DNA of 64,000 nucleotides, taken from Candidatus Thalassarchaeum betae (GTDB lineage: Archaea; Thermoplasmatota; Poseidoniia; Poseidoniales; Thalassarchaeaceae). The translations under genes and the position numbers were made by a program. The stretch is taken from contig PSPG01000001.1 of NCBI GenBank assembly GCA_003193925.1, positions 1 to 64,000 on the forward strand. The letters are read 5' to 3'. This document shows, piece by piece, positions 1 through 64,000 of the stretch (within the stretch, counting starts at the first letter, position 1; each line of letters opens with the position of its first letter). The notes under the pieces are model-generated. The model was not told where the DNA came from. It searched no databases and worked only from the letters and a program-made list of their open reading frames with translations.

Positions 1-2672
1 GCCGATGTCAGTGCGCGGTACATCGCTAGATTGCGCTCGGGGTTGATGCGCGGAATTTCGCCGCCAATACCCCCCGAGCACTCGTCTCGGAACATGAACG
101 CCAGCTCACTCGCTCCGAGCTCCTGGTGCGTCTCGCCGAGCAGGTAGATGTGGTCGCCAGCGTTCTTGAAGTCGCTCGAGACCGCTTTGCGTACGTCAGC
201 GTGGTTGCCGATGAGGCTGAACAGGATGGTCGGCGGGACGCTGATCTTCTCGCCGTACATAGTGACATCGTTCTTCATCGAGTCTTTGCCGCTGATGCAC
301 GGTAGCCGATAGGCTCTGCATACGTCTTCTATGGCTTGGTTCGCGCGCACCAGCTGCGCCAGTTTGTAGCGCCCGTCCGGGGTCTCGGGGGACTCGACCG
401 AGTCCGGCCAGCAGAAGTTGTCGAGGCCTGCAATCATGTCGAGGTCGACGCCGACGCAAACCGCGTTGCGCAGAGCCTCATCCACGCACGCCGCTGCCAT
501 CGAGTAGGTGTCGATGTCCGAATACCTCGGAGTTATCCCGTTCGAAATCACAGCGCCTTGCGTGCCTCCGTGCAGAGGAGCGATGACTGCAGCGTCGCCG
601 GGCGCGTCGTGGTTGACGCCGCAGAACGGCTTGATGACCGACTGGGCGATGACCTCGTGGTCGTAGGAGCGGACCCACCACTCCTTGCTCGCGACGTTGG
701 GCCTTGCCATCAATCGGCGTAGGATGTCACCCATCCCGGCTGCATCCGTCTTTGGCGGAATCATTGGCTCGTGAACTGGTGGGGTCCACTCGGATTCGAG
801 TTGCAGTTGCGGGCAGCCGTCGTGCAGGAATGAGATCGGTAGGTGCGCGACCATGCGCTCGCCGAAGCGCACCACGAAAGCGCCCGAGTCGGTGAATTCA
901 CCGATCATCGTAGCCTCGACCTCGTGCAGATCAGCTAGTGCTTCGAAAGCCGCGCAATCTTCCGGTTTGATACCTACGGTCATGCGCTCTTGGGACTCCG
1001 AGACCAGAATCTCCCAAGGCGAGAGGTCCGCTTGCTTGAGGGGGACGGCCGAGAGGTCGATGTCGGCACCGTCGGTCAACTCTGCCATCTCGCCCACACT
1101 GCTCGACAGGCCACCGGCGCCATTGTCGGTGATGACTTGGATGATCCCCTCGTCACGGGCTTCGATGATCATGTCGAGCATCTTCTTCTGGGTGATCGGG
1201 TCCCCTATCTGAACGGCAGAGCTCGGGCTCTCCTCGGTCAGCACGAGGCTCGAGAAAGTCGCCCCGTGGATGCCATCGCTGCCGACACGACCGCCGACCA
1301 TGTAGATGACATCGCCAGGCGAAGGCGTCTTGTCGTGGCTCTCCCGGCCGTCGGCCAGCCTGCGTGGCATGATGCCGACCGTGCCGCAGTAGACCAGTGG
1401 CTTGCCGATGTAGCGCTCGTCGAAGACGATGGCGCCGTTGACGGTAGGGATGCCCGACTCGTTGCCACCGGAGCGGATCCCAGCGTGTACCCCCCTGAAT
1501 ACCCTCGAGGGGTGGAACAGGCCCTTAGGGAGTCTGCCGTCGTAGTCTGGTGGCCCGAAGCAGAAGATGTCGGTGTTGGCGATGGGGCGTGCCCCTAAGC
1601 CCGTTCCGAGGATGTCGCGATTAACGCCCACTATGCCGGTTATCGCACCACCGAAGGGGTCCAGCGCGCTCGGTGAGTTGTGCGTCTCGGCCTTCATGCA
1701 CAGACTCCAGTCATCGTTCCAAGCGATCACCCCGGAGTTGTCGTGGAATACGCTGAGAAGCCAGTCGACCTCCTTCTGGATGTCGAGTGTCGGGCTCATG
1801 ATGTGGGTCTTGAACAGCGAGTCGATCTGCTTCTTCTCGCCGGTCTGGTTGTCCTTGTGATTGATGCGGGCTGCGAATATCTTGTGCGAGCAGTGCTCCG
1901 ACCAAGTCTGCGCCAAGCATTCCAGTTCGGCGTCAGTCGGTGCGTTCGGAGGAAGGCCCAGATCCTCTCTAACCGCTCTCACCTCCGGATTCCTATAGTG
2001 CGCTTGAATCGCATGCATCTCGTTGAGGTTGAGCGCGAGCAACCCTGTCTCGCTGATCTCCTCCAGCTGCTCGTCGCTCACCTCGAGATTGACGACCGCT
2101 GGCTCGGCGAAGACTGCCGGCGGTCGGTCGGGGAAGGCGAGTGAGGGCCAGCGCCCTGCGGCGCAGTCCTCGGCGTCGGCGATTGCGCAGCGCTCGATCA
2201 TCGGGTTGTGCAAGGTAGTCGCTAACTGTGCCGCTTCGACTTCCTCCGGCACGCCCCAGAACATGTAAGTGCGAGTGGTGGCAACCTGTGCAGCGCTTCT
2301 GAGCTCGGGATAGAGAGTAAGAAGCCCGTCGAGACCCGCCTGTCCTGCGTTGTCGGTGACCCCGGGCTTGTATCCGACTTGGATGGCCGCATCCGGTGCG
2401 TCGGGGAATACCTCGTCGGCGTCGAGCAGCGCCCCGTTGCACGAGCCATGCTCGATGATCGGGTCAGCGAACAGATCGTACACTGTGCGCTCGATTTGCT
2501 CAGGCGTCATCTCGGCCTGAACCTGATAGCCCAGAGATACCCGGATAACGCCGACCTCGATACCGTGGTCCGCGGCGAGCATGCTGCGCACACTGCCTCC
2601 GCGTGCATCGGGCAGGCCCTCTAAGTCGCGTGTAGTGACCTCGATGAAGTGAACGGGAGGGCTGCCGCCCAT
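1..2672 (-). CDS. purL: Phosphoribosylformylglycinamidine synthase (PurL), PurS-like N-terminus, cut by window edge
   Basis: ATP-dependent conversion of FGAR plus glutamine to FGAM in purine synthesis. About 890 codons are open from the ATG to base 1 with no stop, so the C-terminus lies outside. The first ~170 residues hold two PurS-like halves; the second has the PurS signature YKPGVTDNAGQAG and ends NPMIER. Catalytic-core motifs follow: TWSEHCSHK, ETHNSPSALDPFGGA, GGRVGSDGIHGA, TDNGAGGLSSS and SESQERM. The second half contains SGKDSMKND. The start is fixed by GGAGG six bases upstream of the ATG. Many archaea encode PurS, PurL and PurQ as separate short proteins, so this is a fused, long-type PurL. 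Whether a glutaminase (PurQ-like) domain follows cannot be seen. Divergent from pyrF across 177 bases. Confidence 0.95.
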   Translation of the reverse strand, partial: MGGSPPVHFIEVTTRDLEGLPDARGGSVRSMLAADHGIEVGVIRVSLGYQVQAEMTPEQIERTVYDLFADPIIEHGSCNGALLDADEVFPDAPDAAIQVGYKPGVTDNAGQAGLDGLLTLYPELRSAAQVATTRTYMFWGVPEEVEAAQLATTLHNPMIERCAIADAEDCAAGRWPSLAFPDRPPAVFAEPAVVNLEVSDEQLEEISETGLLALNLNEMHAIQAHYRNPEVRAVREDLGLPPNAPTDAELECLAQTWSEHCSHKIFAARINHKDNQTGEKKQIDSLFKTHIMSPTLDIQKEVDWLLSVFHDNSGVIAWNDDWSLCMKAETHNSPSALDPFGGAITGIVGVNRDILGTGLGARPIANTDIFCFGPPDYDGRLPKGLFHPSRVFRGVHAGIRSGGNESGIPTVNGAIVFDERYIGKPLVYCGTVGIMPRRLADGRESHDKTPSPGDVIYMVGGRVGSDGIHGATFSSLVLTEESPSSAVQIGDPITQKKMLDMIIEARDEGIIQVITDNGAGGLSSSVGEMAELTDGADIDLSAVPLKQADLSPWEILVSESQERMTVGIKPEDCAAFEALADLHEVEATMIGEFTDSGAFVVRFGERMVAHLPISFLHDGCPQLQLESEWTPPVHEPMIPPKTDAAGMGDILRRLMARPNVASKEWWVRSYDHEVIAQSVIKPFCGVNHDAPGDAAVIAPLHGGTQGAVISNGITPRYSDIDTYSMAAACVDEALRNAVCVGVDLDMIAGLDNFCWPDSVESPETPDGRYKLAQLVRANQAIEDVCRAYRLPCISGKDSMKNDVTMYGEKISVPPTILFSLIGNHADVRKAVSSDFKNAGDHIYLLGETHQELGASELAFMFRDECSGGIGGEIPRINPERNLAMYRALTS

Positions 2673-2849
2673 TGTGCAGCCTCCGTTGCCGCCCGTCCAT
2701 GAACAAAGCGGCGCAGGCCGGAGGCCTGATTCGGGCGGCTGTGAGGGAAAGCCTTGAGAGGGGGTCGACGGCGAGCGTGTTCGATGCGAGCCGAGAAGGC
2801 GTGGGGCGCAAGATGGCGTAGTTGCGCACACCCGCTAGCCCATCGCTTC

Positions 2850-3578
2850 ATGGAGACGGCTGCTGAGAAGGAAACGCTGGTCGTCCTCGCAGCCGATCTC
2901 GGAACTGTCGACGAGTTAGTCCGACTGATCCATCAGGTAGGGGGACACATCGCTGCTCTCAAGACGCACGTCGACACGATAGAGGACTTCTCCCCTGAAA
3001 ACTGGCAGAATGTGGTCGATGCCGCTCAATCACACGATTTGATGCTCTTCGAGGACCGCAAGTTCGCCGACATCGGCAAAGTCTCCCTGACTCAGATGAG
3101 CGGTGTCTACGACATCCGCTCGTGGGCCGACCTCGTCACCGCTCACAGCGTCTCCGGGCCGGATATCATCGATGGCATCGCAGCCGGCTGGGACGAAGTG
3201 AAGCGGGTTGGTGGCATCTTCCTACTCGCCCAGATGTCGAGCCGCGGGAACCTGCTCTCCGACGACTACACTGCCGAGACCATTGCAACGGGCACAGCCT
3301 CGCCACACGTGCTCGGCTACATCGGCAACGGCAGTTCGCCAGAAGAGGTGGCGTCTCTTCGAGTGCGGGTGGGCGTCGGTAGGATGATCTGGACCCCGGG
3401 AGTGAACCTCTCCGCCACTGAGGGCGCGCTGGGCCAGCGCTACGGCCACCCCACGGACGCCATCAAGGCCGGCGCGGATGCGATAATCGTCGGCTCTGGC
3501 ATCCACGGCTCTGATGACCCGGGCGCTGCCGCTGCCACATACGCCGAGGTTTCGTGGAGCGCTCTGCTGGAGCGATAA
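2850..3578 (+). CDS. pyrF: Orotidine 5'-phosphate decarboxylase, eukaryote-like type
   Basis: Decarboxylates OMP to UMP, the last step of pyrimidine synthesis; soluble TIM barrel. 242 residues from the chosen ATG; the frame stays open 32 codons further upstream but that part is arginine-rich with no similarity. Catalytic residues are visible: AADL with Asp16, KTHVD with Lys38, and FEDRKFADIG containing the Asp69-Lys71-Asp74 triad. The C-terminal phosphate-binding part reads TPGVNL, then LGQRY and GADAIIVGSGI. FEDRKFADIG and TPGV...LGQRY match the UMPS/URA3 (eukaryotic) group better than the short archaeal enzymes; this is from memory of family motifs. No clear ribosome-binding site precedes the ATG. 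The stop codon directly abuts the stop of the converging gene. Confidence 0.93.
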   Translation: METAAEKETLVVLAADLGTVDELVRLIHQVGGHIAALKTHVDTIEDFSPENWQNVVDAAQSHDLMLFEDRKFADIGKVSLTQMSGVYDIRSWADLVTAHSVSGPDIIDGIAAGWDEVKRVGGIFLLAQMSSRGNLLSDDYTAETIATGTASPHVLGYIGNGSSPEEVASLRVRVGVGRMIWTPGVNLSATEGALGQRYGHPTDAIKAGADAIIVGSGIHGSDDPGAAAATYAEVSWSALLER

Positions 3579-4265
3579 TCAGAACGACGGGATTTCGAAC
3601 GGCAACTCTTCCGGGACGCCGTACATAGCGACGTAAACACCGCCTGCGGCGGTGGCTATGATGATGAGGAGCAGGAATCTGCCGAACCACCCGAGTTTCT
3701 TCTTCGGTGGCTTCTCCTCGACGGGAGCGAGTGCCTCCCCTCCGGGCAACGGAACGAGGGGCATCTCGACCGCCTCGGGCATCGGCGGCATCATTGGAGG
3801 CATCGGCATTGGTGGCTCCAGTGGCGTCTCGGGCTCCTCCACCTCCGGGTAGAGCTCGTCGAGGTCAGCGAGGCCAAGAGCAGGGGGGATATCGCCCATC
3901 ATCGCCTCCCACTGCTCGTCGAAGACTGTCTGGGTCAGAGGCGTGACGAGCACTCCGACCGCCCCGGTAGAATACGCCGCGTCCTCGGCCTTCTCCTTGC
4001 CGGACCTGCTGGTCACGATGGCGATCCTGGCGTTGTAGTCGGACTCCCTCATCTCAAGCGCGGCGATATGCCCGTCCATAGACGGTATGTCGAGTGACAA
4101 AAGCACCATATCGGGGCGTAATCTCACGTATTCATCGACGGCCTTGTCTCCGTCGCTGCAGAACTCAGTGCGCCATCCCTGATGTTTCATGATGCTGCGT
4201 ATCCGGCCTTCGGTGGTGACATTGCCGACCACCACGAGAGCCAATGGTGCCTCATCACCAGACAT
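3579..4265 (-). CDS. Membrane-anchored degenerate receiver-domain protein
   Basis: 228 residues from ATG (a TTG 30 bases upstream is a weaker alternative). Residues about 9-125 have the pattern of a response-regulator receiver domain, including PDMVLLSLDIPSMDG and an ITS-like strand IAIVTSRSG. The phosphoacceptor Asp is replaced by Ser57, the acidic pair at the first strand is Gly14-Asn15, and the conserved Lys near the end is Thr108. It should therefore not be phosphorylated in the usual way. A Pro/Met/Glu-rich linker (about 140-185) leads to a basic PPKKK stretch and one membrane helix at about 192-214, followed by a short outer tail. It lies 56 bases after ftsY on the same strand, suggesting a link to membrane targeting; function is unknown. 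Confidence 0.8.
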   Translation of the reverse strand: MSGDEAPLALVVVGNVTTEGRIRSIMKHQGWRTEFCSDGDKAVDEYVRLRPDMVLLSLDIPSMDGHIAALEMRESDYNARIAIVTSRSGKEKAEDAAYSTGAVGVLVTPLTQTVFDEQWEAMMGDIPPALGLADLDELYPEVEEPETPLEPPMPMPPMMPPMPEAVEMPLVPLPGGEALAPVEEKPPKKKLGWFGRFLLLIIIATAAGGVYVAMYGVPEELPFEIPSF

Positions 4266-4321
4266 CTTCGAGCGCACGTACGGGCCGCGCTTCAAGAACG
4301 ACGCGGTTGTCAGTCATGCAA

Positions 4322-5602
4322 TTAATCTAGAACTGAGTTCACGAACCATTCCGGGTCGAACTTGAGCAGGTCGTCGTAGCCTTGTCCGACGCCGGCCAGC
4401 ACTATCGGTCGGCCGGTCGCATGTGCTATGGACAGGGCCGCACCGCCCTTGGCATCGGTGTCGAGTTTACAAAGCGCGGCACCGTCGAAACTGAGCATGC
4501 GCTGGAACTCGATTGCCTGGGTGACGGCGTCGTTGCCCGCCAGCGCATCGGCCACGAAAATCACCAGATGGGGTTGTGTGACCCTGTGCACCTTGCGCAG
4601 CTCCTCCATCAGGTTGGTCTTGTTCTGCATCCGGCCTGCCGTGTCTATAATCACGACATCCTCGCCCCGGGCTTTGGCGCTTTCCACGGCATCCCTGGCG
4701 ATGGCAGCAGAGTCGCCGCCCCGCTGGCTGCGTACGCAGCGAACCCCGAGTCGCTCCGCATGGGCCGCTAGCTGGTCGATTGCCCCCGCGCGGAAGGTGT
4801 CAGCGGCGGCCAAGACCACCGAGCGGCCCTGCTGTGTGAGCCTATGGGCTATCTTGGCGCACGTCGTGGTCTTGCCGGTGCCATTGACCCCGACCATCAT
4901 TATCCCAACGGGGGTCTCGGCGTCGATGAACGAGTTAACGGTCTTGTCGAAGTCCCAGTAGCCGGCTTCCAAGAGTCTCAGAAGTGCGTTCCTGAGCGCC
5001 TCCTCGACGACGCCCTCGAGTTTCATCCGAGTTGATATCCTAGTTCCGATCAGAGTTGCTTTCAGAGTTCGGGATAACTCCTCGACGGCGCTCTGCGCCA
5101 TATCAGCCGACAGCATCTCCACCTCGAGTTCCTCGATAATCGCGTCCAGCTTCCGGCTTCCTGTGATTACGCGCCCGCCGATCGGGGAAGCGGAATCGCC
5201 GAAATCGATCTCGAACTTCGCTGGCCCGGAGGCGATGAGTCTCTGCCCGGTGGTGCTCTCCATCCTATCCTTAGGGGGTCCTTCGCCCTTCTTCACGGGC
5301 TTCGCTGCCTTCTCCACAGAGGCTGCCCTCTTCGCTTTCTTACGCTCCTTGCGCTCCAGAGGCTTAGCGAATGGGTCCTCTGCTGGCTGTTCGTCGAAAT
5401 CGTCCCATTGCCCCCCTGCGTCTGCTGATGGTTCAGCCAATTGCGGAGCTGGTGGAGCGGATTTCGAATGTTCGAGAGAGTCGATGAGCTCCTTCCTCTG
5501 CTCCAGTGCCTGCTCGGCCTCCTCGGAATCATCCTCGGCGGTAATCTCCTCTTTGTCGGCGCTCTTACTGAAGCGTTTCTTGAAGCGGTCGAACAGGCCC
5601 AT
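4322..5602 (-). CDS. ftsY: Signal recognition particle receptor FtsY
   Basis: SRP GTPase that docks the SRP-ribosome complex at the membrane. 426 residues. Residues 1-150 form a charged, low-complexity acidic/basic A region; residues 150-225 are the helical N domain. The G domain shows GVNGTGKTTT (238-247), DTFRAGAIDQL (268-278), DTAGR (320-324), KLDTDAKGG (379-387) and GVGQGYDDL (404-412), all in the expected order. The FtsY rather than Ffh identity is supported by the absence of a methionine-rich M domain and the presence of the acidic N-terminal extension. It follows prefoldin alpha by 9 bases, a gene order conserved in many archaea, and is probably cotranscribed with it and with the downstream receiver-like gene. 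Confidence 0.96.
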   Translation of the reverse strand: MGLFDRFKKRFSKSADKEEITAEDDSEEAEQALEQRKELIDSLEHSKSAPPAPQLAEPSADAGGQWDDFDEQPAEDPFAKPLERKERKKAKRAASVEKAAKPVKKGEGPPKDRMESTTGQRLIASGPAKFEIDFGDSASPIGGRVITGSRKLDAIIEELEVEMLSADMAQSAVEELSRTLKATLIGTRISTRMKLEGVVEEALRNALLRLLEAGYWDFDKTVNSFIDAETPVGIMMVGVNGTGKTTTCAKIAHRLTQQGRSVVLAAADTFRAGAIDQLAAHAERLGVRCVRSQRGGDSAAIARDAVESAKARGEDVVIIDTAGRMQNKTNLMEELRKVHRVTQPHLVIFVADALAGNDAVTQAIEFQRMLSFDGAALCKLDTDAKGGAALSIAHATGRPIVLAGVGQGYDDLLKFDPEWFVNSVLD

Positions 5603-5611
5603 GCGTAACCC

Positions 5612-6130
5612 TCAGTCGTCGAGCGTCAGCTCGGTGCCGCGCTTGCGCTTCCTCCTTCGCGGGGCGGCCTTCTCCTCAGCAGCCTTCGTGGGTGTCCCTT
5701 CTCTGGGTGCCTCGCCCTGAATCTGCTCAACGCTTTCATTGAACTGCTGAGCGAGGCCGACGGTGCTCTGCTCCAATTCGTCGAATTCGGACTTCATCCT
5801 CTCTATGACGGCAATCAGTTCCTCACTTCGCTTGGCGAGTATATCGGCAGCCTCCTTGCGCGTGCGCTCGGCTTGAATACGGCTGCCGATATCGATTACC
5901 GCGCCGGCGTCCGCAGGAATGTCAGCGATAATCTGGATGCCGGAGCCCAATGGTATCATGGCGCCCTCTGCGCCATCCTCGGGTATGGCGAGGAGAGCCT
6001 CTATGGCTTGCATCTGCTCGATTCGGATGGCCTCGAGCTGGCGAATCTGCTGCTCGATGACCTGCATGCGCTCGCGGTTGATCTCGATGAGCTGCGCGAT
6101 GCGCTGAAACTCCGCTCTGTCGACCGTCAT
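5612..6130 (-). CDS. pfdA: Prefoldin alpha subunit
   Basis: Subunit of the hexameric chaperone prefoldin, which hands unfolded proteins to the thermosome. 172 residues from the ATG beginning MTVDRAEF; the frame is open 19 codons further but that part overlaps the end of the upstream gene. Two long coiled-coil helices (about 5-50 and 90-140) flank a glycine-containing beta hairpin region with MIPLGSGI and VIDIGS, the typical prefoldin alpha layout. A highly basic/acidic tail follows (PRRRKRKRG near the end), longer than in most archaeal homologues. Immediately upstream of ftsY as in many euryarchaea. Role from family; tail function unknown. Confidence 0.88.
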   Translation of the reverse strand: MTVDRAEFQRIAQLIEINRERMQVIEQQIRQLEAIRIEQMQAIEALLAIPEDGAEGAMIPLGSGIQIIADIPADAGAVIDIGSRIQAERTRKEAADILAKRSEELIAVIERMKSEFDELEQSTVGLAQQFNESVEQIQGEAPREGTPTKAAEEKAAPRRRKRKRGTELTLDD

Positions 6131-6183
6131 CGAGCCGGGTGAAATGCCCGACCCCCATGAAGCCGTCGCAGGTTCAACCCGGC

Positions 6184-7062
6184 TCAACGATGTGAGGTCA
6201 GGTCATCGATGATGGCCTGCCTCCTGTCTGCGATGAGTGAGAGGTGACCGTGCCCCGGCTCCAACCTGGCAGTGGCCGTGGGTATGTGCTTGAGCAGCCA
6301 CTCACCATGCGCGAAGGGGACCATGAGGTCAAGATCGCCTTGCCAGACTGCGACTGGGACGGTGATTTCCGACGGTTCGAAGCCCCAGTGGTTGCAGAAC
6401 ACCATGTCATCGTCGATCCAGCCATCCCAGCCGTTGGTGAAGCAGCGGCGCATACTTCCCGCCCACATGGCTGCGAGACCCTGCTCGTTCAAGGCGAGCA
6501 CGTCGATCTCAGGGACTAATCCCCCTAAGGCCTCAGCCAATTCCTCATCGGCAATCGTCCTGTATGGCTCCGCATGCTCGTCCATCCAGCGGCGGAGCGC
6601 CTCCTCGCCCTCCAGAGCTATTCCGAACTCCTCGACGTTCTCGGGGCCCATACCATCGAGGAAATCGAGGTCGGGCTCGCCATAGGGTCCGACGCCAGCA
6701 AGTGATGAAACCGCCTTGCAACGCTCGGGTAGCAATGCCCCGCAGGCAAGTGCGTGAGGGCCGCCGCCAGACCAGCCGAGAGAGACGAACTCGGGGATGC
6801 CCAGAGCGTCGAGCACGTCCTCGACGTCCTCGGCCACGCTTGCGACCCTCCGGCCTTCCAGCCGGTCAGACAGACCGTAGCCGGGTCGAGAGATAGCCAC
6901 CAGTCTCAGATTGTTGCTCAGCGCGTCCTCATGCCAGTCAGACCAGATGGTGGCATCACTGGGGGTCCCGTGGTGACAGACCAGACCGAAAGAGGAGTCG
7001 TCGTCACCTGCGAGAAGGACGTCGAGTGTCCTTCCGTCACGGGCTTTGAGCAAGCGGAGCAT
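6184..7062 (-). CDS. Alpha/beta hydrolase
   Basis: 292 residues with the alpha/beta hydrolase fold. An oxyanion-hole motif HHGTPSD is at about 30-36, the nucleophile elbow is GWSGGG near residue 95, the acid is in WQGDLDLMVPF (about 241-251), and the catalytic histidine is in EPGHGHLSL (about 267-275). The full Ser-Asp-His set is present, so it should be active. The fold hydrolyses esters, lactones or related bonds; no residue here indicates the substrate. It sits between the APS kinase fusion and prefoldin alpha on the same strand. No signal peptide is visible, so it is probably cytoplasmic. Confidence 0.85.
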   Translation of the reverse strand: MLRLLKARDGRTLDVLLAGDDDSSFGLVCHHGTPSDATIWSDWHEDALSNNLRLVAISRPGYGLSDRLEGRRVASVAEDVEDVLDALGIPEFVSLGWSGGGPHALACGALLPERCKAVSSLAGVGPYGEPDLDFLDGMGPENVEEFGIALEGEEALRRWMDEHAEPYRTIADEELAEALGGLVPEIDVLALNEQGLAAMWAGSMRRCFTNGWDGWIDDDMVFCNHWGFEPSEITVPVAVWQGDLDLMVPFAHGEWLLKHIPTATARLEPGHGHLSLIADRRQAIIDDLTSHR

Positions 7063-7102
7063 GGCTCTCGATGTTCGGTATACAACTTATGGGTTGCTGG
7101 GC

Positions 7103-7987
7103 TTACTCGTCGTCCCAGATGCCTTCCTGGATCATGAACTCCATGACTTTGGCGGAGACGTTGGCATGGTTGCCGCCACGCACCCCGGTTGCTGAGACTG
7201 AGAAGAGTTCTGAGGGGATGTCATCGGCCTCTCGGACTTGGTAGCCGACCTTGCGACCGTATGAGATGGCCTCGATGTCGGGCATGATCAATGTCTCGAC
7301 GTCTTCTCCTGCGTATCGGTGCTCAATCATCCGCTTGCGCACGTCTGCTGAGAAGGGGTCCGCCTCGGTGATTGGTGTGTCCCTGATTCCGATTACGACC
7401 CTACTGCCCTGGTCGAGTTCCCTCTGGATCAGCCACTCGTGGCCGAGGTGCAGCGGCTGCCAGCGGCCCGGCAGCAGGACGGCTTTGGGCTTCTCAAAGA
7501 GATGTGCCAACTGGTCGACGAGTTGGTCGACGCTCTTGCCCGCCTCTCCACTCGAGTCCAGAGAGATGTGAGCGCACTTCGGCTCATCGAACGGATCGGA
7601 GATGCCGGTGAAGTTGGATATCTCCCCGGAGCGTGCCTTAGCGTACAGTCCCTTGGCGTCGCGCTTCTCGCAGACCTCAAGAGAGGTTGAAATGTGCACC
7701 ATGATGGTGTTGTCAGGGAGAATCTCGAGAATCTTCTCGCGGACGTTCTCGTAGGGGGTGATGAACGAGCACAGGACATGGGTGTGTTTGGATATCATCT
7801 TGGCCATCCGAGCTATCCCGAGAAGGTGGCGCTCGCGCCCTTCGTGGCTGAAGTCCTTGTTCGAGAAGAAGTCGCGGATTGTGTCGCCGTCTAGGACCTC
7901 GCACCCGTAACGCTCTGCTGCTGCTATGGCTATGGACGTCTTCCCGGCTCCAGAGAGGCCCGTGAACCAGATTATCCTGTTAGCCAT
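7103..7987 (-). CDS. Adenylylsulfate kinase-nucleotidyltransferase fusion
   Basis: 294 residues with two catalytic modules. Residues 1-165 are APS-kinase-like: Walker A GLSGAGKT (10-17), LDGD (32-35), SFITPY (74-79), EVCEKRDAKGLYAKAR (about 104-119) and NFTGISDPFDEP (125-136), which are the substrate-binding motifs of CysC. Residues 168-294 form a HxGH-type nucleotidyltransferase: GRWQPLHLGH (174-183) and SATGVR (265-270), the equivalent of the ISSTxIR phosphate-binding motif. The second module is far too short for an ATP sulfurylase and looks closer to NMN- or cytidylyl-transferases. A simple PAPS-synthetase role is therefore not established; a nucleotide-activated metabolite in surface glycan or cofactor chemistry is possible. 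In the LX-to-ftsY gene run. Confidence 0.85.
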   Translation of the reverse strand: MANRIIWFTGLSGAGKTSIAIAAAERYGCEVLDGDTIRDFFSNKDFSHEGRERHLLGIARMAKMISKHTHVLCSFITPYENVREKILEILPDNTIMVHISTSLEVCEKRDAKGLYAKARSGEISNFTGISDPFDEPKCAHISLDSSGEAGKSVDQLVDQLAHLFEKPKAVLLPGRWQPLHLGHEWLIQRELDQGSRVVIGIRDTPITEADPFSADVRKRMIEHRYAGEDVETLIMPDIEAISYGRKVGYQVREADDIPSELFSVSATGVRGGNHANVSAKVMEFMIQEGIWDDE

Positions 7988-8027
7988 CGGTTGACCCCCA
8001 TAGATACGGGCGTGGCGAGACTAGTTC

Positions 8028-8037
8028 CCTATTTCAC
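8028..8037 (-). promoter_or_regulatory. Possible TATA element of the APS kinase fusion gene
   Basis: The minus strand reads GTGAAATAGG here, a weak TATA-like stretch in GC-rich surroundings. It lies about 45 bases before the ATG, so transcription would begin roughly 20 bases before the start codon. Position and composition are the only evidence. Confidence 0.3.
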
Positions 8038-8059
8038 ACCGACGGGTTTCGCGGGCCTG

Positions 8060-8073
8060 CCCTAGCGCTAGGG
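8060..8073. repeat. Perfect 14-bp palindrome CCCTAGCGCTAGGG
   Basis: Each half (CCCTAGC) is the exact reverse complement of the other. It lies 4-17 bases beyond the stop of the membrane protein gene and about 75 bases before the APS kinase fusion gene, both on the minus strand. No T-run follows on the minus strand, so a classical terminator is unlikely; it could be an RNA hairpin or a dimeric protein site upstream of the possible TATA element. Confidence 0.5.
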
Positions 8074-8076
8074 GCT

Positions 8077-8628
8077 TCAGTAGTCCTGCAATTCATCGGC
8101 AGCCGCCGAGAGCCTGTCCCGGGAGTCGCTGCCGAGATGGAAGAGGAACGGGTCCTCCTCGCCCATGATGTTCTTCAAGGAGGATATCGTCCGTGCCCAG
8201 ATCTCCTGCTCGGAGTTCCACACCAACCAGCGCTCGATGAAATCACAGTGACGTTGGATCTCCTCGTCTTCAGGAGCCATTCGTCGGAGGATGGCGTTGG
8301 TCTGGGCAAGGAGTATCCCAAAAGGTGCATTGAGTTTGTAGGTGGTGAACGGGTTGCGCTCCTGTACGATAGTTAGGTGCTCGCGCCACAGGCCTAGGGT
8401 GGCGTCGTAAACCCTGCCAATCAGTAGCACAATCAGAATGACTGAGGCACCGATGCCGAATAGCCCCCAGTAGGTCATTTTGATACCGGCCATCGTCGAT
8501 TCGGCCTCGAACCTCCAACTGACGTAGGGCCAGATCAGTAGCGTCAGGGTGCTGGCCCAGAAGCCCATCGAGATGAGGGTCTGGCTCTGTTGAACCCGCC
8601 AGTACTGACGCATGAACCACTTCTTCAT
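8077..8628 (-). CDS. Membrane protein of unknown function, two helices
   Basis: 183 residues; no family recognised. Two hydrophobic segments lie at about 17-37 (SMGFWASTLTLLIWPYVSW) and 50-70 (YWGLFGIGASVILIVLLIG), separated by a short loop. The rest (about 75-183) is a soluble, helix-rich, tryptophan- and glutamate-containing cytoplasmic domain ending AAADELQDY. The N-terminus MKKWFMRQYWR is basic, consistent with an inside position. It follows LX and precedes the APS kinase fusion on the same strand. Nothing in the sequence points to a reaction. Confidence 0.7.
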   Translation of the reverse strand: MKKWFMRQYWRVQQSQTLISMGFWASTLTLLIWPYVSWRFEAESTMAGIKMTYWGLFGIGASVILIVLLIGRVYDATLGLWREHLTIVQERNPFTTYKLNAPFGILLAQTNAILRRMAPEDEEIQRHCDFIERWLVWNSEQEIWARTISSLKNIMGEEDPFLFHLGSDSRDRLSAAADELQDY

Positions 8629-8766
8629 CGTATTCGTCCCCTTGTGACTCTCCTTTCACCGTTGCGCGTCTGCGTCTGGTGGAACGCGCTTCTGATGCCC
8701 ATCTTTTCTTGGAAGTTTGCGGCTTTCGGCTTCATCAATCATGTAGTTGGGATGATTCGAATGGTC

Positions 8767-8994
8767 TCAGTTGCCGCGGAAGTGGGCAACCACAACCGGG
8801 GCAATGGAGTCCGAGGGATCGATTTCCACTAGTGAATCGATTTTGACGAATCGACGGGGGACACCGTGTCGGCTGCCGAAATTTGAGTAGACTCGGTGCC
8901 AAGCGTCCTCCTCGTCGGCAGCGACGAAATCGATTGTGAATTCCTGACTCCTCTTCCCACTAGGGAAGCTGCCGATTGCGCGATAGGCCTTCAT
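8767..8994 (-). CDS. rplX: Large-subunit ribosomal protein LX (L18Ae/L20e family)
   Basis: 75 residues from the ATG. The pattern MKAYRAIGSFPSGKRSQEFT, then a helix AADEEDAWHRVYSNFGSRHGVPR and a strand FVKIDSLVEI, is the LX/L18Ae ribosomal protein fold, including the conserved S(x)HG(V)xR turn. A GTG 12 bases upstream is possible, but a TATA box centred 27 bases before the ATG would place transcription start at the ATG itself, favouring a leaderless mRNA. In many archaea LX directly precedes prefoldin alpha and ftsY; here three other genes lie in between. The protein sits on the large ribosomal subunit surface. Confidence 0.88.
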   Translation of the reverse strand: MKAYRAIGSFPSGKRSQEFTIDFVAADEEDAWHRVYSNFGSRHGVPRRFVKIDSLVEIDPSDSIAPVVVAHFRGN

Positions 8995-9018
8995 GGCGCG
9001 GGCCACCTGCGGTCTCGG

Positions 9019-9024
9019 TATAAA
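9019..9024 (-). promoter_or_regulatory. TATA box of the LX gene (leaderless)
   Basis: TTTATA on the minus strand in GC-rich DNA, centred about 27 bases upstream of the LX ATG. This is the usual archaeal TATA-to-start distance, so the transcript would begin at or next to the start codon with no leader. Confidence 0.55.
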
Positions 9025-9130
9025 CGCGACTAGCGCGGTGCGGCCCGATTCGGGTTCATTCGGCTAGGAGGGCCGGGCCGGGTCCCTCAAGGTTCAATAG
9101 CGGATGCTCGAGGATGCTCGATGATTGGAT

Positions 9131-9592
9131 ATGAGGGATGGTAAGCCCGGCCAGGACGCCGAGCAAGAAGAAGTGCGGGGTGTGGCGGCCAGACTCTCGG
9201 ACATCCCCTCGGAGCGCCTTGTCGAGGAGGTCGTCTCCGTCTGGGACGAACTCATACGAGTTGAGGAGGATCTGACTGTCTCCCGACAGCGAGCTCGGGC
9301 GTTGGAGGTGGAACTGGGAGCGCGGGGGGATGATGGTTTGATGCGTGCCAGGCTAGCTGAACTGGAGGAAGTGCTCAGAGTTGCAGACGCAAGAGTTTCC
9401 CAGATGGAGGGTCTTCTTGAGAATGAACGGCGTAGGCGGGCCGATCTCGAGGAGGGTGCTGGTCGGGGGCGGGTGGAGGAACTACAGGAGGAGAACGCCC
9501 GTCTGCTTCGTAGTGAAGAGGAGCAGATGATGCTCATCCTCGATATGGAGGCCCAGATCGATCGTCTTGTCTCGGAACTCGAGGAGGGTTAG
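9131..9592 (+). CDS. Coiled-coil protein of unknown function
   Basis: 153 residues from the ATG (MRDGKPGQDAEQ...). Nearly the whole protein from about residue 30 is charged, Glu/Arg/Leu-rich heptad-like sequence, for example LEELEEV-type and LVSELEEG segments, so a long parallel or antiparallel coiled coil is expected. There is no signal peptide, membrane helix or catalytic motif. It stands alone on the plus strand between LX and GGGP synthase, and its stop codon shares four bases with the stop of the converging GGGP synthase gene. A structural or partner-binding role is plausible but unproven. Confidence 0.65.
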   Translation: MRDGKPGQDAEQEEVRGVAARLSDIPSERLVEEVVSVWDELIRVEEDLTVSRQRARALEVELGARGDDGLMRARLAELEEVLRVADARVSQMEGLLENERRRRADLEEGAGRGRVEELQEENARLLRSEEEQMMLILDMEAQIDRLVSELEEG

Positions 9593-10404
9593 GCGCCGTT
9601 CATCTCGTTGATGAACTGAGTGAGAACTTGGTGGAGCTCGTCGGCGTCGTCGAACTCCTCGGCGAGATTGCCGGTGATAATCCAGTCGGCGCCAGCCTCA
9701 GCAGCCAGCCTCGCGGTTTTCCCATCGCGGATGCCGCCGCCAACCACCAGCGTCAGGTCGCAGGCCTCCTTGGCACTCTGGATAAGATTCTGTGCGACTG
9801 GATGGGAGGCCCCGCTCCCGGCTTCCAAGTAGAATATACGGAATCCATATGATTCCGCCGCCATCGCATAGGCCTTGACGCGCTCATCATCTTCAGCCTC
9901 GATGAGAGAGGCTTGGCCGACCTGCCCCGCCCGGCCGCCGGGAGCGCAGATGACGTATCCCATGGGGAGGGCTTCAATCCCGGCTTCCCTGATGAACGGA
10001 GCCCCCGCAGTCTGCTCCTCGATAAGGAACCGTGGGGAAGTGCTGTTCATCAGCATCATGAATGTGATCCCATCTGCAGCGGGGGAAAGAGCCGCTGCCC
10101 CTTGAGGGAACAGGATGATTGGAACCTGCCACTCCCCCTCATCGAGAGAAGAGTCTTGGCTCGAGGCCCAGGTGATCAGTTCCAACGCCTCGCGTATCGC
10201 TGTGATGGTATCGTGCACGTTATCAGTATCAGTCCCAGAAGAACCCCCCACCAGAATCATCCGACTACCTGCTGACACGGCTGCCACACAGCGCTTCGCG
10301 GCAACCTCAGCGCTCTGATCGGCGGGGTCGATGAGGATTGCGTGCCTCGTCCCGCCGCTGCGGTCGCAGACATATGCCAAGACCCAACTCTCCTCATTGG
10401 TCAT
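9589..10404 (-). CDS. Geranylgeranylglyceryl phosphate synthase
   Basis: Forms the first ether bond of archaeal lipids from glycerol-1-phosphate and geranylgeranyl diphosphate. 271 residues, TIM barrel. Motifs include HAILIDPADQ (about 21-30), the glycine-rich ILVGGSSGTD (about 51-60), the phosphate-binding YLEAGSGA, VVGGGIRDG, and a terminal GADWIITGNLAEE. All are characteristic of the GGGP/heptaprenylglyceryl phosphate synthase family. The ATG has an AGGAGG-like ribosome-binding site upstream. Genes for a flavoprotein-like protein and a ferredoxin lie upstream on the same strand. The best evidence, together with the reductase near 28 kb, that the host is archaeal. Confidence 0.95.
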   Translation of the reverse strand: MTNEESWVLAYVCDRSGGTRHAILIDPADQSAEVAAKRCVAAVSAGSRMILVGGSSGTDTDNVHDTITAIREALELITWASSQDSSLDEGEWQVPIILFPQGAAALSPAADGITFMMLMNSTSPRFLIEEQTAGAPFIREAGIEALPMGYVICAPGGRAGQVGQASLIEAEDDERVKAYAMAAESYGFRIFYLEAGSGASHPVAQNLIQSAKEACDLTLVVGGGIRDGKTARLAAEAGADWIITGNLAEEFDDADELHQVLTQFINEMNGA

Positions 10405-10437
10405 GAGTCATCCTCCTGAGTGTTCCATCTAAGGGTT

Positions 10438-11100
10438 TCAGCCAGGCCTCTTCCTCTCACAAGCAATAGTCGCTTTCTCGACCCCGGTTCTGATATCATC
10501 AATCAAACTGGAAGTGGGGTCGTCGCCGGTCCAACTCATTCTCTGAATCCATTGGACGTCTCTCGGCTCGCTCTCACACCACCAGACCTCTACCGTCCCA
10601 TCGACCCTAATCCCGCTGAGGCAGTCTCCCCCCAGAACGATGGTGTCGCACACACCCCCCTTCCAAATTGCCCCTTCCTCCCTAGCCCCAAGACAATCAA
10701 CCACTTGTTCGAAATGGATTGAGCCGGATCCCACCTCACCACCTCCTTGAAAGGACACCGGGCCGGAAGAAGTACCCACACTCACTGAGCAGCCCCGAAG
10801 AAGAATAGTTCCTCCCCTCTTCCCAAAGCATGTCATCAGAGACTTCAGCAACCATGAGCGCCGCACCGCGGAGCTCTCTCCATTTGGCTGTTGAGACCCC
10901 AGATTCCCATACCAATCCTCAGGAATTCCTCCCCACTCCTTGAATTCCACCAACCCAGGACTCTCCCCCTCCTCTGGAAATCCTACTTCCGCATCCTCAG
11001 TAATCAGAGAGATTTGGTATTCCGGTTTCTGATCGAGAATACTGTGCGCACAAGCCACTCCCTCTAATGTTGAGCCGATGACTGCTATTCTTGGCTTCAT
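10438..11100 (-). CDS. Small FAD/NAD-binding (Rossmann) protein, substrate domain missing
   Basis: 220 residues from the ATG that overlaps the ferredoxin stop (ATGA). The N-terminus KPRIAVIGSTLEGVACAHSI is a beta-alpha-beta nucleotide-binding fold, but the glycine pattern is GxxxxG rather than GxGxxG. A segment RRSWLLKSLMTCFGKRGGTILLRG resembles the conserved region of geranylgeranyl-reductase/lycopene-cyclase-type flavoproteins, followed by VVDCLGA where these proteins normally have a second FAD contact. At 220 residues it is about half the usual size and lacks a recognisable substrate domain. Coupling to the ferredoxin suggests an electron-transfer partner role, possibly in lipid saturation; this is inference. 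Base composition is lower in GC than neighbouring regions. Confidence 0.65.
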   Translation of the reverse strand: MKPRIAVIGSTLEGVACAHSILDQKPEYQISLITEDAEVGFPEEGESPGLVEFKEWGGIPEDWYGNLGSQQPNGESSAVRRSWLLKSLMTCFGKRGGTILLRGCSVSVGTSSGPVSFQGGGEVGSGSIHFEQVVDCLGAREEGAIWKGGVCDTIVLGGDCLSGIRVDGTVEVWWCESEPRDVQWIQRMSWTGDDPTSSLIDDIRTGVEKATIACERKRPG

Positions 11101-11306
11101 CCAATTACACCCCTCGGATCTATAGATAGAGCGAACACCGGACATGCCGGGATACACAGCTTGCAGTGGGTGCAGGATGATTCATGCACGTACACCATCA
11201 GCCCCTCAAGTGTCAGAGCATCCACAGGACAGAGTGCCACGCAGGCAGCGCAGCCGAAGCAGCGATCCTCATCGACGTTGAAGAGGTGGCCTGGGATTCT
11301 CCCCAT
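11097..11306 (-). CDS. 2[4Fe-4S] ferredoxin
   Basis: 69 residues with two complete cluster motifs, CFGCAACVALCP (about 16-27) and CTHCKLCIPACP (about 45-56), each CxxCxxCxxxCP. This is a bacterial/clostridial-type low-potential electron carrier. The last bases overlap the start of the downstream flavoprotein-like gene by four, so the two are translationally coupled. In archaea such ferredoxins can supply electrons to geranylgeranyl reductase; whether this one does is inference from the neighbouring lipid gene. Confidence 0.9.
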   Translation of the reverse strand: MGRIPGHLFNVDEDRCFGCAACVALCPVDALTLEGLMVYVHESSCTHCKLCIPACPVFALSIDPRGVIG

Positions 11307-11328
11307 GAGACTCCGATGCGTGCCACTC

Positions 11329-11338
11329 TCAAATAGTG
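11329..11338 (-). promoter_or_regulatory. Possible TATA element of the ferredoxin operon
   Basis: The minus strand reads ACTATTTGAG, centred about 27 bases before the ferredoxin ATG, the spacing expected for a leaderless transcript. The 249-base divergent region 11307-11555 also contains AT-rich stretches near 11430-11455 that could drive the opposite gene; nothing else was recognised in it. Confidence 0.4.
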
Positions 11339-11555
11339 CCCTACCCCTGAATTTCCATTAGAACTGAATATCGATGGGGAAGATTCGATTGGGAGGTCAC
11401 CCATCTATCAATTTCGATAGTCATGTCGTTTATGCAAGCTCAAGACAATAACTATTCCGTACTACAGACTGTTCCCTGGTTGAACCACCCCATTCTGTAG
11501 TGGAAATCGACGGGGGGTCCGGTTGCCTGATGAAAGATGACCACCCCGGAGGCTC

Positions 11556-12863
11556 GTGGTGTTGTACACGCCGGGGCGCACGAGTTCATATCCCAAGGAT
11601 CCCGTGGAGAGCGGTTTACGGGCATTCTTCCTTGGCGGGGGTAATGAGGTTGGCAATGTCGGTTGCATACTCGAAGACCGCACTGGGACGAGATTACTAA
11701 TCGATTATGGGCTGTTACCATCAAATCCGCCAAAATATCCCAGTGAGTGTCCGGCAGTGGAACATGCCATCATGACTCACAGCCATATCGATCACATCGG
11801 TATGGCGCCTTGGCTGGTAGGGCATCATGGAGTGACGTTGCATGGGAGTAGGCTTACTGCTAAACTCTCAGAAATCATGTGGAGGGACACTTACAAGGTA
11901 TCCAGCATCGAAGGCTATCCTCTAGCTTGGGATCGACGGGATCTGGACGAAGCCCTGGGGTCATGGGAGACACATGAGTTGGGGGAGTGGTTTGAGATTG
12001 GGGCTTGGAGGTGCCGCTTCCATCGAGCTGGACACATTCCAGGAGCTGTGATGGTGGAGATCGAGACACCAGAGTTGCGGGTTCTCTGGTCGGGTGATAT
12101 GGATACCCGATCGACTCCGAATACTCTAGGCGCAAGACCCGTGGTTTGTGACGTTCTATTTCTCGAGGGAACCTATGGGGGGAGGGAGCACCCACCACGA
12201 GCAGAGGAGGAGAGCAGATTCGTAAGAAAGATCCAGTCGATAGTGGACCGAGGAGGCGTCGCAATGGTCCCAGCTTTCGCTTCAGGAAGGGGCCAAGACA
12301 TTCTCCGTATACTGCATCGTGAGGCACCGCATCTTGAGGTCCACTACGATGGGATGGGAACTCGTGTGACCTTAGATTGGATGGAGCACCCGGATTTCAT
12401 CCGCGAGGCCGCCGGACTACACAAGACATGGAGATGGTGCCGACGTGTTTCGAGCAAGTCCGATCGGAAGAAAGCCCTCGACGCTGACGTCATCGTGACA
12501 ACCAGTGGGATGCTCGACGGAGGACCGGTTATTTGGTATCTCAATCGGCTGCGACACAGTTCGGCTAACGGAATTCTCCTGACCGGCTACCAGGCCGAGG
12601 GCTCCGGCGGGCGGATGCTGCTCGAGAGGAGGAAACTACGCATCTTCGGCAGGATCACTCCTGTGGAACTCGAAGTCGATCAGTTCACCCTCTCCAATCA
12701 CGCAGGGCACTCCGAACTCTGCTCCTTCGCCCGCGACTGCGCGCCCAAGCATCTGGTTATTTTCCACGCGGATCAGGAGGCTCGTGAGGCGCTCTCTGAA
12801 GAAATTGCACAGGAAATGAAGGTTCACTTACCAGTGAATGGAACCGAACTTCGGCTATCTTAA
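11556..12863 (+). CDS. Beta-CASP metallo-beta-lactamase ribonuclease (CPSF73-like)
   Basis: 435 residues from GTG (a second GTG three bases on has better spacing from the GGAGG site). Metallo-beta-lactamase motifs: FFLGGGNEVGN, THSHIDHIG (zinc ligands), HIPGA, WSGDMD. Beta-CASP motifs: EGTYGGREH, PAFASGRGQDIL and TTSGMLDGGP, with the final NHAGHSE histidine. This is the archaeal CPSF/RNase J group acting on RNA, as endonuclease or 5'-3' exonuclease. It lacks the N-terminal KH domains of archaeal aCPSF1, so it belongs with the shorter aCPSF2-type proteins. Lies in the lower-GC stretch and is divergent from the ferredoxin operon. Confidence 0.88.
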   Translation: MVLYTPGRTSSYPKDPVESGLRAFFLGGGNEVGNVGCILEDRTGTRLLIDYGLLPSNPPKYPSECPAVEHAIMTHSHIDHIGMAPWLVGHHGVTLHGSRLTAKLSEIMWRDTYKVSSIEGYPLAWDRRDLDEALGSWETHELGEWFEIGAWRCRFHRAGHIPGAVMVEIETPELRVLWSGDMDTRSTPNTLGARPVVCDVLFLEGTYGGREHPPRAEEESRFVRKIQSIVDRGGVAMVPAFASGRGQDILRILHREAPHLEVHYDGMGTRVTLDWMEHPDFIREAAGLHKTWRWCRRVSSKSDRKKALDADVIVTTSGMLDGGPVIWYLNRLRHSSANGILLTGYQAEGSGGRMLLERRKLRIFGRITPVELEVDQFTLSNHAGHSELCSFARDCAPKHLVIFHADQEAREALSEEIAQEMKVHLPVNGTELRLS

Positions 12864-12957
12864 TTCCAAATCCCCCACGAACTATTGATAGGCTGCACCA
12901 GACTCACGTGAAACACTCAGGCGAGAGCCTAGGTACAATGGAAAAAAAGGTGAAAAA

Positions 12958-14397
12958 ATGGAAGCATTAGATCGACAATTTGGAGTGACAGAAGCGGGAA
13001 GCACTGTCGAAGGAGAAATTAGGGCTGGGGTTACGACATTCCTGACAATGGCGTATATCCTATTGGTTAACCCAGCCATGCTCTCCATCGCAGGGATTCC
13101 CTTCGATGACGCACTGTTCGCGACGGCAATAGCCGCCTTCGTGGGCTGTGTTGTAATGGGGTTGTATGCGAACCTACCGTTCGCACTGGCCCCTGGAATG
13201 GGACTGAATGCGTACTTTACGTTCGCAGTGGTCCTCGGTATGGGCATATCTTGGCAGGTAGCCCTAGCCGCTGTGTTCGTTGAGGGCATACTGTTCCTGG
13301 CAATGTCGTTGCCAGCAATCCCTGTGATTGGGGGTTGGAGATCGATAATGATCAACTCGATCCCGACGGATCTGAAGATAGCCACGGGAGCCGGTATCGG
13401 CATGTTCCTGGCGATCATCGGCCTTCGAGAGATGGGGTGGATTCAGGACGACGGAGCCACCTTGGTCAATCTCGGGGCGACGGAGTCGTTCACGTACGAC
13501 CACGGCGCACTCATTTCGATGGTCTGCCTCATCGCGATAGCCGTGATGATGGCTCGAGGCATCAATGGCGCGATTATCATCGGTATCGGTGTAGCTTCGG
13601 TCTGGGGTTGGGCTACTGGGGCATACGACCCCTACAACGACTACATGGCCGGCGGTGCTGGTTTTGGCTCTGCATATGCGGAGTGGCCATCAGCTGCGGT
13701 CGGATTCGTTGGCTTGCCTGAGGAATCCCTCTTCGCGGCCACTGGGGCTCTGGGCGACATCGGCGGCGATGTGCCACTTGGTGACTTCATGCTAGTGATG
13801 ATCACCTTCCTGTTCGTCGACATCTTCGACACGGCCGGGACCCTCTACTCTGTGGGTCGCCAGGCCGGCTACGTCGATGAGAACGACGAGCTGATGAACT
13901 CTGACGAGGCATTCGTGTCCGACGCTGCAGCAAGCATAGTCGGCGCACTCTGCGGAACCAGTACGACGACGACCTACATCGAGTCGGCTGCCGGAGTCGA
14001 GGAAGGCGGAAAGACCGGACTGGTAGCAGTGACTGTGGGTGTTCTGATGCTCTCAGGACTGTTCTTCTCAGACCTGTTCCAAGCTGTCCCGACATTCGCG
14101 GCCGCCTGCGCTCTGGTAATCATCGGCGCTCTGATGATGCGCCAAGCCGCTGACATCAACTGGATGGACAAGGAGATGGCTCTGCCAGCTTTCCTGACCA
14201 TCTGCCTGATGCCCTTCACATATTCCATCGCGGATGGAATCGCTTGGGGCATCATCAGCTATGTGGCTATCAAGCTAGGCATGGGTAAGATGGATGAGCT
14301 GAACCCAGTCATGTGGACGCTGTTCGCACTGATGGCGATGTTCTACCTCGGACCCGGCGATCAGTCGACTTTCGAGTACCTACTCGGAAACCTCTGA
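12958..14397 (+). CDS. Purine (adenine/guanine/hypoxanthine) permease, AzgA-type NCS2
   Basis: 479 residues, about 12-14 membrane helices. Family motifs include GVTTFLTMAYILLVNP near the N-terminus, APGMGLNAYFTF (about 78-89), FVDIFDTAGTLYSVGRQAG (about 285-303) and GTSTTTTYIESAAGVEEGG (about 330-348). These are AzgA-type xanthine/uracil-family signatures, indicating proton-linked purine base uptake. The adenine phosphoribosyltransferase gene follows 80 bases later on the same strand, which suggests import and immediate conversion of adenine to AMP. The AT-rich gap before the gene (12864-12957) probably holds its promoter. Confidence 0.93.
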   Translation: MEALDRQFGVTEAGSTVEGEIRAGVTTFLTMAYILLVNPAMLSIAGIPFDDALFATAIAAFVGCVVMGLYANLPFALAPGMGLNAYFTFAVVLGMGISWQVALAAVFVEGILFLAMSLPAIPVIGGWRSIMINSIPTDLKIATGAGIGMFLAIIGLREMGWIQDDGATLVNLGATESFTYDHGALISMVCLIAIAVMMARGINGAIIIGIGVASVWGWATGAYDPYNDYMAGGAGFGSAYAEWPSAAVGFVGLPEESLFAATGALGDIGGDVPLGDFMLVMITFLFVDIFDTAGTLYSVGRQAGYVDENDELMNSDEAFVSDAAASIVGALCGTSTTTTYIESAAGVEEGGKTGLVAVTVGVLMLSGLFFSDLFQAVPTFAAACALVIIGALMMRQAADINWMDKEMALPAFLTICLMPFTYSIADGIAWGIISYVAIKLGMGKMDELNPVMWTLFALMAMFYLGPGDQSTFEYLLGNL

Positions 14398-14477
14398 GCG
14401 GGAATTACGTAACGGGAAACTTGGGCCTGACGGCATAGCCTGAAGGCCCAAGCCCCTCCCCCGACGGAGCGGGTAGC

Positions 14478-15020
14478 GTGTCTGACGAGTTGCTCCAGAG
14501 CCTGAGGAACACCGTACGCACGGTGCCGGACTTCCCGATTGAAGGGATCATGTTCCGCGACATCACCCCCGTGCTTGGTGACCCGGGCCTCCTGTCACGC
14601 GTCACCAATCGTTTCGCTGAAGATATGGGGGGCCTGGGCTGGCGACCCGACGCGGTCGTCGGTCCAGAGGCCCGTGGTTTCATCTTCGGCCCCCTCCTCG
14701 CGGCCAAACTGGGAGTCGGTTTCATCCCGGTCCGCAGATCCGGCAAACTCCCAGCCCCGACCAGGCAGGTCGAGTACAATCTCGAATACGGCACCAACAC
14801 TCTCGAGATGCATGACGACGCAATATCACCCGGACAGAGGATCGTGGTGATTGACGATTTGCTGGCCACCGGGGGGACCGCGGCTGCATGCGTCGAATTG
14901 ATCGAGGCAGCCGGAGCTGAGGTGATGGGCTCGCTGTTCGTGATAGAGTTGATTGGATTGGGGGGTAGGGAGCGCTTGGCCCCCACGCCCGTCCACGCAC
15001 TGGTCGAGTTCCCAGCATGA
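14478..15020 (+). CDS. apt: Adenine phosphoribosyltransferase
   Basis: 180 residues from GTG. Salvages adenine plus PRPP to AMP. The FPIEGIMFRDITPVL region, GPEARGFIFG, and the PRPP-binding motif IVVIDDLLATGGTAAA (about 120-135) are all typical of bacterial/eukaryotic-type Apt. Length matches the family (170-180). It forms a salvage unit with the upstream permease. The stop overlaps the first possible codons of the next open frame, whose real start is further downstream. Confidence 0.95.
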   Translation: MSDELLQSLRNTVRTVPDFPIEGIMFRDITPVLGDPGLLSRVTNRFAEDMGGLGWRPDAVVGPEARGFIFGPLLAAKLGVGFIPVRRSGKLPAPTRQVEYNLEYGTNTLEMHDDAISPGQRIVVIDDLLATGGTAAACVELIEAAGAEVMGSLFVIELIGLGGRERLAPTPVHALVEFPA

Positions 15021-15079
15021 AAACTCCAACAACATCCCGATTTCTTCAAAGGGACTCGGTGTTTGCATGGGGCGTTAGC

Positions 15080-15595
15080 ATGGCGCGCAAACCCCCTCCC
15101 CCACCTCCTCCACCTCCAAAGGGGAAGAAGGGGCCCCCACCTCCCCCACCCCCACCTCCGAAGGGGAAGAAGGGGCCCCCACCTCCTCCCAAGGCGAAGA
15201 AATCACCACCACCAAAGCCGAAGAAGACCGCCCCAGCTCCACCTAAAGGGAGGAAGCCGCGCCGAAGGAAGGGTAAACGGCCCGCAGCCAAGGGAGCGAA
15301 GACGACTCAGAAAGGCAAACCTAGGAAGAGGGGTCGGAGGATTCGAATCAAGTTGGGCCTCAGGCAGTCCAGAATCAGAGAGCAGAAGGATTCCTATGAG
15401 GACCAGATGGGATGGACAGTCACACAGCAGGTTCTCGAGCCCTTCGAGGACCTCGAGTCCCAAGAATCCGACATCCTAACCCACCAGTGCTCGATGTGCG
15501 GCTCGATAATGCAGATTCCCCACCCCAAGCGCGAGCGATACAAGGTCATCTGCGCCTACTCTGAGTGCGGCCACGAGGACATGATAGGATTCTGA
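15080..15595 (+). CDS. Proline/lysine-rich protein with C-terminal zinc ribbon
   Basis: 171 residues from ATG (in-frame ATG at 15017 overlaps apt and is less likely). Residues 5-57 are repeated runs of six to nine prolines separated by KGKKG or KAKK blocks. Residues 58-100 are strongly basic (KGRKPRRRKGKRP and similar). The C-terminal 40 residues form a zinc ribbon with Cys137, Cys140, Cys158 and Cys163 (CSMC and CAYSEC). The basic linker suggests nucleic acid or ribosome contact, and the ribbon a structural zinc. No family is recognised. It follows apt and converges with the TauE/SafE gene with no spacing. Confidence 0.75.
   Translation: MARKPPPPPPPPPKGKKGPPPPPPPPPKGKKGPPPPPKAKKSPPPKPKKTAPAPPKGRKPRRRKGKRPAAKGAKTTQKGKPRKRGRRIRIKLGLRQSRIREQKDSYEDQMGWTVTQQVLEPFEDLESQESDILTHQCSMCGSIMQIPHPKRERYKVICAYSECGHEDMIGF
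15092..15187 (+). repeat. Proline-codon low-complexity repeat
   Basis: C-rich tract encoding (P)n-KGKKG twice in near-identical units (ccaaaggggaagaag / ccgaaggggaagaag blocks), followed by a third diverged unit. Synonymous differences between units show it is translated and not a recent perfect slippage product. Confidence 0.7.
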
Positions 15596-16387
15596 TCAGA
15601 CCCCAGCCACCTCCAGTATGCGATTTGCTGCTGCTATGACGAGCACCGCGACGAGCAACCTGCGCACCATCCTCTGCGGAGCTACGTCGGCACCGAGGCG
15701 TGAGCCGAGGAATCCACCGAGCATGACAACCACTGCAAATGAGCCGAGCACCCCGAAATCCAACTCTATCTGACCTGATAGGGAGGCGCCAGCCAGCCCG
15801 GCGGCGGAATTGAGCCAGATGAACAGAGCAGCGGTCGCAGCTGCGGCCTTCGGGGTGGCCCACTTCTTGAGCATGAGCACAGGAGACAGGAAGATCCCCC
15901 CTCCCACTCCGGTGATCCCACTCGCAAGGCCTATGGCGCCACCGATGGGGAGGGCAGTTGCAGTACTCGGGTATCCCATCACCCCCACTCCCCCTTCATC
16001 TCTTACCGAGAGCAGGCGCCAGGCTGCCCAGAGCAGAGCGATGCTGAGGATGACATCGTAGATCTCCCCACCGACTCTCATGTAGCCACCGAGTACGGCG
16101 AGTGGGATGCTAGCAGCGACGAAGGGAAGAGTCAACTTTGGGAGGTGGTGCCCTGCTCTCTGGTAATGCCAGAAGGCGATTCCCGCGACAATGAGATTCA
16201 GGCTCCACGCGTACTGCTTCAACCACTCCGCCTCCATTGTTCCGTAGGAGGTCAGGGAGAGCACGGCGAGGTATCCGGAGCCACCGCCGTGACCCACCGA
16301 GGAGTACAACATCGCCACTAGGAACAATCCGATGAGGATGAGGCCGAACTCCGTCGAAACCACGCATGACCCACATAGGAAGAACAC
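15596..16387 (-). CDS. TauE/SafE family membrane transporter
   Basis: 263 residues, about eight membrane helices in two related halves. N-terminal half contains MLYSSVGHGGGSGYLAVL; the second contains GLASGITGVGGGIFLSPVLM, the repeated glycine-rich motif of the TauE/SafE (DUF81) family. Members export sulfite, sulfoacetate or related anions; the substrate here is unknown. The GTG start used here is uncertain; a GTG eight codons later (16363) also fits. Divergent from moeA and converges with the zinc ribbon gene with no spacing. Confidence 0.88.
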   Translation of the reverse strand: MFFLCGSCVVSTEFGLILIGLFLVAMLYSSVGHGGGSGYLAVLSLTSYGTMEAEWLKQYAWSLNLIVAGIAFWHYQRAGHHLPKLTLPFVAASIPLAVLGGYMRVGGEIYDVILSIALLWAAWRLLSVRDEGGVGVMGYPSTATALPIGGAIGLASGITGVGGGIFLSPVLMLKKWATPKAAAATAALFIWLNSAAGLAGASLSGQIELDFGVLGSFAVVVMLGGFLGSRLGADVAPQRMVRRLLVAVLVIAAANRILEVAGV

Positions 16388-16413
16388 TTCAACTCAACCG
16401 CCGCTCAAGCGTC

Positions 16414-17622
16414 ATGGAGACGGGCGTCACTCTCGAGCGAGGCATCGAACTTGCATGCTCCGCTCCGTTCACCAGACACACCGAGAAGGTAAGTCTGGAT
16501 GAGGCCGCGGACCGGGTTTTGGCTGCGCATCTCGCTTCCAAGGTCGACGACCCGTGCTTCGATAACTCTGCGATGGACGGCTGGGCTGTTCGTGCGGAAG
16601 ACTGCCTGCAGGACGGTGCGGAATTGAGAATAATTGGCACGAGCCAAGCCGGGGCGAACGCGCCCCCACCGGTAGCATCAGGCGAGGCCTGCAGGATAAT
16701 GACTGGCGCGCCGATGCCTGAAGGAGCCGACGCCATCGTGATGATCGAGGACTCGGAGGAGACTGATGGCTTGGTCAGGATATCGGGCCCGGCCCGGCCC
16801 AATTACATCCGCCGCAGGGGCGAGAACCTCATTCTGGACCAGATAGCCCTGCATGCAGGCACGCAGATGAGCCCCGCAGCAGTTTCCCTTGCCGCGACGA
16901 TGGGTCACGACGAAATCGAGGTGGTCGCTCGACCGAGGATAGCAGTAATCAGCACCGGGGATGAGCTGGTCCCGCCCGGCCAAGAACTCTCTGAGGGCGA
17001 GATACACGAGTCGAACTCCTACGGCCTCGCCTCTTTGGTCGAGAGGATGGGCGGCGAGGCCGTTCGCTTCGATATTATTCACGACACCATCGAAGGACTA
17101 CGCGACGCCCTCGACTCAGCCGCCAACGACTGCGACGCGCTCATTACTAGCGGTGGTGTCAGCATGGGCCAGTGGGATTTGGTCCGCAAACTGATGGAGG
17201 AAGAGGGGACACCGCTCTTCTGGAGACTCAGACTCAGTCCAGGCGGCCCACCGATTTTCGGTACCTGGAAGGGCACGCCACTGTTCGGCCTCCCTGGTAA
17301 TCCGGTGAGCAGCCATGTGGTGTTCATCGCCCTTGTCGCCCCTTGGATGTCGCATTGCATGGAAGCCCACCCCGAACTCGGGCCGAAACTTGCGGAGAAG
17401 GTGAAGGTCAAACTCGTGGACTCTGTGAGGGGAGCGCGGGGTAAACTCTGCATGAGACGCATCATGATCAAGCCCGCCGGGGACGGCCTGTCAGCATCGG
17501 TGCACACCCACCAGGGAAGCGGTAACATCCACAGCATGGTGGCGCACAACGGCCTCACCCTCCTTCCACCGGACACCGACGCAGAGGCAGGAGACACCAT
17601 CGATGCCCTTTGGCTGAGATGA
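16414..17622 (+). CDS. moeA: Molybdopterin molybdenumtransferase MoeA
   Basis: 402 residues from the ATG METGVTLERGIEL (the frame is open 16 codons further up but overlaps the divergent gene). Inserts molybdenum or tungsten into adenylated molybdopterin. Motifs: DNSAMDGWAVRAED (about 47-60), TGAPMPEGADAIVMIED (about 105-121), STGDEL, TSGGVSMGQWDLV, and GLPGNPVSSHVVF. All are standard MoeA sequence. No other molybdenum cofactor gene is in the window. Probably first gene of a plus-strand run with uvrA. Confidence 0.95.
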   Translation: METGVTLERGIELACSAPFTRHTEKVSLDEAADRVLAAHLASKVDDPCFDNSAMDGWAVRAEDCLQDGAELRIIGTSQAGANAPPPVASGEACRIMTGAPMPEGADAIVMIEDSEETDGLVRISGPARPNYIRRRGENLILDQIALHAGTQMSPAAVSLAATMGHDEIEVVARPRIAVISTGDELVPPGQELSEGEIHESNSYGLASLVERMGGEAVRFDIIHDTIEGLRDALDSAANDCDALITSGGVSMGQWDLVRKLMEEEGTPLFWRLRLSPGGPPIFGTWKGTPLFGLPGNPVSSHVVFIALVAPWMSHCMEAHPELGPKLAEKVKVKLVDSVRGARGKLCMRRIMIKPAGDGLSASVHTHQGSGNIHSMVAHNGLTLLPPDTDAEAGDTIDALWLR

Positions 17623-17698
17623 GGCACATCTTGCTGGTGCGAGCATGAATTCAAGGACAACCTCGCGCACGCTTGCTCCGCGCGCGGGGTGCTGAGAC

Positions 17699-20680
17699 AT
17701 GGCTAAGCGAATGAAGAATGGCGCAGCCAAGGACGGATGGATAGAGGTCCGAGGCGCCCGCACCCACAATCTGCAGAACATCGACGTGAGCATTCCACGC
17801 GGCAAGTTCGTCGTTCTCTCCGGGGTGTCGGGCTCAGGCAAGTCCAGTCTCGCCTTCGACACGCTGTACGCCGAGGGGCAGCGCCGCTACGTCGAGAGCC
17901 TGAGCTCCTACGCGAGGCAGTTCCTTGGCCAGATGAAGAAGCCAGACTGCGACAGCATCGAGGGCCTGTCACCTGCAATCAGCATCGACCAGAAGCAGGG
18001 CAGCCACAACCCACGCTCCACCGTCGCCACGGTCACCGAGATCATGGATTACCTCCGCCTCCTCTGGGCTAGGGTCGGCTTGCCTCACTGCCCACAGTGC
18101 GAGAAGGAGGTCGCCCGCCGGACTGTTCAGGAGATAGTCGACGACGTGCTGTGGAGGTTCGAGAACCACGCGATTGCAGTCTGGAGTCCGGCTGTGCGCA
18201 ACCGCAAGGGCACCCACGCCGAGCTGTTCCGCGCTTTCGTCGAGCAGGGCTACCTCGAGGGCAGGGTGAACGGGCGCGTCGGGAATTTCGAGGAGCCGCC
18301 CGAACTCGAGAAGAACCTCCGTCATGATATAGATGTGAGGATCGACAGGATGCGCCTAGACCGCTCCAATCGCCAGCGCCTGACCGAGGCGGTCGACGCC
18401 GGTCTGCGACTTGGGGCCGGGGCAGTCGCAGTGGAGTGCCTCAAGGCGCCCAAACCGCGAAAGTCCGATAATTCCGAAGAGCAGAGGTTCCAGACAAAGC
18501 AGGGAGAGAGCATAGCGTACTCGGAGGAGTTCGCATGCCCTGAGCACGGCGCTTTCCTACCTGAGATGAGCCCGCGGGTGTTCTCTTTCAACAACCCGTT
18601 GGGGGCTTGCCCCTCGTGTCAGGGCCTGGGCGTCCAGAGGAACTTCTCACCCGACCTCGTGATAGATCGCACGGCTACTGTCGGGGAGGGCTGCATCAGG
18701 CCCTTCCGCCGCTCGATGATGTCAGGCTGGTACCGCACTCAGATGACGCAGACCTGCGAGCACTACGACATTCCCTCGGACATCCCCTTCGGGGAGATGG
18801 ACGACGACGCTCAGGACATTCTCCTGAATGGCACTGGTAGCACTGCGATTAACTTCGAGTTCGTCTCCGGGGCCGGTTCGTCCTACAGGATGGTCAGACC
18901 GTGGGAGGGCGTCTTTGCTCGGTTGCGGAGGACATACACCGACACGAGTTCCGTCCGGACCCGCTCTCGCCTCACTTCTTACATGACCGACGAGCCCTGC
19001 CCGGGATGCAACGGCCAGAAGCTCAACGGGGCGGTCAGCAGGGTCATAGTCGGGGGGATATCGCTGCCTGACATCTCCTTCTGTAGCGTCCTCGAGGCGC
19101 TGGCCGTGGTTCAACGCTGGCGCCTCGGTGGTCTGGACGACACATGGGTCAAGTTGGACCGCGACGAGCCTGACACGGAGACGGTCAGCCGGAGCGAGCA
19201 GCTCGACGAACGCTCACTGTTCATCGCTCACGAGATAATCAAGGAGATCGAGTCGCGCCTCCGCTTCCTCTCACTCGTCGGCCTCGACTACCTCACTCTC
19301 GACCGCCGCGCAAACTCCCTCTCTAGCGGCGAGTCGCAGAGGATCCGCCTCGCCACCCAGATAGGCACCCGGCTCACCGGTGTCATGTACGTCCTCGACG
19401 AGCCGAGTATCGGCCTCCACCCGAGGGACAATGGCCGCCTGCTTGAGACACTCAGGGAACTCACTTCCCTCGGCAACACCCTGCTGGTCGTCGAGCATGA
19501 CGAGGCGACGCTGAGACAGGCCGACTGGCTGATCGACTTGGGGCCGGGCGCCGGCAAGGAGGGCGGCCGCGTCGTCGTCAGCGGTGAGTTGGACGAACTC
19601 TTATCGAGCAAGGAGAGCGTGACTGGTGCATATCTGTCAGGCAGGGAGAGCATACCATTGCCAGAGGACAGGGCGATCCCGGAAGACGACCGCTGGCTGG
19701 TCGTCAGGGGCGCGCGCCAGAACAACCTGCAGGATATCGACGTGCGGATCCCCCTCGGCTGCATGGTGGCCGTGACCGGAGTCTCGGGCTCCGGCAAGTC
19801 ATCCCTCGTGTCCTCGACTTTAGCTCCCTCACTGCTCCGCGAGCTTCATGGAGCGGACACGACCCCCGGGCGCTGCGACAGAATCGAGGGCATCGAGCAT
19901 ATCGACAAGACCATCGCAATCGACCAATCTCCGATTGGTCGCACTCCCCGTTCCAACCCCGCGACCTACACCGGCGCCTTCTCACCGATACGCGACCTGT
20001 TCGCCAAGACCAACCTCTCTAAGGAGCGCGGCTACCAGCCAGGGCAGTTCTCGTTCAATGTCAGAGGGGGCAGGTGCGAGGCGTGCAAGGGAGCTGGCTC
20101 GACCAAACTTGAGATGAACTTCCTAGCTGACGTCTGGGTGGTCTGCGATGTCTGTAAGGGCAAGCGCTACACCCGCGAGACCCTCGAGGTCTTGTGGCGT
20201 GGCAAGAACATACACGACGTCCTCGAGATGAATGTCGAGGAGGCTTGCGAGTTCTTCGCCAACCAACGCTCGATCTTCCGAATCCTCTCGACAATCAGAG
20301 ACGTCGGCTTGGGGTATATCCACCTCGGCCAGCCGGCCACCACGCTCTCCGGTGGCGAGGCACAGCGCGTCAAGCTCGCCACCGAACTCCATCGTCCGGC
20401 CAAGAAGCACACCGTCTACATCCTCGACGAGCCCACCACAGGCCTCGCTCTGGCTGACATCCACCAGCTGATCGAGGTGCTGCTCCGCCTCAGGCGCAAC
20501 GGCCACACTGTCATCGTCATCGAGCACCACCTCGATGTGATCAAGTGTGCGGATTGGGTTATCGACCTAGGCCCTGAGGGAGGCGAGCGAGGCGGATTGC
20601 TCGTCGCCGAGGGACCTCCCGACGAGATAGCCAAGAACCCCGACAGCTACACAGGCCAGCACTTGATTGGCTATGTGTGA
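17699..20680 (+). CDS. uvrA: Excinuclease ABC subunit A (UvrA)
   Basis: 993 residues. DNA-damage recognition ATPase of nucleotide excision repair. Two ABC modules: Walker [10 protein letters not shown] (42-50) and a second GVSGSGKSS near residue 695; signature motifs [16 protein letters not shown] and [23 protein letters not shown] and DEPTTGL Walker B loops. Zinc motifs: HCPQC near 128, ACP(x)[11 protein letters not shown] around 282-310, and [10 protein letters not shown]...CDVC in the second half. UvrA is a bacterial system acquired by several archaeal lineages; UvrB and UvrC are not in this window. Slightly longer than the ~940-residue bacterial standard. Confidence 0.97.
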
Positions 20681-20730
20681 GTCCGGCGCCGGGCCAAGCC
20701 TTGAGAAGGCAGGCCACCTGAGGGCGGCCG

Positions 20731-21489
20731 ATGTACCGCTCAGGCAACCCCGCGCTGTCCGATTCCACCTTCGAGAAGAGTGCCTACAAAGAGGCCAACT
20801 GGTGGGATGAGGACTCCAACCTGATGTCAATTGAAGGGGTCTCTGAGAAGACCGGAATCCTCCTCCTCATCACGGCAACCACTGCTATAGCGACAGCGAT
20901 GCGGATGCCGGAGGCGGGAGCTCTGATTTTACTAGGGGTGATTGGAGGTTTCATCATCGCGATGATGATAATCTTCTCCGGTTCTATGAATCCGATGCTG
21001 ATCTGCACTTACGCTGCCTTCGAAGGACTCGCTTTGGGTGGGATCACATGGATCTTCGAGGTGTATTTGGAGATGCCAGGTATCGGTATTCTCGCCGCCC
21101 TCCTGACCTTCCTCATCCTTGGGGTGATGATAGCGATATACAGGGCGGGATTGATTCAGTGGGACAGGAACACGGCCATCGCGGTCACCTCCGCCCTTGG
21201 GGCTATTGTCCTGATTTACCTCATTTCCATCGTCGGTGGTTTCCTCGGTTTCGAGATTCCGTACATCCACGGCTCAGGCCCGATTGGAATCGCATTCTCG
21301 CTCTTCGTTGTTGGGATTGGCGCGCTGTGCCTCGTCGCGGACTTCGACTTCATCGAGAAGGGGGTTGAGAGGGGTGCGCCCAAGCAGCTTGAGTGGCGCG
21401 CCGCTTTCGGGCTCATGGTCACGCTGATCTGGCTCTATCTGGAAATCCTCAAACTCCTAGCGAAGATAGCCGCCCGCACGAGGCGTTAG
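20731..21489 (+). CDS. Bax inhibitor-1/YccA-like membrane protein
   Basis: 252 residues with seven hydrophobic helices. The N-terminus YRSGNPALSDSTFEKSAY followed by a helix block and the C-terminal LVADFDFIEKGVERGAPKQLEWRAAFGLMVTLIWLYLEILKLL are typical of the YccA/YetJ branch. The conserved aspartate-containing DFDFIE motif, which in YetJ forms the pH-sensing di-aspartyl calcium channel site, is present. A calcium leak channel role is known for the family; here it is inference. Three bases separate it from the downstream LysE gene. Confidence 0.88.
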   Translation: MYRSGNPALSDSTFEKSAYKEANWWDEDSNLMSIEGVSEKTGILLLITATTAIATAMRMPEAGALILLGVIGGFIIAMMIIFSGSMNPMLICTYAAFEGLALGGITWIFEVYLEMPGIGILAALLTFLILGVMIAIYRAGLIQWDRNTAIAVTSALGAIVLIYLISIVGGFLGFEIPYIHGSGPIGIAFSLFVVGIGALCLVADFDFIEKGVERGAPKQLEWRAAFGLMVTLIWLYLEILKLLAKIAARTRR

Positions 21490-21492
21490 GCA

Positions 21493-22131
21493 ATGGATAC
21501 TGACCTGATTGCTAGCCTCGCGGCCGTCGGTGTCGCGCTCGGAATAGTAGAAGGGATCAAACCCGGCCCGCTTCTGACGATGGTGATCCGAGAGTCTCTG
21601 ACTAAGGGTCTGAAGGCCGGTATGTGGACGGCCGCGGCTCCGATTTTCACTGACGGCCCGATGATCATCGCGACCCTTCTCGTGGCGGGGTGGATGGCAA
21701 CTCAGCCGATGGTGCTGCTCATCATCTCCCTGCTCGGCGCCGTCTTCCTCACGAAAATGGGTGTGGACTGCTTCGGGCTCGAGCCTCCTTCTGCCGAACT
21801 CGGGGACGACGACGCGTCTGGTTCTTTCAAACGCGGCATTCTGACGAATCTGCTGAATCCGAATGTGTACATGTTCTGGGTCCTCATCGGCGGCCCCCTG
21901 ATGGCTTCAGCAGCAGAGGAGGAGCCATTCGCACCGATCACATTCGCCCTGTGCTTCCTCATCTCCATCATCCTTGTGAAATCCGCGATAGCCTGGCTCT
22001 TCGTGGGGGCCGGGGATCGGTTGTCAACACGGGGCTACCGCATCGCCCTGTCGATCTGCGGCCTCGCCATGCTCGCTTTCGCAGCGGGCTTCGCCTACCA
22101 AGCGTACGGACTCTATCTGGAAGTCTTCTGA
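21493..22131 (+). CDS. LysE/RhtB-family exporter
   Basis: 212 residues, about six membrane helices. The N-terminal helix contains GIVEGIKPGPLLTMVIRESLTKGLKAG, matching the PGP motif of LysE/RhtB amino acid exporters, and a cytosolic loop contains FKRGILTNLLNPNVYMFW. Members export lysine, homoserine, threonine or other amino acids; substrate not readable. Cotranscribed with the Bax-inhibitor-like gene (3-base gap). Its TGA abuts the stop codon of the converging lipoprotein gene with no spacing. Confidence 0.85.
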   Translation: MDTDLIASLAAVGVALGIVEGIKPGPLLTMVIRESLTKGLKAGMWTAAAPIFTDGPMIIATLLVAGWMATQPMVLLIISLLGAVFLTKMGVDCFGLEPPSAELGDDDASGSFKRGILTNLLNPNVYMFWVLIGGPLMASAAEEEPFAPITFALCFLISIILVKSAIAWLFVGAGDRLSTRGYRIALSICGLAMLAFAAGFAYQAYGLYLEVF

Positions 22132-23586
22132 CTAGAGGGTGCCCGGACCACCCACTGGAAGTTCTTCCAAGGTCCCGTTGCCGCGCAGTGAGGGGCCTAT
22201 CGTCATCGTCCCGAAGATTCCTATCTCCCCCCCGATGTTGTGCGCCAGACCGAACCAGGGCCTGCCATACTGGTCGATCACGATGTCGTTGAAGTCACCG
22301 AAGCCGCCACACCGGTTGAAGCCGCAATCCGCGGTTGTGTCGAGCGGGTCACCCCAGGCGTTCACCTGCACCGTGGTCATCAGGGGCATCTCGCTGAAGG
22401 CATCGGTGATCACGGTGAGGTATCCGTTCCAGATGTCCCCCCCAGAGTCACCCAGATAACCGAAGGCTACCTTCCCGACGCCACCAGCTGCCAGAACCGG
22501 GAATCCAGTGCCGTTGAGACCGATTGGAGGGGCGATCATCAGAGGCTCGCTCCAAGTCTCACCCTCATCCTGTGAGTAGGAGTAGTAGGGCATGTTGTCG
22601 AAACCCATCCACATCGCGTGTACGTTGTCCTCGGAGTCGGCAGCCACCTGTGCCTCCTCGAAGTTCCAGGTCTCCGCCGTCCCGGTGGTCTCGGTAGGCA
22701 GCGGGTGCTCGGTCCAAGTGATGCCACCGTTCGTACTTCGGTAGATGGAGTAGCCCTCTCCGCCGTCGCAGCCTCTGTTGCCTCGGTAGAAGTTCCCGTT
22801 CTCCGAGCCCACCATGTGTCCTGTCAGCCCGCCACTATTGCATCCATTGGGTGCACCGGGCAATTCAGGCCCCCAACTCAGCCCGCCGTCATTGCTGGTC
22901 GCACACACTGGGTATGGGTAGTTCCCATTGACGCAGAACACCCAGGTCGTCGGGTGCAGAAGCGCGGGATACGGGGAGGAGGCGATCGTCTGGTGGTCCT
23001 GGACCGACCATCCTGTCGCTACCGAGGGCCCGGTCCAGCTCTCGCCTTCGTTGTCCGACCACTCGACGGTCATCCCCAACAAGGCGTGCATGTCGAACTT
23101 CATCACCCGATCCGTCCACAGGTCGACATAGAGGTACGGGTCGTTGCTGTTAGCTACGGGTAGGAAGACGTTGTAGACGTCCTCACACACGTATTCGCTG
23201 ACGTTGTTCATACCGATCATGCCAGAGCAGCGAACTATGGCGGTCGCGCCGTTGTCCCCATTGCCCCAACTGGTCATGTAGAGGTTGTCTGCAGTCGTGG
23301 CGCCCACCGTAGGCTCGAAAGTCGTCATGCCGATGCCGTAGTAGGTGCCGAAGGCGCAGGCAGGGATATTGTCACCGACCAGCACCGAAGTGCCGTTGAA
23401 CACGTCCGATACCTTCGTTGCGTCGGTGGCGTTCGAGTAGTGGTACCAGGTGTTGTTTGCTATGCCGTCGAGACAGAGGAGCTCAAACACGTTCTCTTCG
23501 AACTCCTCGATTTCTTCCTCGCCGAAGCAGCCGCTCAGCGGCGCCGAGAACATCATCAGGACGAGGAGCCAAACCACTGCGCGCAC
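22132..23586 (-). CDS. Asp-box (BNR) repeat lipoprotein, copy 1
   Basis: 484 residues. Signal peptide with a lipobox PLSGC (Cys20), followed by an acidic tether EEEIEEFEE, so it should be a lipid-anchored surface protein. Four Asp-box motifs of the sialidase/BNR type are seen: SDNEGESW, SNDGGLSW, STNGGITW and SQDEGETW, indicating a six-bladed beta propeller. Several cysteine pairs lie in propeller loops. The sialidase catalytic arginine triad cannot be judged from sequence alone, so glycan binding or cleavage is unproven. The upstream gene is a paralogue (44 bases away) with the same layout. Confidence 0.85.
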   Translation of the reverse strand: MRAVVWLLVLMMFSAPLSGCFGEEEIEEFEENVFELLCLDGIANNTWYHYSNATDATKVSDVFNGTSVLVGDNIPACAFGTYYGIGMTTFEPTVGATTADNLYMTSWGNGDNGATAIVRCSGMIGMNNVSEYVCEDVYNVFLPVANSNDPYLYVDLWTDRVMKFDMHALLGMTVEWSDNEGESWTGPSVATGWSVQDHQTIASSPYPALLHPTTWVFCVNGNYPYPVCATSNDGGLSWGPELPGAPNGCNSGGLTGHMVGSENGNFYRGNRGCDGGEGYSIYRSTNGGITWTEHPLPTETTGTAETWNFEEAQVAADSEDNVHAMWMGFDNMPYYSYSQDEGETWSEPLMIAPPIGLNGTGFPVLAAGGVGKVAFGYLGDSGGDIWNGYLTVITDAFSEMPLMTTVQVNAWGDPLDTTADCGFNRCGGFGDFNDIVIDQYGRPWFGLAHNIGGEIGIFGTMTIGPSLRGNGTLEELPVGGPGTL

Positions 23587-23630
23587 GATGCGCGGTCATG
23601 CCTCGCATACATCAGATGAACGGCGACCTG

Positions 23631-25142
23631 TCATCCCATCTTGAGGGTTGAATTGCCCCCGACGGGCAACACGGGCAGGTAAGTCAACTCCCCGTACAGT
23701 GTCGGACCCTCCATCAGAGTCCCGATGACAGCCTCCTCAAAGCCCCGCGCGTTATGCGCCAGCGCGATCCACGGACGACCCTCATCGTCAATCTCGACAT
23801 CGATGAAATCACCGAAGCCGCCGCAGCGCACGTTGCCACAATCAGAGGTGATGTCCAACGGGTCGCCCGGGTGGTTGACCGCCACGCTAGTGATCAGCGG
23901 GCGCTCGGCGAAGGCATCGGTAATGATAGCCATGTAGCCCGACCAGCCACTTACCGAGGCATTGCTCTCGATGTCGTTCACCTCGCCGATGTAACCGAGG
24001 ACAACACGGCCCTCGGCGCCCGCGAATATGGTCGGGAAACCGGTTTCGTTGACACCTGGGGCTGCGATCATCATCGGCTCGCTCCAAGTGTCCCCCTGGT
24101 CCCTCGAGTACGCGTACCAGGGCATCATGCCGTCGCCGATCCACGTCGCGTGGACGTTGCCGCCGTCGTCCACGGCCGTAGCGACCTCGTGAGAGTGCCA
24201 GCCCTGCTGCATCCCGACCTCGGTCGTGATGGTGTGCTCGGTCCACGTGTAGCCGCCGTCGAGCGAGCGGTATACGGCGGGGCCTTCGCAAGAGGGGTTG
24301 CCCCTGTAGACCGACCCATCAATCCCTCCCACGACCTGCCCATGGAGACCCGAGCACTGGGGGAAGTGCTCACTCGGGTAGCCGATTCTCTGAGCATCCC
24401 ACGTGTGCCCGCCGGTGAGCGAGCGTGAGCATTGAGCCCCAGCAGCAGGGGAGCCCGTATTGATGCAGTAGATGTAAACCACCTCTCCTACAATGGCATT
24501 GGGGTGCGGCATCGAAGCGATGCTCTGGTGGTCTTGGGTCACATAGTAGCCTTCGACCGGGTACGGGATGCTCCACGAGTCACCGTCGTCGTCCGAATAC
24601 TCCACGAACATCGCCGCGAGCGCATGCATGTCGAACTTGACCAGCCTGTCGGTGAACTTGTCGATGTAGATGTAGGGGTCGTTCGAGTTGGGCGTCTGCC
24701 CGGAATCCTCGTCAATGGAGCCAAACGGCCCGACGTCCTCCCATGTCTGCCCCTGATCGCGGGAGCGGATGATGTGCGTGCCGTCGCCCAGCCCGTTCCA
24801 GCTGGTGAAGAATATCGCACCCGACGAGGTGACCCCGATGGTCGGCTCGAAGGTGTCGTAGCCGGTGCCGTAGTAGGTGGCGTTGGCGAAGTAAGGCGTG
24901 CTGTTCCCCGTGAGATTGGCCGTGATGTTGGCCGCGGAGACCCCCGTGGCATTGGTGGCGTCGACCGCCCACGGCTCAGCGACTGTCCCGGGGTAGTGGT
25001 ACCAGGTGGTGATTGGGACTTGCTGGTCGAACTCGAATGGACCCTTCTCCTCTTCTGCGACCTCATCGTCCTTCCACCACATGCACCCCGTCATCGCGGA
25101 GCTGAGCAGCAGCATGACGAGCAGATGTGCGAGTCTTGTCAC
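23631..25142 (-). CDS. Asp-box (BNR) repeat lipoprotein, copy 2
   Basis: 503 residues, paralogue of the next gene. Lipobox AMTGC (Cys20) after a short signal peptide, then an acidic tether. Asp-boxes SRDQGQTW, SDDDGDSW, SLDGGYTW and SRDQGDTW occur at the same places as in copy 1, and both share the opening TWYHY, the phrase DRLVKFDMHAL / DRVMKFDMHAL, HSHEV / EEAQVAA loops and a C-terminal RCGGFGDF(I/N)D block. Tandem duplication followed by divergence is clear. N-glycosylation sequons are frequent near the N-terminus. Surface exposed; substrate unknown. Confidence 0.85.
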   Translation of the reverse strand: MTRLAHLLVMLLLSSAMTGCMWWKDDEVAEEEKGPFEFDQQVPITTWYHYPGTVAEPWAVDATNATGVSAANITANLTGNSTPYFANATYYGTGYDTFEPTIGVTSSGAIFFTSWNGLGDGTHIIRSRDQGQTWEDVGPFGSIDEDSGQTPNSNDPYIYIDKFTDRLVKFDMHALAAMFVEYSDDDGDSWSIPYPVEGYYVTQDHQSIASMPHPNAIVGEVVYIYCINTGSPAAGAQCSRSLTGGHTWDAQRIGYPSEHFPQCSGLHGQVVGGIDGSVYRGNPSCEGPAVYRSLDGGYTWTEHTITTEVGMQQGWHSHEVATAVDDGGNVHATWIGDGMMPWYAYSRDQGDTWSEPMMIAAPGVNETGFPTIFAGAEGRVVLGYIGEVNDIESNASVSGWSGYMAIITDAFAERPLITSVAVNHPGDPLDITSDCGNVRCGGFGDFIDVEIDDEGRPWIALAHNARGFEEAVIGTLMEGPTLYGELTYLPVLPVGGNSTLKMG

Positions 25143-25227
25143 GACTCTCCGTGAGTAATCTCGTTGAAAACCAATCCTGTGCCCAGTTCCTCGGTCCCAC
25201 TAGGGGTAATGGAGCGGGATTATTCCG

Positions 25228-26298
25228 TCAAGCCCAACCATTCTCGAAAATGACGGGTACCGAATCGAGCAGCGCCTCCTGCGGCGCCTTCCACGACATT
25301 CCGAGGTCCCTCTCGGCCGGGCTGGCATCCCAATACAGACGGCGCCTTAGGTGCTGGCGCGCCCAGGCCAGGCTCAGCTTGGGGTGGAAGATTGAGACCA
25401 CCAGAGCGGCCGGGTAGGGCAGGGTTAAGGTCGGCCACTTGCGCTCGGGATAGGCCTGTTTGAGAGTCAGCGAGACGTCCTTCCACCGCATGTCGCCGCT
25501 GACGACGAGGTAGCGTCCTGCGTCCTCGCCTCGTGTCAGGGCCCGGACGTGCGCTTCGGCCACATCCCTCACATCGACGATGTTGATCTGCATCGGCAGG
25601 ACCACCGGCAGTTCCCTGCGGATCAGCGCCATCACTAAGGCCAGCGAGCCGCGCAGGTGCCGCCGGCTCATGGGCGGGCCGAACACAACGCAGGGATGGA
25701 TGGTGACCATACGCGGTCGGGTTTCCGGGTCGGCCGCCGAATGCCAGTTCCTCACGACCCGTTCTCCCTCGACCTTGGCAAGCCCGTACGGGTTGCCGTC
25801 CAGGGTCGCGTCATCAGCCCAACTCTCGCTCGTCAGCGTCTCTCCATCGCGCCACTTCATCGGACTGATGGCCGCTGTCGAGGAGGTGTGGACGAATCTT
25901 CGGACAGTTCCGGATGCATCGATTGCGGCAACCACGTTGCGTGTTCCGATCACACTGGGATCGACGATCTGCCTCTGCGGGTCCTTGGCGCTGATCCTCA
26001 CCGCGGCTGCGGTGTGTATCAGATCCGTGCAGCCGGCGATGGCAGCGTTTACCGAGGCCGGCTCGAAGAGGTCCATCTCGACGATCTCCAGACCGCCGCC
26101 TTCGGCCACGGGTAGGGCTCGGAGATGATCTGTCCGCTCTGGGTCGGAGCCATCCCTCACGGTCGCTCTGACCCTGCGCCCGCGAGCAAGCAGGTTTGCC
26201 ACGACGTGGCTTCCGATGAAGCCGCTCGCGCCTGTGACCGTCACCACTCCCTCAGACACGGCCTCCGCAGGGGGCGCAGGGATTGAGAGTTTCCGCAT
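25228..26298 (-). CDS. NAD(P)-dependent epimerase/dehydratase (extended SDR)
   Basis: 356 residues. Rossmann motif TGASGFIG at about 22-29, then ATVRDGSDP; the catalytic Tyr-Lys pair is in NPYGLAKVEGE (about 168-178), with the upstream serine/threonine in HTSSTAAI. This is the dihydroflavonol reductase/3-beta-HSD-like branch of extended SDRs, acting on sugars, steroids or lipid-derived alcohols. A hydrophobic segment TLPYPAALVVSIFHP lies near residue 300. The start codon immediately follows the stop of the HAD gene, and that gene follows geranylgeranyl reductase, so all three are probably one operon. Confidence 0.87.
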   Translation of the reverse strand: MRKLSIPAPPAEAVSEGVVTVTGASGFIGSHVVANLLARGRRVRATVRDGSDPERTDHLRALPVAEGGGLEIVEMDLFEPASVNAAIAGCTDLIHTAAAVRISAKDPQRQIVDPSVIGTRNVVAAIDASGTVRRFVHTSSTAAISPMKWRDGETLTSESWADDATLDGNPYGLAKVEGERVVRNWHSAADPETRPRMVTIHPCVVFGPPMSRRHLRGSLALVMALIRRELPVVLPMQINIVDVRDVAEAHVRALTRGEDAGRYLVVSGDMRWKDVSLTLKQAYPERKWPTLTLPYPAALVVSIFHPKLSLAWARQHLRRRLYWDASPAERDLGMSWKAPQEALLDSVPVIFENGWA

Positions 26299-27084
26299 CT
26301 AGTGGGCGAGTTCGTCGACGGAACTCACGACCAGGGACGGACTCTGTGGAGCCTGCTCCAAGTCCCCTGCTGCAGCCTCACCGCTGAGCACCAGAATACC
26401 GTGAACCCCAGCCCTCTCGGCCATCTCCATGTCGGTGTAGAGCCGATCGCCTATCATGGCGCACTGCTCAGGACGCAGGCCGAGGCCCTCGACCTTGTGG
26501 AGAATCATCCCGGCGTTCGGCTTGCCGCAGACATGCACGGGTCGCACACCGGTGGCAGCTTCGAAGAGATCCATGTACGCACCACTGTCAGGTAGCCCTC
26601 CGTCGGGCGAGGGGCAGACCGTGTCTGGGTGGCTGGCAACCATCAGCACGCCGTTGTGCAGGTGGATGGTGGCCTTGGCGAGTTTCTCGTAGGTGATTTC
26701 GGTGTCATAACCAAGAACGACGTACTGAGGAGCATCCGAATTCGTCGTGACTCCAGAATCCTCCAGCATTCCCCGCATGCCTTCGGTCCCCACCAGATAG
26801 GTCTCGGTGACGCCTTCGGAAGACAGCCACGAGAGCAGGTCGTGCGTCGAAAGGAGAACCTCATCAGCCTCGGCGGCGATTCCCAGGCCTCGGAGTTTGG
26901 AGAGGTACTGAGATACCGAACGACTCGAGTTGTTGGAGAGGAAGAACCTGTGTATCCCTCGCGACTCTATCCTCCCTAGGAAGTCCAGCGCGCCGGCGAC
27001 GAGAGTTTCCCCGAGGTAAATGGTGCCGTCGAGGTCGAGGAACACAGCCTCTATGCCATCGAGCGTAGCATCCAGTTCGGCCAT
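26299..27084 (-). CDS. HAD-superfamily phosphatase, NagD/IIA type
   Basis: 261 residues. Motif I is FLDLDGTIYLG (about 15-25), motif II FLSNNSS, the lysine motif VCGKPNAGM, and motif III MIGDRLYTDMEMAERAG. The cap between motifs II and III is the C2 type seen in NagD, p-nitrophenyl phosphatase and phosphoglycolate phosphatase. Substrate is not readable from sequence; candidates are sugar or glycerol phosphates. Ten bases separate it from the upstream reductase gene. Confidence 0.9.
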   Translation of the reverse strand: MAELDATLDGIEAVFLDLDGTIYLGETLVAGALDFLGRIESRGIHRFFLSNNSSRSVSQYLSKLRGLGIAAEADEVLLSTHDLLSWLSSEGVTETYLVGTEGMRGMLEDSGVTTNSDAPQYVVLGYDTEITYEKLAKATIHLHNGVLMVASHPDTVCPSPDGGLPDSGAYMDLFEAATGVRPVHVCGKPNAGMILHKVEGLGLRPEQCAMIGDRLYTDMEMAERAGVHGILVLSGEAAAGDLEQAPQSPSLVVSSVDELAH

Positions 27085-27093
27085 CCAGTCACC

Positions 27094-28500
27094 TCAAGGT
27101 AGCAGCAGGGCCTTGGCGAGAAACCAGGGGCTCCAGAGCACGGTCTGGGTCTCCTTGCTGGCAATCATCTCGGTCATCATATCTCTTATCTCCTGCTTCT
27201 TGGCCGATCTCTTCACGAACCAGTTCATCAGGCGCTTCCACTTGACCAGTTTCTGCAGGTGGTAAGAGTTGGTCAACTCACCACCCAATGAATCCCATAT
27301 TTCAGTCATGTACTCAACAGCTAGATTCTCCGGGAAGCCATTTGAGTGAGCCTCCCGATCGAAGTACTTCGAGGTCATTTTAGCCGTCATCAGCGCGTTG
27401 CCGATTCCCTCCCCACTGAATGGGTCGACGAGGCTCGCCGCATCACCGATGCACATCGCGCCGGCCATAGCTGAACGCCGAGGCTGGTAGGAAGGCGCGT
27501 TCTTACGAGGTGAGCCGAACGGCAGTTGCCATCCCATCCCCGAACCAGGAACGAGGCGCGCGTTAGCGAACCGCCGCTTGAATTGGGGATGATCCTCAGT
27601 CACGAACTTCTGCATCTTCCTGATCGACCTCTGGATTCCCTTCTGCTTACGCTGCTCGGCTATGACCATGCCTATGCCCACGTTTACCACCCCCTCGCTC
27701 ACCGGGAAGAGCCAGAAGTAACCGGGAATCACCCCTTCGACGAAGTGGATCTCAATCGGCCCACTCGTCCCCGAGAAGCCTTCGACGTTCTCCCAGTACT
27801 CGCGGTAGGCGCCACAGTAGTGCTCGTCATCCCTCATAGGCTCGCCGTGCACCCCCTCACACACCATGGTGGCCACTGGGCAGTTGTACCCACCAGCCCC
27901 GACTGTGAGGGGCGCGTCGAACGAGTAGTCCGGGCCTTCCGAGCGCATGCCGCCGAACTTTCCGGTGACGCCGATTATCCTAGCGCCCCCGGCTTCACTT
28001 TCGTGCCTGACCTCTGTGACCGCGAATCCCTGGATTACCGAGCCACCACTCTCCAGCACCAACTCGGTGGCTCGCTTGAACATCATGTAGTCGAACTGAA
28101 TCCTCGGCAGGGCGTAGCCTGCCTGCATCTTCTCGTAGCTCTCCTCCGGTAGCATGACCCGGATCTCCGAGCCGTTGGCGCTGCCGAAGACGATGGAGTC
28201 GACGCGGAAGTGGGGGGTGGCCTCAATCATCTCCTTCACACCCAACTCCTCCACATGGACGAGCGATTTGCCGCCGACCGCGTCGCCGCACGCCTTGTCT
28301 CGCGGCCAGATACCTTTCTCGATGAGCAGGACCCTGCAACCGTTCATCGCGTTGTAGGAGGCGGCTGCCGAGCCTCCTGGCCCCCCTCCTACCACGATGA
28401 CATCGAAGTGAGTGCCGCTTTCCGGGACCTCTCCCGTGTCGATTGGCAGAGTCCACTCCTGCACGGCCTCACCGTACCTTGGCTCAGGGACAACATCCAT
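27094..28500 (-). CDS. Geranylgeranyl reductase-family flavoprotein
   Basis: 468 residues. FAD-binding VIVVGGGPGGSAAASYNAMNG at about 34-54, then LLIEKGIWPRDKACGDAVGGKS, the GGR signature with a cysteine; QFDYMMFKRATELVLESGG, VGAGGYNC, a substrate region with GYFWLFPVSEGVVNVGIGM, and CIGDAASLVDPFSGEGIGNALMTAK near 345-369. It reduces isoprenoid double bonds of archaeal ether lipids. The first ~33 residues form a non-conserved extension. Ferredoxin at 11.1 kb is a possible electron source but is unlinked. First gene of a probable operon with HAD and SDR genes. Confidence 0.92.
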   Translation of the reverse strand: MDVVPEPRYGEAVQEWTLPIDTGEVPESGTHFDVIVVGGGPGGSAAASYNAMNGCRVLLIEKGIWPRDKACGDAVGGKSLVHVEELGVKEMIEATPHFRVDSIVFGSANGSEIRVMLPEESYEKMQAGYALPRIQFDYMMFKRATELVLESGGSVIQGFAVTEVRHESEAGGARIIGVTGKFGGMRSEGPDYSFDAPLTVGAGGYNCPVATMVCEGVHGEPMRDDEHYCGAYREYWENVEGFSGTSGPIEIHFVEGVIPGYFWLFPVSEGVVNVGIGMVIAEQRKQKGIQRSIRKMQKFVTEDHPQFKRRFANARLVPGSGMGWQLPFGSPRKNAPSYQPRRSAMAGAMCIGDAASLVDPFSGEGIGNALMTAKMTSKYFDREAHSNGFPENLAVEYMTEIWDSLGGELTNSYHLQKLVKWKRLMNWFVKRSAKKQEIRDMMTEMIASKETQTVLWSPWFLAKALLLP

Positions 28501-28547
28501 TCAAAGTATGCCATTGAGTTGATTCGCCACAACCCCTCCGCAGTACC

Positions 28548-28862
28548 ATGAATCAAGCCGTCTGGGTCGTCCAGACCACCCTTCCTGGGGGTTGGATAGA
28601 AGCGGTCGTGGGCGCTTGGTCAGCATCTCTGGTCGAAAGCGGCCTCGCAGCCTGCGTTCAGAGAGATCGAATTACCTCTGTCTACTCGTGGGAGGGAGCC
28701 ACTGAGAGTTCCGAGGAATGGCGCATTGAGATCAAGTCCAGCGCAGTCAAGAAGGACGCGCTCATCGAGGCGATTCTAGCCGACCACCCGTACGATACCC
28801 CGCAGATAGTGGCTTGGGAGGCCAGCAGCACATCCGAGTACTCCGATTGGGTTCAAGGCTGA
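28548..28862 (+). CDS. cutA: CutA1-type divalent cation tolerance protein
   Basis: 104 residues, the usual CutA1 length. Pattern VWVVQTTLPGG, ESGLAACVQRDRITSVYSWEGATESSEEWRIEIKSS and HPYDTPQIVAWE are the conserved core of this trimeric, ferredoxin-like-fold protein. Family members bind copper or other divalent ions; real function remains poorly known. It starts a plus-strand run with a YczE-like gene and threonine synthase, and its start is 47 bases from the divergent reductase. Confidence 0.92.
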   Translation: MNQAVWVVQTTLPGGWIEAVVGAWSASLVESGLAACVQRDRITSVYSWEGATESSEEWRIEIKSSAVKKDALIEAILADHPYDTPQIVAWEASSTSEYSDWVQG

Positions 28863-28878
28863 AGCCTCATCGTGGGCT

Positions 28879-29559
28879 ATGGGTTTACCCTCTTTCCTCC
28901 GACCAGCGAAGGAAGTTCCTACCACGTGGTGGAGCGCGGACGACCCGATGACCACGAGGCCACGCCCACAGAGCCTCGTCATCCTAATCTTCGGTCTTTG
29001 GGTCTTCGGCACCGGAGACGCCATCCTGATCGCCGCGGGAATCGGCAACACGCCGTGGACGGTTCTGGCCGAGGGAATCGCCATCAACATCGGTCGGTCG
29101 GTCGGTCAAGCGACTTTCCTAGTCAGCATCATCGTGCTCTTCCTGTGGATTCCACTGAAGGAGAAACCGGGTATCGGGACCATACTCAATGTCATCTTCA
29201 TCGCCGCCGCGATCGAGGTCATGGTGCCTCGTCTGCCGACCCCCGATAACCTAGGAGTCGCCCTCTTGCAGGTACTCGCAGGGATACTTCTCATCGGCAT
29301 TGGGAGCAGTATCTACCTCACTGCAAATCTGGGACCGGGTCCGAGAGACGGCTGGATGACCGGGCTACAGAGGATGTCCGGCGTTCCAATCAGTAGGGTC
29401 AGAGGCATCATAGAAGTGTGTGTTCTGGCTCTCGGTTGGCTCCTAGGCGGCACTTTCTGGGTAGGTACCATCCTCTTCGCCATCCTCATCGGCCCAGTCG
29501 TCGGAATTTGCCTCAACATCGCAGGCCGACTGGGGCAGCCGGGTGAGGTTCATGGCTGA
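28879..29559 (+). CDS. YczE/YitT-like membrane protein
   Basis: 226 residues, five hydrophobic helices starting about residue 32. The motif ANLGPGPRDGWMTGLQRMSGVPISRVRGIIEV near the centre is the YczE/YyaS family signature. ATG at 28879 is used; an ATG 69 bases downstream (MTTRPRPQSL) directly before the first helix is an alternative. Function of the family is not established. Close spacing to cutA (16 bases) and thrC (18 bases) suggests one transcript. Confidence 0.82.
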   Translation: MGLPSFLRPAKEVPTTWWSADDPMTTRPRPQSLVILIFGLWVFGTGDAILIAAGIGNTPWTVLAEGIAINIGRSVGQATFLVSIIVLFLWIPLKEKPGIGTILNVIFIAAAIEVMVPRLPTPDNLGVALLQVLAGILLIGIGSSIYLTANLGPGPRDGWMTGLQRMSGVPISRVRGIIEVCVLALGWLLGGTFWVGTILFAILIGPVVGICLNIAGRLGQPGEVHG

Positions 29560-29577
29560 ACCCCCTCAGGCCGGGGC

Positions 29578-30639
29578 ATGGGAGGGCACGGCGTGATACG
29601 CCGCTACCGCAGCTTTCTCCCGGTTTCCGATGACACACCGGTGGTCTCTTTGAACGAGGGCGGCACCCCTCTGATTGAGACACCAGAAATCGTCAGCGCG
29701 CTCGGCGGAGATTTCCAACTCTTCGTGAAGTATGAGGGCCTGAACCCCACAGCCTCGTTCAAGGACAGGGGAATGACTCTGGCGGTGTCCAAGGCAGTCG
29801 AGCGAGGTGCGCGCATCGTTGTATGCGCGAGCACCGGGAACACCAGCGCATCGGCCGCTGCCTACGCCGCTCGCGCAGGGATGAGGTGCCTGGTGCTGAT
29901 CCCAGAGGGCAAGATAGCCTTCGGCAAGATGGCGCAGGCGCTGATACACGGCGCCCTGACCCTCGAGGTCAGGGGCAATTTCGACGACGCCCTCGAGATC
30001 GTCAGAGAGCTTGGCAAGAGGGACGACATCGAGGTGGTGAACAGCATCAACCCATATCGGATTCAAGGTCAGAAGACAGCTTCCTTCGAAGTCTGCGACA
30101 GCCTTGGAGAAGCCCCAGACATGCATTTCCTCCCGGTTGGCAACGCAGGCAACATCACTGCCTACTGGATGGGTTACAAGGAGTACCGTGATGCTGGTAA
30201 CTGCTCCAAGCTGCCTCGGATGATGGGTTGGCAGGCCGAGGGGGCGGCACCGATTGTCCGCGGCACCCCCATCGAGAGCCCCGAGACAGTGGCTTCTGCG
30301 ATTCGCATTGGCAACCCCTCGAGCTGGGAGCACGCGGTCAACGCGGCTTCCGAGTCGTCGGGCGCGATAGACATGGTCAGTGACGAGGAGATCCTCGACG
30401 CGCAAAGGATGCTGGCTAGGACGGCCGGCATCTTTGTCGAACCAGCCTCAGCAGCAGGCATAGCAGGCATCGTCAAGTGCCACACTGGAGGCGGCATACC
30501 GAACGGCAGCACGGTTGTCGTTACGGTGACCGGCCACGGCTTGAAGGACCCTGATGTGGCAGTCGAGAACTCGAGGGCCGAGTCAATCATCGTCGACGCT
30601 GATATGGACTCGGTGCTGGTCGCGATAGGCCTTGACTAG
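29578..30639 (+). CDS. thrC: Threonine synthase
   Basis: 353 residues, fold type II PLP enzyme converting O-phosphohomoserine to threonine. Motifs: LNEGGTPLIETP, YEGLNPTASFKDRGM with the PLP lysine (about residue 63), CASTGNTSASAAAYAARAG, FLPVGNAGNITAYWMG and VTVTGHGLKDP. These agree with the short archaeal/Thermus-type ThrC. The stop codon overlaps the stop of the converging Lrp gene by four bases (CTAG). Near a Cys/Met PLP enzyme and its Lrp regulator, so homoserine-branch amino acid genes cluster here. Confidence 0.95.
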   Translation: MGGHGVIRRYRSFLPVSDDTPVVSLNEGGTPLIETPEIVSALGGDFQLFVKYEGLNPTASFKDRGMTLAVSKAVERGARIVVCASTGNTSASAAAYAARAGMRCLVLIPEGKIAFGKMAQALIHGALTLEVRGNFDDALEIVRELGKRDDIEVVNSINPYRIQGQKTASFEVCDSLGEAPDMHFLPVGNAGNITAYWMGYKEYRDAGNCSKLPRMMGWQAEGAAPIVRGTPIESPETVASAIRIGNPSSWEHAVNAASESSGAIDMVSDEEILDAQRMLARTAGIFVEPASAAGIAGIVKCHTGGGIPNGSTVVVTVTGHGLKDPDVAVENSRAESIIVDADMDSVLVAIGLD

Positions 30640-31106
30640 CGCAGAGGCCAAGCCTCGCCCTCGAAGCTGTAGAACGAGACGAGGGTCTGTGTGTGTCCGA
30701 CGCCGGGGATGGCTGACAGGTCATCGAGAATCGAGTCCCCCAAATCCTCCATGTTCCTCGCGAGCACCTCGATGATGAAGTCCCACTGCCCGGTGACGAT
30801 GTGGCATCCGATAACGAACGGCATGCCGCAGATCTCCTCAGCCACGTCCCTCCTATCGGTGTGCCCTCTCTCGCCGGCCCAATTCGCAAGGATGTAGGCG
30901 TGGAGCTGCCAGCCCAGTTCCACCTTCCCCAGCTCCACGGTGAAGCGCTTCACGACCCCCCTCTCCTGGAGGCGCCGGATGCGGTCGTGCACGGTCACCC
31001 TCGGCATCCCAAGAGCGTCTGCGATCGCCTGTGTACTGGCTCTGGCGTCCTCTTCGAGAATGGCGACGATTCGAGCGTCTTTGTTGTCCAGTTCGGATAA
31101 CGGCAT
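30636..31106 (-). CDS. Lrp/AsnC-family transcription regulator
   Basis: 156 residues. N-terminal winged helix-turn-helix (about 6-60): LDNKDARIVAILEEDARAST, then QAIADALGMPRVTVHDRIRRL. C-terminal ligand-binding RAM domain with VIGCHIVTGQWDFIIEVLARN and GVGHTQTLVSFYS. Such proteins sense amino acids and bind DNA as dimers or octamers. It is divergent from the Cys/Met PLP enzyme gene, with an 8-bp inverted repeat in between. A TATA box about 25 bases before the ATG predicts a leaderless mRNA. Confidence 0.93.
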   Translation of the reverse strand: MPLSELDNKDARIVAILEEDARASTQAIADALGMPRVTVHDRIRRLQERGVVKRFTVELGKVELGWQLHAYILANWAGERGHTDRRDVAEEICGMPFVIGCHIVTGQWDFIIEVLARNMEDLGDSILDDLSAIPGVGHTQTLVSFYSFEGEAWPLR

Positions 31107-31126
31107 GATTATCGGAATTGACGGTA

Positions 31127-31134
31127 GATAATAA
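31127..31134 (-). promoter_or_regulatory. TATA box of the Lrp gene
   Basis: Minus strand TTATTATC, centred about 25 bases upstream of the Lrp ATG; spacing suggests transcription begins at the start codon. Confidence 0.5.
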
Positions 31135-31148
31135 CATATTCCGACGAT

Positions 31149-31188
31149 TTGTCGAATATTCTCAATATATCTGTCTTTTATTCGACAA
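31149..31188. promoter_or_regulatory. Probable Lrp operator: inverted repeat TTGTCGAA...TTCGACAA
   Basis: Exact 8-bp inverted arms at 31149-31156 and 31181-31188, with centres 32 bases (about three helical turns) apart, in the AT-rich divergent region. A TTTTATT TATA-like stretch at 31175-31181 touches the right arm, so a bound dimer pair could block the promoter of the PLP enzyme gene. A related CGACGATTTGTCG palindrome covers 31142-31154. Confidence 0.55.
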
Positions 31189-31241
31189 TTTCTGTAATTT
31201 ACCGGCGCATAGTTGATGACCTTTTGTCGTGTCGGAGGGTC

Positions 31242-32444
31242 GTGAGCGACAAGTACACCGACAAGCGATTCGCGACGCGAGCAATCTGGTCAGGGACGCA
31301 GAACATCGATGGCTCTGCGACCACACCGGTCTTCCTCACCTCGACCTACCAACTCACCGACGAACGCTATCAGGGATGGGCAGATGGTGCACAGCACACG
31401 GCGTTGTACAGCCGCCTGTCAAGCATCAATTCCGAAGCCGTCGCTGCGAAGGTAGCCGCACTCGAGGGCGCGGAGGACGGCGAGGCCTTCGCCAGCGGCA
31501 TGTCCGCAATCTCGACCACGCTTCTGGCACTGCTCTCCAAGGACGACCACATGGTCGCCAGCGCCGACTGCTACGGCGGAACCTATGGCTTCATGACCGA
31601 GGATCTGCCCCGCTTCGGGATCGAGGTATCGATGGCGGACATGCGCGACCCCTCGTCCTACGAGGCCGCTATACAGGATAACACCAAGATCCTCTACGTC
31701 GAGACCCTCACCAATCCGGTGCTGAAGGTCTGCGACCTCGAGGCGATGGCCGCAATCGCGAACAAGCACGGACTCATCGCCATCGTCGACAACACGTTCG
31801 CAACGCCATGGGCGTGCAATCCAATCTCCATGGGCTTCGATTTGGTTGTCCACTCCGGGACCAAGTACCTCGGCGGGCACTCCGATCTCATCGCAGGAAT
31901 CGTGGTGGGTCGCAAGGACCTGATTTTTGAGATTTTCAGAAGGAAGGTCCACTTAGGAGGCGCTGCAGACCCGCACATGTGCTATCTGCTTGAGCGAGGG
32001 ATGAGGACTCTGCACGCGAGGATGCCGATTCACGCTGCCAACGCCGCCGAGCTCGCGCGGAGGCTCGAGGCCCATCCCATGATCGAGAGAGTGAACCACA
32101 CCTCGCTGCCGAGTTACGCCGACTACGAGGTCGCGCAGCGAATCATGCCAGCGGGCAGTGGCATGCTTTCCTACGTCGTTATGGGCGGCGACGAGGCCGC
32201 CCTGCGATACATACGAACCCTCGAACTCATCTTCGAGGCCACTAGCCTTGGAGGGGTCGAGAGCTTGGTAGAGTGCCCGTTCAACACGAGCCACATGTTC
32301 GTGCCAGAGGAGGTCCGCAGGGAGGCCGGAGTCATACCCGGCTTCGTGAGGATGAGCGTCGGCATCGAAGACATCGAGGACCTGTGGGCCGATATGGAGC
32401 AGGCGCTCGTCGCTGCTAACGCCTTCCTCGAATCCCGAGCTTGA
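31242..32444 (+). CDS. Cys/Met metabolism PLP enzyme (cystathionine gamma-synthase/lyase family)
   Basis: 400 residues from GTG (GGAGGG just upstream); the frame extends 31 codons up into the operator region, which is unlikely to be coding. Fold type I PLP enzyme: FATRAIWSG, PVFLTSTYQ, YSRLSSINSEAVAAKVAALEGAE, FASGMSAIS, VETLTNPVLKV, IVDNTFATP and the lysine in VVHSGTKYLGGHSD. The family includes cystathionine gamma-synthase, gamma-lyase, methionine gamma-lyase and O-acetylhomoserine sulfhydrylase, which cannot be separated here. Followed 9 bases later by a LysE/RhtB exporter; regulated probably by the adjacent Lrp protein. Confidence 0.92.
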   Translation: MSDKYTDKRFATRAIWSGTQNIDGSATTPVFLTSTYQLTDERYQGWADGAQHTALYSRLSSINSEAVAAKVAALEGAEDGEAFASGMSAISTTLLALLSKDDHMVASADCYGGTYGFMTEDLPRFGIEVSMADMRDPSSYEAAIQDNTKILYVETLTNPVLKVCDLEAMAAIANKHGLIAIVDNTFATPWACNPISMGFDLVVHSGTKYLGGHSDLIAGIVVGRKDLIFEIFRRKVHLGGAADPHMCYLLERGMRTLHARMPIHAANAAELARRLEAHPMIERVNHTSLPSYADYEVAQRIMPAGSGMLSYVVMGGDEAALRYIRTLELIFEATSLGGVESLVECPFNTSHMFVPEEVRREAGVIPGFVRMSVGIEDIEDLWADMEQALVAANAFLESRA

Positions 32445-32453
32445 GGCTCCTTC

Positions 32454-33053
32454 ATGGACACCGAGTTGCTGGTGGCCACGCTCGTCTTCATCATACCAAT
32501 GTGCTTCACACCCGGACCGAACAACGTACTGTGCGCGGCCCACGGCTCTCAGCATGGCCTGAGAGGAACCATGCCTCTGATAACTGGCATGGCGATAGGC
32601 TGGTCCTCTCTAGGGCTTTTCGTCGGAGCTGCTACGGTCTTCATCGAGGAGAACGAGTCGTTCTTCAGCCTGCTCACATACGTCGGTGCCGCCTACATCG
32701 CATATCTGGCATACAAGATCGCGACAGCCAAGCCGATTACCGACGAGGAACAGTCGAGTGAGCGTCTTGGTGTGATAACCGGAATCGTTCTACAGGTCGT
32801 CAATGGCAAGGCATGGATCCACTTCCTCGTTCTTATGACGGCATTCGGAAGCCTGTTCGGGGCGGGCTTTGAGGGCAAGGTGGCCCTTGTTCTCCTCAAC
32901 TTGCTCTTCGGTCTGCCCGCGGTGACGTGCTGGGCCGCCTTCGGCACTCTCTTGAGGCGCGCTTTCAGCAATCCCTCCTCAGCGAGGAATCTGAATCGTG
33001 CGATGGGGCTCTCCCTGTTCGCAGTGGCGGCCTGGATTGTCCTCTCGCATTAG
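32454..33053 (+). CDS. LysE/RhtB-family amino acid exporter
   Basis: 199 residues, five to six helices. N-terminal FIIPMCFTPGPNNVLCAAHGSQHGLRG is the canonical LysE/RhtB entry motif (TPGPNN). Second exporter of this family in the window and closer to the classical family than the one at 21.5 kb. Nine bases after the PLP enzyme gene, so it probably exports a product or surplus amino acid of that pathway (homoserine, cysteine or methionine related); this is inference. Its stop abuts the converging gene. Confidence 0.9.
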   Translation: MDTELLVATLVFIIPMCFTPGPNNVLCAAHGSQHGLRGTMPLITGMAIGWSSLGLFVGAATVFIEENESFFSLLTYVGAAYIAYLAYKIATAKPITDEEQSSERLGVITGIVLQVVNGKAWIHFLVLMTAFGSLFGAGFEGKVALVLLNLLFGLPAVTCWAAFGTLLRRAFSNPSSARNLNRAMGLSLFAVAAWIVLSH

Positions 33054-34754
33054 TCAGGGCATCGGGCCCGCACCGCTGGCTTCGGCGAGCCACCTCATGG
33101 CAGCCTCGTAGTCCTGAGCCGCATCGAGGTTATCCTTCAGCAACAGGTCCTCCGCTGCGTCCCACAGTGCTCGCATGGCCGGCACCCAGTCACCGCCCTT
33201 GTCCCGACTGGCTTCGTCGAAGCGCCAGGCATCCGACTCCGTCCTCTCGTGAACGTTGAGCCAAGCCCAGCCCATCGCCATCTCAAGGCCCTTGCCTTTG
33301 CGCGCTTTGGATACAGTCGCAGCGACTCCGTTCTCGACGGCATGGCGCACCAGAGCATCAGCGAAGTCGAGAGGCGAAGGCAAGGCCCCGATCTCCCATG
33401 GCAGCCTCTCTAGGCGCTTGGCTGTGGACAGGCTCTTGCCGAGTTCGCGCAGGAAGGCTCCGAAGCCCTGCTTGCGCTGCATTTGCTTGGCATGTATCGC
33501 TTCGGCTTCGCTTCCGGATATCCCGTAGATTTCATCCAGTATGGTCAGACCGTGGTCCGGCCACAACGCGACCAGATTGGGGTGACAGGCTGAATCCTCG
33601 AGACGAATCACATCCTCATCCAGTACCAGTACCAGTCCATCTGTCCTGATGTGGATCCCGGTGTTGAGTGAGTCCAGCACGCAGGCTATGCCCCTCCTCT
33701 CCTCCGAGTTCCCGGCCATGAGCTCTAGGAAACCGTCGCGTCCGTCTTCAGCGAACCAATGCGTGCCGAGGACGTAACCGTCGCTTATCGAGTTCAGTAT
33801 GCTGCTTCTGCAAGCCACTGCCAGAGCAGCGTCGTCGAAGGACATCCGAAGCCAAGCAGTGAGGACCTCCTCGAGATTCTCCTCGCCCTCCGCGGGTAGG
33901 GCGCGTCCCTCCGGCCACCCCTTTGGCTTCCACATCCACTCCGCTTCCGCCACATCGCTCAGGCGTGGCGGCATCATACCCATCGCCACGCTTTGGGCGA
34001 ACTGCTCCTCGCTCTTGGCCAGAGCAGCCGGCGTCAGGCCGACTACAGTGCCATTGAGAAATTCGAGGCGCAGCCACCCAGAGTCAGTCAACTCCCGTTC
34101 GAGGACAATAGACTCCTCGAGTCCCTTGCTCCACCTGACATCACCACCAGAGAGTTCTATGGAGGCATTGTCCAGACTCCAGTCGACCCACTCCTCTGGC
34201 GGATCCGGCTCACTGCCTGTGAATACGAAGCCACCCTCCCAGGAGAAGAACCACTGTCCTGATTTGGCGTGCTCGTCCCATACCAAGAGGCGCATCTTGG
34301 AGTGTGTGTGGTTCTGGATTCCAGCTAGGTGGCTCTGCTTCCCGTTGCCCCTGCGGATGTAACTAGATACACCGTAGAGCGGATTCTTGAACACGGCAAC
34401 AGTTGAACGGCCCTCCTCGCTGGCGGCCAGCAGACTGCCGGCCAGAGCGCGGCAGACGGGGTCCCCGCCTTTCTTCGCCATGCGCTTGCGAAGCCAACGG
34501 GGGTCGTTGCGCTTGGCAGCAACTGCGGGGAGTTCCTTCAGGGTCTTGCCCATCTTATCCTTCGAGAAGAAAGAACCGTCAATAGTACCCCTAATCTCAG
34601 GCACGAACACCTCGGGGTCGTCTAGGAGCTCCTGGAGATTTCTGCCCAGCCGCTGCTGGATTTCCTTGGAGGCCTGCTTGATACCGCGCACGCGGATTTT
34701 CTTGCGGCGGGTCCTATCCCCCGGGAAACGAACCTCTGCCGGTGGTTTCGCCAT
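33054..34754 (-). CDS. Large protein of unknown function
   Basis: 566 residues from the ATG MAKPPAEVRFPGD; the frame stays open further but overlaps dph5. No family recognised. The first ~65 residues are basic (RTRRKKIRVRGIKQ). A middle stretch contains HLAGIQNHTHSKMRLLVWDEHA and a run of tryptophans (FFSWEGGFVF, EEWVDWSLD, AEWMWKPKGW). There is no signal peptide or membrane helix and no NTP-binding motif. It follows dph5 by 49 bases on the same strand, suggesting cotranscription with a translation-factor modification gene. Confidence 0.7.
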   Translation of the reverse strand: MAKPPAEVRFPGDRTRRKKIRVRGIKQASKEIQQRLGRNLQELLDDPEVFVPEIRGTIDGSFFSKDKMGKTLKELPAVAAKRNDPRWLRKRMAKKGGDPVCRALAGSLLAASEEGRSTVAVFKNPLYGVSSYIRRGNGKQSHLAGIQNHTHSKMRLLVWDEHAKSGQWFFSWEGGFVFTGSEPDPPEEWVDWSLDNASIELSGGDVRWSKGLEESIVLERELTDSGWLRLEFLNGTVVGLTPAALAKSEEQFAQSVAMGMMPPRLSDVAEAEWMWKPKGWPEGRALPAEGEENLEEVLTAWLRMSFDDAALAVACRSSILNSISDGYVLGTHWFAEDGRDGFLELMAGNSEERRGIACVLDSLNTGIHIRTDGLVLVLDEDVIRLEDSACHPNLVALWPDHGLTILDEIYGISGSEAEAIHAKQMQRKQGFGAFLRELGKSLSTAKRLERLPWEIGALPSPLDFADALVRHAVENGVAATVSKARKGKGLEMAMGWAWLNVHERTESDAWRFDEASRDKGGDWVPAMRALWDAAEDLLLKDNLDAAQDYEAAMRWLAEASGAGPMP

Positions 34755-34803
34755 CGTATCCCTGCCTTCGCGAGCCGTGGCCCCCGTTTGAGTGCGTCGA
34801 CCT

Positions 34804-35631
34804 TCACCCACCGATTCTGCGGCGCTCGAAGGCCTCTTCCTCCAATCCGTTGAACTCAGTTGGGAGTACGAACGCATGGACCGTCCCCCCCCTCAACTCG
34901 GCCAGATCCCCCAGATGCCCGGACAGCACGCGCTCCTGCTTTGTGCCTAGGTCACTGAGAAGAATCCCGCTCCACTCCCTGACGGGGCGCTCCAGACTGG
35001 CCCGGAGCCCGTCTTCTCCCCCCTCCAGCCGCTCGACCATCTTCTCGAGCAGCCCGACCGCTTCGGCCGGGCTCATGGGTCGGGGCCGCTCGACGCCCAT
35101 CCCAGTGGGGTCGAGATCGAGGAGCACGAGCGAGTGCAGACCACTCTCGAAGTTGTTGCACAGTATCTCCAGAGGCGATGTCGGCAGGTAGTCCCCGACT
35201 GCGAAGGGCAGCGTGACCTGCCTGCCGAAGCGATACGATTGCATTCCCGAGAGGGAGACCGCGAGAGCGGTCACACTCAATCCTGGAATGACATAGAAAC
35301 CGATGCCCTGCTCGGCACATCTGGCTTCCAGATCGATGTGCGTGGTGGCTTGCATCGGGTCACCGACGACGAGCAGTGCCACAGCCTTGCTGCGCGCGGA
35401 GGCAAGCAGCTCCGCAGGCTTCTCCACCTTATCTCGCATGAGTCTCTCCCAAGGGCCAATCACGGATTCGAGGCGCTCCTCCTCCCTCTGGGGCAGGACC
35501 GCTGTGTAACCCTCGAGGTATCGCTTGGAGCAGCCCCGAGCCACGCTGCGGGCACGCTCGGTCATGTGGTCGAGGTCACCCGGTCCGATGCCGATCAGCC
35601 AGAGGCCGGGAGCGGGCTCATCGTCCGTCAT
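34804..35631 (-). CDS. dph5: Diphthine synthase
   Basis: 275 residues from ATG MTDDEPAPG. SAM-dependent methylation of the diphthamide precursor on elongation factor 2. Tetrapyrrole-methylase fold: LWLIGIGPGDLDHMTERA at the N-terminus, ALLVVGDPMQATTHIDL (about 85-101), then IPGLSVTALAVSLSGMQSYRFGRQVTLPF, the Dph5 signature. The frame is open about 70 codons further upstream, but that region is antisense to the start of trm5 and unlike the family. Start codons of dph5 and trm5 are only about 28 bases apart. Confidence 0.93.
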   Translation of the reverse strand: MTDDEPAPGLWLIGIGPGDLDHMTERARSVARGCSKRYLEGYTAVLPQREEERLESVIGPWERLMRDKVEKPAELLASARSKAVALLVVGDPMQATTHIDLEARCAEQGIGFYVIPGLSVTALAVSLSGMQSYRFGRQVTLPFAVGDYLPTSPLEILCNNFESGLHSLVLLDLDPTGMGVERPRPMSPAEAVGLLEKMVERLEGGEDGLRASLERPVREWSGILLSDLGTKQERVLSGHLGDLAELRGGTVHAFVLPTEFNGLEEEAFERRRIGG

Positions 35632-35659
35632 GGTGAAGCGGGCTGCCCCGCTGCCCGTC

Positions 35660-36841
35660 ATGAACGTGATGCGCCATCTGCTAGTCCCTAACCACCAAGT
35701 CGAGGATGCTCTCGGCCATATCCGCAGTCGAGGATGGCTCGCTCCGGGGATGAGGGTGTTCGCCTCAGAAGACGGCATTGCTCGACTGATTCCGCTCGAT
35801 CCAGGAGCGCCGCTAGAGCTTCCCCAAGCGCTTGCGTCATTCGATGTCACCAGTCATGAGGGGGAAATCGACGAGAGAGCGGACAGCGATTGGTGGGGCC
35901 ACCTATCCACACTCGTGGGCGATGAGGTGGTGGAGCGCCACCGGGAGGCATGGCCATCCTCTCACGAGTTCGTGGGTGACATGATGATTGTCAGAATCGA
36001 AGACGAGGTCGCCGGCTACGCTTCCCAAATCGCGCAGGCCAAGCTCCAGTCTCACCCCCATATCAGGCTGGTGCTCTCTGATGACGGCGTCCTCGGTGAA
36101 TTCAGAATCCGAGAGTTGTCTCCCATCGGAGCGAGGCGAGGTGATGAGATCCTCCTGCACGACATCCCAGCAGACCTCAGTGACACAAAAGTGCACGTCA
36201 GGGAGTCCGGTAGGAGCATACTCTGCGACCCGAGAAGGGCTTACTTCTCCACAAAGCTCCAGTCAGAGCGACTCGAGACTCTAGCACTTGCCAAGGAGCT
36301 CCGCTCCTTGCTCGGCAGACCGCTTCGCGTCTGCGACCCTTTCTGCGGGGTCGGCCCGGCTCTCGCGACACTGCTGGGCGAACCCGGCCTGGTGGGGGAT
36401 GCCCTAGCCTCTGATCTGAACCCCGACGCGGTAGAGATGCTGTTCGACAACCTGCGTCGCTGGGACCGCAGGGACTACCCGAGCGAGCCGAGCCCCCTCG
36501 CGCGGGTCCACGATGACATGATGGTTGGAGTGGCCGACGCCACTGAACTGGCAGGGGACACGACCATCGCAGGTAATTGGGACCTTGTCCTTGTCAATCT
36601 CCCTCATCGTTCCATCGAGTTCCTGCCGGTGCTCGCTCCCTTGCTTGACAGAACCTCCCCCTCCATGATCAGGGGCAGAGTGGTGGTTGCAGAATCTGAG
36701 ATCGACGCTGCAAACGCCGCCATTCGCTCCGCACTCCCAACTCGCCTGGAGGGCACGCCTGAGCCGGCGCTGCGAATCAAGCGCGACTACAGCAGCACGC
36801 TGCGACTCTGCTCCTTCGAGGCGTGGATTTCCCCCTCATAG
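35660..36841 (+). CDS. trm5: tRNA (guanine37-N1)-methyltransferase Trm5
   Basis: 393 residues from ATG MNVMRHLL (a second ATG nine bases on is possible). Makes m1G37 next to the anticodon. Family signatures: HEFVGDMMIVRI, RAYFSTKLQSERLETL, the SAM-binding DPFCGVGPALATL, DLNPDAVEMLFDNL and the NLPHRSIEFL catalytic motif in place of the usual NLP...FL. The N-terminal ~100 residues match the D1/D2 region poorly. It is divergent from dph5, so two genes that influence decoding accuracy share a promoter region of under 30 bases. Confidence 0.9.
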   Translation: MNVMRHLLVPNHQVEDALGHIRSRGWLAPGMRVFASEDGIARLIPLDPGAPLELPQALASFDVTSHEGEIDERADSDWWGHLSTLVGDEVVERHREAWPSSHEFVGDMMIVRIEDEVAGYASQIAQAKLQSHPHIRLVLSDDGVLGEFRIRELSPIGARRGDEILLHDIPADLSDTKVHVRESGRSILCDPRRAYFSTKLQSERLETLALAKELRSLLGRPLRVCDPFCGVGPALATLLGEPGLVGDALASDLNPDAVEMLFDNLRRWDRRDYPSEPSPLARVHDDMMVGVADATELAGDTTIAGNWDLVLVNLPHRSIEFLPVLAPLLDRTSPSMIRGRVVVAESEIDAANAAIRSALPTRLEGTPEPALRIKRDYSSTLRLCSFEAWISPS

Positions 36842-36910
36842 GATGGAAAAGCATCGATGAACAGGGTGACGATTGGTGGGAGGCCGGCTACGACGCCGGT
36901 GCTGAGTGAG

Positions 36911-36986
36911 TGGCGCCCCGACCGGGATTTGAACCCGGGTCGCAGCCTCGACAGGGCTGCATGATAGGCCACTACACCATCAGGGC
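36911..36986 (-). tRNA. tRNA-Asp (anticodon GTC), CCA encoded
   Basis: Cloverleaf on the minus strand: acceptor GCCCTGA paired with TCGGGGC, D-arm with GTGTAGTGGCC typical of archaeal tRNA-Asp, anticodon stem CAGCC/GGCTG with loop CTGTCGA giving GTC, T-arm GGGTTCAAATCCC. The 3' CCA is encoded at 36911-36913 directly after the discriminator G. No intron. Converges with trm5 and is divergent from guaA. Confidence 0.95.
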
Positions 36987-37064
36987 TAGGGCTCCTCGAC
37001 ATCGACCCTCTTTTTCAATCTTTGATAGGGTATTGTTCATCACCCGCCCCCACTGGGGTTCGAC

Positions 37065-37658
37065 ATGGGTGAGCAGTCTCTCGTCATCGATGTCATCGAC
37101 AACGGCGGCCAGTGGACCCACCGCGAGTGGCGCATGCTGCGATATCTCGGAGTAGACACTCAGATTCTGCCCAACGACACCCCGCTGGACGACCTTCGGG
37201 AGATTGACGGACTGGTCCTCTCAGGCGGAGCAGCCCGCGTGGGTCTGACAGGCGAGTTGGGCAATTGCGCTGCCTACCTCGGCCTGTATGTGCCGATCTT
37301 AGGGATATGCGCCGGGCACCAGTTCATGGCTGGCCACTACGGCGGCCAGACCGCCGAGGCGCCCAAGCCAGAGTTCGGCCCCGCCTCGATTTCGCTGGTC
37401 GGTGGCGGCGGACAGTTGTTCGAGGGCACACCGGCGGAGCAGACGGTGTGGGAGAGCCACAACGACGAAGTCACGGAGGTGCCCTCCGGATTCAGCATCA
37501 CCGCTCACAGCCACTCGTGTAAGGTGCAGGGAATGGAGAAAGAGTCGGGAGACCGCTTCGGCCTGCAATTCCACCCCGAAGTCAACGATTCCGAGTACGG
37601 TGCGCGGATATTCGAGAACTTCGTCGCCATATGCGAACGGGCCCGAAGGGCCCGCTGA
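37065..37658 (+). CDS. guaA: GMP synthase, glutamine amidotransferase subunit
   Basis: 197 residues. Class I glutaminase: nucleophile Cys in LGICAGHQFMAG, His and Glu in GLQFHPEVNDSEYG, oxyanion region LVLSGGAARVG. Hydrolyses glutamine to supply ammonia to the separate ATP-pyrophosphatase subunit, which is not in this window. The short stand-alone form is the archaeal arrangement. Followed by rpoP after 43 bases. Confidence 0.93.
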   Translation: MGEQSLVIDVIDNGGQWTHREWRMLRYLGVDTQILPNDTPLDDLREIDGLVLSGGAARVGLTGELGNCAAYLGLYVPILGICAGHQFMAGHYGGQTAEAPKPEFGPASISLVGGGGQLFEGTPAEQTVWESHNDEVTEVPSGFSITAHSHSCKVQGMEKESGDRFGLQFHPEVNDSEYGARIFENFVAICERARRAR

Positions 37659-37701
37659 AGCATAGGACAGGTTGAAGAAGGCCTGCAAGGTCGCCGGCCC
37701 G

Positions 37702-37971
37702 ATGGCTAAGGAAGCAGACCGTATGATACTCCACAAGTGTAGGAACTGCAACCGTACTGACAAAAGGGCTTCGAGCTCCACCGAGCCGCCGAAATGCAGC
37801 CATTGCGAATCGTCGATGGATCCGCTCGAGATCCGCTACAAGTGCCTGCGCTGCGGACACCTGGCTTGGAACGAGGCGCAAACCACCGGGAGGTCCTGCC
37901 ACAAGTGCGGCTACCGCATCTTCGTAAAGCCCCGTAAGGAAGGCCGCCACAAGATCCTGAAGACCGAGTGA
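37702..37971 (+). CDS. rpoP: RNA polymerase subunit P-like protein with extra zinc ribbon
   Basis: 89 residues from ATG (a TTG 30 bases upstream is less likely). The C-terminal half, Cys48, Cys51, Cys66 and Cys69 with HLAWNE and CGYRIFVKPRKEG, matches RpoP (Rpb12-like), including the terminal KILKTE. The N-terminal half adds a second zinc ribbon with Cys13, Cys16, Cys32 and Cys35. RpoP is normally about 45-50 residues, so this version is nearly doubled. It may still act as subunit P with an added contact, or be a paralogue; no other rpoP was seen here. Confidence 0.8.
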   Translation: MAKEADRMILHKCRNCNRTDKRASSSTEPPKCSHCESSMDPLEIRYKCLRCGHLAWNEAQTTGRSCHKCGYRIFVKPRKEGRHKILKTE

Positions 37972-38011
37972 GCAGCGGGGTCTTCAAGTCCCGCCAATTC
38001 GACGACCCCTC

Positions 38012-39151
38012 GTGGCGGGCTGGCTCAACACTCACGCACCTCGGACATTCGACGAGTTGGCGGTGCCAGCTCAGCTCCGAGAGGCACTCGCCTCGGCCAG
38101 CCTGTCCGCAGACCCGCCTCACCTGTTGATCACCGGGCCGGCTGGGGTAGGCAAGACGGCTTCGTGGCGCCTAGTCGCTCGACAGGTCCTAGGCCCCGGA
38201 TGGAAATCCACCACCCACATTCTGCAGGCACGCGACCTAGTGCGCCAGCGCGGGGCGATGGCGCAGTTCGAGGCCTTCCTGCGCCCTGGAGGCCCGGGCT
38301 CCACTGACACTCTGGCGGGAAGGCTCAGCTTGGATGCCTTCGACAGGGGGATTGTGACCGGCTTGGCCGAGGATGTCGCCCCTGCCGGAAAAGAGGTCGA
38401 GTTGGCTCCCGGCGTGCTCCCAATCAGCCGTCTCATCGTGCTGGAGGACGCCGACTATCTAGGCTCTATCCGGCAGGCCTACCTTCGTAGGATGATGGAG
38501 ACTACCGGCTCGGCCTCGAGATTCGTCCTCGTGGCAAGAGCGCCTTCCCGCATCATCGACGCCCTGCGCTCCCGCACTCAGATGATACGAATCCCCTCGA
38601 CGAGCCGCGCAACCATGCTCGACAGGATGAGGACCGTCGCCGAGACTGAGGGGGTGGGGGCTGCTGACGGGGTCCTGGAGGATATAGCTTACATCTCGAA
38701 GGGCAATCTGCGCAAGGCCCTATTCACCCTCGAGATGCTGCACATCAGAGGCTTGGCCCACGACAGGTCAGCCGTCCATAGACTGGTGCAGGCGACGACT
38801 TTGCAGTCGGGCAGGCATCTGCTCGAGCTCGCACTGAGGGGTAGGGTGGTCGAGTGGAGATGGGAGAGCAGGGGCGGTCGCAAGAAGCGGATTCTGGCCG
38901 GCGCGCTCGCCGAGGTCGACCGCCTGATGAACGATCACGGTCTGGATTCGGATGATGTCGTCTCCCAACTCCATGACGTGCTGGTTGGCAGGAGACTCTC
39001 GTTGCCCGATGCCCTAAGGGAGGAGGTGCTGTCGGCATTGGCCGACTGCGACGCTCAACTGACGCGCTCGATGCACGCGCGAATCCCGTTCGAGAACTTC
39101 CTCCACAAGGTAGCTCGGGCAGGTCACACTCACGGCCTCGCTTTCGGCTGA
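38012..39151 (+). CDS. Clamp-loader (RFC)-like AAA+ protein
   Basis: 379 residues from GTG. AAA+ core: Walker A GPAGVGKTASW (about 43-53), Walker B RLIVLEDADYLG (about 139-150), sensor-1 strand FVLVARAPSRIIDALRSRTQMIRI with the SRx arginine. Helical lid ISKGNLRKALFTLEMLHI and a C-terminal helical collar (about 270-375) follow. Layout fits replication factor C small subunits. The usual DEAD/DExH in Walker B is EDAD, the SRC motif is SRT, and the N-terminal YRPxxLxDIVGQ motif is diverged, so it may be a divergent paralogue. Follows rpoP; tRNA-Arg converges 5 bases later. Confidence 0.8.
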   Translation: MAGWLNTHAPRTFDELAVPAQLREALASASLSADPPHLLITGPAGVGKTASWRLVARQVLGPGWKSTTHILQARDLVRQRGAMAQFEAFLRPGGPGSTDTLAGRLSLDAFDRGIVTGLAEDVAPAGKEVELAPGVLPISRLIVLEDADYLGSIRQAYLRRMMETTGSASRFVLVARAPSRIIDALRSRTQMIRIPSTSRATMLDRMRTVAETEGVGAADGVLEDIAYISKGNLRKALFTLEMLHIRGLAHDRSAVHRLVQATTLQSGRHLLELALRGRVVEWRWESRGGRKKRILAGALAEVDRLMNDHGLDSDDVVSQLHDVLVGRRLSLPDALREEVLSALADCDAQLTRSMHARIPFENFLHKVARAGHTHGLAFG

Positions 39152-39156
39152 GAGAG

Positions 39157-39234
39157 TGGCGGGCGCGGCAGGATTCGAACCCGCGGTCCCCGGCTTAGGA
39201 GGCCGGTGCATTATCCAGGCTGTGCTACGCGCCC
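39157..39234 (-). tRNA. tRNA-Arg (anticodon CCT), CCA encoded
   Basis: Minus strand: acceptor GGGCGCG pairs CGCGCCC; anticodon stem CCGGC/GCCGG with loop CTCCTAA gives CCT, reading AGG; T-arm GGGTTCGAATCCTG. CCA encoded at 39157-39159. No intron. Five bases from the stop of the clamp-loader-like gene on the other strand. Confidence 0.95.
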
Positions 39235-39341
39235 GCTTGGCCCACGACGCCCCCTTCAAGAAAGGTGACGCTCGCAAAACCACGGCTCCGAAGGCGGAAT
39301 TAAGCCGATGCCATCAAACACACTTTGTCTTCCGGAGTTCC

Positions 39342-40793
39342 ATGGAGCCCCCCCGCTCCTCCCTTCCGACTCCCTACTCGGACTCGAGCAAGTTCGTTGA
39401 CAGCAGGCAGCGTGCCCTCCCTCGCAGAGTCGCAGCAAGAGACGCCGGCAGGCGTTTCTGGACCCGTCTGGCGACGATGCGCCCGGCCCCCGAACTCCGA
39501 CTCCTCCTCTCACTCATCGCGCCCGCGACAGCACTCCTCCTCCTGGCCGAGTGGGAGTTCGCCTCTTACCAGGCAGCCATCGCGGCCTTCTCAATCCTGG
39601 CCCTTCTCCTAGTCCCAACCAATATGGCCGCCGTCTTCGCTGGGATGTCTGCGCGAGACCGCCTCAAGCTCAGGGATGGTGGACAGAGGTCGATGGACGC
39701 CTACCCCGGGGTCGAGCGCATCCTCAACACGCTTCGTGAAAGGGTACTCAGAGAGAGAATCAGGCTCCTGTCAGCATTGCTCGGAACGCTATCGATCGTC
39801 GCGGTGTGGAACTTGGACACTGGTGAGTCGCTGGGCTCACTGCTGCTGGGGGCTTCCGCGGCCTTAGGAGTCCTGTGCCTGCTCAATTCGATGAGACTCG
39901 ATGAGTCCATACCAATGCGCTCGAACGCATTTCCACTCCTGTCCCTGCACGCACCCACCTTACATCACAGCGTTTTGGACAGACCACTGACCGACCTGAT
40001 GGTCGCCCACCTGGATCCGGAGACTGCGGGGGCTTGGGACGAGTGGGTGAGTTCGCTGGCCGAGAGCGTCAGGATAGATCAGACCGCCGACTCCGCCATA
40101 GAGCACCTCCTCCGTGCCCTGCATCTGAACGAGCAGCGATTGCTCGACGACGCGCGGCTGCTGACTGAGGCTAAGCGCGTCTTCAAGGTGGCAGCGATTG
40201 ACGGGCTCACGGACGACTCGAACAAGTTCAACCTGAAGTCGCTGAAGACCCTGCTGGCGCACACCAAAGCCTGGGAGCCGGGGCTCTTCCGCCTGATTGA
40301 CAGGCTGCAGGACTCGGCCATCAGGGTTGACCACACGCTGACCGAGGAGCTATGGAGGCTGGACCTCGACTTGCCACCTCGTTGCTCGCAGGGCCAAGCC
40401 GACTTGTTCGTACTGCTCCACAACAACACTGGCAGAACGACCAACGTGAAGGTGGATGTCGTCGTCGCCGAGGGTGAGCCCGCATTGCAGACCCTCAGGG
40501 TCGAGGCACCGCCCTCCCGACGCCTCGATAGGTCTCGAGTGGTGGATCAGGTGGATTCGCTCGGACGCCTCCTCGACGACGCGATCGTTCTGTGGATAGG
40601 CCTAGCTTGGCCCGATTCCGAGCTTGGCTCGCACCCCGTGCAAGTGACCCTTAGGGGGGAGGATGGCGAGACGCTGTCGTCGATAGTGGTCCAGACCACA
40701 CTCTCCTCGAAGGTGCAGCCGGAGAGCGTTGGACAGAGGATGTCGGACGCCGCATCCGCAGTTAGAAGGCTAACTCTCTCCATGACTGATTGA
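39342..40793 (+). CDS. Membrane protein of unknown function, four helices and soluble C-terminus
   Basis: 483 residues from the ATG, with GGAG five bases upstream; the open frame extends further up through the tRNA-Arg gene, which rules that part out. Hydrophobic segments at about 55-75 and 80-100 (LRLLLSLIAPATALLLL, AIAAFSILALLLVPTNMAAV), then two more at about 140-185. The remaining ~300 residues are soluble: a helix-rich part with many Arg/Glu/Leu, then beta-rich sequence near LFVLLHNNTGRTTNVKVDVVV. No family recognised. It is followed, after 69 bases, by an FrdA-like flavoprotein. Confidence 0.7.
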   Translation: MEPPRSSLPTPYSDSSKFVDSRQRALPRRVAARDAGRRFWTRLATMRPAPELRLLLSLIAPATALLLLAEWEFASYQAAIAAFSILALLLVPTNMAAVFAGMSARDRLKLRDGGQRSMDAYPGVERILNTLRERVLRERIRLLSALLGTLSIVAVWNLDTGESLGSLLLGASAALGVLCLLNSMRLDESIPMRSNAFPLLSLHAPTLHHSVLDRPLTDLMVAHLDPETAGAWDEWVSSLAESVRIDQTADSAIEHLLRALHLNEQRLLDDARLLTEAKRVFKVAAIDGLTDDSNKFNLKSLKTLLAHTKAWEPGLFRLIDRLQDSAIRVDHTLTEELWRLDLDLPPRCSQGQADLFVLLHNNTGRTTNVKVDVVVAEGEPALQTLRVEAPPSRRLDRSRVVDQVDSLGRLLDDAIVLWIGLAWPDSELGSHPVQVTLRGEDGETLSSIVVQTTLSSKVQPESVGQRMSDAASAVRRLTLSMTD

Positions 40794-40862
40794 GTGGAAT
40801 CGGGACACGGTCCCGAGCGTCACGTTCATGGCGCGATTGCGAGTGGCTCTGACCGAGTCACC

Positions 40863-42308
40863 ATGGAGTCGTGGGACATCGTGGTTGTTGGAAGCGGCCC
40901 CGCCGCGCTGCGTGCGGCAATTGCAGCCGCAGATGCCGGCACCATACCTCTGATGATCGACTCTTCCGGTGTCGGGGCCGCCTCGGGCGCCGCTCCCCTC
41001 TCCGGCCTCGCGGCTTCCATCGACGAGGTCGATTCTACCGCTCACAGGGATGATACCGTCTCGGCGGGTGGAGACTCGACGGACAGGGTCGCAGCGGCTC
41101 GGACCTGCGGCGAGGCCGTCTCGGTCCTCGCCGAACTGGAAAGGTGGGGCCTGGTCCTGCGGCGCAGGGACGGCGGCCTGCCACACGCCTCCGAGGCACC
41201 AGGGCACAGCCGGGCCCGTCTGACCGGCTGTGGTGATGGTACCATCAGAGAAGTTACTCGCATCCTCGAGGAACAGGCGATCAAGAGGGGCATCCCCCGC
41301 CGCTCCGACCTCGTCCCACTGTCTCTGGCCATGGACAACCAGCAGGTGCGCGGCATTATCTCTCTCGACCTTCTGAGCGGAGCAGTTTCAGCCATTCAGG
41401 CCAAGGCCGTCGTCCTAGCGACGGAAGGCCACCAGGGCCTCTGGTCTTCGCCATTGAACGGTGCTGGAACCGGTGCCGCCATTGCCGCCGCCGCAGGCGT
41501 CGGACTGTCCGGTATGGCACACTCCTCGATGCACCCTCTCACTGTGAGAGACACGGACATGCAACTGCCGATTGAGCTGTTGAGCTCGGGTGGCAGGCTG
41601 TGCAAGGAGAGCGGAGACGACGTGGGCCCCGAAGCAGTCCTAGAGGGCGAGGATTGCGTACTCGACCTGCGTGGCTTGGAATCCGACGCTGCTCCTTGGT
41701 TCGCCGAGACTGCTAGACGGGTGAGAGAAAGGACGGGCTTGGACACTTCCGTGGAAGTGATACCGGTCTCGCCCAGCATCGCTGCCACCACCGGTGGCGC
41801 GCCCGTCGGAGAGGAGGGCAGAGTCACTTTCGACGACGGCAAGATGTGGTTCACTGGACTCTATGCTGCTGGGCGCTCTGCTAACACAGGCGTCCACGGA
41901 GCTGGAATGCTCCCGGGCAACCTACTGCTAGACGACCTCGTGAGCGGCCAGAGCGCTGGATCACACGCAGGAAACTGGGCCAAGGACGCTTCGTTCGGCG
42001 GCTCTTCAGTCGTTGACGCCGCTTCGAGCGAGGCTTCCGATAGAATCGCTTCACTATCCGCTGGTGCCGGCCACCCGGTTGGCCAGGTCTCAGCCAGCAT
42101 CTGCTCAATCATGCAGAATGTCAACGGCAACGGCGACGAGAGATCACTCGCCGCCGCCGCCCTCGACGAGATACGGGGCACCGGAATCAAGGTGTCCGAC
42201 GCTTCCAGCGTCATGAACACCGAGTTGACCACGGCACTGCATCTCGAGGGCTTGATGTTACTGGCCGATGCCATAGTCAGATCAGAGGGTCAGCATGAGC
42301 GAGCCTGA
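40863..42308 (+). CDS. Succinate dehydrogenase/fumarate reductase flavoprotein-like protein
   Basis: 481 residues from ATG MESWDIVVVGSGPAALRAAI. FAD-binding fold of the SdhA/FrdA/L-aspartate oxidase family: GAASGAAPLSG, TGCGDGTIREVTRILEEQA, AKAVVLATEG, GAGTGAAIAAAAG, then the C-terminal FAD contact GLYAAGRSANTGVHGAGMLPGNLLLDDLVSG. The catalytic region is changed: HGANRLG(x)NS is HGAGMLPGN, losing the substrate-binding arginine, and the HPT...GEGG loop is only HPLTVRD. It is also short and no SdhB follows. It may oxidise a different substrate. Overlaps the HIT gene by 14 bases. Confidence 0.8.
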   Translation: MESWDIVVVGSGPAALRAAIAAADAGTIPLMIDSSGVGAASGAAPLSGLAASIDEVDSTAHRDDTVSAGGDSTDRVAAARTCGEAVSVLAELERWGLVLRRRDGGLPHASEAPGHSRARLTGCGDGTIREVTRILEEQAIKRGIPRRSDLVPLSLAMDNQQVRGIISLDLLSGAVSAIQAKAVVLATEGHQGLWSSPLNGAGTGAAIAAAAGVGLSGMAHSSMHPLTVRDTDMQLPIELLSSGGRLCKESGDDVGPEAVLEGEDCVLDLRGLESDAAPWFAETARRVRERTGLDTSVEVIPVSPSIAATTGGAPVGEEGRVTFDDGKMWFTGLYAAGRSANTGVHGAGMLPGNLLLDDLVSGQSAGSHAGNWAKDASFGGSSVVDAASSEASDRIASLSAGAGHPVGQVSASICSIMQNVNGNGDERSLAAAALDEIRGTGIKVSDASSVMNTELTTALHLEGLMLLADAIVRSEGQHERA

Positions 42309-42720
42309 GCCGAGCATCTTCACCCTCATCATCCGAGGCGAGATACCCTGTCACAAGGTGTACGAGGACGAGCACGTCTTCGCCTTCCTCGACATCAACC
42401 CGTTCAGCCCCGGGCACACCCTTGTGGTCCCCAAGGAGCAGGCCATCACACTCGACGCCCTCTCCGACGAGTCCTCTGCGGCTATCGGAAGGGTTCTGCC
42501 GCGCATCTCGCAGGCCGTGCTCGCTGTCAGCGGGACGGTGGACTTCAACGTCCTGCAGAACAACGGCGAGGCCGCCTTCCAGTCGGTCTCCCACGTCCAC
42601 TTCCACATCATACCAAAGTCCGAAGACGGTAGCGGCCTCGCTTGGCCGTTCAAGAGCACTCAACTCGACCCCGACGAGGGAGCCCGTATGGCCGAGCAGA
42701 TACGCAACTATCTGGAATAG
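42295..42720 (+). CDS. HIT-family nucleotide hydrolase
   Basis: 141 residues. Histidine triad HVHFHII at about 101-107, preceded by FLDINPFSPGHTLVVPK and NNGEAAFQSV. Family members (Hint branch) cleave AMP or GMP from lysine, sulfate or other adducts. Typical N-terminus FTLIIRGEIPCHKVYEDE. Starts inside the end of the flavoprotein gene, so translation is coupled. Substrate unknown. Confidence 0.93.
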   Translation: MSEPEPSIFTLIIRGEIPCHKVYEDEHVFAFLDINPFSPGHTLVVPKEQAITLDALSDESSAAIGRVLPRISQAVLAVSGTVDFNVLQNNGEAAFQSVSHVHFHIIPKSEDGSGLAWPFKSTQLDPDEGARMAEQIRNYLE

Positions 42721-42788
42721 CATCGGTGCGTTCTCAATCAACCCCCTACTCGGCGTTCTCAAATAGGGCGGGTGCTCCAACTCTCTCC

Positions 42789-43421
42789 GTGAACGCCCGC
42801 GATGCCGCTTCCGCAGTCCGCGAATGGCTCCGGAGCGAACGCCTCGAGGCCCGCGACGTCGCAGACCAGCAGGCCATGCTGCACCTGCACGTCCGCTACC
42901 CTCCCACCAAGCAGGGCCACGTGTTCAATGTCGTCATCCCAAAGAATCGAAACCTCGTCCTAATCTACTCCGTCACCCGGGTCGACAACGGCCAGCAGAA
43001 GGAGATGAACAGCCACTCGGTGAACGACCCCGGAGAGTGGGAGAAGTGGCTGCACGAGATTAGGATCCACCTGACTCAGGCAGACTTGGACTGGGTTCTG
43101 CACGTCGGCAAGAAGCAAGAGGGGGTTCCTGGACCCCTGCAGGCGTTCAATCTCTCGAGGCCGGTCTGGTTCGACGGCCTGACCCAGAACGAGTTCATGC
43201 ACAATATGCGTCACCTCTGGCTCACCAAGCTCGCTCTGATTCACAAGATCAAGTTCGGGTATGGCTCAGGAGAGGGCAAGCCGGGCCCCGTCGACGACTG
43301 GATCGCCAAGAAGACCCAGAGCAGAGGCAACCAACCGCAGACTCACTCCGAGCCGACCGAGATCCACACCGACGAGACTGGTGGGTTCGGTCGTGACTTC
43401 GATCCATCCGAATGGGCTTGA
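42789..43421 (+). CDS. DUF2299-like protein
   Basis: About 210 residues from GTG (VNARDAASAVREWL); an earlier GTG at 42726 is possible. The first ~130 residues have a mixed alpha/beta pattern: VREWLRSERLEARDVADQQ, LHLHVRYPPTKQGHVFNVVIPKNRNLVLIYSV, resembling the DUF2299 family of archaea. A second part (about 120-170) is helical. The tail is charged and low-complexity, with TETGGFGRDFDPSEWA. Function unknown. 68 bases after the HIT gene. Confidence 0.7.
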   Translation: MNARDAASAVREWLRSERLEARDVADQQAMLHLHVRYPPTKQGHVFNVVIPKNRNLVLIYSVTRVDNGQQKEMNSHSVNDPGEWEKWLHEIRIHLTQADLDWVLHVGKKQEGVPGPLQAFNLSRPVWFDGLTQNEFMHNMRHLWLTKLALIHKIKFGYGSGEGKPGPVDDWIAKKTQSRGNQPQTHSEPTEIHTDETGGFGRDFDPSEWA

Positions 43422-43477
43422 GCAAGCGTTCCACTGCACGCGCTCTCGCGTGCGCATGTGACGGCTGGGGGTCGAGG

Positions 43478-43485
43478 TTAAGTAT
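43478..43485 (+). promoter_or_regulatory. Possible TATA box of the giant surface protein gene
   Basis: TTAAGTAT in GC-rich DNA, about 54 bases before the ATG. It predicts a leader of about 28 bases that includes the GGAGG site at 43524-43528. Confidence 0.45.
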
Positions 43486-43535
43486 CGCAGGAAGGCGAAC
43501 AAGGACGATACAGCGGCGTTGCCGGAGGCTATGAA

Positions 43536-46500
43536 ATGGAAACTGGAAAGATGAGAAACAGCATAACGATGGTTCTTCTGATGATGATGAGCACGTTCGC
43601 GGTGATGGAATTCCCAAAAGCCGAGGCGAGCGAGGTCGTGCTGACCGACGCCATACAGATCGTCAACGGCGGCTCCGCCAATGACAAAATGGTCACCGCA
43701 GATGCCGATTCCATGGGCAATGTGCACATCGTGTGGAGCCGCAACACCCAGCACCTCTGGTACCAGATGCACAATCCGAGAGGGGACGTGCTGATTCTAG
43801 AGACCCAGATCTCCAACCCCGGAGCGCACCGAGCATGGCATCCCGACATCAGAGTCGATCACGACGACAACGTACACATCACCTGGACGGACAAGGCCGG
43901 TCAGTGGACGATCTTCTACACCATGCTCGATCCCTCGCAGGACGACCAGGACGGTGATTCCGCTGTGGACGCAGTGATAACGATCATCGACGACTTCGAG
44001 GTCTCGGTGCATACCCAGAACAGGGACTGGCCCGCCATTGACGTCGATTCCGAGAACAACGCCCACATCGTCTGGGAGGATTCGTTCGAGCCATTGGACA
44101 AGTACTACCAGCAGCCTCAGATTTACTACTCGATGATCGAGCCAGACCTGCAGTCCCGCGAAGCAATCGTGGCTGTCGGCGAGACGCTACTCACCCCAAT
44201 CATCGGCCACAAGGGCCACCCCGACGTGGCCGTGGACGCCGATGACTTCGTCCAGATCGTCTGGGACGATACCAGAGGCGGAAAGGTCGAGATCGTGGCA
44301 CCTATCGACACCTCCGGCTCGATGAACACCGAGTGGGCCGACATGTGCGTCGTCTTCTATGGCGGCTACTTCGCCAGCGGCGGCTTCTTCGAGGGCCTCA
44401 AGCCGATGCTTTTGAGAGCCAACATGACAGTCTACGAGACCCTCTACGCTCTCAGCGGCAACTGGCCGGCCGCTGCCACCAGCGGCAATTGCGCCGCTGC
44501 TTACCAGACCGGAGGCTCCGGTGGCCAGGGACCGCGTTCGACCCCCCTCGGGCTGGTTCCCGGAGACGACTCCGGCGGAATCAGGGAGCTGACTGAGGTA
44601 GTCTACAACGGCGGCGCAGTCAATCTGCCTCAGGATGGTGGCTACTACAGCGAATTCTGGGGCCCCGGCTCCAATTGGGCTTGTTTGTCGTGGCGAGACG
44701 CCCAAGGCAACGTCCCAGGCAATCCTCCGACCCAGTTGGATCACCACTGGAATCCCAACGCGACCAAGATCGTCATCCCGATCTCCGACGAGGGCCCGTA
44801 CGGCGGCGACCCCGCGCAGCAGTCAGATGACACCCAGAGCATCAACGAGGCTCACGACGCCTGCGTCATCGCCGGCATCATCCCGGTCCCACTGCTCGCT
44901 GCCGGATTCGGGGCTGGCTCCACAAACGTCGGCTCCCACATGATGGACCTCGCCCAGTGCCCGAACGGCTTCATCAGCCTAGGCACGAGGACATGCCCCG
45001 GGACCAACACGCGTCTGACCGATGCCGAGGGGATGATGTACAGCTTCCCGACGTCCTCTTCGAACTCGGCCGAGTTGCAGCTGATGGTCGAAGCCATGGT
45101 CTACCTGTCCACGAACAACTCGCGAGAGATATTCATGACAGTTCTAGACCCCCTCTCCCTCCTGCAGAACCCGCCTCCGACTTGGCAGAAGGGCGACTCG
45201 GGAACCTTCGTCGACTACACTGCTGACAGGTACATCGAGGACATCGGCCCATCCATCGACGGCCTCGGCTACGGCAACCTGGTTGTTGTCAACGACACCA
45301 GAATCACCCTCAACGACGCCTACAGCCTCCATCCGGCGATTTCGGTCGACACCTCCGGCAACACCCACCTCGCTTGGATGGACGGGCGCGCCTACGGCTT
45401 CGACATCGACGTCAATTACGAAATCTACTACACCCGTCTGCGACTGAGGGGAGCGGGCGAGTGGGATGGCGCCCCGGACGGACTGCCTTCCTACGGAATC
45501 AAGCAGATTGTCGATTCGGCGGTCTCCGAAGTCGAGGGAATCGACGGGATCCCGACGGACCTGCCGTTCGGAGCCAATTCGCACATGCCTGCGATAATCA
45601 CGGACTCGTTCGACAACGTGCACCTCTCGTGGCTGGACAATTACAATGGGACTCAGGGTGAGACCGTCGTCTACACTAAGCTAAACCACACCAACGACGA
45701 CTACCCCGAAGGCTTCCCGCTGAACTCACTCGCAGCCGGCATCCTCGACCCGTGGGAGATCATCCCCATCACCGAGTGGCAGTCTGACAAACTGGGCCCG
45801 AACTCTCCGGCCGTCCCCGACCTCGGCCAGCCCCCGGCATTCGCCAATGACCTAGGCAGCGGGGCCCACATCGCTTGGTCAGACACCAACAAGTGCAGCG
45901 AAATAAGCAACGGCGGCTCCTACACGCTGTGCTACGTACACGTCCTGACCGGTCTCGTCGAGGTCGCCCTCGACGAGACCGAGACCTACTACCACACTAT
46001 CGAGCCCGGCGAGCAGACTCTGTACAACATGACGATCTCGAACCCGACCCCCGGGCCGGCAGAACTGGTCGCCGACACGTTCACCGTGACCCTGGAGGGG
46101 GTCCCTAACAACTGGACCGCTACTCTGTTCTTCACCACGAATCACACACCGATATTCGACTCTACTCCGGTATTCCTCCGAGGAGGTGACGTGGTTCCGA
46201 TGTACATGCGTGTCCGCGCTCCGTCAATCTATCAGGCGCACGGCGACGAGTTGGCAACGATTACGGTGTCTGCAGTGTCCTACAAGGACCCAGCCATACG
46301 AGACGAGAGGCTCACGCTGACGCTGATGGACGTGGTACATGGCATCAACCTCGATACCAGCCACTTCCAGGTCGATGTCGAACAGGGGCAGTCCGCGATA
46401 TTCTCGATTACGGTGACGAATACAGGGAACGTGTACGATACCTTCGCCTTCTACGATCCATCCACTTTAGAGGGTCAGGTCGAATGGGCCCTGCCATTCG

Positions 46501-48617
46501 GTTGGGGGATCTCCTTCCCGACCTCGTTATCTTTAGACCCGGGTCAGTCGATAACACGCAACCTGCAGATCAGTGTACCCACCTCCCAGGAGCCGGGGAC
46601 CTTCGTAATCTACCTGAAGGGATGGTCCACTGGAGAGCCTGTGCTGTCCATCGACCAAGGGACCTTCGACGTCCTCGAGCTGTGGATCAATGTCTCGATC
46701 AAGAGCACCGGCAACATCGTGTTCCAACTGGGTGACACCACCCAGTACGTTTTGCCTGGCGACTGCTCGGAATTCGATATACAAGTCACCAAGCACTTCA
46801 CTCCCGGTCACCTGATATTCACCACACCCGGAGGCCCTGAGGAAAGGCCTCCGGAGATCTCCGAGCAGACATGGAGATTCGACCACTGGACCGTCGACTT
46901 GGACTTCTCCGAAGCACCGGGAGGCAATGGGATACCCGATTACTCACCTCGTTACTGGTCCATAATCGACACACCGTTCACGGTCACGGCAATCATGTGC
47001 GCGCCGTACAACGCCACTGCCGGCTTGGGTGACTCGGTCTCTGTGAAGGCCCATCTCCAAGGCGCGCCACGCGTACGCGACTCCGTGGTCCTGCTGACGA
47101 ACGTGGTTCAGGAGTACATCCTCGAGGCGAGCGTCCCCGAGACCATACTCGCATTGCACCCAGGGCAGTCCTATCAGCTGGATACCACCGTCGAGAACAA
47201 GGGCAACGGGGCCGACAGATACGACATCACCGTGGCCTCGATTACCGATTCGTTCGGAGGCTCGCACGTCTGGGACGTAGAAATCCCAAGGATACTGTTC
47301 CAAGAGCTGGATCGTGACGAATCGCAGACCGTCCCAATCCTCCTCAACGTTCCCGAGATGACCCATGCAGGCCAGTACACTGTGATTCTGAATGTCCTCA
47401 GCGAGGAGGCCTACGAGGGCACTAAACTGCGTGACACCATCGAGTTGCAAGTCGAGGTCGTGGAGTTCCACGACATGAGGATCGAAGTCGATCCGTTGGT
47501 CGAGAGTCGAATCAAGACGACTGCTCCCGGTAGAATCGTCAGATTCACCATGAACGTCACCAATTTCGGCAACATGCCCGACCAGCCCACTCTGCACAAC
47601 CACACGATAGTCATCGGCGCGGGCTGGGACACCGTGCCCGGCATGAACACGCTGAGCGACTGGCAGATTTCCTTCGCACTGCTCGAGGACTTCAACACGG
47701 AGTACCCGACCGAGAAGCCCTGCGTCGCTCTGATGCTGGGCGATCAGGTACCTACCGAGGGTTGCTACCTCGATGCGACTACCAACGCTGTCACCCTGCC
47801 AATGATGGAGGCATACTCCACTCTGCAAATCGTCGTGATAATCGCAATCGACCCAACCGCGTCTCTGTCTAACAGGGAGATTGGAATCAAAGTCCTCTCG
47901 TCATTCGGCTCGGCTGAAGCCGGAGGAGACTACGACGAGACCGCGGTGTGGGACGACTCCTGCACACTCGACGAGAACAAGGACGGACTCCCGGACAACT
48001 ACCCCCCGAACTGCGATACCAACGAGCAAATCGTCGAGTTGCGCCTGCGAGCGCCGGATTTGAAGATACTCGATGTTGATGTGGTGACCTATACCGGCGA
48101 TGTCGGAGAGATGCTATCGGTGAACGTACAAGTCGTCAACGTTGGCAACGCGCACGCCACAAACGTCAACATAATCCTCTGCGTCGACCAGTCTAAGTCC
48201 GACATCAAGAAGAACGGATGTGACGAGGGGAACATCGTCTACCGCCAGATCGTCCAAGCTATCATGCCTGCAAATGATGAGGATCCACCTCTAATCGCCC
48301 TACTGTACATGGTCCAGGCCGGCAGGCACGATGTCGTCGTCGTGGTCGACCCAGACAATGTGATCGTTGAGACCGACGAGACCAACAACATTCAGAAGGT
48401 CTCTAAGAAGATGGGCTCCAATCTGGGCATTCTGGATGTCGGCATCGAAGTCATTGCTCAGTACTCCGTACCGGCCATCATCCTCGGTGCCACCTTCGCC
48501 CTGATTGGCGTTGTCGGCGTGGTGATGTACGGACGCAGGATAGAGGCTCTCACTAGGTTCGCCGAGAAGAGCAGCCTAATCGCCAACCTCGACGACGACG
48601 ATGACATGGTCTTCTGA
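43536..48617 (+). CDS. Giant surface protein: propeller repeats, VWA-like insert, NEW3/CARDB domains, C-terminal anchor
   Basis: 1693 residues from an ATG seven bases after GGAGG. Signal peptide at about 8-31. Repeats of the form V-D-x-x-x-N-x-H-I-x-W-x-D (DSMGNVHIVW, DHDDNVHITW, DSENNAHIVW, DADDFVQIVW, DTSGNTHLAW, DSFDNVHLSW) indicate a beta propeller. Between repeats four and five lies a VWA-like insert, about 250-545, with the MIDAS motif DTSGSM (258-263) and KIVIPISDEG (about 410). The middle carries immunoglobulin-like NEW3/CARDB domains (for example VEQGQSAIFSITVTNTGN). The last CARDB domain ends VIVETDETNN. A membrane helix at about 1643-1666 and an acidic tail DDDDDMVF follow. Likely a surface adhesin or S-layer-associated protein. 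Confidence 0.88.
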   Translation: METGKMRNSITMVLLMMMSTFAVMEFPKAEASEVVLTDAIQIVNGGSANDKMVTADADSMGNVHIVWSRNTQHLWYQMHNPRGDVLILETQISNPGAHRAWHPDIRVDHDDNVHITWTDKAGQWTIFYTMLDPSQDDQDGDSAVDAVITIIDDFEVSVHTQNRDWPAIDVDSENNAHIVWEDSFEPLDKYYQQPQIYYSMIEPDLQSREAIVAVGETLLTPIIGHKGHPDVAVDADDFVQIVWDDTRGGKVEIVAPIDTSGSMNTEWADMCVVFYGGYFASGGFFEGLKPMLLRANMTVYETLYALSGNWPAAATSGNCAAAYQTGGSGGQGPRSTPLGLVPGDDSGGIRELTEVVYNGGAVNLPQDGGYYSEFWGPGSNWACLSWRDAQGNVPGNPPTQLDHHWNPNATKIVIPISDEGPYGGDPAQQSDDTQSINEAHDACVIAGIIPVPLLAAGFGAGSTNVGSHMMDLAQCPNGFISLGTRTCPGTNTRLTDAEGMMYSFPTSSSNSAELQLMVEAMVYLSTNNSREIFMTVLDPLSLLQNPPPTWQKGDSGTFVDYTADRYIEDIGPSIDGLGYGNLVVVNDTRITLNDAYSLHPAISVDTSGNTHLAWMDGRAYGFDIDVNYEIYYTRLRLRGAGEWDGAPDGLPSYGIKQIVDSAVSEVEGIDGIPTDLPFGANSHMPAIITDSFDNVHLSWLDNYNGTQGETVVYTKLNHTNDDYPEGFPLNSLAAGILDPWEIIPITEWQSDKLGPNSPAVPDLGQPPAFANDLGSGAHIAWSDTNKCSEISNGGSYTLCYVHVLTGLVEVALDETETYYHTIEPGEQTLYNMTISNPTPGPAELVADTFTVTLEGVPNNWTATLFFTTNHTPIFDSTPVFLRGGDVVPMYMRVRAPSIYQAHGDELATITVSAVSYKDPAIRDERLTLTLMDVVHGINLDTSHFQVDVEQGQSAIFSITVTNTGNVYDTFAFYDPSTLEGQVEWALPFGWGISFPTSLSLDPGQSITRNLQISVPTSQEPGTFVIYLKGWSTGEPVLSIDQGTFDVLELWINVSIKSTGNIVFQLGDTTQYVLPGDCSEFDIQVTKHFTPGHLIFTTPGGPEERPPEISEQTWRFDHWTVDLDFSEAPGGNGIPDYSPRYWSIIDTPFTVTAIMCAPYNATAGLGDSVSVKAHLQGAPRVRDSVVLLTNVVQEYILEASVPETILALHPGQSYQLDTTVENKGNGADRYDITVASITDSFGGSHVWDVEIPRILFQELDRDESQTVPILLNVPEMTHAGQYTVILNVLSEEAYEGTKLRDTIELQVEVVEFHDMRIEVDPLVESRIKTTAPGRIVRFTMNVTNFGNMPDQPTLHNHTIVIGAGWDTVPGMNTLSDWQISFALLEDFNTEYPTEKPCVALMLGDQVPTEGCYLDATTNAVTLPMMEAYSTLQIVVIIAIDPTASLSNREIGIKVLSSFGSAEAGGDYDETAVWDDSCTLDENKDGLPDNYPPNCDTNEQIVELRLRAPDLKILDVDVVTYTGDVGEMLSVNVQVVNVGNAHATNVNIILCVDQSKSDIKKNGCDEGNIVYRQIVQAIMPANDEDPPLIALLYMVQAGRHDVVVVVDPDNVIVETDETNNIQKVSKKMGSNLGILDVGIEVIAQYSVPAIILGATFALIGVVGVVMYGRRIEALTRFAEKSSLIANLDDDDDMVF

Positions 48618-48620
48618 GAC

Positions 48621-49358
48621 TCAGCGCGCCAGCCACCAAGGCAGCGGCGTGCCCTCGCGGGCCGCCACGAGCCTGCCTTGGCTGGCTGCGAAGTCGCGCA
48701 TCAGTCGCTCGCGCAGGCTCTCCATCATCTCCTCGGCGCGCATCGACTGGATGCGGAGCCTCTGGGAGAATATGTCCAGGTCCAAGGGTCTGCGAGGTTG
48801 GTTCATGATGGCATGCGCAAGCTGCCTCTCCTCGTAAGACTCCGAGTGCTCCGAAATGCTCGGCGAGACCTTGCGCATGACCTGCTGGTGCAGAGCGATC
48901 ACAGCATCCCTATGCTCGTCTATGCGCTCTAGGGCCGAATCAAGCTCGGCTAGGATCCCGATAGCCTCGACCATAGGCAGTTTACGCCGGGTGCCTAGTC
49001 GGTCAACGACGCTGTCCAATTCCCTCGGAAGCCTGTGAGACAGGCGCATTGGACCTCCGGCTGGTATCTTCCTGTGCTCTGCGCGGAACAAGTCGGGACC
49101 GAGGTCAAGGCGCAGGGAGAACGATTGGTCGACCTTGTACATCTTCTTCGGAGGCCCTCCCTTCTCAGAGGGAACACGCTCGGAATCGACGAATTCGGAT
49201 TCCTCCAAGACTTTGAGGTGCTTGACGACCGCCTGCTGGCTCACATCCAGCAACTCGGAGAGTTGTAGGGGGTAGTGAGGCTCCTTCACCAATCGTCTCA
49301 GAATCTGGCGACGAGTCGGGTTCTCCAGTATCGTGAGTGCCTCGTCGAAACTGACCAC
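48621..49358 (-). CDS. ArsR-like winged-helix transcription regulator
   Basis: 245 residues from GTG. Residues 5-60 are a winged helix-turn-helix: EALTILENPTRRQILRRLVKEPHYPLQLSELLDVSQQAVVKHLKVLEE. The wing contains EKGGPPKKMYKVDQSFSLRLDLGPDLF. The long C-terminal half (about 100-245) is helical and coiled-coil-like, probably for dimerisation or signal input; no metal-binding Cys are present, so it is not a metal sensor of the ArsR type. A perfect 17-bp palindrome lies seven bases upstream of the start, suggesting self-repression. Stop three bases from the stop of the giant gene. Confidence 0.88.
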   Translation of the reverse strand: MVSFDEALTILENPTRRQILRRLVKEPHYPLQLSELLDVSQQAVVKHLKVLEESEFVDSERVPSEKGGPPKKMYKVDQSFSLRLDLGPDLFRAEHRKIPAGGPMRLSHRLPRELDSVVDRLGTRRKLPMVEAIGILAELDSALERIDEHRDAVIALHQQVMRKVSPSISEHSESYEERQLAHAIMNQPRRPLDLDIFSQRLRIQSMRAEEMMESLRERLMRDFAASQGRLVAAREGTPLPWWLAR

Positions 49359-49364
49359 TGGCTT

Positions 49365-49381
49365 CCCAACCTAAGGTTGGG
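49365..49381. promoter_or_regulatory. Operator palindrome CCCAACCT-A-AGGTTGGG
   Basis: Perfect 8-bp inverted repeat with a one-base centre, placed over the predicted transcription start of the ArsR-like gene (TATA element at 49393-49402). A half-site CCCAACTT is at 49402-49409, next to the TATA element. Fits a dimeric winged-helix regulator acting on its own gene. Confidence 0.65.
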
Positions 49382-49392
49382 TAGTCGAAGGC

Positions 49393-49402
49393 CATTAAAA
49401 AC
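49393..49402 (-). promoter_or_regulatory. TATA element of the ArsR-like gene
   Basis: Minus strand GTTTTTAATG, centred about 39 bases before the GTG. It would start transcription near 49371, inside the operator palindrome. Confidence 0.45.
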
Positions 49403-49415
49403 CCAACTTGAGCAT

Positions 49416-49425
49416 AGGATAATAT
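49416..49425 (+). promoter_or_regulatory. TATA element of the small membrane protein gene (leaderless)
   Basis: AGGATAATAT, centred about 27 bases before the ATG at 49448. Spacing predicts a leaderless mRNA. Its closeness to the operator suggests that the ArsR-like protein could control this gene too. Confidence 0.45.
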
Positions 49426-49447
49426 CTGACGAACTAGTAAAACTGCC

Positions 49448-49741
49448 ATGGGAACCGGGAAGACGGTAATAGTCACAGTACTAGTCATCGCAGGATTGCT
49501 GATGCTGGCTTTGTCCTTTGTTGCTTCAATAATAGTTGATAACATTGATCAGAGGATTGCAGATGGATGCGAAGACGAGGCAGGCACAATTGGAGAAGCT
49601 CTCAATCTTGATGAGGGCCAGTGTCAAGACGGTCGCGACATGAGAGACAAAATTGATCCCTTTGGTCAGATGATTGGCTATCTAGGCGCGGCAGTTCTTG
49701 TGATATCAGTGATCATGGTCGCAATCAGGAAGAAGCAGTAA
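49448..49741 (+). CDS. Small membrane protein, two helices
   Basis: 97 residues. Helices at about 6-30 (VIVTVLVIAGLLMLALSFVASII) and 72-92 (MIGYLGAAVLVISVIMVAI), with an acidic loop containing two cysteines (DGCEDEAG and EGQCQDG) between them. Ends with RKKQ. Codon use is AT-richer than in its neighbours. Divergent from the ArsR-like gene with a shared operator region. No family recognised. Its stop abuts the converging membrane protein gene. Confidence 0.75.
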   Translation: MGTGKTVIVTVLVIAGLLMLALSFVASIIVDNIDQRIADGCEDEAGTIGEALNLDEGQCQDGRDMRDKIDPFGQMIGYLGAAVLVISVIMVAIRKKQ

Positions 49742-50458
49742 TCAGCCTTCGTCCCAGCCGCGCCAGTCTGATTTCTCTTCCTCTCGCTGAGGCTCATCAG
49801 CGACCGGAACCTGACCCACGAATGGATCGGGAACGTCCCGCTCTACCTCGCTTTGGGGCAGGCCGCGATACTCCCGGTACAGCTCGTCTGTGGTGGGAAG
49901 CCTGCCTTCGGAGGGGATGATTACCGGAGAGCCGCCCTTCTTGGCGCGCCTCCAATCGATGATGGCCAGAAAGAGAGCCACCCCTGCAAGTGGCAGCCCC
50001 AAGGAGCAGCCGAGAAACATCAACACGAACCAACGATCCTTGAACAGCGCGGCTCCCGCCGAAACGTCGTCTACCAGCCACAGGGTGGAATCACCGTCAT
50101 TATGCAGTGTGTATGTACCCGCCTCAATTGCTGTGAATACTCTGACTGGCATGTAACTGGTCCCGTTCTCAGTGACACGCTTTGCTTCCCAGACACCCGG
50201 AGTCGCACCCTCCTCTTCCTCTCCGGTGCTGTTGAGTAGCCTTAGCTCAGCCTCACCACCTCCCTCGATTCGCAGAGCGACATACTTCCCAGTCTCAGTC
50301 AGAGACACCTCACCGCTCTGCCCAGCCTCCAACTCCAAGAGGTGATTTTGCCCTGGATCCAGATTGTCATAGATCGAAGCCTCCGCTTGCCAGAGGGATA
50401 TGACACCGATTAACAGCAGAAGGAAGGAAGCCCCAGCGAGACGCTTCGCCCAACGCAT
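49742..50458 (-). CDS. Signal-peptide membrane protein of unknown function
   Basis: 238 residues from ATG MRWAKRLAGASFLLLL. A signal peptide or first helix lies at about 7-27, then a beta-rich outer domain of ~110 residues (LTETGKYVALRIEGGGEAELRLLN, AGTYTLHNDGDSTLWL). A second helix at about 145-168 (LMFLGCSLGLPLAGVALFLAII) is followed by a basic stop-transfer WRRAKKGG and a cytoplasmic tail rich in Asp/Glu/Pro ending DWRGWDEG. Single-domain outer part may be a ligand-binding beta sandwich. Precedes nothing cotranscribed; top6A ends 54 bases upstream. Confidence 0.75.
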   Translation of the reverse strand: MRWAKRLAGASFLLLLIGVISLWQAEASIYDNLDPGQNHLLELEAGQSGEVSLTETGKYVALRIEGGGEAELRLLNSTGEEEEGATPGVWEAKRVTENGTSYMPVRVFTAIEAGTYTLHNDGDSTLWLVDDVSAGAALFKDRWFVLMFLGCSLGLPLAGVALFLAIIDWRRAKKGGSPVIIPSEGRLPTTDELYREYRGLPQSEVERDVPDPFVGQVPVADEPQREEEKSDWRGWDEG

Positions 50459-50511
50459 CGCTCCCCCGGTCACGTAGCGAGGTGATGGCGTTGCGCTATC
50501 AGGCTTCTCAA

Positions 50512-51627
50512 TCAGTATCCAAGCCCCACATCCGGATGAGCGAGCTTCTCAGGCAGATAGGTGTCAGTGACGAAGTCCAGACCATACTTCGCAAGTGACT
50601 GCTGCTCGGCCTTCTTCCCCATCTCCTGCATCATCTCAATCTGCTGCTGCCACCATCCGGTCGAGAATCGGGGATCGCTCAGTTCGGCCTTGAGCGCCCC
50701 AAGATCCTGCTTCGACAAGTCGTCACTCGGCAGGTCGTAGGCGAGTATGTCGTCCGCGGTAATCCCTAGGTAGGTCGCGCCCTTTGTCGCGAGGTACTCT
50801 GAGATGTGCGCAGTCTTGATGGCGCCGTATGCTATGCTCGCATAGATGCGGAACGACCACGGGTCGCAGTCGGTGAACACGATGATCGGCTTCTTCCACT
50901 CGTCACTCATTCGCCGCATTATTCGACGGGTCGAGCGCGCAGGCTGACCCTTCAGATGAATCAGTGCACACCGAGCCTCCTCGTCGAAACCGTTCTCGAT
51001 GAGTCGGTCGAACATACCACCGGTCTCTATGGCCATGACGAAGTCGATATCCTGCTCGATCAGCCTGAGCTTCTTCGACTCGACATTGTATGGAACGCCG
51101 TAGCCGGAATCCCCGACGTCGTCGCGGCAGTTGATGCGCATCCAGTCCCCACGGCGGTTTCGCTCCTCGAAGGTCACGTTACCTATGATTCTGGCACCGT
51201 CCTCCTCAGGCCTGAGTCGGAAGTCCTCGCGCAGGCACTTGGTGACGATCTCCAAGTCCTCGGCGAGGTTGTTGCTCTCATTCTGAGAGTGGAACTTCCC
51301 ATTACCCCAGCCCTCGGAGATGTAGTACATCTCCCTGAGAGTCGAGGACTTGCCGGCATGAATCATCTCTTCGATGAACTCTGTGACATGCAGTGAACGG
51401 AGAAGCTGCCTAGCGGAGCCGAGACTGGTTGCGTCTCGCACGGTCTTCTTCTTGCCGTACTTGTAGACTCCGAGCTTCTGATCGAAGGCGATGTTGCTCT
51501 TCGAGCGCACGGGCAGCGTCATGGTCGGGGGTTTCCCCTTGACCATCCTGTCATGCATCTCGGAGGCGACGCCGTGCAGCGCCTGAATCACCTCCTCCTT
51601 CGACTTCTCTGGGCTGGAGATGCTCAC
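50512..51627 (-). CDS. top6A: DNA topoisomerase VI subunit A
   Basis: 371 residues. Spo11-like cleavage subunit of type IIB topoisomerase. The WHD contains TLREMYYISEGWG with the catalytic tyrosine (Tyr102 by family comparison). The Toprim domain has AIETGGMFDRL with the metal-binding glutamate and VFTDCDPWSFRI with the DxD pair. IHLKGQPARSTRRIMRRM is conserved. Its start overlaps the stop of top6B by four bases (ATGA), so the two are coupled translationally. Complete and normal length. Confidence 0.96.
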   Translation of the reverse strand: MSISSPEKSKEEVIQALHGVASEMHDRMVKGKPPTMTLPVRSKSNIAFDQKLGVYKYGKKKTVRDATSLGSARQLLRSLHVTEFIEEMIHAGKSSTLREMYYISEGWGNGKFHSQNESNNLAEDLEIVTKCLREDFRLRPEEDGARIIGNVTFEERNRRGDWMRINCRDDVGDSGYGVPYNVESKKLRLIEQDIDFVMAIETGGMFDRLIENGFDEEARCALIHLKGQPARSTRRIMRRMSDEWKKPIIVFTDCDPWSFRIYASIAYGAIKTAHISEYLATKGATYLGITADDILAYDLPSDDLSKQDLGALKAELSDPRFSTGWWQQQIEMMQEMGKKAEQQSLAKYGLDFVTDTYLPEKLAHPDVGLGY

Positions 51628-53705
51628 TCACCCCCCTCCTGATTAGGGACCCAGTCCAATGATCCTGGATCCACTGGTGTGGATTCTTGTTCTGGATCAT
51701 CCCGGAGGTTCTCCTCAGCTCTCTCGGCCAGTGGGCCGATTCCAGATTCTGCCTTGCGCACCTCCTCCTCAGCAGCACTCAGAGCCTCCCTGTTCCTCAT
51801 CTCCTCCAGCAGTTTCTCGTCAATTTTAGTGGCTCCGATGATATCCCCGTTTCCTCGGAAGAAGATGTCAGTATCACTCCATTGTCCCTTGCTGAGCCCT
51901 GAAAGTGAGAATGAGATGGTGGCCGAGGTGCCCGGATTCAGCGTGTCGAGCCTCCAGGCCCACAGCCCATGAGCCTCCTTTCTACCCCCTAGGGGATTGT
52001 TCTCCATCGCCACGTAATCCGATTCGGGCCACTTGGCCAGTATGGTGTATGCCCGGGCTCTGGCTGTGTAGTTGAGCACGGTTATGTCGCAGGTAGCGAG
52101 CCTTCGCTCTTTGTCCCAGCCGAGCTCCTCCTCGCAGAACACTGCGTTCATAATCTGGGTGATGATGGGTGCAAGGTTTGGCTCCTCTCTGTTGAGGAGT
52201 TGCGAGGATTTCCGGGAGATCTCGGGCAGAATGACGTTAATCAACTCGAACTTCTCCTGTGCCTTCTTGCGCTGCGAACTCTTCTTCAGGTGACTCTTCA
52301 GTCCGCGTCCGACCTCTAATAGAGCCCTCCTGATTTCCTCTAGGACCTCCTCGTTAACGGCCACGGCCTCCTTGGCTTCGCTGGTGAACTGCACATTGGT
52401 CGAAGCCAAGTGGATGAGCACCGCGGCCGGCCCCTTCGGGATTCCACGGCCACCCGGCTGTTCCAGCCCATAGCGCTTCCAGTCTATCGATTCCAGCGCT
52501 TTGGTCAGCAGGCAGCCGCCCTGTTGGTACATCAGGGGAACCCGATTGGCGAATCTGAGAATCTCAATCGGGCTGTCAGCGGCGAGGTCACCGCCGAAAA
52601 CCAAACCAATCTCGACTTGGAACGGGTTCCCCTGAGTGACTTGTGGATCTCTTGTGACTGTAGAGGCGAAGCGGGAGTCGATCGCCTTGGATAGGCTCTT
52701 TTTAATCAGGAGGTCCTCGATAGGAGAGAGGCAATCCGTGGGCGGGTTGAGGAGTTTCACCTTCTGGAAGCAATCCAGGATGAGTTGAGCCTCCTCGGCT
52801 CTGATTCTGCGAGGCTGCCGACTCTCGTCCAGTCCAGCCTTCTCGAGTATCTCCCTCGCGGCCCTCATGCTGACGCCCGAGAAGTTGTGCCTCAGGAATG
52901 AGGTCATCTTCCTCTCCTCAGCCTCGCGGAGCATTCTCTGGAGGGTTCCGAGATGTATTCCGTGTGGGTGCGGCTTGATCTCCGTGACCACCCTGGGGAG
53001 CTTGTCAGTGGTCCTGGGCCAGTTTCCTGCGTCGATGATCCCGCCGTCCCTGTCTCGAACCGTTAGCGTGATTGTCGCGTGCGGGTTCACAATCGAAGTC
53101 ATTCTGAGGTACTGATGCACGGATTGTCGGCCCCGTTGGTACTTGGCGTTCATCACAGTCTGCAGTCGCAGACCGTGACTGACCTCCTCCCCCGTGACGT
53201 CGTCGATCCAGATGTCCCTGATCTCCCCGGACTTGATCGCCCTGTTCTTCTTAGTGTCTATCCCCAAGTCGACGAAGACCGCCGAGGAGTCGCCCTCCAC
53301 CTTCGAGACCACGCGTGTCTTCGCGCCGGTCGTAAGTTGGCTGTACATCACAACGCCCGTGATGCCGATTCCCTGCTGCCCTCGTGTCTGCCGGATGGCA
53401 TGGAATCTTGAGCCGAGCAGGAACTTGCCGAACACATGCTCGATGGAACTTCTCGGGATGCCCGGACCGTTGTCCTGAGCGATTAATTCGATCCGGTCGC
53501 CCTTGAGACGACTTACCTCGATTCTGATCTCGGGGAGGATTCGCTCCTCCTCGCAAGCGTCGAGTGAGTTGTCCACCGATTCCTTAACTGCGGTGATGAT
53601 GGCTCGGTGTAAGGAATCAAAGCCCAGAAAGTGTTTGTTCTTCTCGAAGAATTCGCTAATCGCAATCTGCCTCTGTTTTCCAGTTGATGGTTTTCCTTCG
53701 CTCAT
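51624..53705 (-). CDS. top6B: DNA topoisomerase VI subunit B
   Basis: 693 residues from ATG MSEGKPSTGK, preceded by GGAGGG; the frame is open 46 codons further upstream but without conserved sequence. GHKL ATPase: ESVDNSLDA (42-50), QDNGPGIP (77-84), GKFLLGSRF and GQQGIGITG (109-117). The H2TH region contains RHNFSGVSMRAAREILEKAGL. A transducer domain follows, then a C-terminal immunoglobulin-like part (about 560-640, NYTARARAYTILAKWP, LNPGTSATISFSLSGL) and an acidic tail with Glu-rich helix. First gene of the top6B-top6A operon. Confidence 0.96.
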   Translation of the reverse strand: MSEGKPSTGKQRQIAISEFFEKNKHFLGFDSLHRAIITAVKESVDNSLDACEEERILPEIRIEVSRLKGDRIELIAQDNGPGIPRSSIEHVFGKFLLGSRFHAIRQTRGQQGIGITGVVMYSQLTTGAKTRVVSKVEGDSSAVFVDLGIDTKKNRAIKSGEIRDIWIDDVTGEEVSHGLRLQTVMNAKYQRGRQSVHQYLRMTSIVNPHATITLTVRDRDGGIIDAGNWPRTTDKLPRVVTEIKPHPHGIHLGTLQRMLREAEERKMTSFLRHNFSGVSMRAAREILEKAGLDESRQPRRIRAEEAQLILDCFQKVKLLNPPTDCLSPIEDLLIKKSLSKAIDSRFASTVTRDPQVTQGNPFQVEIGLVFGGDLAADSPIEILRFANRVPLMYQQGGCLLTKALESIDWKRYGLEQPGGRGIPKGPAAVLIHLASTNVQFTSEAKEAVAVNEEVLEEIRRALLEVGRGLKSHLKKSSQRKKAQEKFELINVILPEISRKSSQLLNREEPNLAPIITQIMNAVFCEEELGWDKERRLATCDITVLNYTARARAYTILAKWPESDYVAMENNPLGGRKEAHGLWAWRLDTLNPGTSATISFSLSGLSKGQWSDTDIFFRGNGDIIGATKIDEKLLEEMRNREALSAAEEEVRKAESGIGPLAERAEENLRDDPEQESTPVDPGSLDWVPNQEGGE

Positions 53706-53850
53706 CCGCAACCCTCCACCAGGTCCTCCCAATACCCGAATGGCACGGGGCCTGCTTGTGGTAAGTCGTAGCGGCCACGGCTGTCTATTCAATCTACTCG
53801 TTCGGAGGGGGGTGTTGCACTCGCAAAGTGAAGGCCATCCCATGATTCGC

Positions 53851-55899
53851 CTAGGAGAAGATGTCGGGGTGCCACGCTACGATCTTCCCGGTGAAGGCGC
53901 TGGCCATCACCGTCAACGGGCTTGCGAGGTAGAGCCTGCCCGGGCCTGAGCGGCCCTGGTAGTTGCGGTTAATCGCCGATATGGTGACCTGCTCAGCATC
54001 ATCACTGATTCCCGGACCGGCGCCTATGCAGGCGCCGCAGCCCGGGTCGATGAGCTTGACACCAGCGCGCTCGAACATCTCGGTCCAACCATTGCGCGCT
54101 GACAGGTCCTTGACCGTCTTCGAGCCGAACTGGATGTAGCAGTCGACGTCCTCGGGTATGGTCAGGCCGGCCTCGAGGGCGGCCTCGGTCACCCGCGCGT
54201 AGTAAGCGAAATCATCCTCCTTGCCCGCAGTGCACGAGCCAGCGTAGGCGATGTCGATGCTTACCTCACCCAGCTCGTGGACGTAGGCGCCGTTGGTCGG
54301 GTCCGACGGAATTCCCTTGTCGGGATCCCCGGGATGAGCTACCATCGGCATGATCTCAGAGAGGTCGATGGTGTGGACCCCGCCATCGTATCTCGCGCCC
54401 TCGTCAGGCATAATGAAGTCGGCACGGATATCCTCCTCGCTCACACCTGATCTGCGTCGCATCAGCCACTCGACTGTCGCGTCGTCAGGCTCGCATATCC
54501 CGGTCTTGGCGCTGCACTCGGTAGCCATGTTGCATAGAGTGGCTCGCTCGTCCATCGACAGGCCAGCCAGTCCCGGCCCGCCGAACTCCATGCTCCTGTC
54601 GAGGGTCTCGGAGTTCGCGGCGTACTTCCAGAGGATATGCAGGATGACGTCCTTCGCGGTGCATCCCGGGTCGAGAGTGCCCATCAGCTCGAAGCGTATG
54701 CTCTCGGGTACTTGTACGAAGGCGAATTGGTTGTGGATGAGGTTGGCGTACTCGGTTGAACCCACTCCGTAGGCCAAGGCGTTGGTGGCACCGCCCATGC
54801 AAGTGTGCGAGTCAGTCGACTGGATGAAGTCACCAACATCGATGAACTCCTCCCGTGCGACCTGATGGCAGATGCCCGGGCTGATGCCGTCCTCGGCCGA
54901 GTAGTCGCGCACTCCAGTGCGCTTCTGAAACATCTCCTGCATGTCGCGCAGCGTCTGTATCTTCTCGGTGAACCTACCGTACTTGGGCACGCCGGTGGCG
55001 TACAAGAGGTGGTCTTCGAAAACCGCGTATTTCGATGGGTTTGGGATCTTGTAGTCATCACCATACTCCAACTTCAGGAACTCGTGAACCTGAGCTGTCG
55101 TGAACTCGTGGGAATAGCCTCCGTCGACCTGAGCCAGCACCGCGTCGCCCGGCTTAACGTAGCGAGACGCTCCGTTCTGACTCAGCAACTTGCCCGCAAT
55201 CATCTTCTCAACCATGGTCATCGGGCGAGCCCCCGTCGTCAATTCCGGAATTCGGAGCTCTCCCGCTTTGAGTTTCTTGGCGAAGGGGAAGATCCCTCCG
55301 TTCTCGATGATTAGCCTGGTCACAGGATCGTACTTCGAGGTGAACTCGTCCAGCGAGATGCTCTCTCCGTCCTGCAGGCGCTCAAGCATCGAGTAGTCGC
55401 CCATCAACTGGCCGAGGTTGATGTTGTTGCGCTCGTGGATGGGTGCGAAGGAGGCAGCGATGACGATCCTGACTCCCGACCAGCGTTCGCACTGGGCTGC
55501 CGTCTCGCGACTCGATCCAGTGCCCTTTCGATGCCCGGAGACGATGACCTCGAAGTCGCCGTCGAGCAAGGCCCGCGGCTCGAACACCCGCCTGCCCTCG
55601 TGTACCAAGCCAGCGTAGGCGTTCTCCGCGATTATCGCCGGTTCGTGGTCGAAGCAGACCCACGCCGGGGTCATCACATCGGTGTTGATGTCATCGAGAA
55701 AATCGCTGACATCGAGGTCCTCCATGCGCAGGTCCACGCCCTCGTAGAGTTGCTTGCGAATCAACTCGAGATCTTTGGTCAGGAAGAGCACCCTCTTGCC
55801 TGCCGTCAGCCCTATTCGCTCCGGGGGCCATTGCTCCGACAAGGTTACACCACCTTCCTCGATGCTAGCCAAGGTTGCCGTGTATTTCACCGTTCTCAA
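53851..55899 (-). CDS. Aconitase-family hydratase, swivel domain first
   Basis: 682 residues (TTG start; a GTG nine bases on is equally possible). Residues ~60-180 are the swivel (LeuD-like) domain: DDINTDVMTPA and SGHRKGTGSSRETAAQ, SFAPIHERNNINLG. The LeuC-like core follows: MTMVEKMIAGKLL, STDSHTCMGGATNALAYGVGSTE, AGSCTAGKEDDF with the first cluster cysteine (556), and PGCGACIG with the other two (about 621 and 624). All three [4Fe-4S] ligands are present. Isocitrate dehydrogenase 5 kb away favours aconitase, but homoaconitase or isopropylmalate isomerase cannot be excluded. Divergent from TFB. Confidence 0.85.
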   Translation of the reverse strand: MRTVKYTATLASIEEGGVTLSEQWPPERIGLTAGKRVLFLTKDLELIRKQLYEGVDLRMEDLDVSDFLDDINTDVMTPAWVCFDHEPAIIAENAYAGLVHEGRRVFEPRALLDGDFEVIVSGHRKGTGSSRETAAQCERWSGVRIVIAASFAPIHERNNINLGQLMGDYSMLERLQDGESISLDEFTSKYDPVTRLIIENGGIFPFAKKLKAGELRIPELTTGARPMTMVEKMIAGKLLSQNGASRYVKPGDAVLAQVDGGYSHEFTTAQVHEFLKLEYGDDYKIPNPSKYAVFEDHLLYATGVPKYGRFTEKIQTLRDMQEMFQKRTGVRDYSAEDGISPGICHQVAREEFIDVGDFIQSTDSHTCMGGATNALAYGVGSTEYANLIHNQFAFVQVPESIRFELMGTLDPGCTAKDVILHILWKYAANSETLDRSMEFGGPGLAGLSMDERATLCNMATECSAKTGICEPDDATVEWLMRRRSGVSEEDIRADFIMPDEGARYDGGVHTIDLSEIMPMVAHPGDPDKGIPSDPTNGAYVHELGEVSIDIAYAGSCTAGKEDDFAYYARVTEAALEAGLTIPEDVDCYIQFGSKTVKDLSARNGWTEMFERAGVKLIDPGCGACIGAGPGISDDAEQVTISAINRNYQGRSGPGRLYLASPLTVMASAFTGKIVAWHPDIFS

Positions 55900-55950
55900 T
55901 CGTTCGATTACAGTGTGCAGCCTCTCAGCACAACGGTAATGCTGGGTTTT

Positions 55951-55957
55951 CTTATAC
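55951..55957 (-). promoter_or_regulatory. TATA box of the aconitase-family gene
   Basis: Minus strand GTATAAG, centred about 55 bases before the TTG start, giving a predicted leader of roughly 29 bases. Confidence 0.45.
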
Positions 55958-55965
55958 TGTCACTC

Positions 55966-55973
55966 TTAAATAA
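55966..55973 (+). promoter_or_regulatory. TATA box of the TFB gene
   Basis: TTAAATAA centred about 54 bases before the ATG; predicts a leader of about 28 bases that includes GGTGGAGTGAGGG, the probable ribosome-binding site. Only about 10 bases separate it from the opposite TATA box. Confidence 0.6.
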
Positions 55974-56023
55974 GATGGTCCGTCGGGATTCATTATCTTT
56001 GCTTGCAAAGGTGGAGTGAGGGA

Positions 56024-56950
56024 ATGGCAGATTATCTGGTTGAAGACACTGTGAAGTGCAGTGAGTGCGGAAGTAGGAGCCTGAACAGAGATGAGACCAG
56101 GGGCGAGGTCGTATGCGAGGATTGCGGCCTCGTGCTGGAAGACAACGTGATCGACCAAGGCGCCGAGTGGCGTGTGTTCAGCCCCGAGCAGGGAGACCAG
56201 CGCGCGCGTACAGGCGCGCCGATGACGGTGATGCTGCACGACAAGGGACTGTCTACCGACATCGACTGGCAGAACAAGGACTACTCCGGCAAGGCCATCT
56301 CGAGCAGATATCGGAGCCAGTTCTACCGAATGAGGAAGTGGCAGAAGCGCTCGCGTGTCAGTAACGCGACCGAGCGAAACCTAGCCATGGCTCTGGCCGA
56401 GCTAGACCGCATGGCCAGCCGTCTTGACCTTCCCAAGTCGATTCGCGAGGCGGCTGCTGTGAATTACAAGAAGGCCGTCGAGGCGAGGCTCATCCGTGGG
56501 CGCTCGATCGAGGGAGTGGCCGCTGCCAGCCTCTACGCTGCTTGCAGGCAGTGCAACAACCCCAGAACCCTAGACGAGATTGGCGAGGCCAGCAGGACCG
56601 GACGCAAGGAGATCGGTCGGACCTACCGATTCATGGTCCGTGAACTCAAGATGAAGATCCCGCCGACCAAGCCCGAGGACTACATACCCCGATTCTGCTC
56701 CGGCCTCCACTTGGACGCCGAAGTCCAGTCGAAGGCATACGAGCTGATTGCGGCCGCGCAGGAGAAGGAACTCACGAGCGGGCGCGGCCCCACTGGAATC
56801 GCAGCCTCGATCATCTACATCGCGAGCGTGCTGTGCGGTAAGCGCAGGACCCAGCGCGAGGTCGCCGAGGTCGCAGGTGTGACCGAGGTCACGATTCGCA
56901 ACCGATACAAGGAACTGATTCAGAACCTCAATATCGAACTCGAGATCTGA
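56024..56950 (+). CDS. tfb: Transcription initiation factor IIB (TFB)
   Basis: 308 residues from [12 protein letters not shown]-terminal zinc ribbon [43 protein letters not shown] (about 10-53), then a B-reader-like region, followed by two cyclin-fold repeats: first [44 protein letters not shown], second [43 protein letters not shown]-terminal helix [19 protein letters not shown] contacts DNA at the BRE. Complete. Archaeal hallmark gene. Confidence 0.97.
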
Positions 56951-56958
56951 GCCCCGAA

Positions 56959-59900
56959 TCAGGAGCATCCTGTGGTAGCGCCACAGGAGTTGCACCTCAG
57001 ACAGGTCCCGTTCCTAGTCATCTGGCTGCTGCCGCACTCGGTGCAGATATCTCCAGTGAAGCCACGCTCCCGAGCGGCTTGGCGCACCCGCGCCTCGAGA
57101 TCCTCCAGGGGAGCGACAGCGGCCTCCAGAGTCATCTGGAGATCGCGCTTCTCTCCTTGAGTGCGGCTGATGCCTTCTTCGGTGATGGCGGGCTTGCTAA
57201 TCGACGTCTTGTCCAGATCCTCCTCAGTGACATGAGCTAGGTCATCCCGATTGAGATAGTGAATCCCCAGTTCCCTGAAGATGTAGTCGACGATGCTAGT
57301 CGACATCTTGACCCGACCGCTCCCTCCGGTGACCATCCCACTGGGCTCGAACTTCTGGAACGTGAACGACTTCACGAAGGCGTCCAACGGCACCCCGTAC
57401 TGCAGGCCGATGGATACGGCTATGGCGAACTGGTTGAGCATCGAGCGCCAAGCCGCACCCTCTTTCGAGGTGGTGATCATGATCTCGCCTAAGCGACCGT
57501 CATCGTATGTGCTTGATGTCAGGTACACGGTGTGCCCGCCGACCCGAGCCTTCAGGCCTCGCTGTTCCTTCACATTAGGCAGTGGTCTCCTACTGGTGAT
57601 ATAATCCTGAACGAAGGACTCGGCCAGCGGCTTGGCTTCCTGCTCTGGCACAGGCAGCACCCTGACGGTCTCCTCAACCATCTTCTCTACCATCTCTTCC
57701 TCTTCGCGCTCCTCTGCGTACTCGGCCGTGTCCACGAGTTGGTTCATCAGCGGCTGTGACAACTTGGAGCAGTCGCGGTATACGGCGCACGCCTTGTTCA
57801 TCGTGGTGTGACTGAGGTTGTAGGCCTCTCTGATGTCATCCACGGTGGAGTCGGATGGCATGTTGATCGTCTTGGAGATAGCTCCTGAGATGAACGGTTG
57901 CGCCGCAGCCATCATCCTGACGTGAGCAGGCCAGTCGATCGACCTCTTGCCGTACTTGCCGCAGGGGGTGGCGCAGTCGAAGACCGCCAGATGTTCGTCC
58001 TTCAAACCGGGCGCGCCCTCTATCGTGCCGTAGCCGAAGATATGTTCGTCGGCTGCGTCTATCTCAGTCGTGGTGAAGCCAAGGTATCCGAGGGTATCGA
58101 AGAACGAGTCTTCGTACTGGGCCTTCGACATCCCGAGCGTCCCGGTGCAGAACTGATCGCTGAGGATCGAAGGGGAGAAGGCGGAGCGGATGTCGAACAC
58201 GTCGCTCATCTTCTTTTCAATCCCCCTAACCCGCGCGGCGGTGAAGCCGAGATCCTTCAGGCGTTCGGCGGAGAGAGTGGGGCAACCGCTCAAGCGACCG
58301 GTCCCCACGATGAACTCCTCGATCGCCTCGGTCTCGCTGTTTGAGTAGCCGAGCCGACGTAGGGCGTTCGAAACGCTTCTGTTGATGATCCTCAGAGAGC
58401 CGCCGCCGGCCAGAGTCTTGTACTGGACGAGGGAGAATGCCGGCTCCACGCCGGTGGTGTCCGCGCCCATAACGAGCCCGATGGTGCCGGTGGGCGCGAT
58501 GACCGTGGTCTGCGCGTTGCGGTAACCATGCTCCTCGCCGACCCGAACGGCACGGTCCCAAGAGCTCCGGGCCGCATCGAGTAGATCCTTCGGACACTTC
58601 TTGGCATTGATTCCCATTGGAGGCACGGTGAGTCCCTCATATTCCTCCGCCGGTGCGTCGTAAGCGGCACGCCGGTGGTTGCGCATCACTCTCAGCATGT
58701 GCTTGGAGTTCCTCTCGTAGTCGGGGAACGCCCCTAGGATGGAAGCCATTTCGGCGCTCGTGGCATATGCCTCGCCGCACATGATGGAGGTGATGGCCCC
58801 GCAGATGGCGTAGGCCCGCTCGTCGTCGTAAGGGATTCCCATGTGCATCAGCAGCGAGCCGATGTTGCAGTAGCCGAGACCCAAGGTGCGGTAATCGTAC
58901 GATTTGCGGGCTATTTCCTCCGAGGGGAACTGGGCCATCAGAACGCTGATCTCAAGGGTGGTCGTCCACAGTCGGACGCTGTGGCGGAAGTCTTCAATCT
59001 GGAAGGTCTGCGTGCCCAAGTCGTAGTAGTGGAGGAGGTTGATGCTGGCTAGGTTGCAGGCTGTGTCATCGAGGAACATGTACTCCGAACACGGGTTCGA
59101 ACCGTTGATCCGACCGCCTTCGGGACAGGTGTGCCACTCGTTGATGGTGGTGTCGAACTGGACTCCAGGGTCAGCGCATGCCCAAGCGGTGTAGGCGATT
59201 TTCTCCCACAGTCCCCCGGCATCCACGGTCTTACACGGCTTGGGCTCCCTGCCTCGCTTGGTGGCTTTGTCCAGCTCGGTCCGCCAGTACAGGTTCCAAT
59301 CACCGCCGCCCCTTACCGCTTCCATGAACTCGTTGGGAACGCGGACCGAGTTGTTGCTGTTCTGACCGGAGACAGTCATGTAGGCCTCGCCCTGCCAGTC
59401 GGTGTCGAAGGACTCGAAGTCAACCCCTTTCCAACCTTGTCTAGCAAGATCGACGATCCTCTGTATGTGGGGGGGTGGGACATCATCCTTGATGGCACTG
59501 AGCATGGCTCTGCGAAGCCCGAGGTTAGTCCGCTGGTCGAATCTGCCTTCGTCGTCGCCATACTCCCAGATGGCGTCCATTAGGGTGTTGGCGTTCTTCT
59601 GCAGGATGCTGCTGCCGATTACGAGGGCGGAGACCTTCTCCTCCTCGCTGTGCTTCCAGTCGATGTACTCCTCGATATCCGGGTGATCGAGGTCCAGCGT
59701 GACCATTTTGGCAGCACGCCTCGTCGTCCCTCCCGACTTGATTGCTCCGGCAGCCCGATCTCCTATCTTAAGGAACGAGAGCAGCCCGCTCGAACTGCCG
59801 CCACCAGACAGGGGCTCGCCGGCACCGCGAACCCTAGAGAAGTTCGATCCGGTGCCTGACCCATACTTGAAGAGCAGGGCCTCGCGGCTCCACAGTCCCA

Positions 59901-60600
59901 TGATGGAGTCGGAGCCGCCGACCAGTGAGTCCGATACCGACTGGATGAAGCAGGCGTGTGGCTGGGGGCGCTCGTAGGCATTAGCAGAGTACTCCAGCGC
60001 GTTGGTAGCCGGGTTCACGAAAGAGTGTCCTTGGGCCGGCCCCTCGATACCGTATGCCCAGTGCAGACCAGTGTTGAACCACTGGGGGCTGTTAGGTGCC
60101 GAACGCTGACTCGCAATCAGGTAGCACATCTCATCGAAGTAGGCGCGGGCGTCGGCCTCACTTGCGAAGTAGTCGTACTTCCAGCCCCAGTAGGTCCAGG
60201 TTCCTGCGAGGCGTCGGAAAAGTTGCCTCCCATCATTTTCTCCACTTGTTCTATCGTCCACGTCAAGTGTCTGAAGCTTCTCATGATCCGGGACACTTCG
60301 CTGGAGCCAGACGGGCACACCGTCCTCCGGGACCTTCCGGAGGGCCTTGGGAACGCCGGCCTTGCGCAGGTACTTCTGGGCGCATACCTTCCCCGCAACC
60401 CCGGTAAAGCCGGGAGGCAACCTCACACCCTCGATGGCATCGGCCATCGAACCGTCCGGGTTCCTAATCTCCACATCCATCTCAATCCAGTCGAAGGCCT
60501 CGAACGGATTGTCCCCGGCCGTGGTGAAGCGACGCTCGATGACCATCCCGATCTCGGCTTCGCCGGTTTCGAGGTCACCACTGATTCTGGTCTCCATCAT
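56959..60600 (-). CDS. nrdJ: Adenosylcobalamin-dependent ribonucleotide reductase (class II)
   Basis: 1213 residues. Reduces ribonucleotides to deoxyribonucleotides using a B12-generated thiyl radical. N-terminal part opens with [10 protein letters not shown] and EIRNPDGS, followed by [56 protein letters not shown], then [21 protein letters not shown] with the active-site glutamate and cysteine. [18 protein letters not shown] is the late barrel loop. The C-terminus is a zinc ribbon with [21 protein letters not shown] for thiol exchange. The sequence resembles the ~1200-residue proteobacterial NrdJ form rather than short archaeal ones. No intein. A 172-base gap upstream probably holds the promoter; nothing else was recognised there. 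Confidence 0.95.
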   Translation of the reverse strand: [1213 protein letters not shown]

Positions 60601-60772
60601 GCATCCTCTCCTTCGTGATTACCGGGTCGGTTAGGGCGTCCCTCGCGCAAGAGTCGCCCTTCCGAATGGGGGGTGTTTAATGATTGAGGAAGTGAACCCG
60701 TCGGAGGAAGACGATTACAGAAATTCTACTCGGGTTCCGCCGTTGGAGAATTCTTACATTATCGGAAATACG

Positions 60773-61162
60773 TCATGCTCTGATGTCGACTGACCAGTCC
60801 AGTGCAACTCCTGCACCAGTCATCATCGCACCGACGGAACAGTACTTCTCATGACTCTGCTCGATGAGTCGATTGACCAGTTTCTCCGGGACGTCTCCCT
60901 CGATGACATACTTCATACGGACAGCCGTGAAGACACGCGGATGCTCATCTGCTCGATCCGCCTCGAGCTCGACCCATGCGGAGCGCACGTTGTCCATCCT
61001 GTCCTTCAGGCCCGCAATCACGTCGATGAACGAGCAAGCACCATGTGAGATGAGCACCATCTGCATCGGGCCGGCGTGTGCTTCACTGTGTATACCGAAA
61101 CTCTTGCCAGCGATCTCACCTACCATTTCCTCGCCCGTAATCCAATGCACTGTCCCTTGCAT
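60773..61162 (-). CDS. OsmC/Ohr-family protein
   Basis: 129 residues from [16 protein letters not shown]; the frame is open 81 codons further upstream, but that overlaps the divergent gene and is not family-like. Core: [29 protein letters not shown] with the first peroxidatic-type cysteine, and [12 protein letters not shown] with the second, both at OsmC positions. Members reduce organic hydroperoxides. Its start lies only 72 bases from the isocitrate dehydrogenase start, on the opposite strand. Confidence 0.87.
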
Positions 61163-61234
61163 GCTCTCGCACAATCGTCTCAGACCATGAGGGTTGGCTT
61201 CATGAAGGGGGGGTTGGTCGGCGCGCTGAGAGAC

Positions 61235-62464
<1,230 letters not shown>

Positions 62465-62473
62465 GTTGACCCC

Positions 62474-63823
62474 ATGGATTTCACTTCTCTCAACCTCTGT
62501 CAGCCCCTGCTGGATGCCCTTGACGAGATTGGTTACGTCTCGCCGACGCCGATTCAAGCCCAGGCCATCCCCTACCTCATTGAAGGCCGCGACATAATCG
62601 GTTGCGCCCAGACGGGCACAGGGAAGACCGCCGCATTCGCCCTACCAATCCTCGATGCGATGGCCAAAGATCCGTGGGTGGGCTCACGCCGCATCCGCGC
62701 TCTGATGCTGTGCCCAACACGCGAGCTTGCAACCCAGATTCACGACAATATCGAGCAATATGCTCGACACCTCGACATCCGTTCGATGGCTATGTTTGGC
62801 GGAGTATCGCAGCGCCCTCAGGAGAATATTCTGCGCCGCGGCGTTGACATCTTGGTCGCCACCCCCGGTCGCTTGCTTGACCTCATCTCACAGGGATACG
62901 TTGACCTGTCCTACGTGCAGTTCCTCGTTCTCGATGAGGCGGATCGCATGCTCGACATGGGTTTCATCCGAGACATCCGTAAAATTCTAGCACAAATTCC
63001 AAAGAACCGCCAGAGTCTGCTATTCAGTGCCACCATACCGCGCTCGATTGTCGATTTGTCCCGTGATATGCTCTATGATCCGGTAAGCGTCTCCATCACA
63101 CCCGAATCAGCCACCGTAGAGGCCATCGAACAATCTCTTATGTTCGTCATGAGGAGCGACAAGCGTGGCCTCTTGACTTACATTATCGAGGAGAAGCGAC
63201 CCGATAAGGTGCTTGTGTTCAGCCGCACCAAGCACGGTTGCAATCGCATCGTCAGACAACTTGGACAAGACGGTATCGAAGCCCTCCCAATCCACGGCAA
63301 CAAGAGTCAGGGCGCGCGTGAGAATGCCCTCCGCCGATTCCGCAATGGTACCCTCCAGGTACTAGTCGCCACCGACGTGGCGAGCCGCGGCATCGATGTC
63401 TCCGACATCAGTCACGTCATCAATCTGGATCTGCCTAACGAGCCCGAGGTCTATGTGCACCGCATCGGACGTACGGGACGTGCAGGCCAAGCGGGCATCA
63501 CCATTGCTTTCTGTGATGAGAACGAAGGCGAGTATCTGCGCGAAATCGAGAAGATGATTCGTCAGGACATCCCAGTCGATGAGGATCACCCTTTCCACTC
63601 CGAGAAGGCTCGGTCGCGCAAGGGCAACAAGGCGCCCAAGAAGCAGCAGAATCGGGGCCGCGGCCGTCACCAGCCTCGCAATGGCAAATCCGACGGCAAG
63701 CGCTCGAATGGCAAATCAAATCACCAGTCCAACGGTGGACGCAATGGCCGGCGTTCAGGCCGCGGCCGAAGCCGCAAGCAACGCAAGCAACGCAAGCAAC
63801 GCAAGCACCGGACCCGTTACTGA
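62474..63823 (+). CDS. DEAD-box RNA helicase, RhlE-like
   Basis: 449 residues. Core helicase motifs in order: Q motif YVSPTPIQAQAIP, I AQTGTGKT, Ia PTRELA, Ib TPGRL, II DEADR, III SATIP, IV VFSRTK, V ATDVASRGID, VI HRIGRTGRAG. The tail from about residue 375 is rich in Arg, Gly, Lys, Asn and Gln with RGRGRHQPR and ends RKQRKQRKQRKHR, expected to bind RNA. Spacing and motif identity are of the bacterial RhlE type. Cotranscribed with isocitrate dehydrogenase (9-base gap). Its stop overlaps the converging gene by seven bases. Confidence 0.95.
   Translation: MDFTSLNLCQPLLDALDEIGYVSPTPIQAQAIPYLIEGRDIIGCAQTGTGKTAAFALPILDAMAKDPWVGSRRIRALMLCPTRELATQIHDNIEQYARHLDIRSMAMFGGVSQRPQENILRRGVDILVATPGRLLDLISQGYVDLSYVQFLVLDEADRMLDMGFIRDIRKILAQIPKNRQSLLFSATIPRSIVDLSRDMLYDPVSVSITPESATVEAIEQSLMFVMRSDKRGLLTYIIEEKRPDKVLVFSRTKHGCNRIVRQLGQDGIEALPIHGNKSQGARENALRRFRNGTLQVLVATDVASRGIDVSDISHVINLDLPNEPEVYVHRIGRTGRAGQAGITIAFCDENEGEYLREIEKMIRQDIPVDEDHPFHSEKARSRKGNKAPKKQQNRGRGRHQPRNGKSDGKRSNGKSNHQSNGGRNGRRSGRGRSRKQRKQRKQRKHRTRY
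63773..63808 (+). repeat. Four 9-bp tandem repeats encoding RKQ
   Basis: Three perfect copies of cgcaagcaa and one with a final c, encoding RKQ-RKQ-RKQ-RKH at the C-terminus of the DEAD-box helicase. Perfect copies suggest recent slippage, so copy number may vary between strains. Confidence 0.8.
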
Positions 63824-64000
63824 GTTAGCACGTACGCAGCTACTACTACGACAGCAGCAATTACGGCGTACTTGATCATGTCCGCACTGCCCTCGCCCGA
63901 GCCTGAGCTCACACGGAGAACACTGTCATTGGGTCGGACCCTCTCAGGGACCTTGATTCCGATATCATCTCCGGCTCCGGCCGAAGTAACTTGTTCCCTT
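63817..64000 (-). CDS. C-terminal part of a tail-anchored protein, cut by window edge
   Basis: Open on the minus strand from the right edge to a TAA at 63817-63819, 60 residues visible. Sequence before the anchor is acidic and flexible (AGAGDDIGIKVPERVRPND), then SGSGEG, then one membrane helix at the very C-terminus (MIKYAVIAAVVVVAAYVLTQ). The frame has no stop and plausible protein composition, so it is judged real. The upstream part, which would name the protein, is outside the window. Confidence 0.6.
   Translation of the reverse strand, partial: REQVTSAGAGDDIGIKVPERVRPNDSVLRVSSGSGEGSADMIKYAVIAAVVVVAAYVLTQ

Follow-up and report, generated by a model that had tools for sequence, protein, structure and literature searches.

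Which reaction might be carried out by a single polypeptide in which an APS kinase is followed by a very small HxGH nucleotidyltransferase domain? The question is raised by a gene of Candidatus Thalassarchaeum betae found in a stretch of 64,000 nucleotides (the window), which lies on contig C7 of a 1.48-Mb genome that is 92% complete ( Table 1 ). The initial annotation had drawn the limits of the reading frame exactly, the strand now being given as minus, and had recognized two modules with intact catalytic motifs, all of which are present. It had also judged that the C-terminal module falls short of the size of a classical ATP sulfurylase, in agreement with its length of about 125-130 residues and with the lack of a PF01747 match; being that short, it sets the protein apart from a normal PAPS synthase in architecture. 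As argued here, the fusion is likely a bifunctional PAPS synthase of compact build, in which an NMNAT-like domain would take the part of the ATP sulfurylase. Three contexts lend genomic support, namely Thalassarchaea, haloarchaeal plasmids and viruses, the first two most strongly.

Table 1. Features of the fusion gene and its surroundings in the window.
Feature	Position	Strand	Basis or remark
Fusion gene, APS kinase + mini HxGH nucleotidyltransferase	7103..7987	minus	294 aa, ATG start; ORF list, orthologues
APS kinase domain, residues 5-160	7508..7975	minus	PF01583; match to 2ofw
P-loop GLSGAGKT, residues 10-17	7937..7960	minus	G10, L11, G13, G15, K16 invariant, n=49 sequences
HxGH nucleotidyltransferase domain, residues 165-294, proposed sulfate adenylyltransferase	7106..7495	minus	PF01467, AF2, fold
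GRWQPLHLGH motif, residues 174-183, presumed ATP site	7439..7468	minus	G174, R175, Q177, P178, H180, G182, H183 invariant, n=49
Arg202 (IGIRD), candidate sulfate contact	7382..7384	minus	invariant in fusion; absent from two aligned NMNATs
GRKVGY motif, residues 244-249, candidate sulfate contact	7241..7258	minus	G244, R245, V247, G248, Y249 invariant; not seen in two aligned NMNATs
SATGVR motif, residues 265-270	7178..7195	minus	S265, T267, R270 invariant, n=49
Alpha/beta hydrolase between fusion and prefoldin	6184..7062	minus	present in 6/48 related loci
Prefoldin alpha, right-hand syntenic anchor	5612..6187	minus	TIGR00293 over cut-off
FtsY, right-hand syntenic anchor	4322..5602	minus	TIGR00064 over cut-off
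Membrane-like protein, left-hand anchor	8077..8628	minus	no family match

The reading frame is a real gene and not a chance one, given that it has orthologues at many loci and that both of its domains are under purifying selection. A scan of genome contigs recovered orthologues at 48 public loci, with 74-87% identity over the best segment, all labelled as Euryarchaeota, Marine Group II, Poseidoniales or Thalassarchaeum/Thalassarchaeaceae. The fusion occurs in 17 of 60 genomes (the window's own included), all of them from the window's family, where it is found in 17/37 genomes and in 10/13 of the same genus; one of these copies is cut by a contig end and several of the family genomes are incomplete. 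Among 292 genomes drawn from across the phylum, the protein was matched over its full length outside the family in G058, which carries a divergent form, and in G223, both from the sister family; the remaining extra-family matches cover the kinase part only.

Against the closest locus, the pN/pS values of the window copy are 0.066/0.529 for the kinase and 0.064/0.552 for the nucleotidyltransferase. Values for the nucleotidyltransferase are below those of the kinase in 21/21 pairs among seven related loci and in six of the seven comparisons with the window copy, the more distant pairs being near saturation at silent sites. Catalytic residues from the motifs named in the initial annotation are kept in homologues, several P-loop residues, the HxGH histidines and Arg270 being invariant among 49 archaeal and viral sequences. 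Invariance extends over G10, G13, G15 and K16 in the kinase, and over GRxQPxHxGH, Arg202, Pro211, Pro236, GRxVGY and SxTxxR in the C-terminal domain. Of the 48 archaeal loci, 18 entered alignment A1 and 14 alignment A2; for the 80 viral loci the corresponding numbers were 30 and 24. This pattern bears on the idea of a C-terminal domain that has no catalytic activity and serves solely to regulate the kinase, for instance as an ATP sensor. The small size of the domain and the degenerate motifs of one plasmid relative from Microvirga could be invoked in its favour. Such a role is scarcely plausible in view of the invariant histidines and Arg270 and of the pN/pS comparisons (silent sites near saturation), and it would leave the source of APS unexplained.

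The N-terminal half is an APS kinase by profile and by fold. PF01583 matches residues 5-143 with 135 bits against a Pfam cut-off of 21.1, while the NCBIfam model TIGR00455 scores 135.3 bits, slightly below its cut-off of 138.7. The full-length structural model aligns with the APS kinase domain of human PAPSS1 (2ofw) over 164 residues with Z 24.7, rmsd 1.5 and 40% identity. All five archaeal sequences listed from the alignment retain the lid GLYAKARSGEIxNFTG. In the viral form this lid is shortened and the canonical APS-kinase lid is missing.

The C-terminal half belongs to the HxGH superfamily, as indicated by PF01467 (26.3 bits against a cut-off of 21, residues 171-228) together with the invariance of H180, G182 and H183. 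The 10 Pfam matches of the fusion protein at E up to 1 do not include PF01747, and among the NCBIfam and PHROG models a single one, PHROG 10255 (a phage 'kinase'), spans the two domains, matching residues 5-270. Modelled alone with AlphaFold2, the 130-residue module gave a confident fold (mean pLDDT 90.8). Foldseek placed NMN adenylyltransferases at the top rank, with NMNAT and PPAT ranking higher than the ATP sulfurylase 8a8g (rank 38, E 0.01, TM 0.41, 75 alignment columns). VIA-align returned Z 12-13 for phosphopantetheine adenylyltransferases and NMNATs, the two being tied; the absence of an ATP sulfurylase among the 50 VIA-align matches listed excludes nothing. Both by sequence and by fold, the domain lies nearer to NMNAT/PPAT than to ATP sulfurylase.

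The domain departs from NMNATs in several respects. Its stretch from PDI to GY is about 20 residues shorter than in two aligned NMNAT-like proteins, and Arg202 and GRxVGY are absent from these two. An unrooted tree, rebuilt after removal of the PPAT and RibL-like rows whose long branches spoiled its first version, places the fusion domains and nine NMNAT-like rows on opposite sides of a branch with support of 100/99; as to a single clade of the haloarchaeal and Thalassarchaeal forms, it gives no decision (p-AU 0.439). The fold rankings, the shorter stretch, the distinctive arginine and GRxVGY motif and the split in the tree lead to the conclusion that the module is a reshaped NMNAT-like domain.

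NMNATs are nonetheless the best named sequence relatives, and the domain could in principle be an NMN adenylyltransferase or work in NAD, CoA or FAD synthesis. This is extremely unlikely, considering the shortened PDI-GY stretch, the model scores and the gene content of the genome. Against the archaeal NMNAT models the fusion scores 23.5 bits for TIGR01527 (cut-off 181.2) and 34.7 for PRK01153 (cut-off 127), compared with 67.4 (nearly the whole TIGR01527 model) and 73 bits for a separate NMNAT-like gene of the window genome, also below the cut-offs. Each of 40 genomes examined has at least two PF01467 genes other than the fusion. In the window genome the fusion is the fourth such gene, the others being NMNAT-like, RibL-like and a PPAT fused to DUF359, of which only the PPAT label is over a curated cut-off. 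For the NMNAT-like gene the NMNAT models score best, below their cut-offs; the RibL label is suggested by adjacent riboflavin genes, the best NCBIfam matches being a generic domain and rfaE_dom_II. With separate NMNAT-like and PPAT genes at hand, NMN and phosphopantetheine are unlikely substrates and the fusion is probably unneeded for NAD or CoA. An analogue of CoA synthase (PPAT plus a 3'-OH kinase) was rejected given the PPAT-DUF359 gene, and NAD or FAD synthesis given the separate NMNAT-like and RibL-like genes. The PPAT gene (L111:1402-2553, contig C21 of the window genome), whose DUF359 part is GTP-dependent dephospho-CoA kinase-like, constitutes an archaeal CoA-synthase fusion.

The genomes that carry the fusion have an APS kinase and no recognized enzyme that would supply its APS: PF01747 ATP sulfurylase was found in 0/60 genomes of relatives, and strong matches to PF01507, the family covering CysD, occur in 5/60 genomes (2/37 in the window's family), none of which carries the fusion. 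Strong denotes E below 1e-50, the remaining matches being weak (E 3.5e-7 or worse). These absences are not proof, as most of the genomes are incomplete. The PF01507 matches of fusion genomes are weak at most and the one checked is a GMP synthase, so that there is no sign of a PAPS reductase in them. Sulfate assimilation was rejected as the role of the fusion, strong PF01507 matches being limited to 5/60 genomes and the one examined being a CysD by NCBIfam.

Membrane protein, CysQ, fusion, prefoldin and FtsY follow each other on a single strand in 26 of the 48 fusion loci, and in five more with the fusion flipped; at the other 17, one or more of the five genes is missing from the available stretch or the order differs. 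The related genome G017 has GGGPS, membrane protein, CysQ, CysD, CysN-CysC, prefoldin and FtsY in succession, with CysD and CysN-CysC over their NCBIfam cut-offs. One gene, the fusion, thus takes the place of two genes in a relative, within the same slot between CysQ and prefoldin/FtsY. Neither CysD nor CysNC was found in any of the 48 fusion loci (0/48), where CysQ is present in 41 and a sulfotransferase in 22. CysQ clears PAP, the by-product of sulfation; that of locus L018 scores 227.9 bits with TIGR01331 (cut-off 228.8). This CysQ (L018:11176-12354) bears an additional N-terminal part of about 130 residues (GGLLGELRYV...), which is matched alone by small frames in several other genomes.

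In relatives, cysQ, and in many loci also a sulfotransferase, lies between the left-hand membrane-like protein and the fusion. At the window locus neither adjoins the fusion, which is flanked by the membrane protein and the alpha/beta hydrolase; the sulfotransferase of the window genome is on another contig, C10, and CysQ was not found in this genome, nor in its relative G005. Elsewhere in the window, an ORF on the plus strand (15017-15595) encodes extended repeats of proline, lysine and glycine (PPPPPPKGKKG) and a short four-cysteine end.

An alternative reading keeps a true APS kinase serving sulfotransferases, lets the C-terminal domain adenylylate or cytidylylate something else and takes APS from an unrecognized enzyme encoded elsewhere. 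The greater closeness of the domain to NMNAT/PPAT than to ATP sulfurylase and the incompleteness of most genomes speak for it. However, with PF01747 in 0/60 genomes and no strong CysD match in any fusion genome, a separate APS-making enzyme would need to be hiding in all 17 fusion genomes. Also, the fusion occupies the slot of cysD plus cysNC in a relative and recurs together with a sulfotransferase on haloarchaeal plasmids. This reading is therefore considered unlikely.

As candidate users of PAPS, sulfotransferases (PF13469 or PF00685) were found in 16/17 fusion genomes, 3/5 CysD genomes, G058 and 6/37 of the rest. The association between fusion and sulfotransferase over the 60 genomes has a Fisher p of 4.7e-07, a value that is optimistic given the relatedness of the genomes. 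No sulfotransferase was found in one fusion genome (G021) and in two of the five CysD genomes; each of the six genomes with a sulfotransferase and neither fusion nor CysD has at least one congener with the fusion. CysQ of the type seen at fusion loci occurs in 14/17 fusion, 2/5 CysD and 0/38 other genomes, as counted with a single query and leaving out G020, G021, G022, G030 and G031, which match its extra N-terminal part only.

The second context is provided by plasmids of haloarchaea, whose proteins are annotated as cysC, are 37-39% identical to that of the window and have the same motifs in the three that were translated. A sulfotransferase lies upstream of the fusion in 8/8 annotated plasmid records, and tblastn found one in a ninth, unannotated record. 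A YqcI/YcgG gene follows the fusion in seven of the eight annotated plasmids, being located on the opposite side in Halocatena. Outside the haloarchaea, a Microvirga lotononidis plasmid (L378:6001-6774) encodes a fusion with degenerate-looking nucleotidyltransferase motifs (HESH, SPTAVQ) near a sulfotransferase-like ORF, and Rhizobium and Rhodoferax plasmids carry kinase-only relatives close to sulfotransferases.

The third context is viral. With the window protein as query no relative was recovered from the viral collection, whereas the divergent G058 form matched 266 viral stretches, the best 80 of which were analysed. A sulfotransferase was detected in 42 of these best 80 loci and not found in the other 38, compared with 0/70 ribonucleotide-reductase and 0/53 UDP-galactopyranose-mutase control loci without the fusion. 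Detection relied on a custom model built from 33 archaeal and 14 viral sequences, those with masked letters being omitted; since its viral training sequences came from the scanned sets, a cross-check with PF13469 was applied. This was over its cut-off in 42/42 positive viral records and in 0/50 of the control records (50 of 123), with one weak match below cut-off among the latter. Run on whole records for 17 of the 38 sulfotransferase-negative viral loci and two phages, it gave one match over cut-off, in one of the 17 records, and one weak match. Fusion-bearing loci within the control sets have a sulfotransferase in 0/9 cases (ribonucleotide-reductase set) and 8/21 cases (mutase set).

Several of the viral sulfotransferases are about 590 aa long, with the Pfam match within the first third. 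Also, a protein cluster (median member 436 aa) occurs at most four genes from the fusion in 37 of the viral loci L142-L221. The G058 copy itself (locus L114, contig C19) lies with a glycan cluster and a sulfotransferase in AT-rich DNA of 23-28% GC, as opposed to 42% in another stretch of the genome, for which reason the contig is probably misbinned.

The viral loci also offer an argument for a kinase and nucleotidyltransferase acting in series on a non-sulfate metabolite, such as a nucleotide-linked glycan precursor, the reading closest to the unassigned pathway favoured by the initial annotation. The Campylobacter cytidine diphosphoramidate kinase route is a precedent. Many viral copies have no sulfotransferase nearby, the canonical APS-kinase lid is missing from the viral kinase, and the neighbours of the fusion at sulfotransferase-free loci include glycan, nucleotide and virion genes (Pfam covering 61 of the 112 neighbour clusters). 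In contrast, the archaeal form retains the lid GLYAKARSGEI and NFTG and is found with sulfotransferases and CysQ, and the 42 sulfotransferase-bearing loci among the best 80 of 266 are themselves viral. Such serial action on a non-sulfate metabolite is very unlikely. The neighbourhood survey for sulfotransferases advised at the outset found them in archaeal (22/48), annotated plasmid (8/8) and viral (42/80, best 80 of 266) loci; these, CysQ and the exchange of the fusion for cysD-cysNC point to plain PAPS synthesis, carried out by an unusual domain, rather than to the metabolite first proposed. For the viral form the PAPS-synthase reading is less certain.

Both modules of a bifunctional PAPS synthase are found on a single chain, with sulfotransferases as putative users, and a reaction sequence may be suggested. 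The C-terminal NMNAT-like HxGH domain would bind ATP via GRWQPxHxGH and SATGVR, while Arg202 and Arg245, the latter within GRxVGY, would probably hold the sulfate. Attack of sulfate on the alpha-phosphate of ATP would yield APS and pyrophosphate, and the N-terminal domain would then phosphorylate the 3'-OH of APS to give PAPS, drawing the unfavourable first step forward. PAPS would supply the sulfotransferases, and the leftover PAP would be cleared by CysQ where present.

To our knowledge, two unrelated solutions to sulfate activation are known, Sat and CysDN. Given that the fusion has no Sat-family match and no CysD alongside it in the genomes searched, it would represent, if active, a new variant of sulfate-activating enzyme. 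It is likely a third kind of sulfate adenylyltransferase, a NMNAT-like domain of about 110-125 residues fused to an APS kinase, providing a one-gene PAPS supply for sulfotransferases across Thalassarchaea, haloarchaeal plasmids and many viruses. If so, a single enzyme of about 250-290 aa would suffice for PAPS production, some of the 'cysC' annotations in these groups would stand for complete PAPS synthases, and the supply of PAPS to sulfotransferases in marine archaea and viruses would be explained. Genome-based predictions of sulfation would change accordingly, since 'cysC' organisms scored as lacking ATP sulfurylase could make PAPS. A search of open-access literature by titles and abstract openings found no description of this architecture. 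Orellana and others (PMC6864105) assign cysD, cysN and cysC to MGIIb and link PAPS to sulfotransferases. In the genomes searched here, the usual APS kinase of the window's family, which presumably corresponds to the MGIIb of that paper, is the fusion (17/37), a strong CysD being rare (2/37).

Among known systems, the fusion shares its fold and the GRxQPxHxGH motif with the archaeal NMN adenylyltransferase NadM, and differs from it by Arg202, GRxVGY, the preceding stretch about 20 residues shorter and the 100/99 split in the tree. It also resembles a two-domain phage 'kinase' (PHROG 10255; Stenotrophomonas, Xanthomonas and Clavibacter phages), matched over residues 5-270; five phage records, which presumably belong to this group, match at least 80% of the fusion protein. 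In the two phages aligned, the kinase lid is shorter, and a PF13469 scan of the whole record gave no match. With CysD plus CysN-CysC (NodP/NodQ type) the fusion would share the overall reaction, and it occupies the same chromosomal position, flanked by CysQ and prefoldin/FtsY. It contains neither the PP-loop CysD nor the GTPase CysN, two GTP-coupled proteins without relationship to the HxGH domain. In the metazoan PAPSS1/2, an N-terminal APS kinase precedes a C-terminal nucleotidyltransferase of the HxGH superfamily, the ATP sulfurylase half consisting of a large PF01747 domain and a PUA-like part. Although the corresponding half of the fusion is NMNAT-like, of about 125 residues and without a PF01747 match, the plan is the same: one chain, with the APS kinase first and an HxGH-superfamily nucleotidyltransferase second.

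Follow-up and report, generated by a model that had tools for sequence, protein, structure and literature searches.

The gene at 43536..48617 (+) of the window, the stretch of 64,000 nucleotides analysed here, encodes a protein of 1693 amino acids in which a predicted von Willebrand A (VWA) domain is inserted into one blade of a seven-bladed beta-propeller, followed by a stalk of Ig-like domains and a single C-terminal transmembrane helix. In the Poseidoniales it probably serves at the cell surface as a receptor or adhesin, anchored as a single-pass type I membrane protein and functioning in the manner of an integrin alpha-I chain.

Overall architecture

The features of the gene are as follows, with the basis of each assignment in brackets.

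43536..48617, + strand: whole gene of the surface protein, propeller(VWA)-Ig stalk-transmembrane (open reading frame, orthologues)
43536..43628, + strand: Sec-type signal peptide, residues 1-31, ending ...AEA/S (sequence inspection; variable N-terminus, entropy 1.79)
43632..44282, + strand: first part of the propeller (residues 33-249), comprising the closing strand, the first three blades and strands A and B of blade 4 (motifs, model DSSP, propeller profile)
44283..45125, + strand: predicted VWA domain (residues 250-530), in the loop that joins strands B and C of blade 4 (profiles, model, Foldseek)
44307..44321, + strand: loop 1 of the putative metal-ion adhesion site (MIDAS), D258-T-S260-G-S262 (D258 and S260 invariant, S262 in 94/96 homologues)
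44652..44672, + strand: MIDAS loop 2 candidate, E373-x-W-G-P-x-S/T379 (E373 in 96/96; Ser or Thr at 379 in 85/96)
44775..44795, + strand: MIDAS loop 3 strand, IPIS-D418-E-G (D418 in 96/96; aligns with VITDG of integrin alpha-M)
45126..45980, + strand: second part of the propeller (residues 531-815), with strands C and D of blade 4 followed by blades 5-7 (motifs, model DSSP)
45981..48410, + strand: stalk of Ig-like domains (Pfam; choice-of-anchor-T match)
48462..48530, + strand: single C-terminal transmembrane helix, residues ~1643-1665 (hydropathy; conserved YSVPAIILGATxALxxVAxVVM)
48531..48614, + strand: cytoplasmic tail with a conserved juxtamembrane motif, GRRxEAxxRxAEK/QSSL, and an acidic end (aligned tails of homologues)

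Within the stalk, Pfam recognizes NEW3 (PF10633, residues 950-1025), Ig_VWA7 (1206-1287) and CARDB (1506-1619, E 2e-12) domains. The protein is acidic in composition and contains many conserved cysteines, and it is predicted to lie outside the cell on account of the signal peptide, the near-invariant cysteines, the Ig-like stalk and the C-terminal transmembrane helix.

Seven xHxxW blade motifs are found, four on the N-terminal side of the insert (63, 113, 176 and 239) and three on its C-terminal side (610, 695 and 777). In the AlphaFold2 model of the propeller with its insert (residues 33-935; pLDDT 85.9, pTM 0.79), strand B of blade 4 (239-245, VQIVWDD) leads directly into the first strand of the VWA domain (250-257), and the chain re-enters blade 4 at 530-537 (SREIFMTV), which forms strand C. 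Insert-free propellers of the same type from other Thermoplasmatota read W-x-D-x-R-x-G-x-x-EIYY at this point, so that an empty site in the present protein would be DDTRGG joined to REIFMTV. The B-C loops of a propeller share a face with the blade-to-blade D-A loops, where integrins carry their I domain. An initial annotation, made from the sequence before this analysis, had already placed a VWA-like insert inside a propeller, and both the strand order of the model and the insert-free blades bear this out; its six propeller repeats become seven and its insert of about 290 residues becomes one of about 281 (250-530), whereas its NEW3/CARDB domains and its C-terminal helix with an acidic tail were recovered as described. 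Elsewhere in the window, at 22132-25142 (-), two adjacent genes encode BNR/Asp-box repeat proteins of 484 and 503 amino acids, which are weakly similar to the propeller.

Fold of the insert

The insert is a VWA domain according to two independent lines, a sequence bridge and a predicted structure. The assignment rests on these because Pfam VWA models and searches of PDB sequences gave no match: the insert alignment (A1) had no significant Pfam match and no PDB sequence match, and PF00092 and PF13519 found nothing in the genome, both models thus also missing the VWA domain of this insert. The bridge is formed by large proteins of another Thermoplasmatota family that are weakly matched by the insert profile in a profile search. 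These proteins align to the insert over three loops (DTSGSM, ESWGxxT and SDE), and two of the four bridging domains scanned (L124 and L126) exceed the Pfam cut-off for a VWA domain (PF00092). A search of the entire set of PDB sequences with the enlarged insert profile (A3), run to E < 10, gave three matches. All three are integrin alpha I domains in which loops 1 and 3 align correctly; their E values of 0.2-0.7 are individually not significant.

Modelled alone with AlphaFold2 (pLDDT 87.9, pTM 0.88), the insert is predicted to adopt a Rossmann-like fold of alternating beta and alpha elements. Foldseek searches of this model against the PDB returned overwhelmingly VWA/I domains, with TM-scores by target of 0.5-0.55, from integrin beta and alpha, TEM8, Rpn10, NorD, SpaC and PitA; the best structural matches were integrin beta-I domains. 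The VWA-like fold proposed in the initial annotation, for which structure prediction had been suggested as the check, is therefore the fold predicted here, with DTSGSM at residues 258-263 as it had stated and the later IPISDEG strand at 414-420.

In the other Thermoplasmatota family, several large proteins (L124, L125, L127 and L128) carry a stand-alone VWA domain of this ESWGxxT...SDE subtype, a sequence subfamily that is missed or barely caught by Pfam.

Putative metal site and conservation

All five putative MIDAS residues, D258, S260, S262, E373 and D418, occur together in 94 of the 96 aligned homologues. Position 379, the equivalent of the canonical MIDAS threonine, is alanine in those homologues that do not have serine or threonine. 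Since the MIDAS of integrin beta3 is formed by S121, S123 and E220 (PMC3792891), and the invariant residue of loop 2 in the archaeal protein is E373, the archaeal site is best read, from the alignment, as a Glu-type MIDAS such as that of integrin beta-I domains. Loops 1 and 3 are complete, and the candidate loop 2 is present in a glutamate form in which the threonine position is not invariant; neither the second nor the third loop, whose absence would have spoken against the initial annotation, is missing. The insert also has six cysteines, at positions 271, 319, 383, 443, 475 and 487, that are essentially invariant, which is consistent with three disulfides and with an extracellular location.

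The insert is the least variable part of the protein as judged by column entropy, which is lowest around blade 4, VWA loop 1 and loops 2-3 and increases along the stalk, so that selection acts on the metal-site face. The conservation of the MIDAS residues and the entropy minimum in the same region together place the observation beyond chance.

Distribution and genomic context

Over 45 nearly complete orthologues were recovered, with uninterrupted reading frames of ~1700 amino acids and 57-90% identity to the protein. The closest named relative is the full-length homologue of 'Candidatus Thalassarchaeum betae' (90% identity), which places the window in a genome of the Thalassarchaeaceae (Marine Group IIb, Poseidoniales). 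Within this family the insert was detected in 136 of the 148 genomes searched and, across the Poseidoniales, in 140 of 146 genomes, covering both families and all 21 sampled genera. It was absent from all six genomes sampled from related orders of the class, and in the rest of the phylum (Thermoplasmatota) only the weak bridging matches to the insert profile were found. IMG/VR contigs and phage records yielded no viral homologue. On its own, the propeller half is widespread across the phylum at low similarity. By comparison of the propeller and insert match tables by eye, 59 of the 60 strong propeller matches in the Poseidoniales run directly into the insert and the remaining one ends at a contig edge; no insert-free version was seen among the Poseidoniales matches. 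Because the strong propeller matches continue into the insert in this way, the propeller-VWA fusion is most likely ancestral to the order.

A second paralogue type, common in the genus, carries the same head on a stalk of ~19 DxDxDG thrombospondin type 3 calcium-binding repeats and ends in a different tail. These paralogues may be the widespread thrombospondin genes recorded by Rinke et al. (PMC6461757). On the cytoplasmic side, their tails (L059-L070) end in a conserved LSDLGYSPEVAxAIxxxE, which in sequence resembles a UBA-type helix pair. One paralogue type (L077:7475-12709, contig C4 of assembly G000), whose stalk consists of DxDxDG repeats like those of thrombospondin type 3, has a further insert of ~250 residues within the VWA domain, before its last helix. 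Another protein, of 1498 amino acids (L076, contig C13 of G000), combines the propeller and VWA domain with calcium repeats, has no close relatives in the genus and is either a rare paralogue or the product of another misbinned contig.

A full-length copy with 58% identity on a 6.4 kb contig of the same assembly (L072, contig C14) was considered as a paralogue and rejected. Its neighbourhood is the orthologous one (an acyltransferase fragment, DUF2299 and then the surface-protein gene), it shares 76-78% identity with orthologues from other genera, and no such copy was found in any of the 12 other genomes of the genus; for these reasons the contig is probably misbinned in the assembly.

Gene order around the surface-protein gene is conserved among orthologous genomes. 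The neighbours encode a HIT protein, a DUF2299 protein, an HTH regulator, topoisomerase VI, aconitase and ribonucleotide reductase; these are conserved yet functionally unrelated, and an operon-based assignment of function was therefore rejected, the synteny giving no functional clue. In orthologous loci, a gene for an acyltransferase of ~520 amino acids (PF01553) lies between the HIT and DUF2299 genes. At 42642-43421, compared with L001:7265-10001, the window lacks ~1.45 kb and retains ~28 codons of the start of the acyltransferase gene, which represents either a real deletion or an assembly collapse.

Proposed function

Selection on the metal-site face points to a metal-dependent adhesion or receptor function. 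The analysis establishes the existence and conservation of the gene, the succession of its domains and, as a prediction, a VWA fold in which the metal-site residues are kept; how the protein binds metal and ligand and uses its tail is inferred, as is the adhesion or particle attachment put forward in the initial annotation. The seven-bladed propeller would present an exposed VWA domain on one loop face, and the VWA domain would bind a divalent metal (Mg2+/Mn2+) through D258, S260, S262, E373 and D418. The bound metal would in turn hold an acidic group of a ligand, whether this is a protein, some polysaccharide or particle surface, or a partner cell. The Ig-like domains, stabilized by disulfides, would raise the head off the membrane, and the conserved juxtamembrane tail may contact something inside the cell. 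A genuine integrin-like receptor, in which ligand capture by the VWA domain changes the head and the change passes through the stalk and transmembrane helix to the tail motif conserved across the order, would amount to adhesion-coupled signalling that arose independently of animals; we regard this stronger form as quite improbable.

The main rival to an adhesin or receptor is a structural role in the envelope, of the S-layer type, in which heads and Ig stalks would form a lattice or canopy and the VWA metal site would mediate head-to-head contacts instead of binding foreign ligands. A protein that is near-universal in the Poseidoniales, with a long Ig-rich stalk, a C-terminal transmembrane anchor, many conserved cysteines and an acidic composition, would suit such a role, and no Poseidoniales S-layer gene was found in the open-access Marine Group II literature searched. 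However, conservation is highest at the metal-site face and not in the stalk, and the common second paralogue places the same head on a different stalk, both of which are less expected of a lattice former, and we consider this role possible but unlikely.

The best fold matches include sialidases and glycan-active propellers, and a relative of the protein gives a weak BNR_4 match, as though the BNR/sialidase-like propeller might serve in substrate capture as a glycan lectin or as a hydrolase, with the VWA domain as an accessory. Pfam found no BNR match in the 1693-residue protein or in its propeller halves, searches of the protein with Pfam and other family collections gave no curated enzyme family, no conserved catalytic set was identified, and conservation is strongest in the VWA domain rather than the propeller, which makes a glycan-directed function very unlikely. 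That the VWA domain belongs to an intracellular-assembly type, a chaperone or scaffold that loads partners by its metal site and is only incidentally exposed at the surface, is hardly credible: some fold matches are the VWA domains of NorD and Rpn10, but the signal peptide, near-invariant cysteines, Ig-like stalk and transmembrane helix place the protein outside the cell, and no MoxR-type gene was present among the flanking genes examined.

Significance

Among the planktonic archaea of surface waters, those of Marine Group II are the most abundant; they are uncultured. It is disputed whether they attach to particles and by what means: archaella, thrombospondins and flotillin have been put forward (PMC6461757), whereas North Sea cells were found by FISH to be mostly free-living (PMC6864105), a finding that weakens obligate particle attachment. 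The surface protein is not described in the open-access Marine Group II literature searched. A surface protein that is near-universal, strongly conserved and predicted to bind through a metal-dependent site offers a concrete molecule for the attachment question, and it is notable both for its order-wide presence in ocean archaea and for its parallel with integrin alpha-I chains, neither of which had been recognized in the initial annotation.

Comparison with known proteins

Pilus-tip proteins of the PilY1 family are prokaryotic surface adhesins that also combine a VWA domain with a beta-propeller. In PilY1 the VWA domain is N-terminal to the propeller and not inserted in it, and there is neither an Ig stalk nor a C-terminal transmembrane helix of its own. 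The pilus tip adhesins SpaC and PitA, which are among the fold matches of the archaeal insert, likewise use a VWA/MIDAS domain for attachment; to our knowledge, this domain has no framing propeller in either of them. A VWA/MIDAS domain for attachment is also shared with the MIDAS-family adhesin Bd0875 of Bdellovibrio (PMC11003981). Surface adhesins with a VWA/MIDAS domain are known; what is new in the archaeal protein is that this domain sits within a propeller carried by an Ig stalk. BNR/Asp-box sialidase-like propellers are fold matches that share the blade pattern PxIAVDxxGNxHVVWxDxRxGxxEIYY; the archaeal protein differs from them in having no catalytic family match and in its inserted VWA domain.

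When the propeller with its insert was searched against 350,542 PDB chains with Foldseek, the best match was integrin alphaXbeta2 (E 9e-10); integrin alphaE (two entries) and another alphaX ranked third to fifth, and sialidases were also among the top matches. TM-scores of the whole model to integrins are low (0.17-0.28, rmsd ~20), and the match is therefore one of the set of folds and their order, not of a single superposable head. The archaeal protein shares several features with the integrin alpha-I chains (alphaX, alphaE and alphaM): a loop of its seven-bladed propeller accommodates a VWA domain, the stalk is Ig-like, and a single transmembrane helix at the C-terminus is followed by a short tail whose juxtamembrane motif is conserved. 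The I domain of integrin alpha sits between blades 2 and 3 (PMC12422189), whereas the archaeal insertion lies in the B-C loop of blade 4. Unlike integrin alpha, neither the whole protein nor its propeller halves match FG-GAP repeats (PF01839); the archaeal stalk is of the NEW3/CARDB type, and the host is an archaeon rather than a chordate. Integrin beta-I domains share with the archaeal domain a second MIDAS loop with an invariant glutamate (E220 of beta3; PMC3792891), but are housed in the hybrid domain, not in a propeller. No integrin-like beta partner was recognized in the genome with PF00092 and PF13519, models that are blind to the present VWA domain too. Membership of the integrin family was rejected on account of the missing FG-GAP repeats and the different insertion loop. 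The protein is integrin-alpha-I-like by architecture, and the likeness is most likely a convergence. A propeller with an inserted VWA domain, which the literature searched describes for chordate integrins, would seem to have arisen at least twice.
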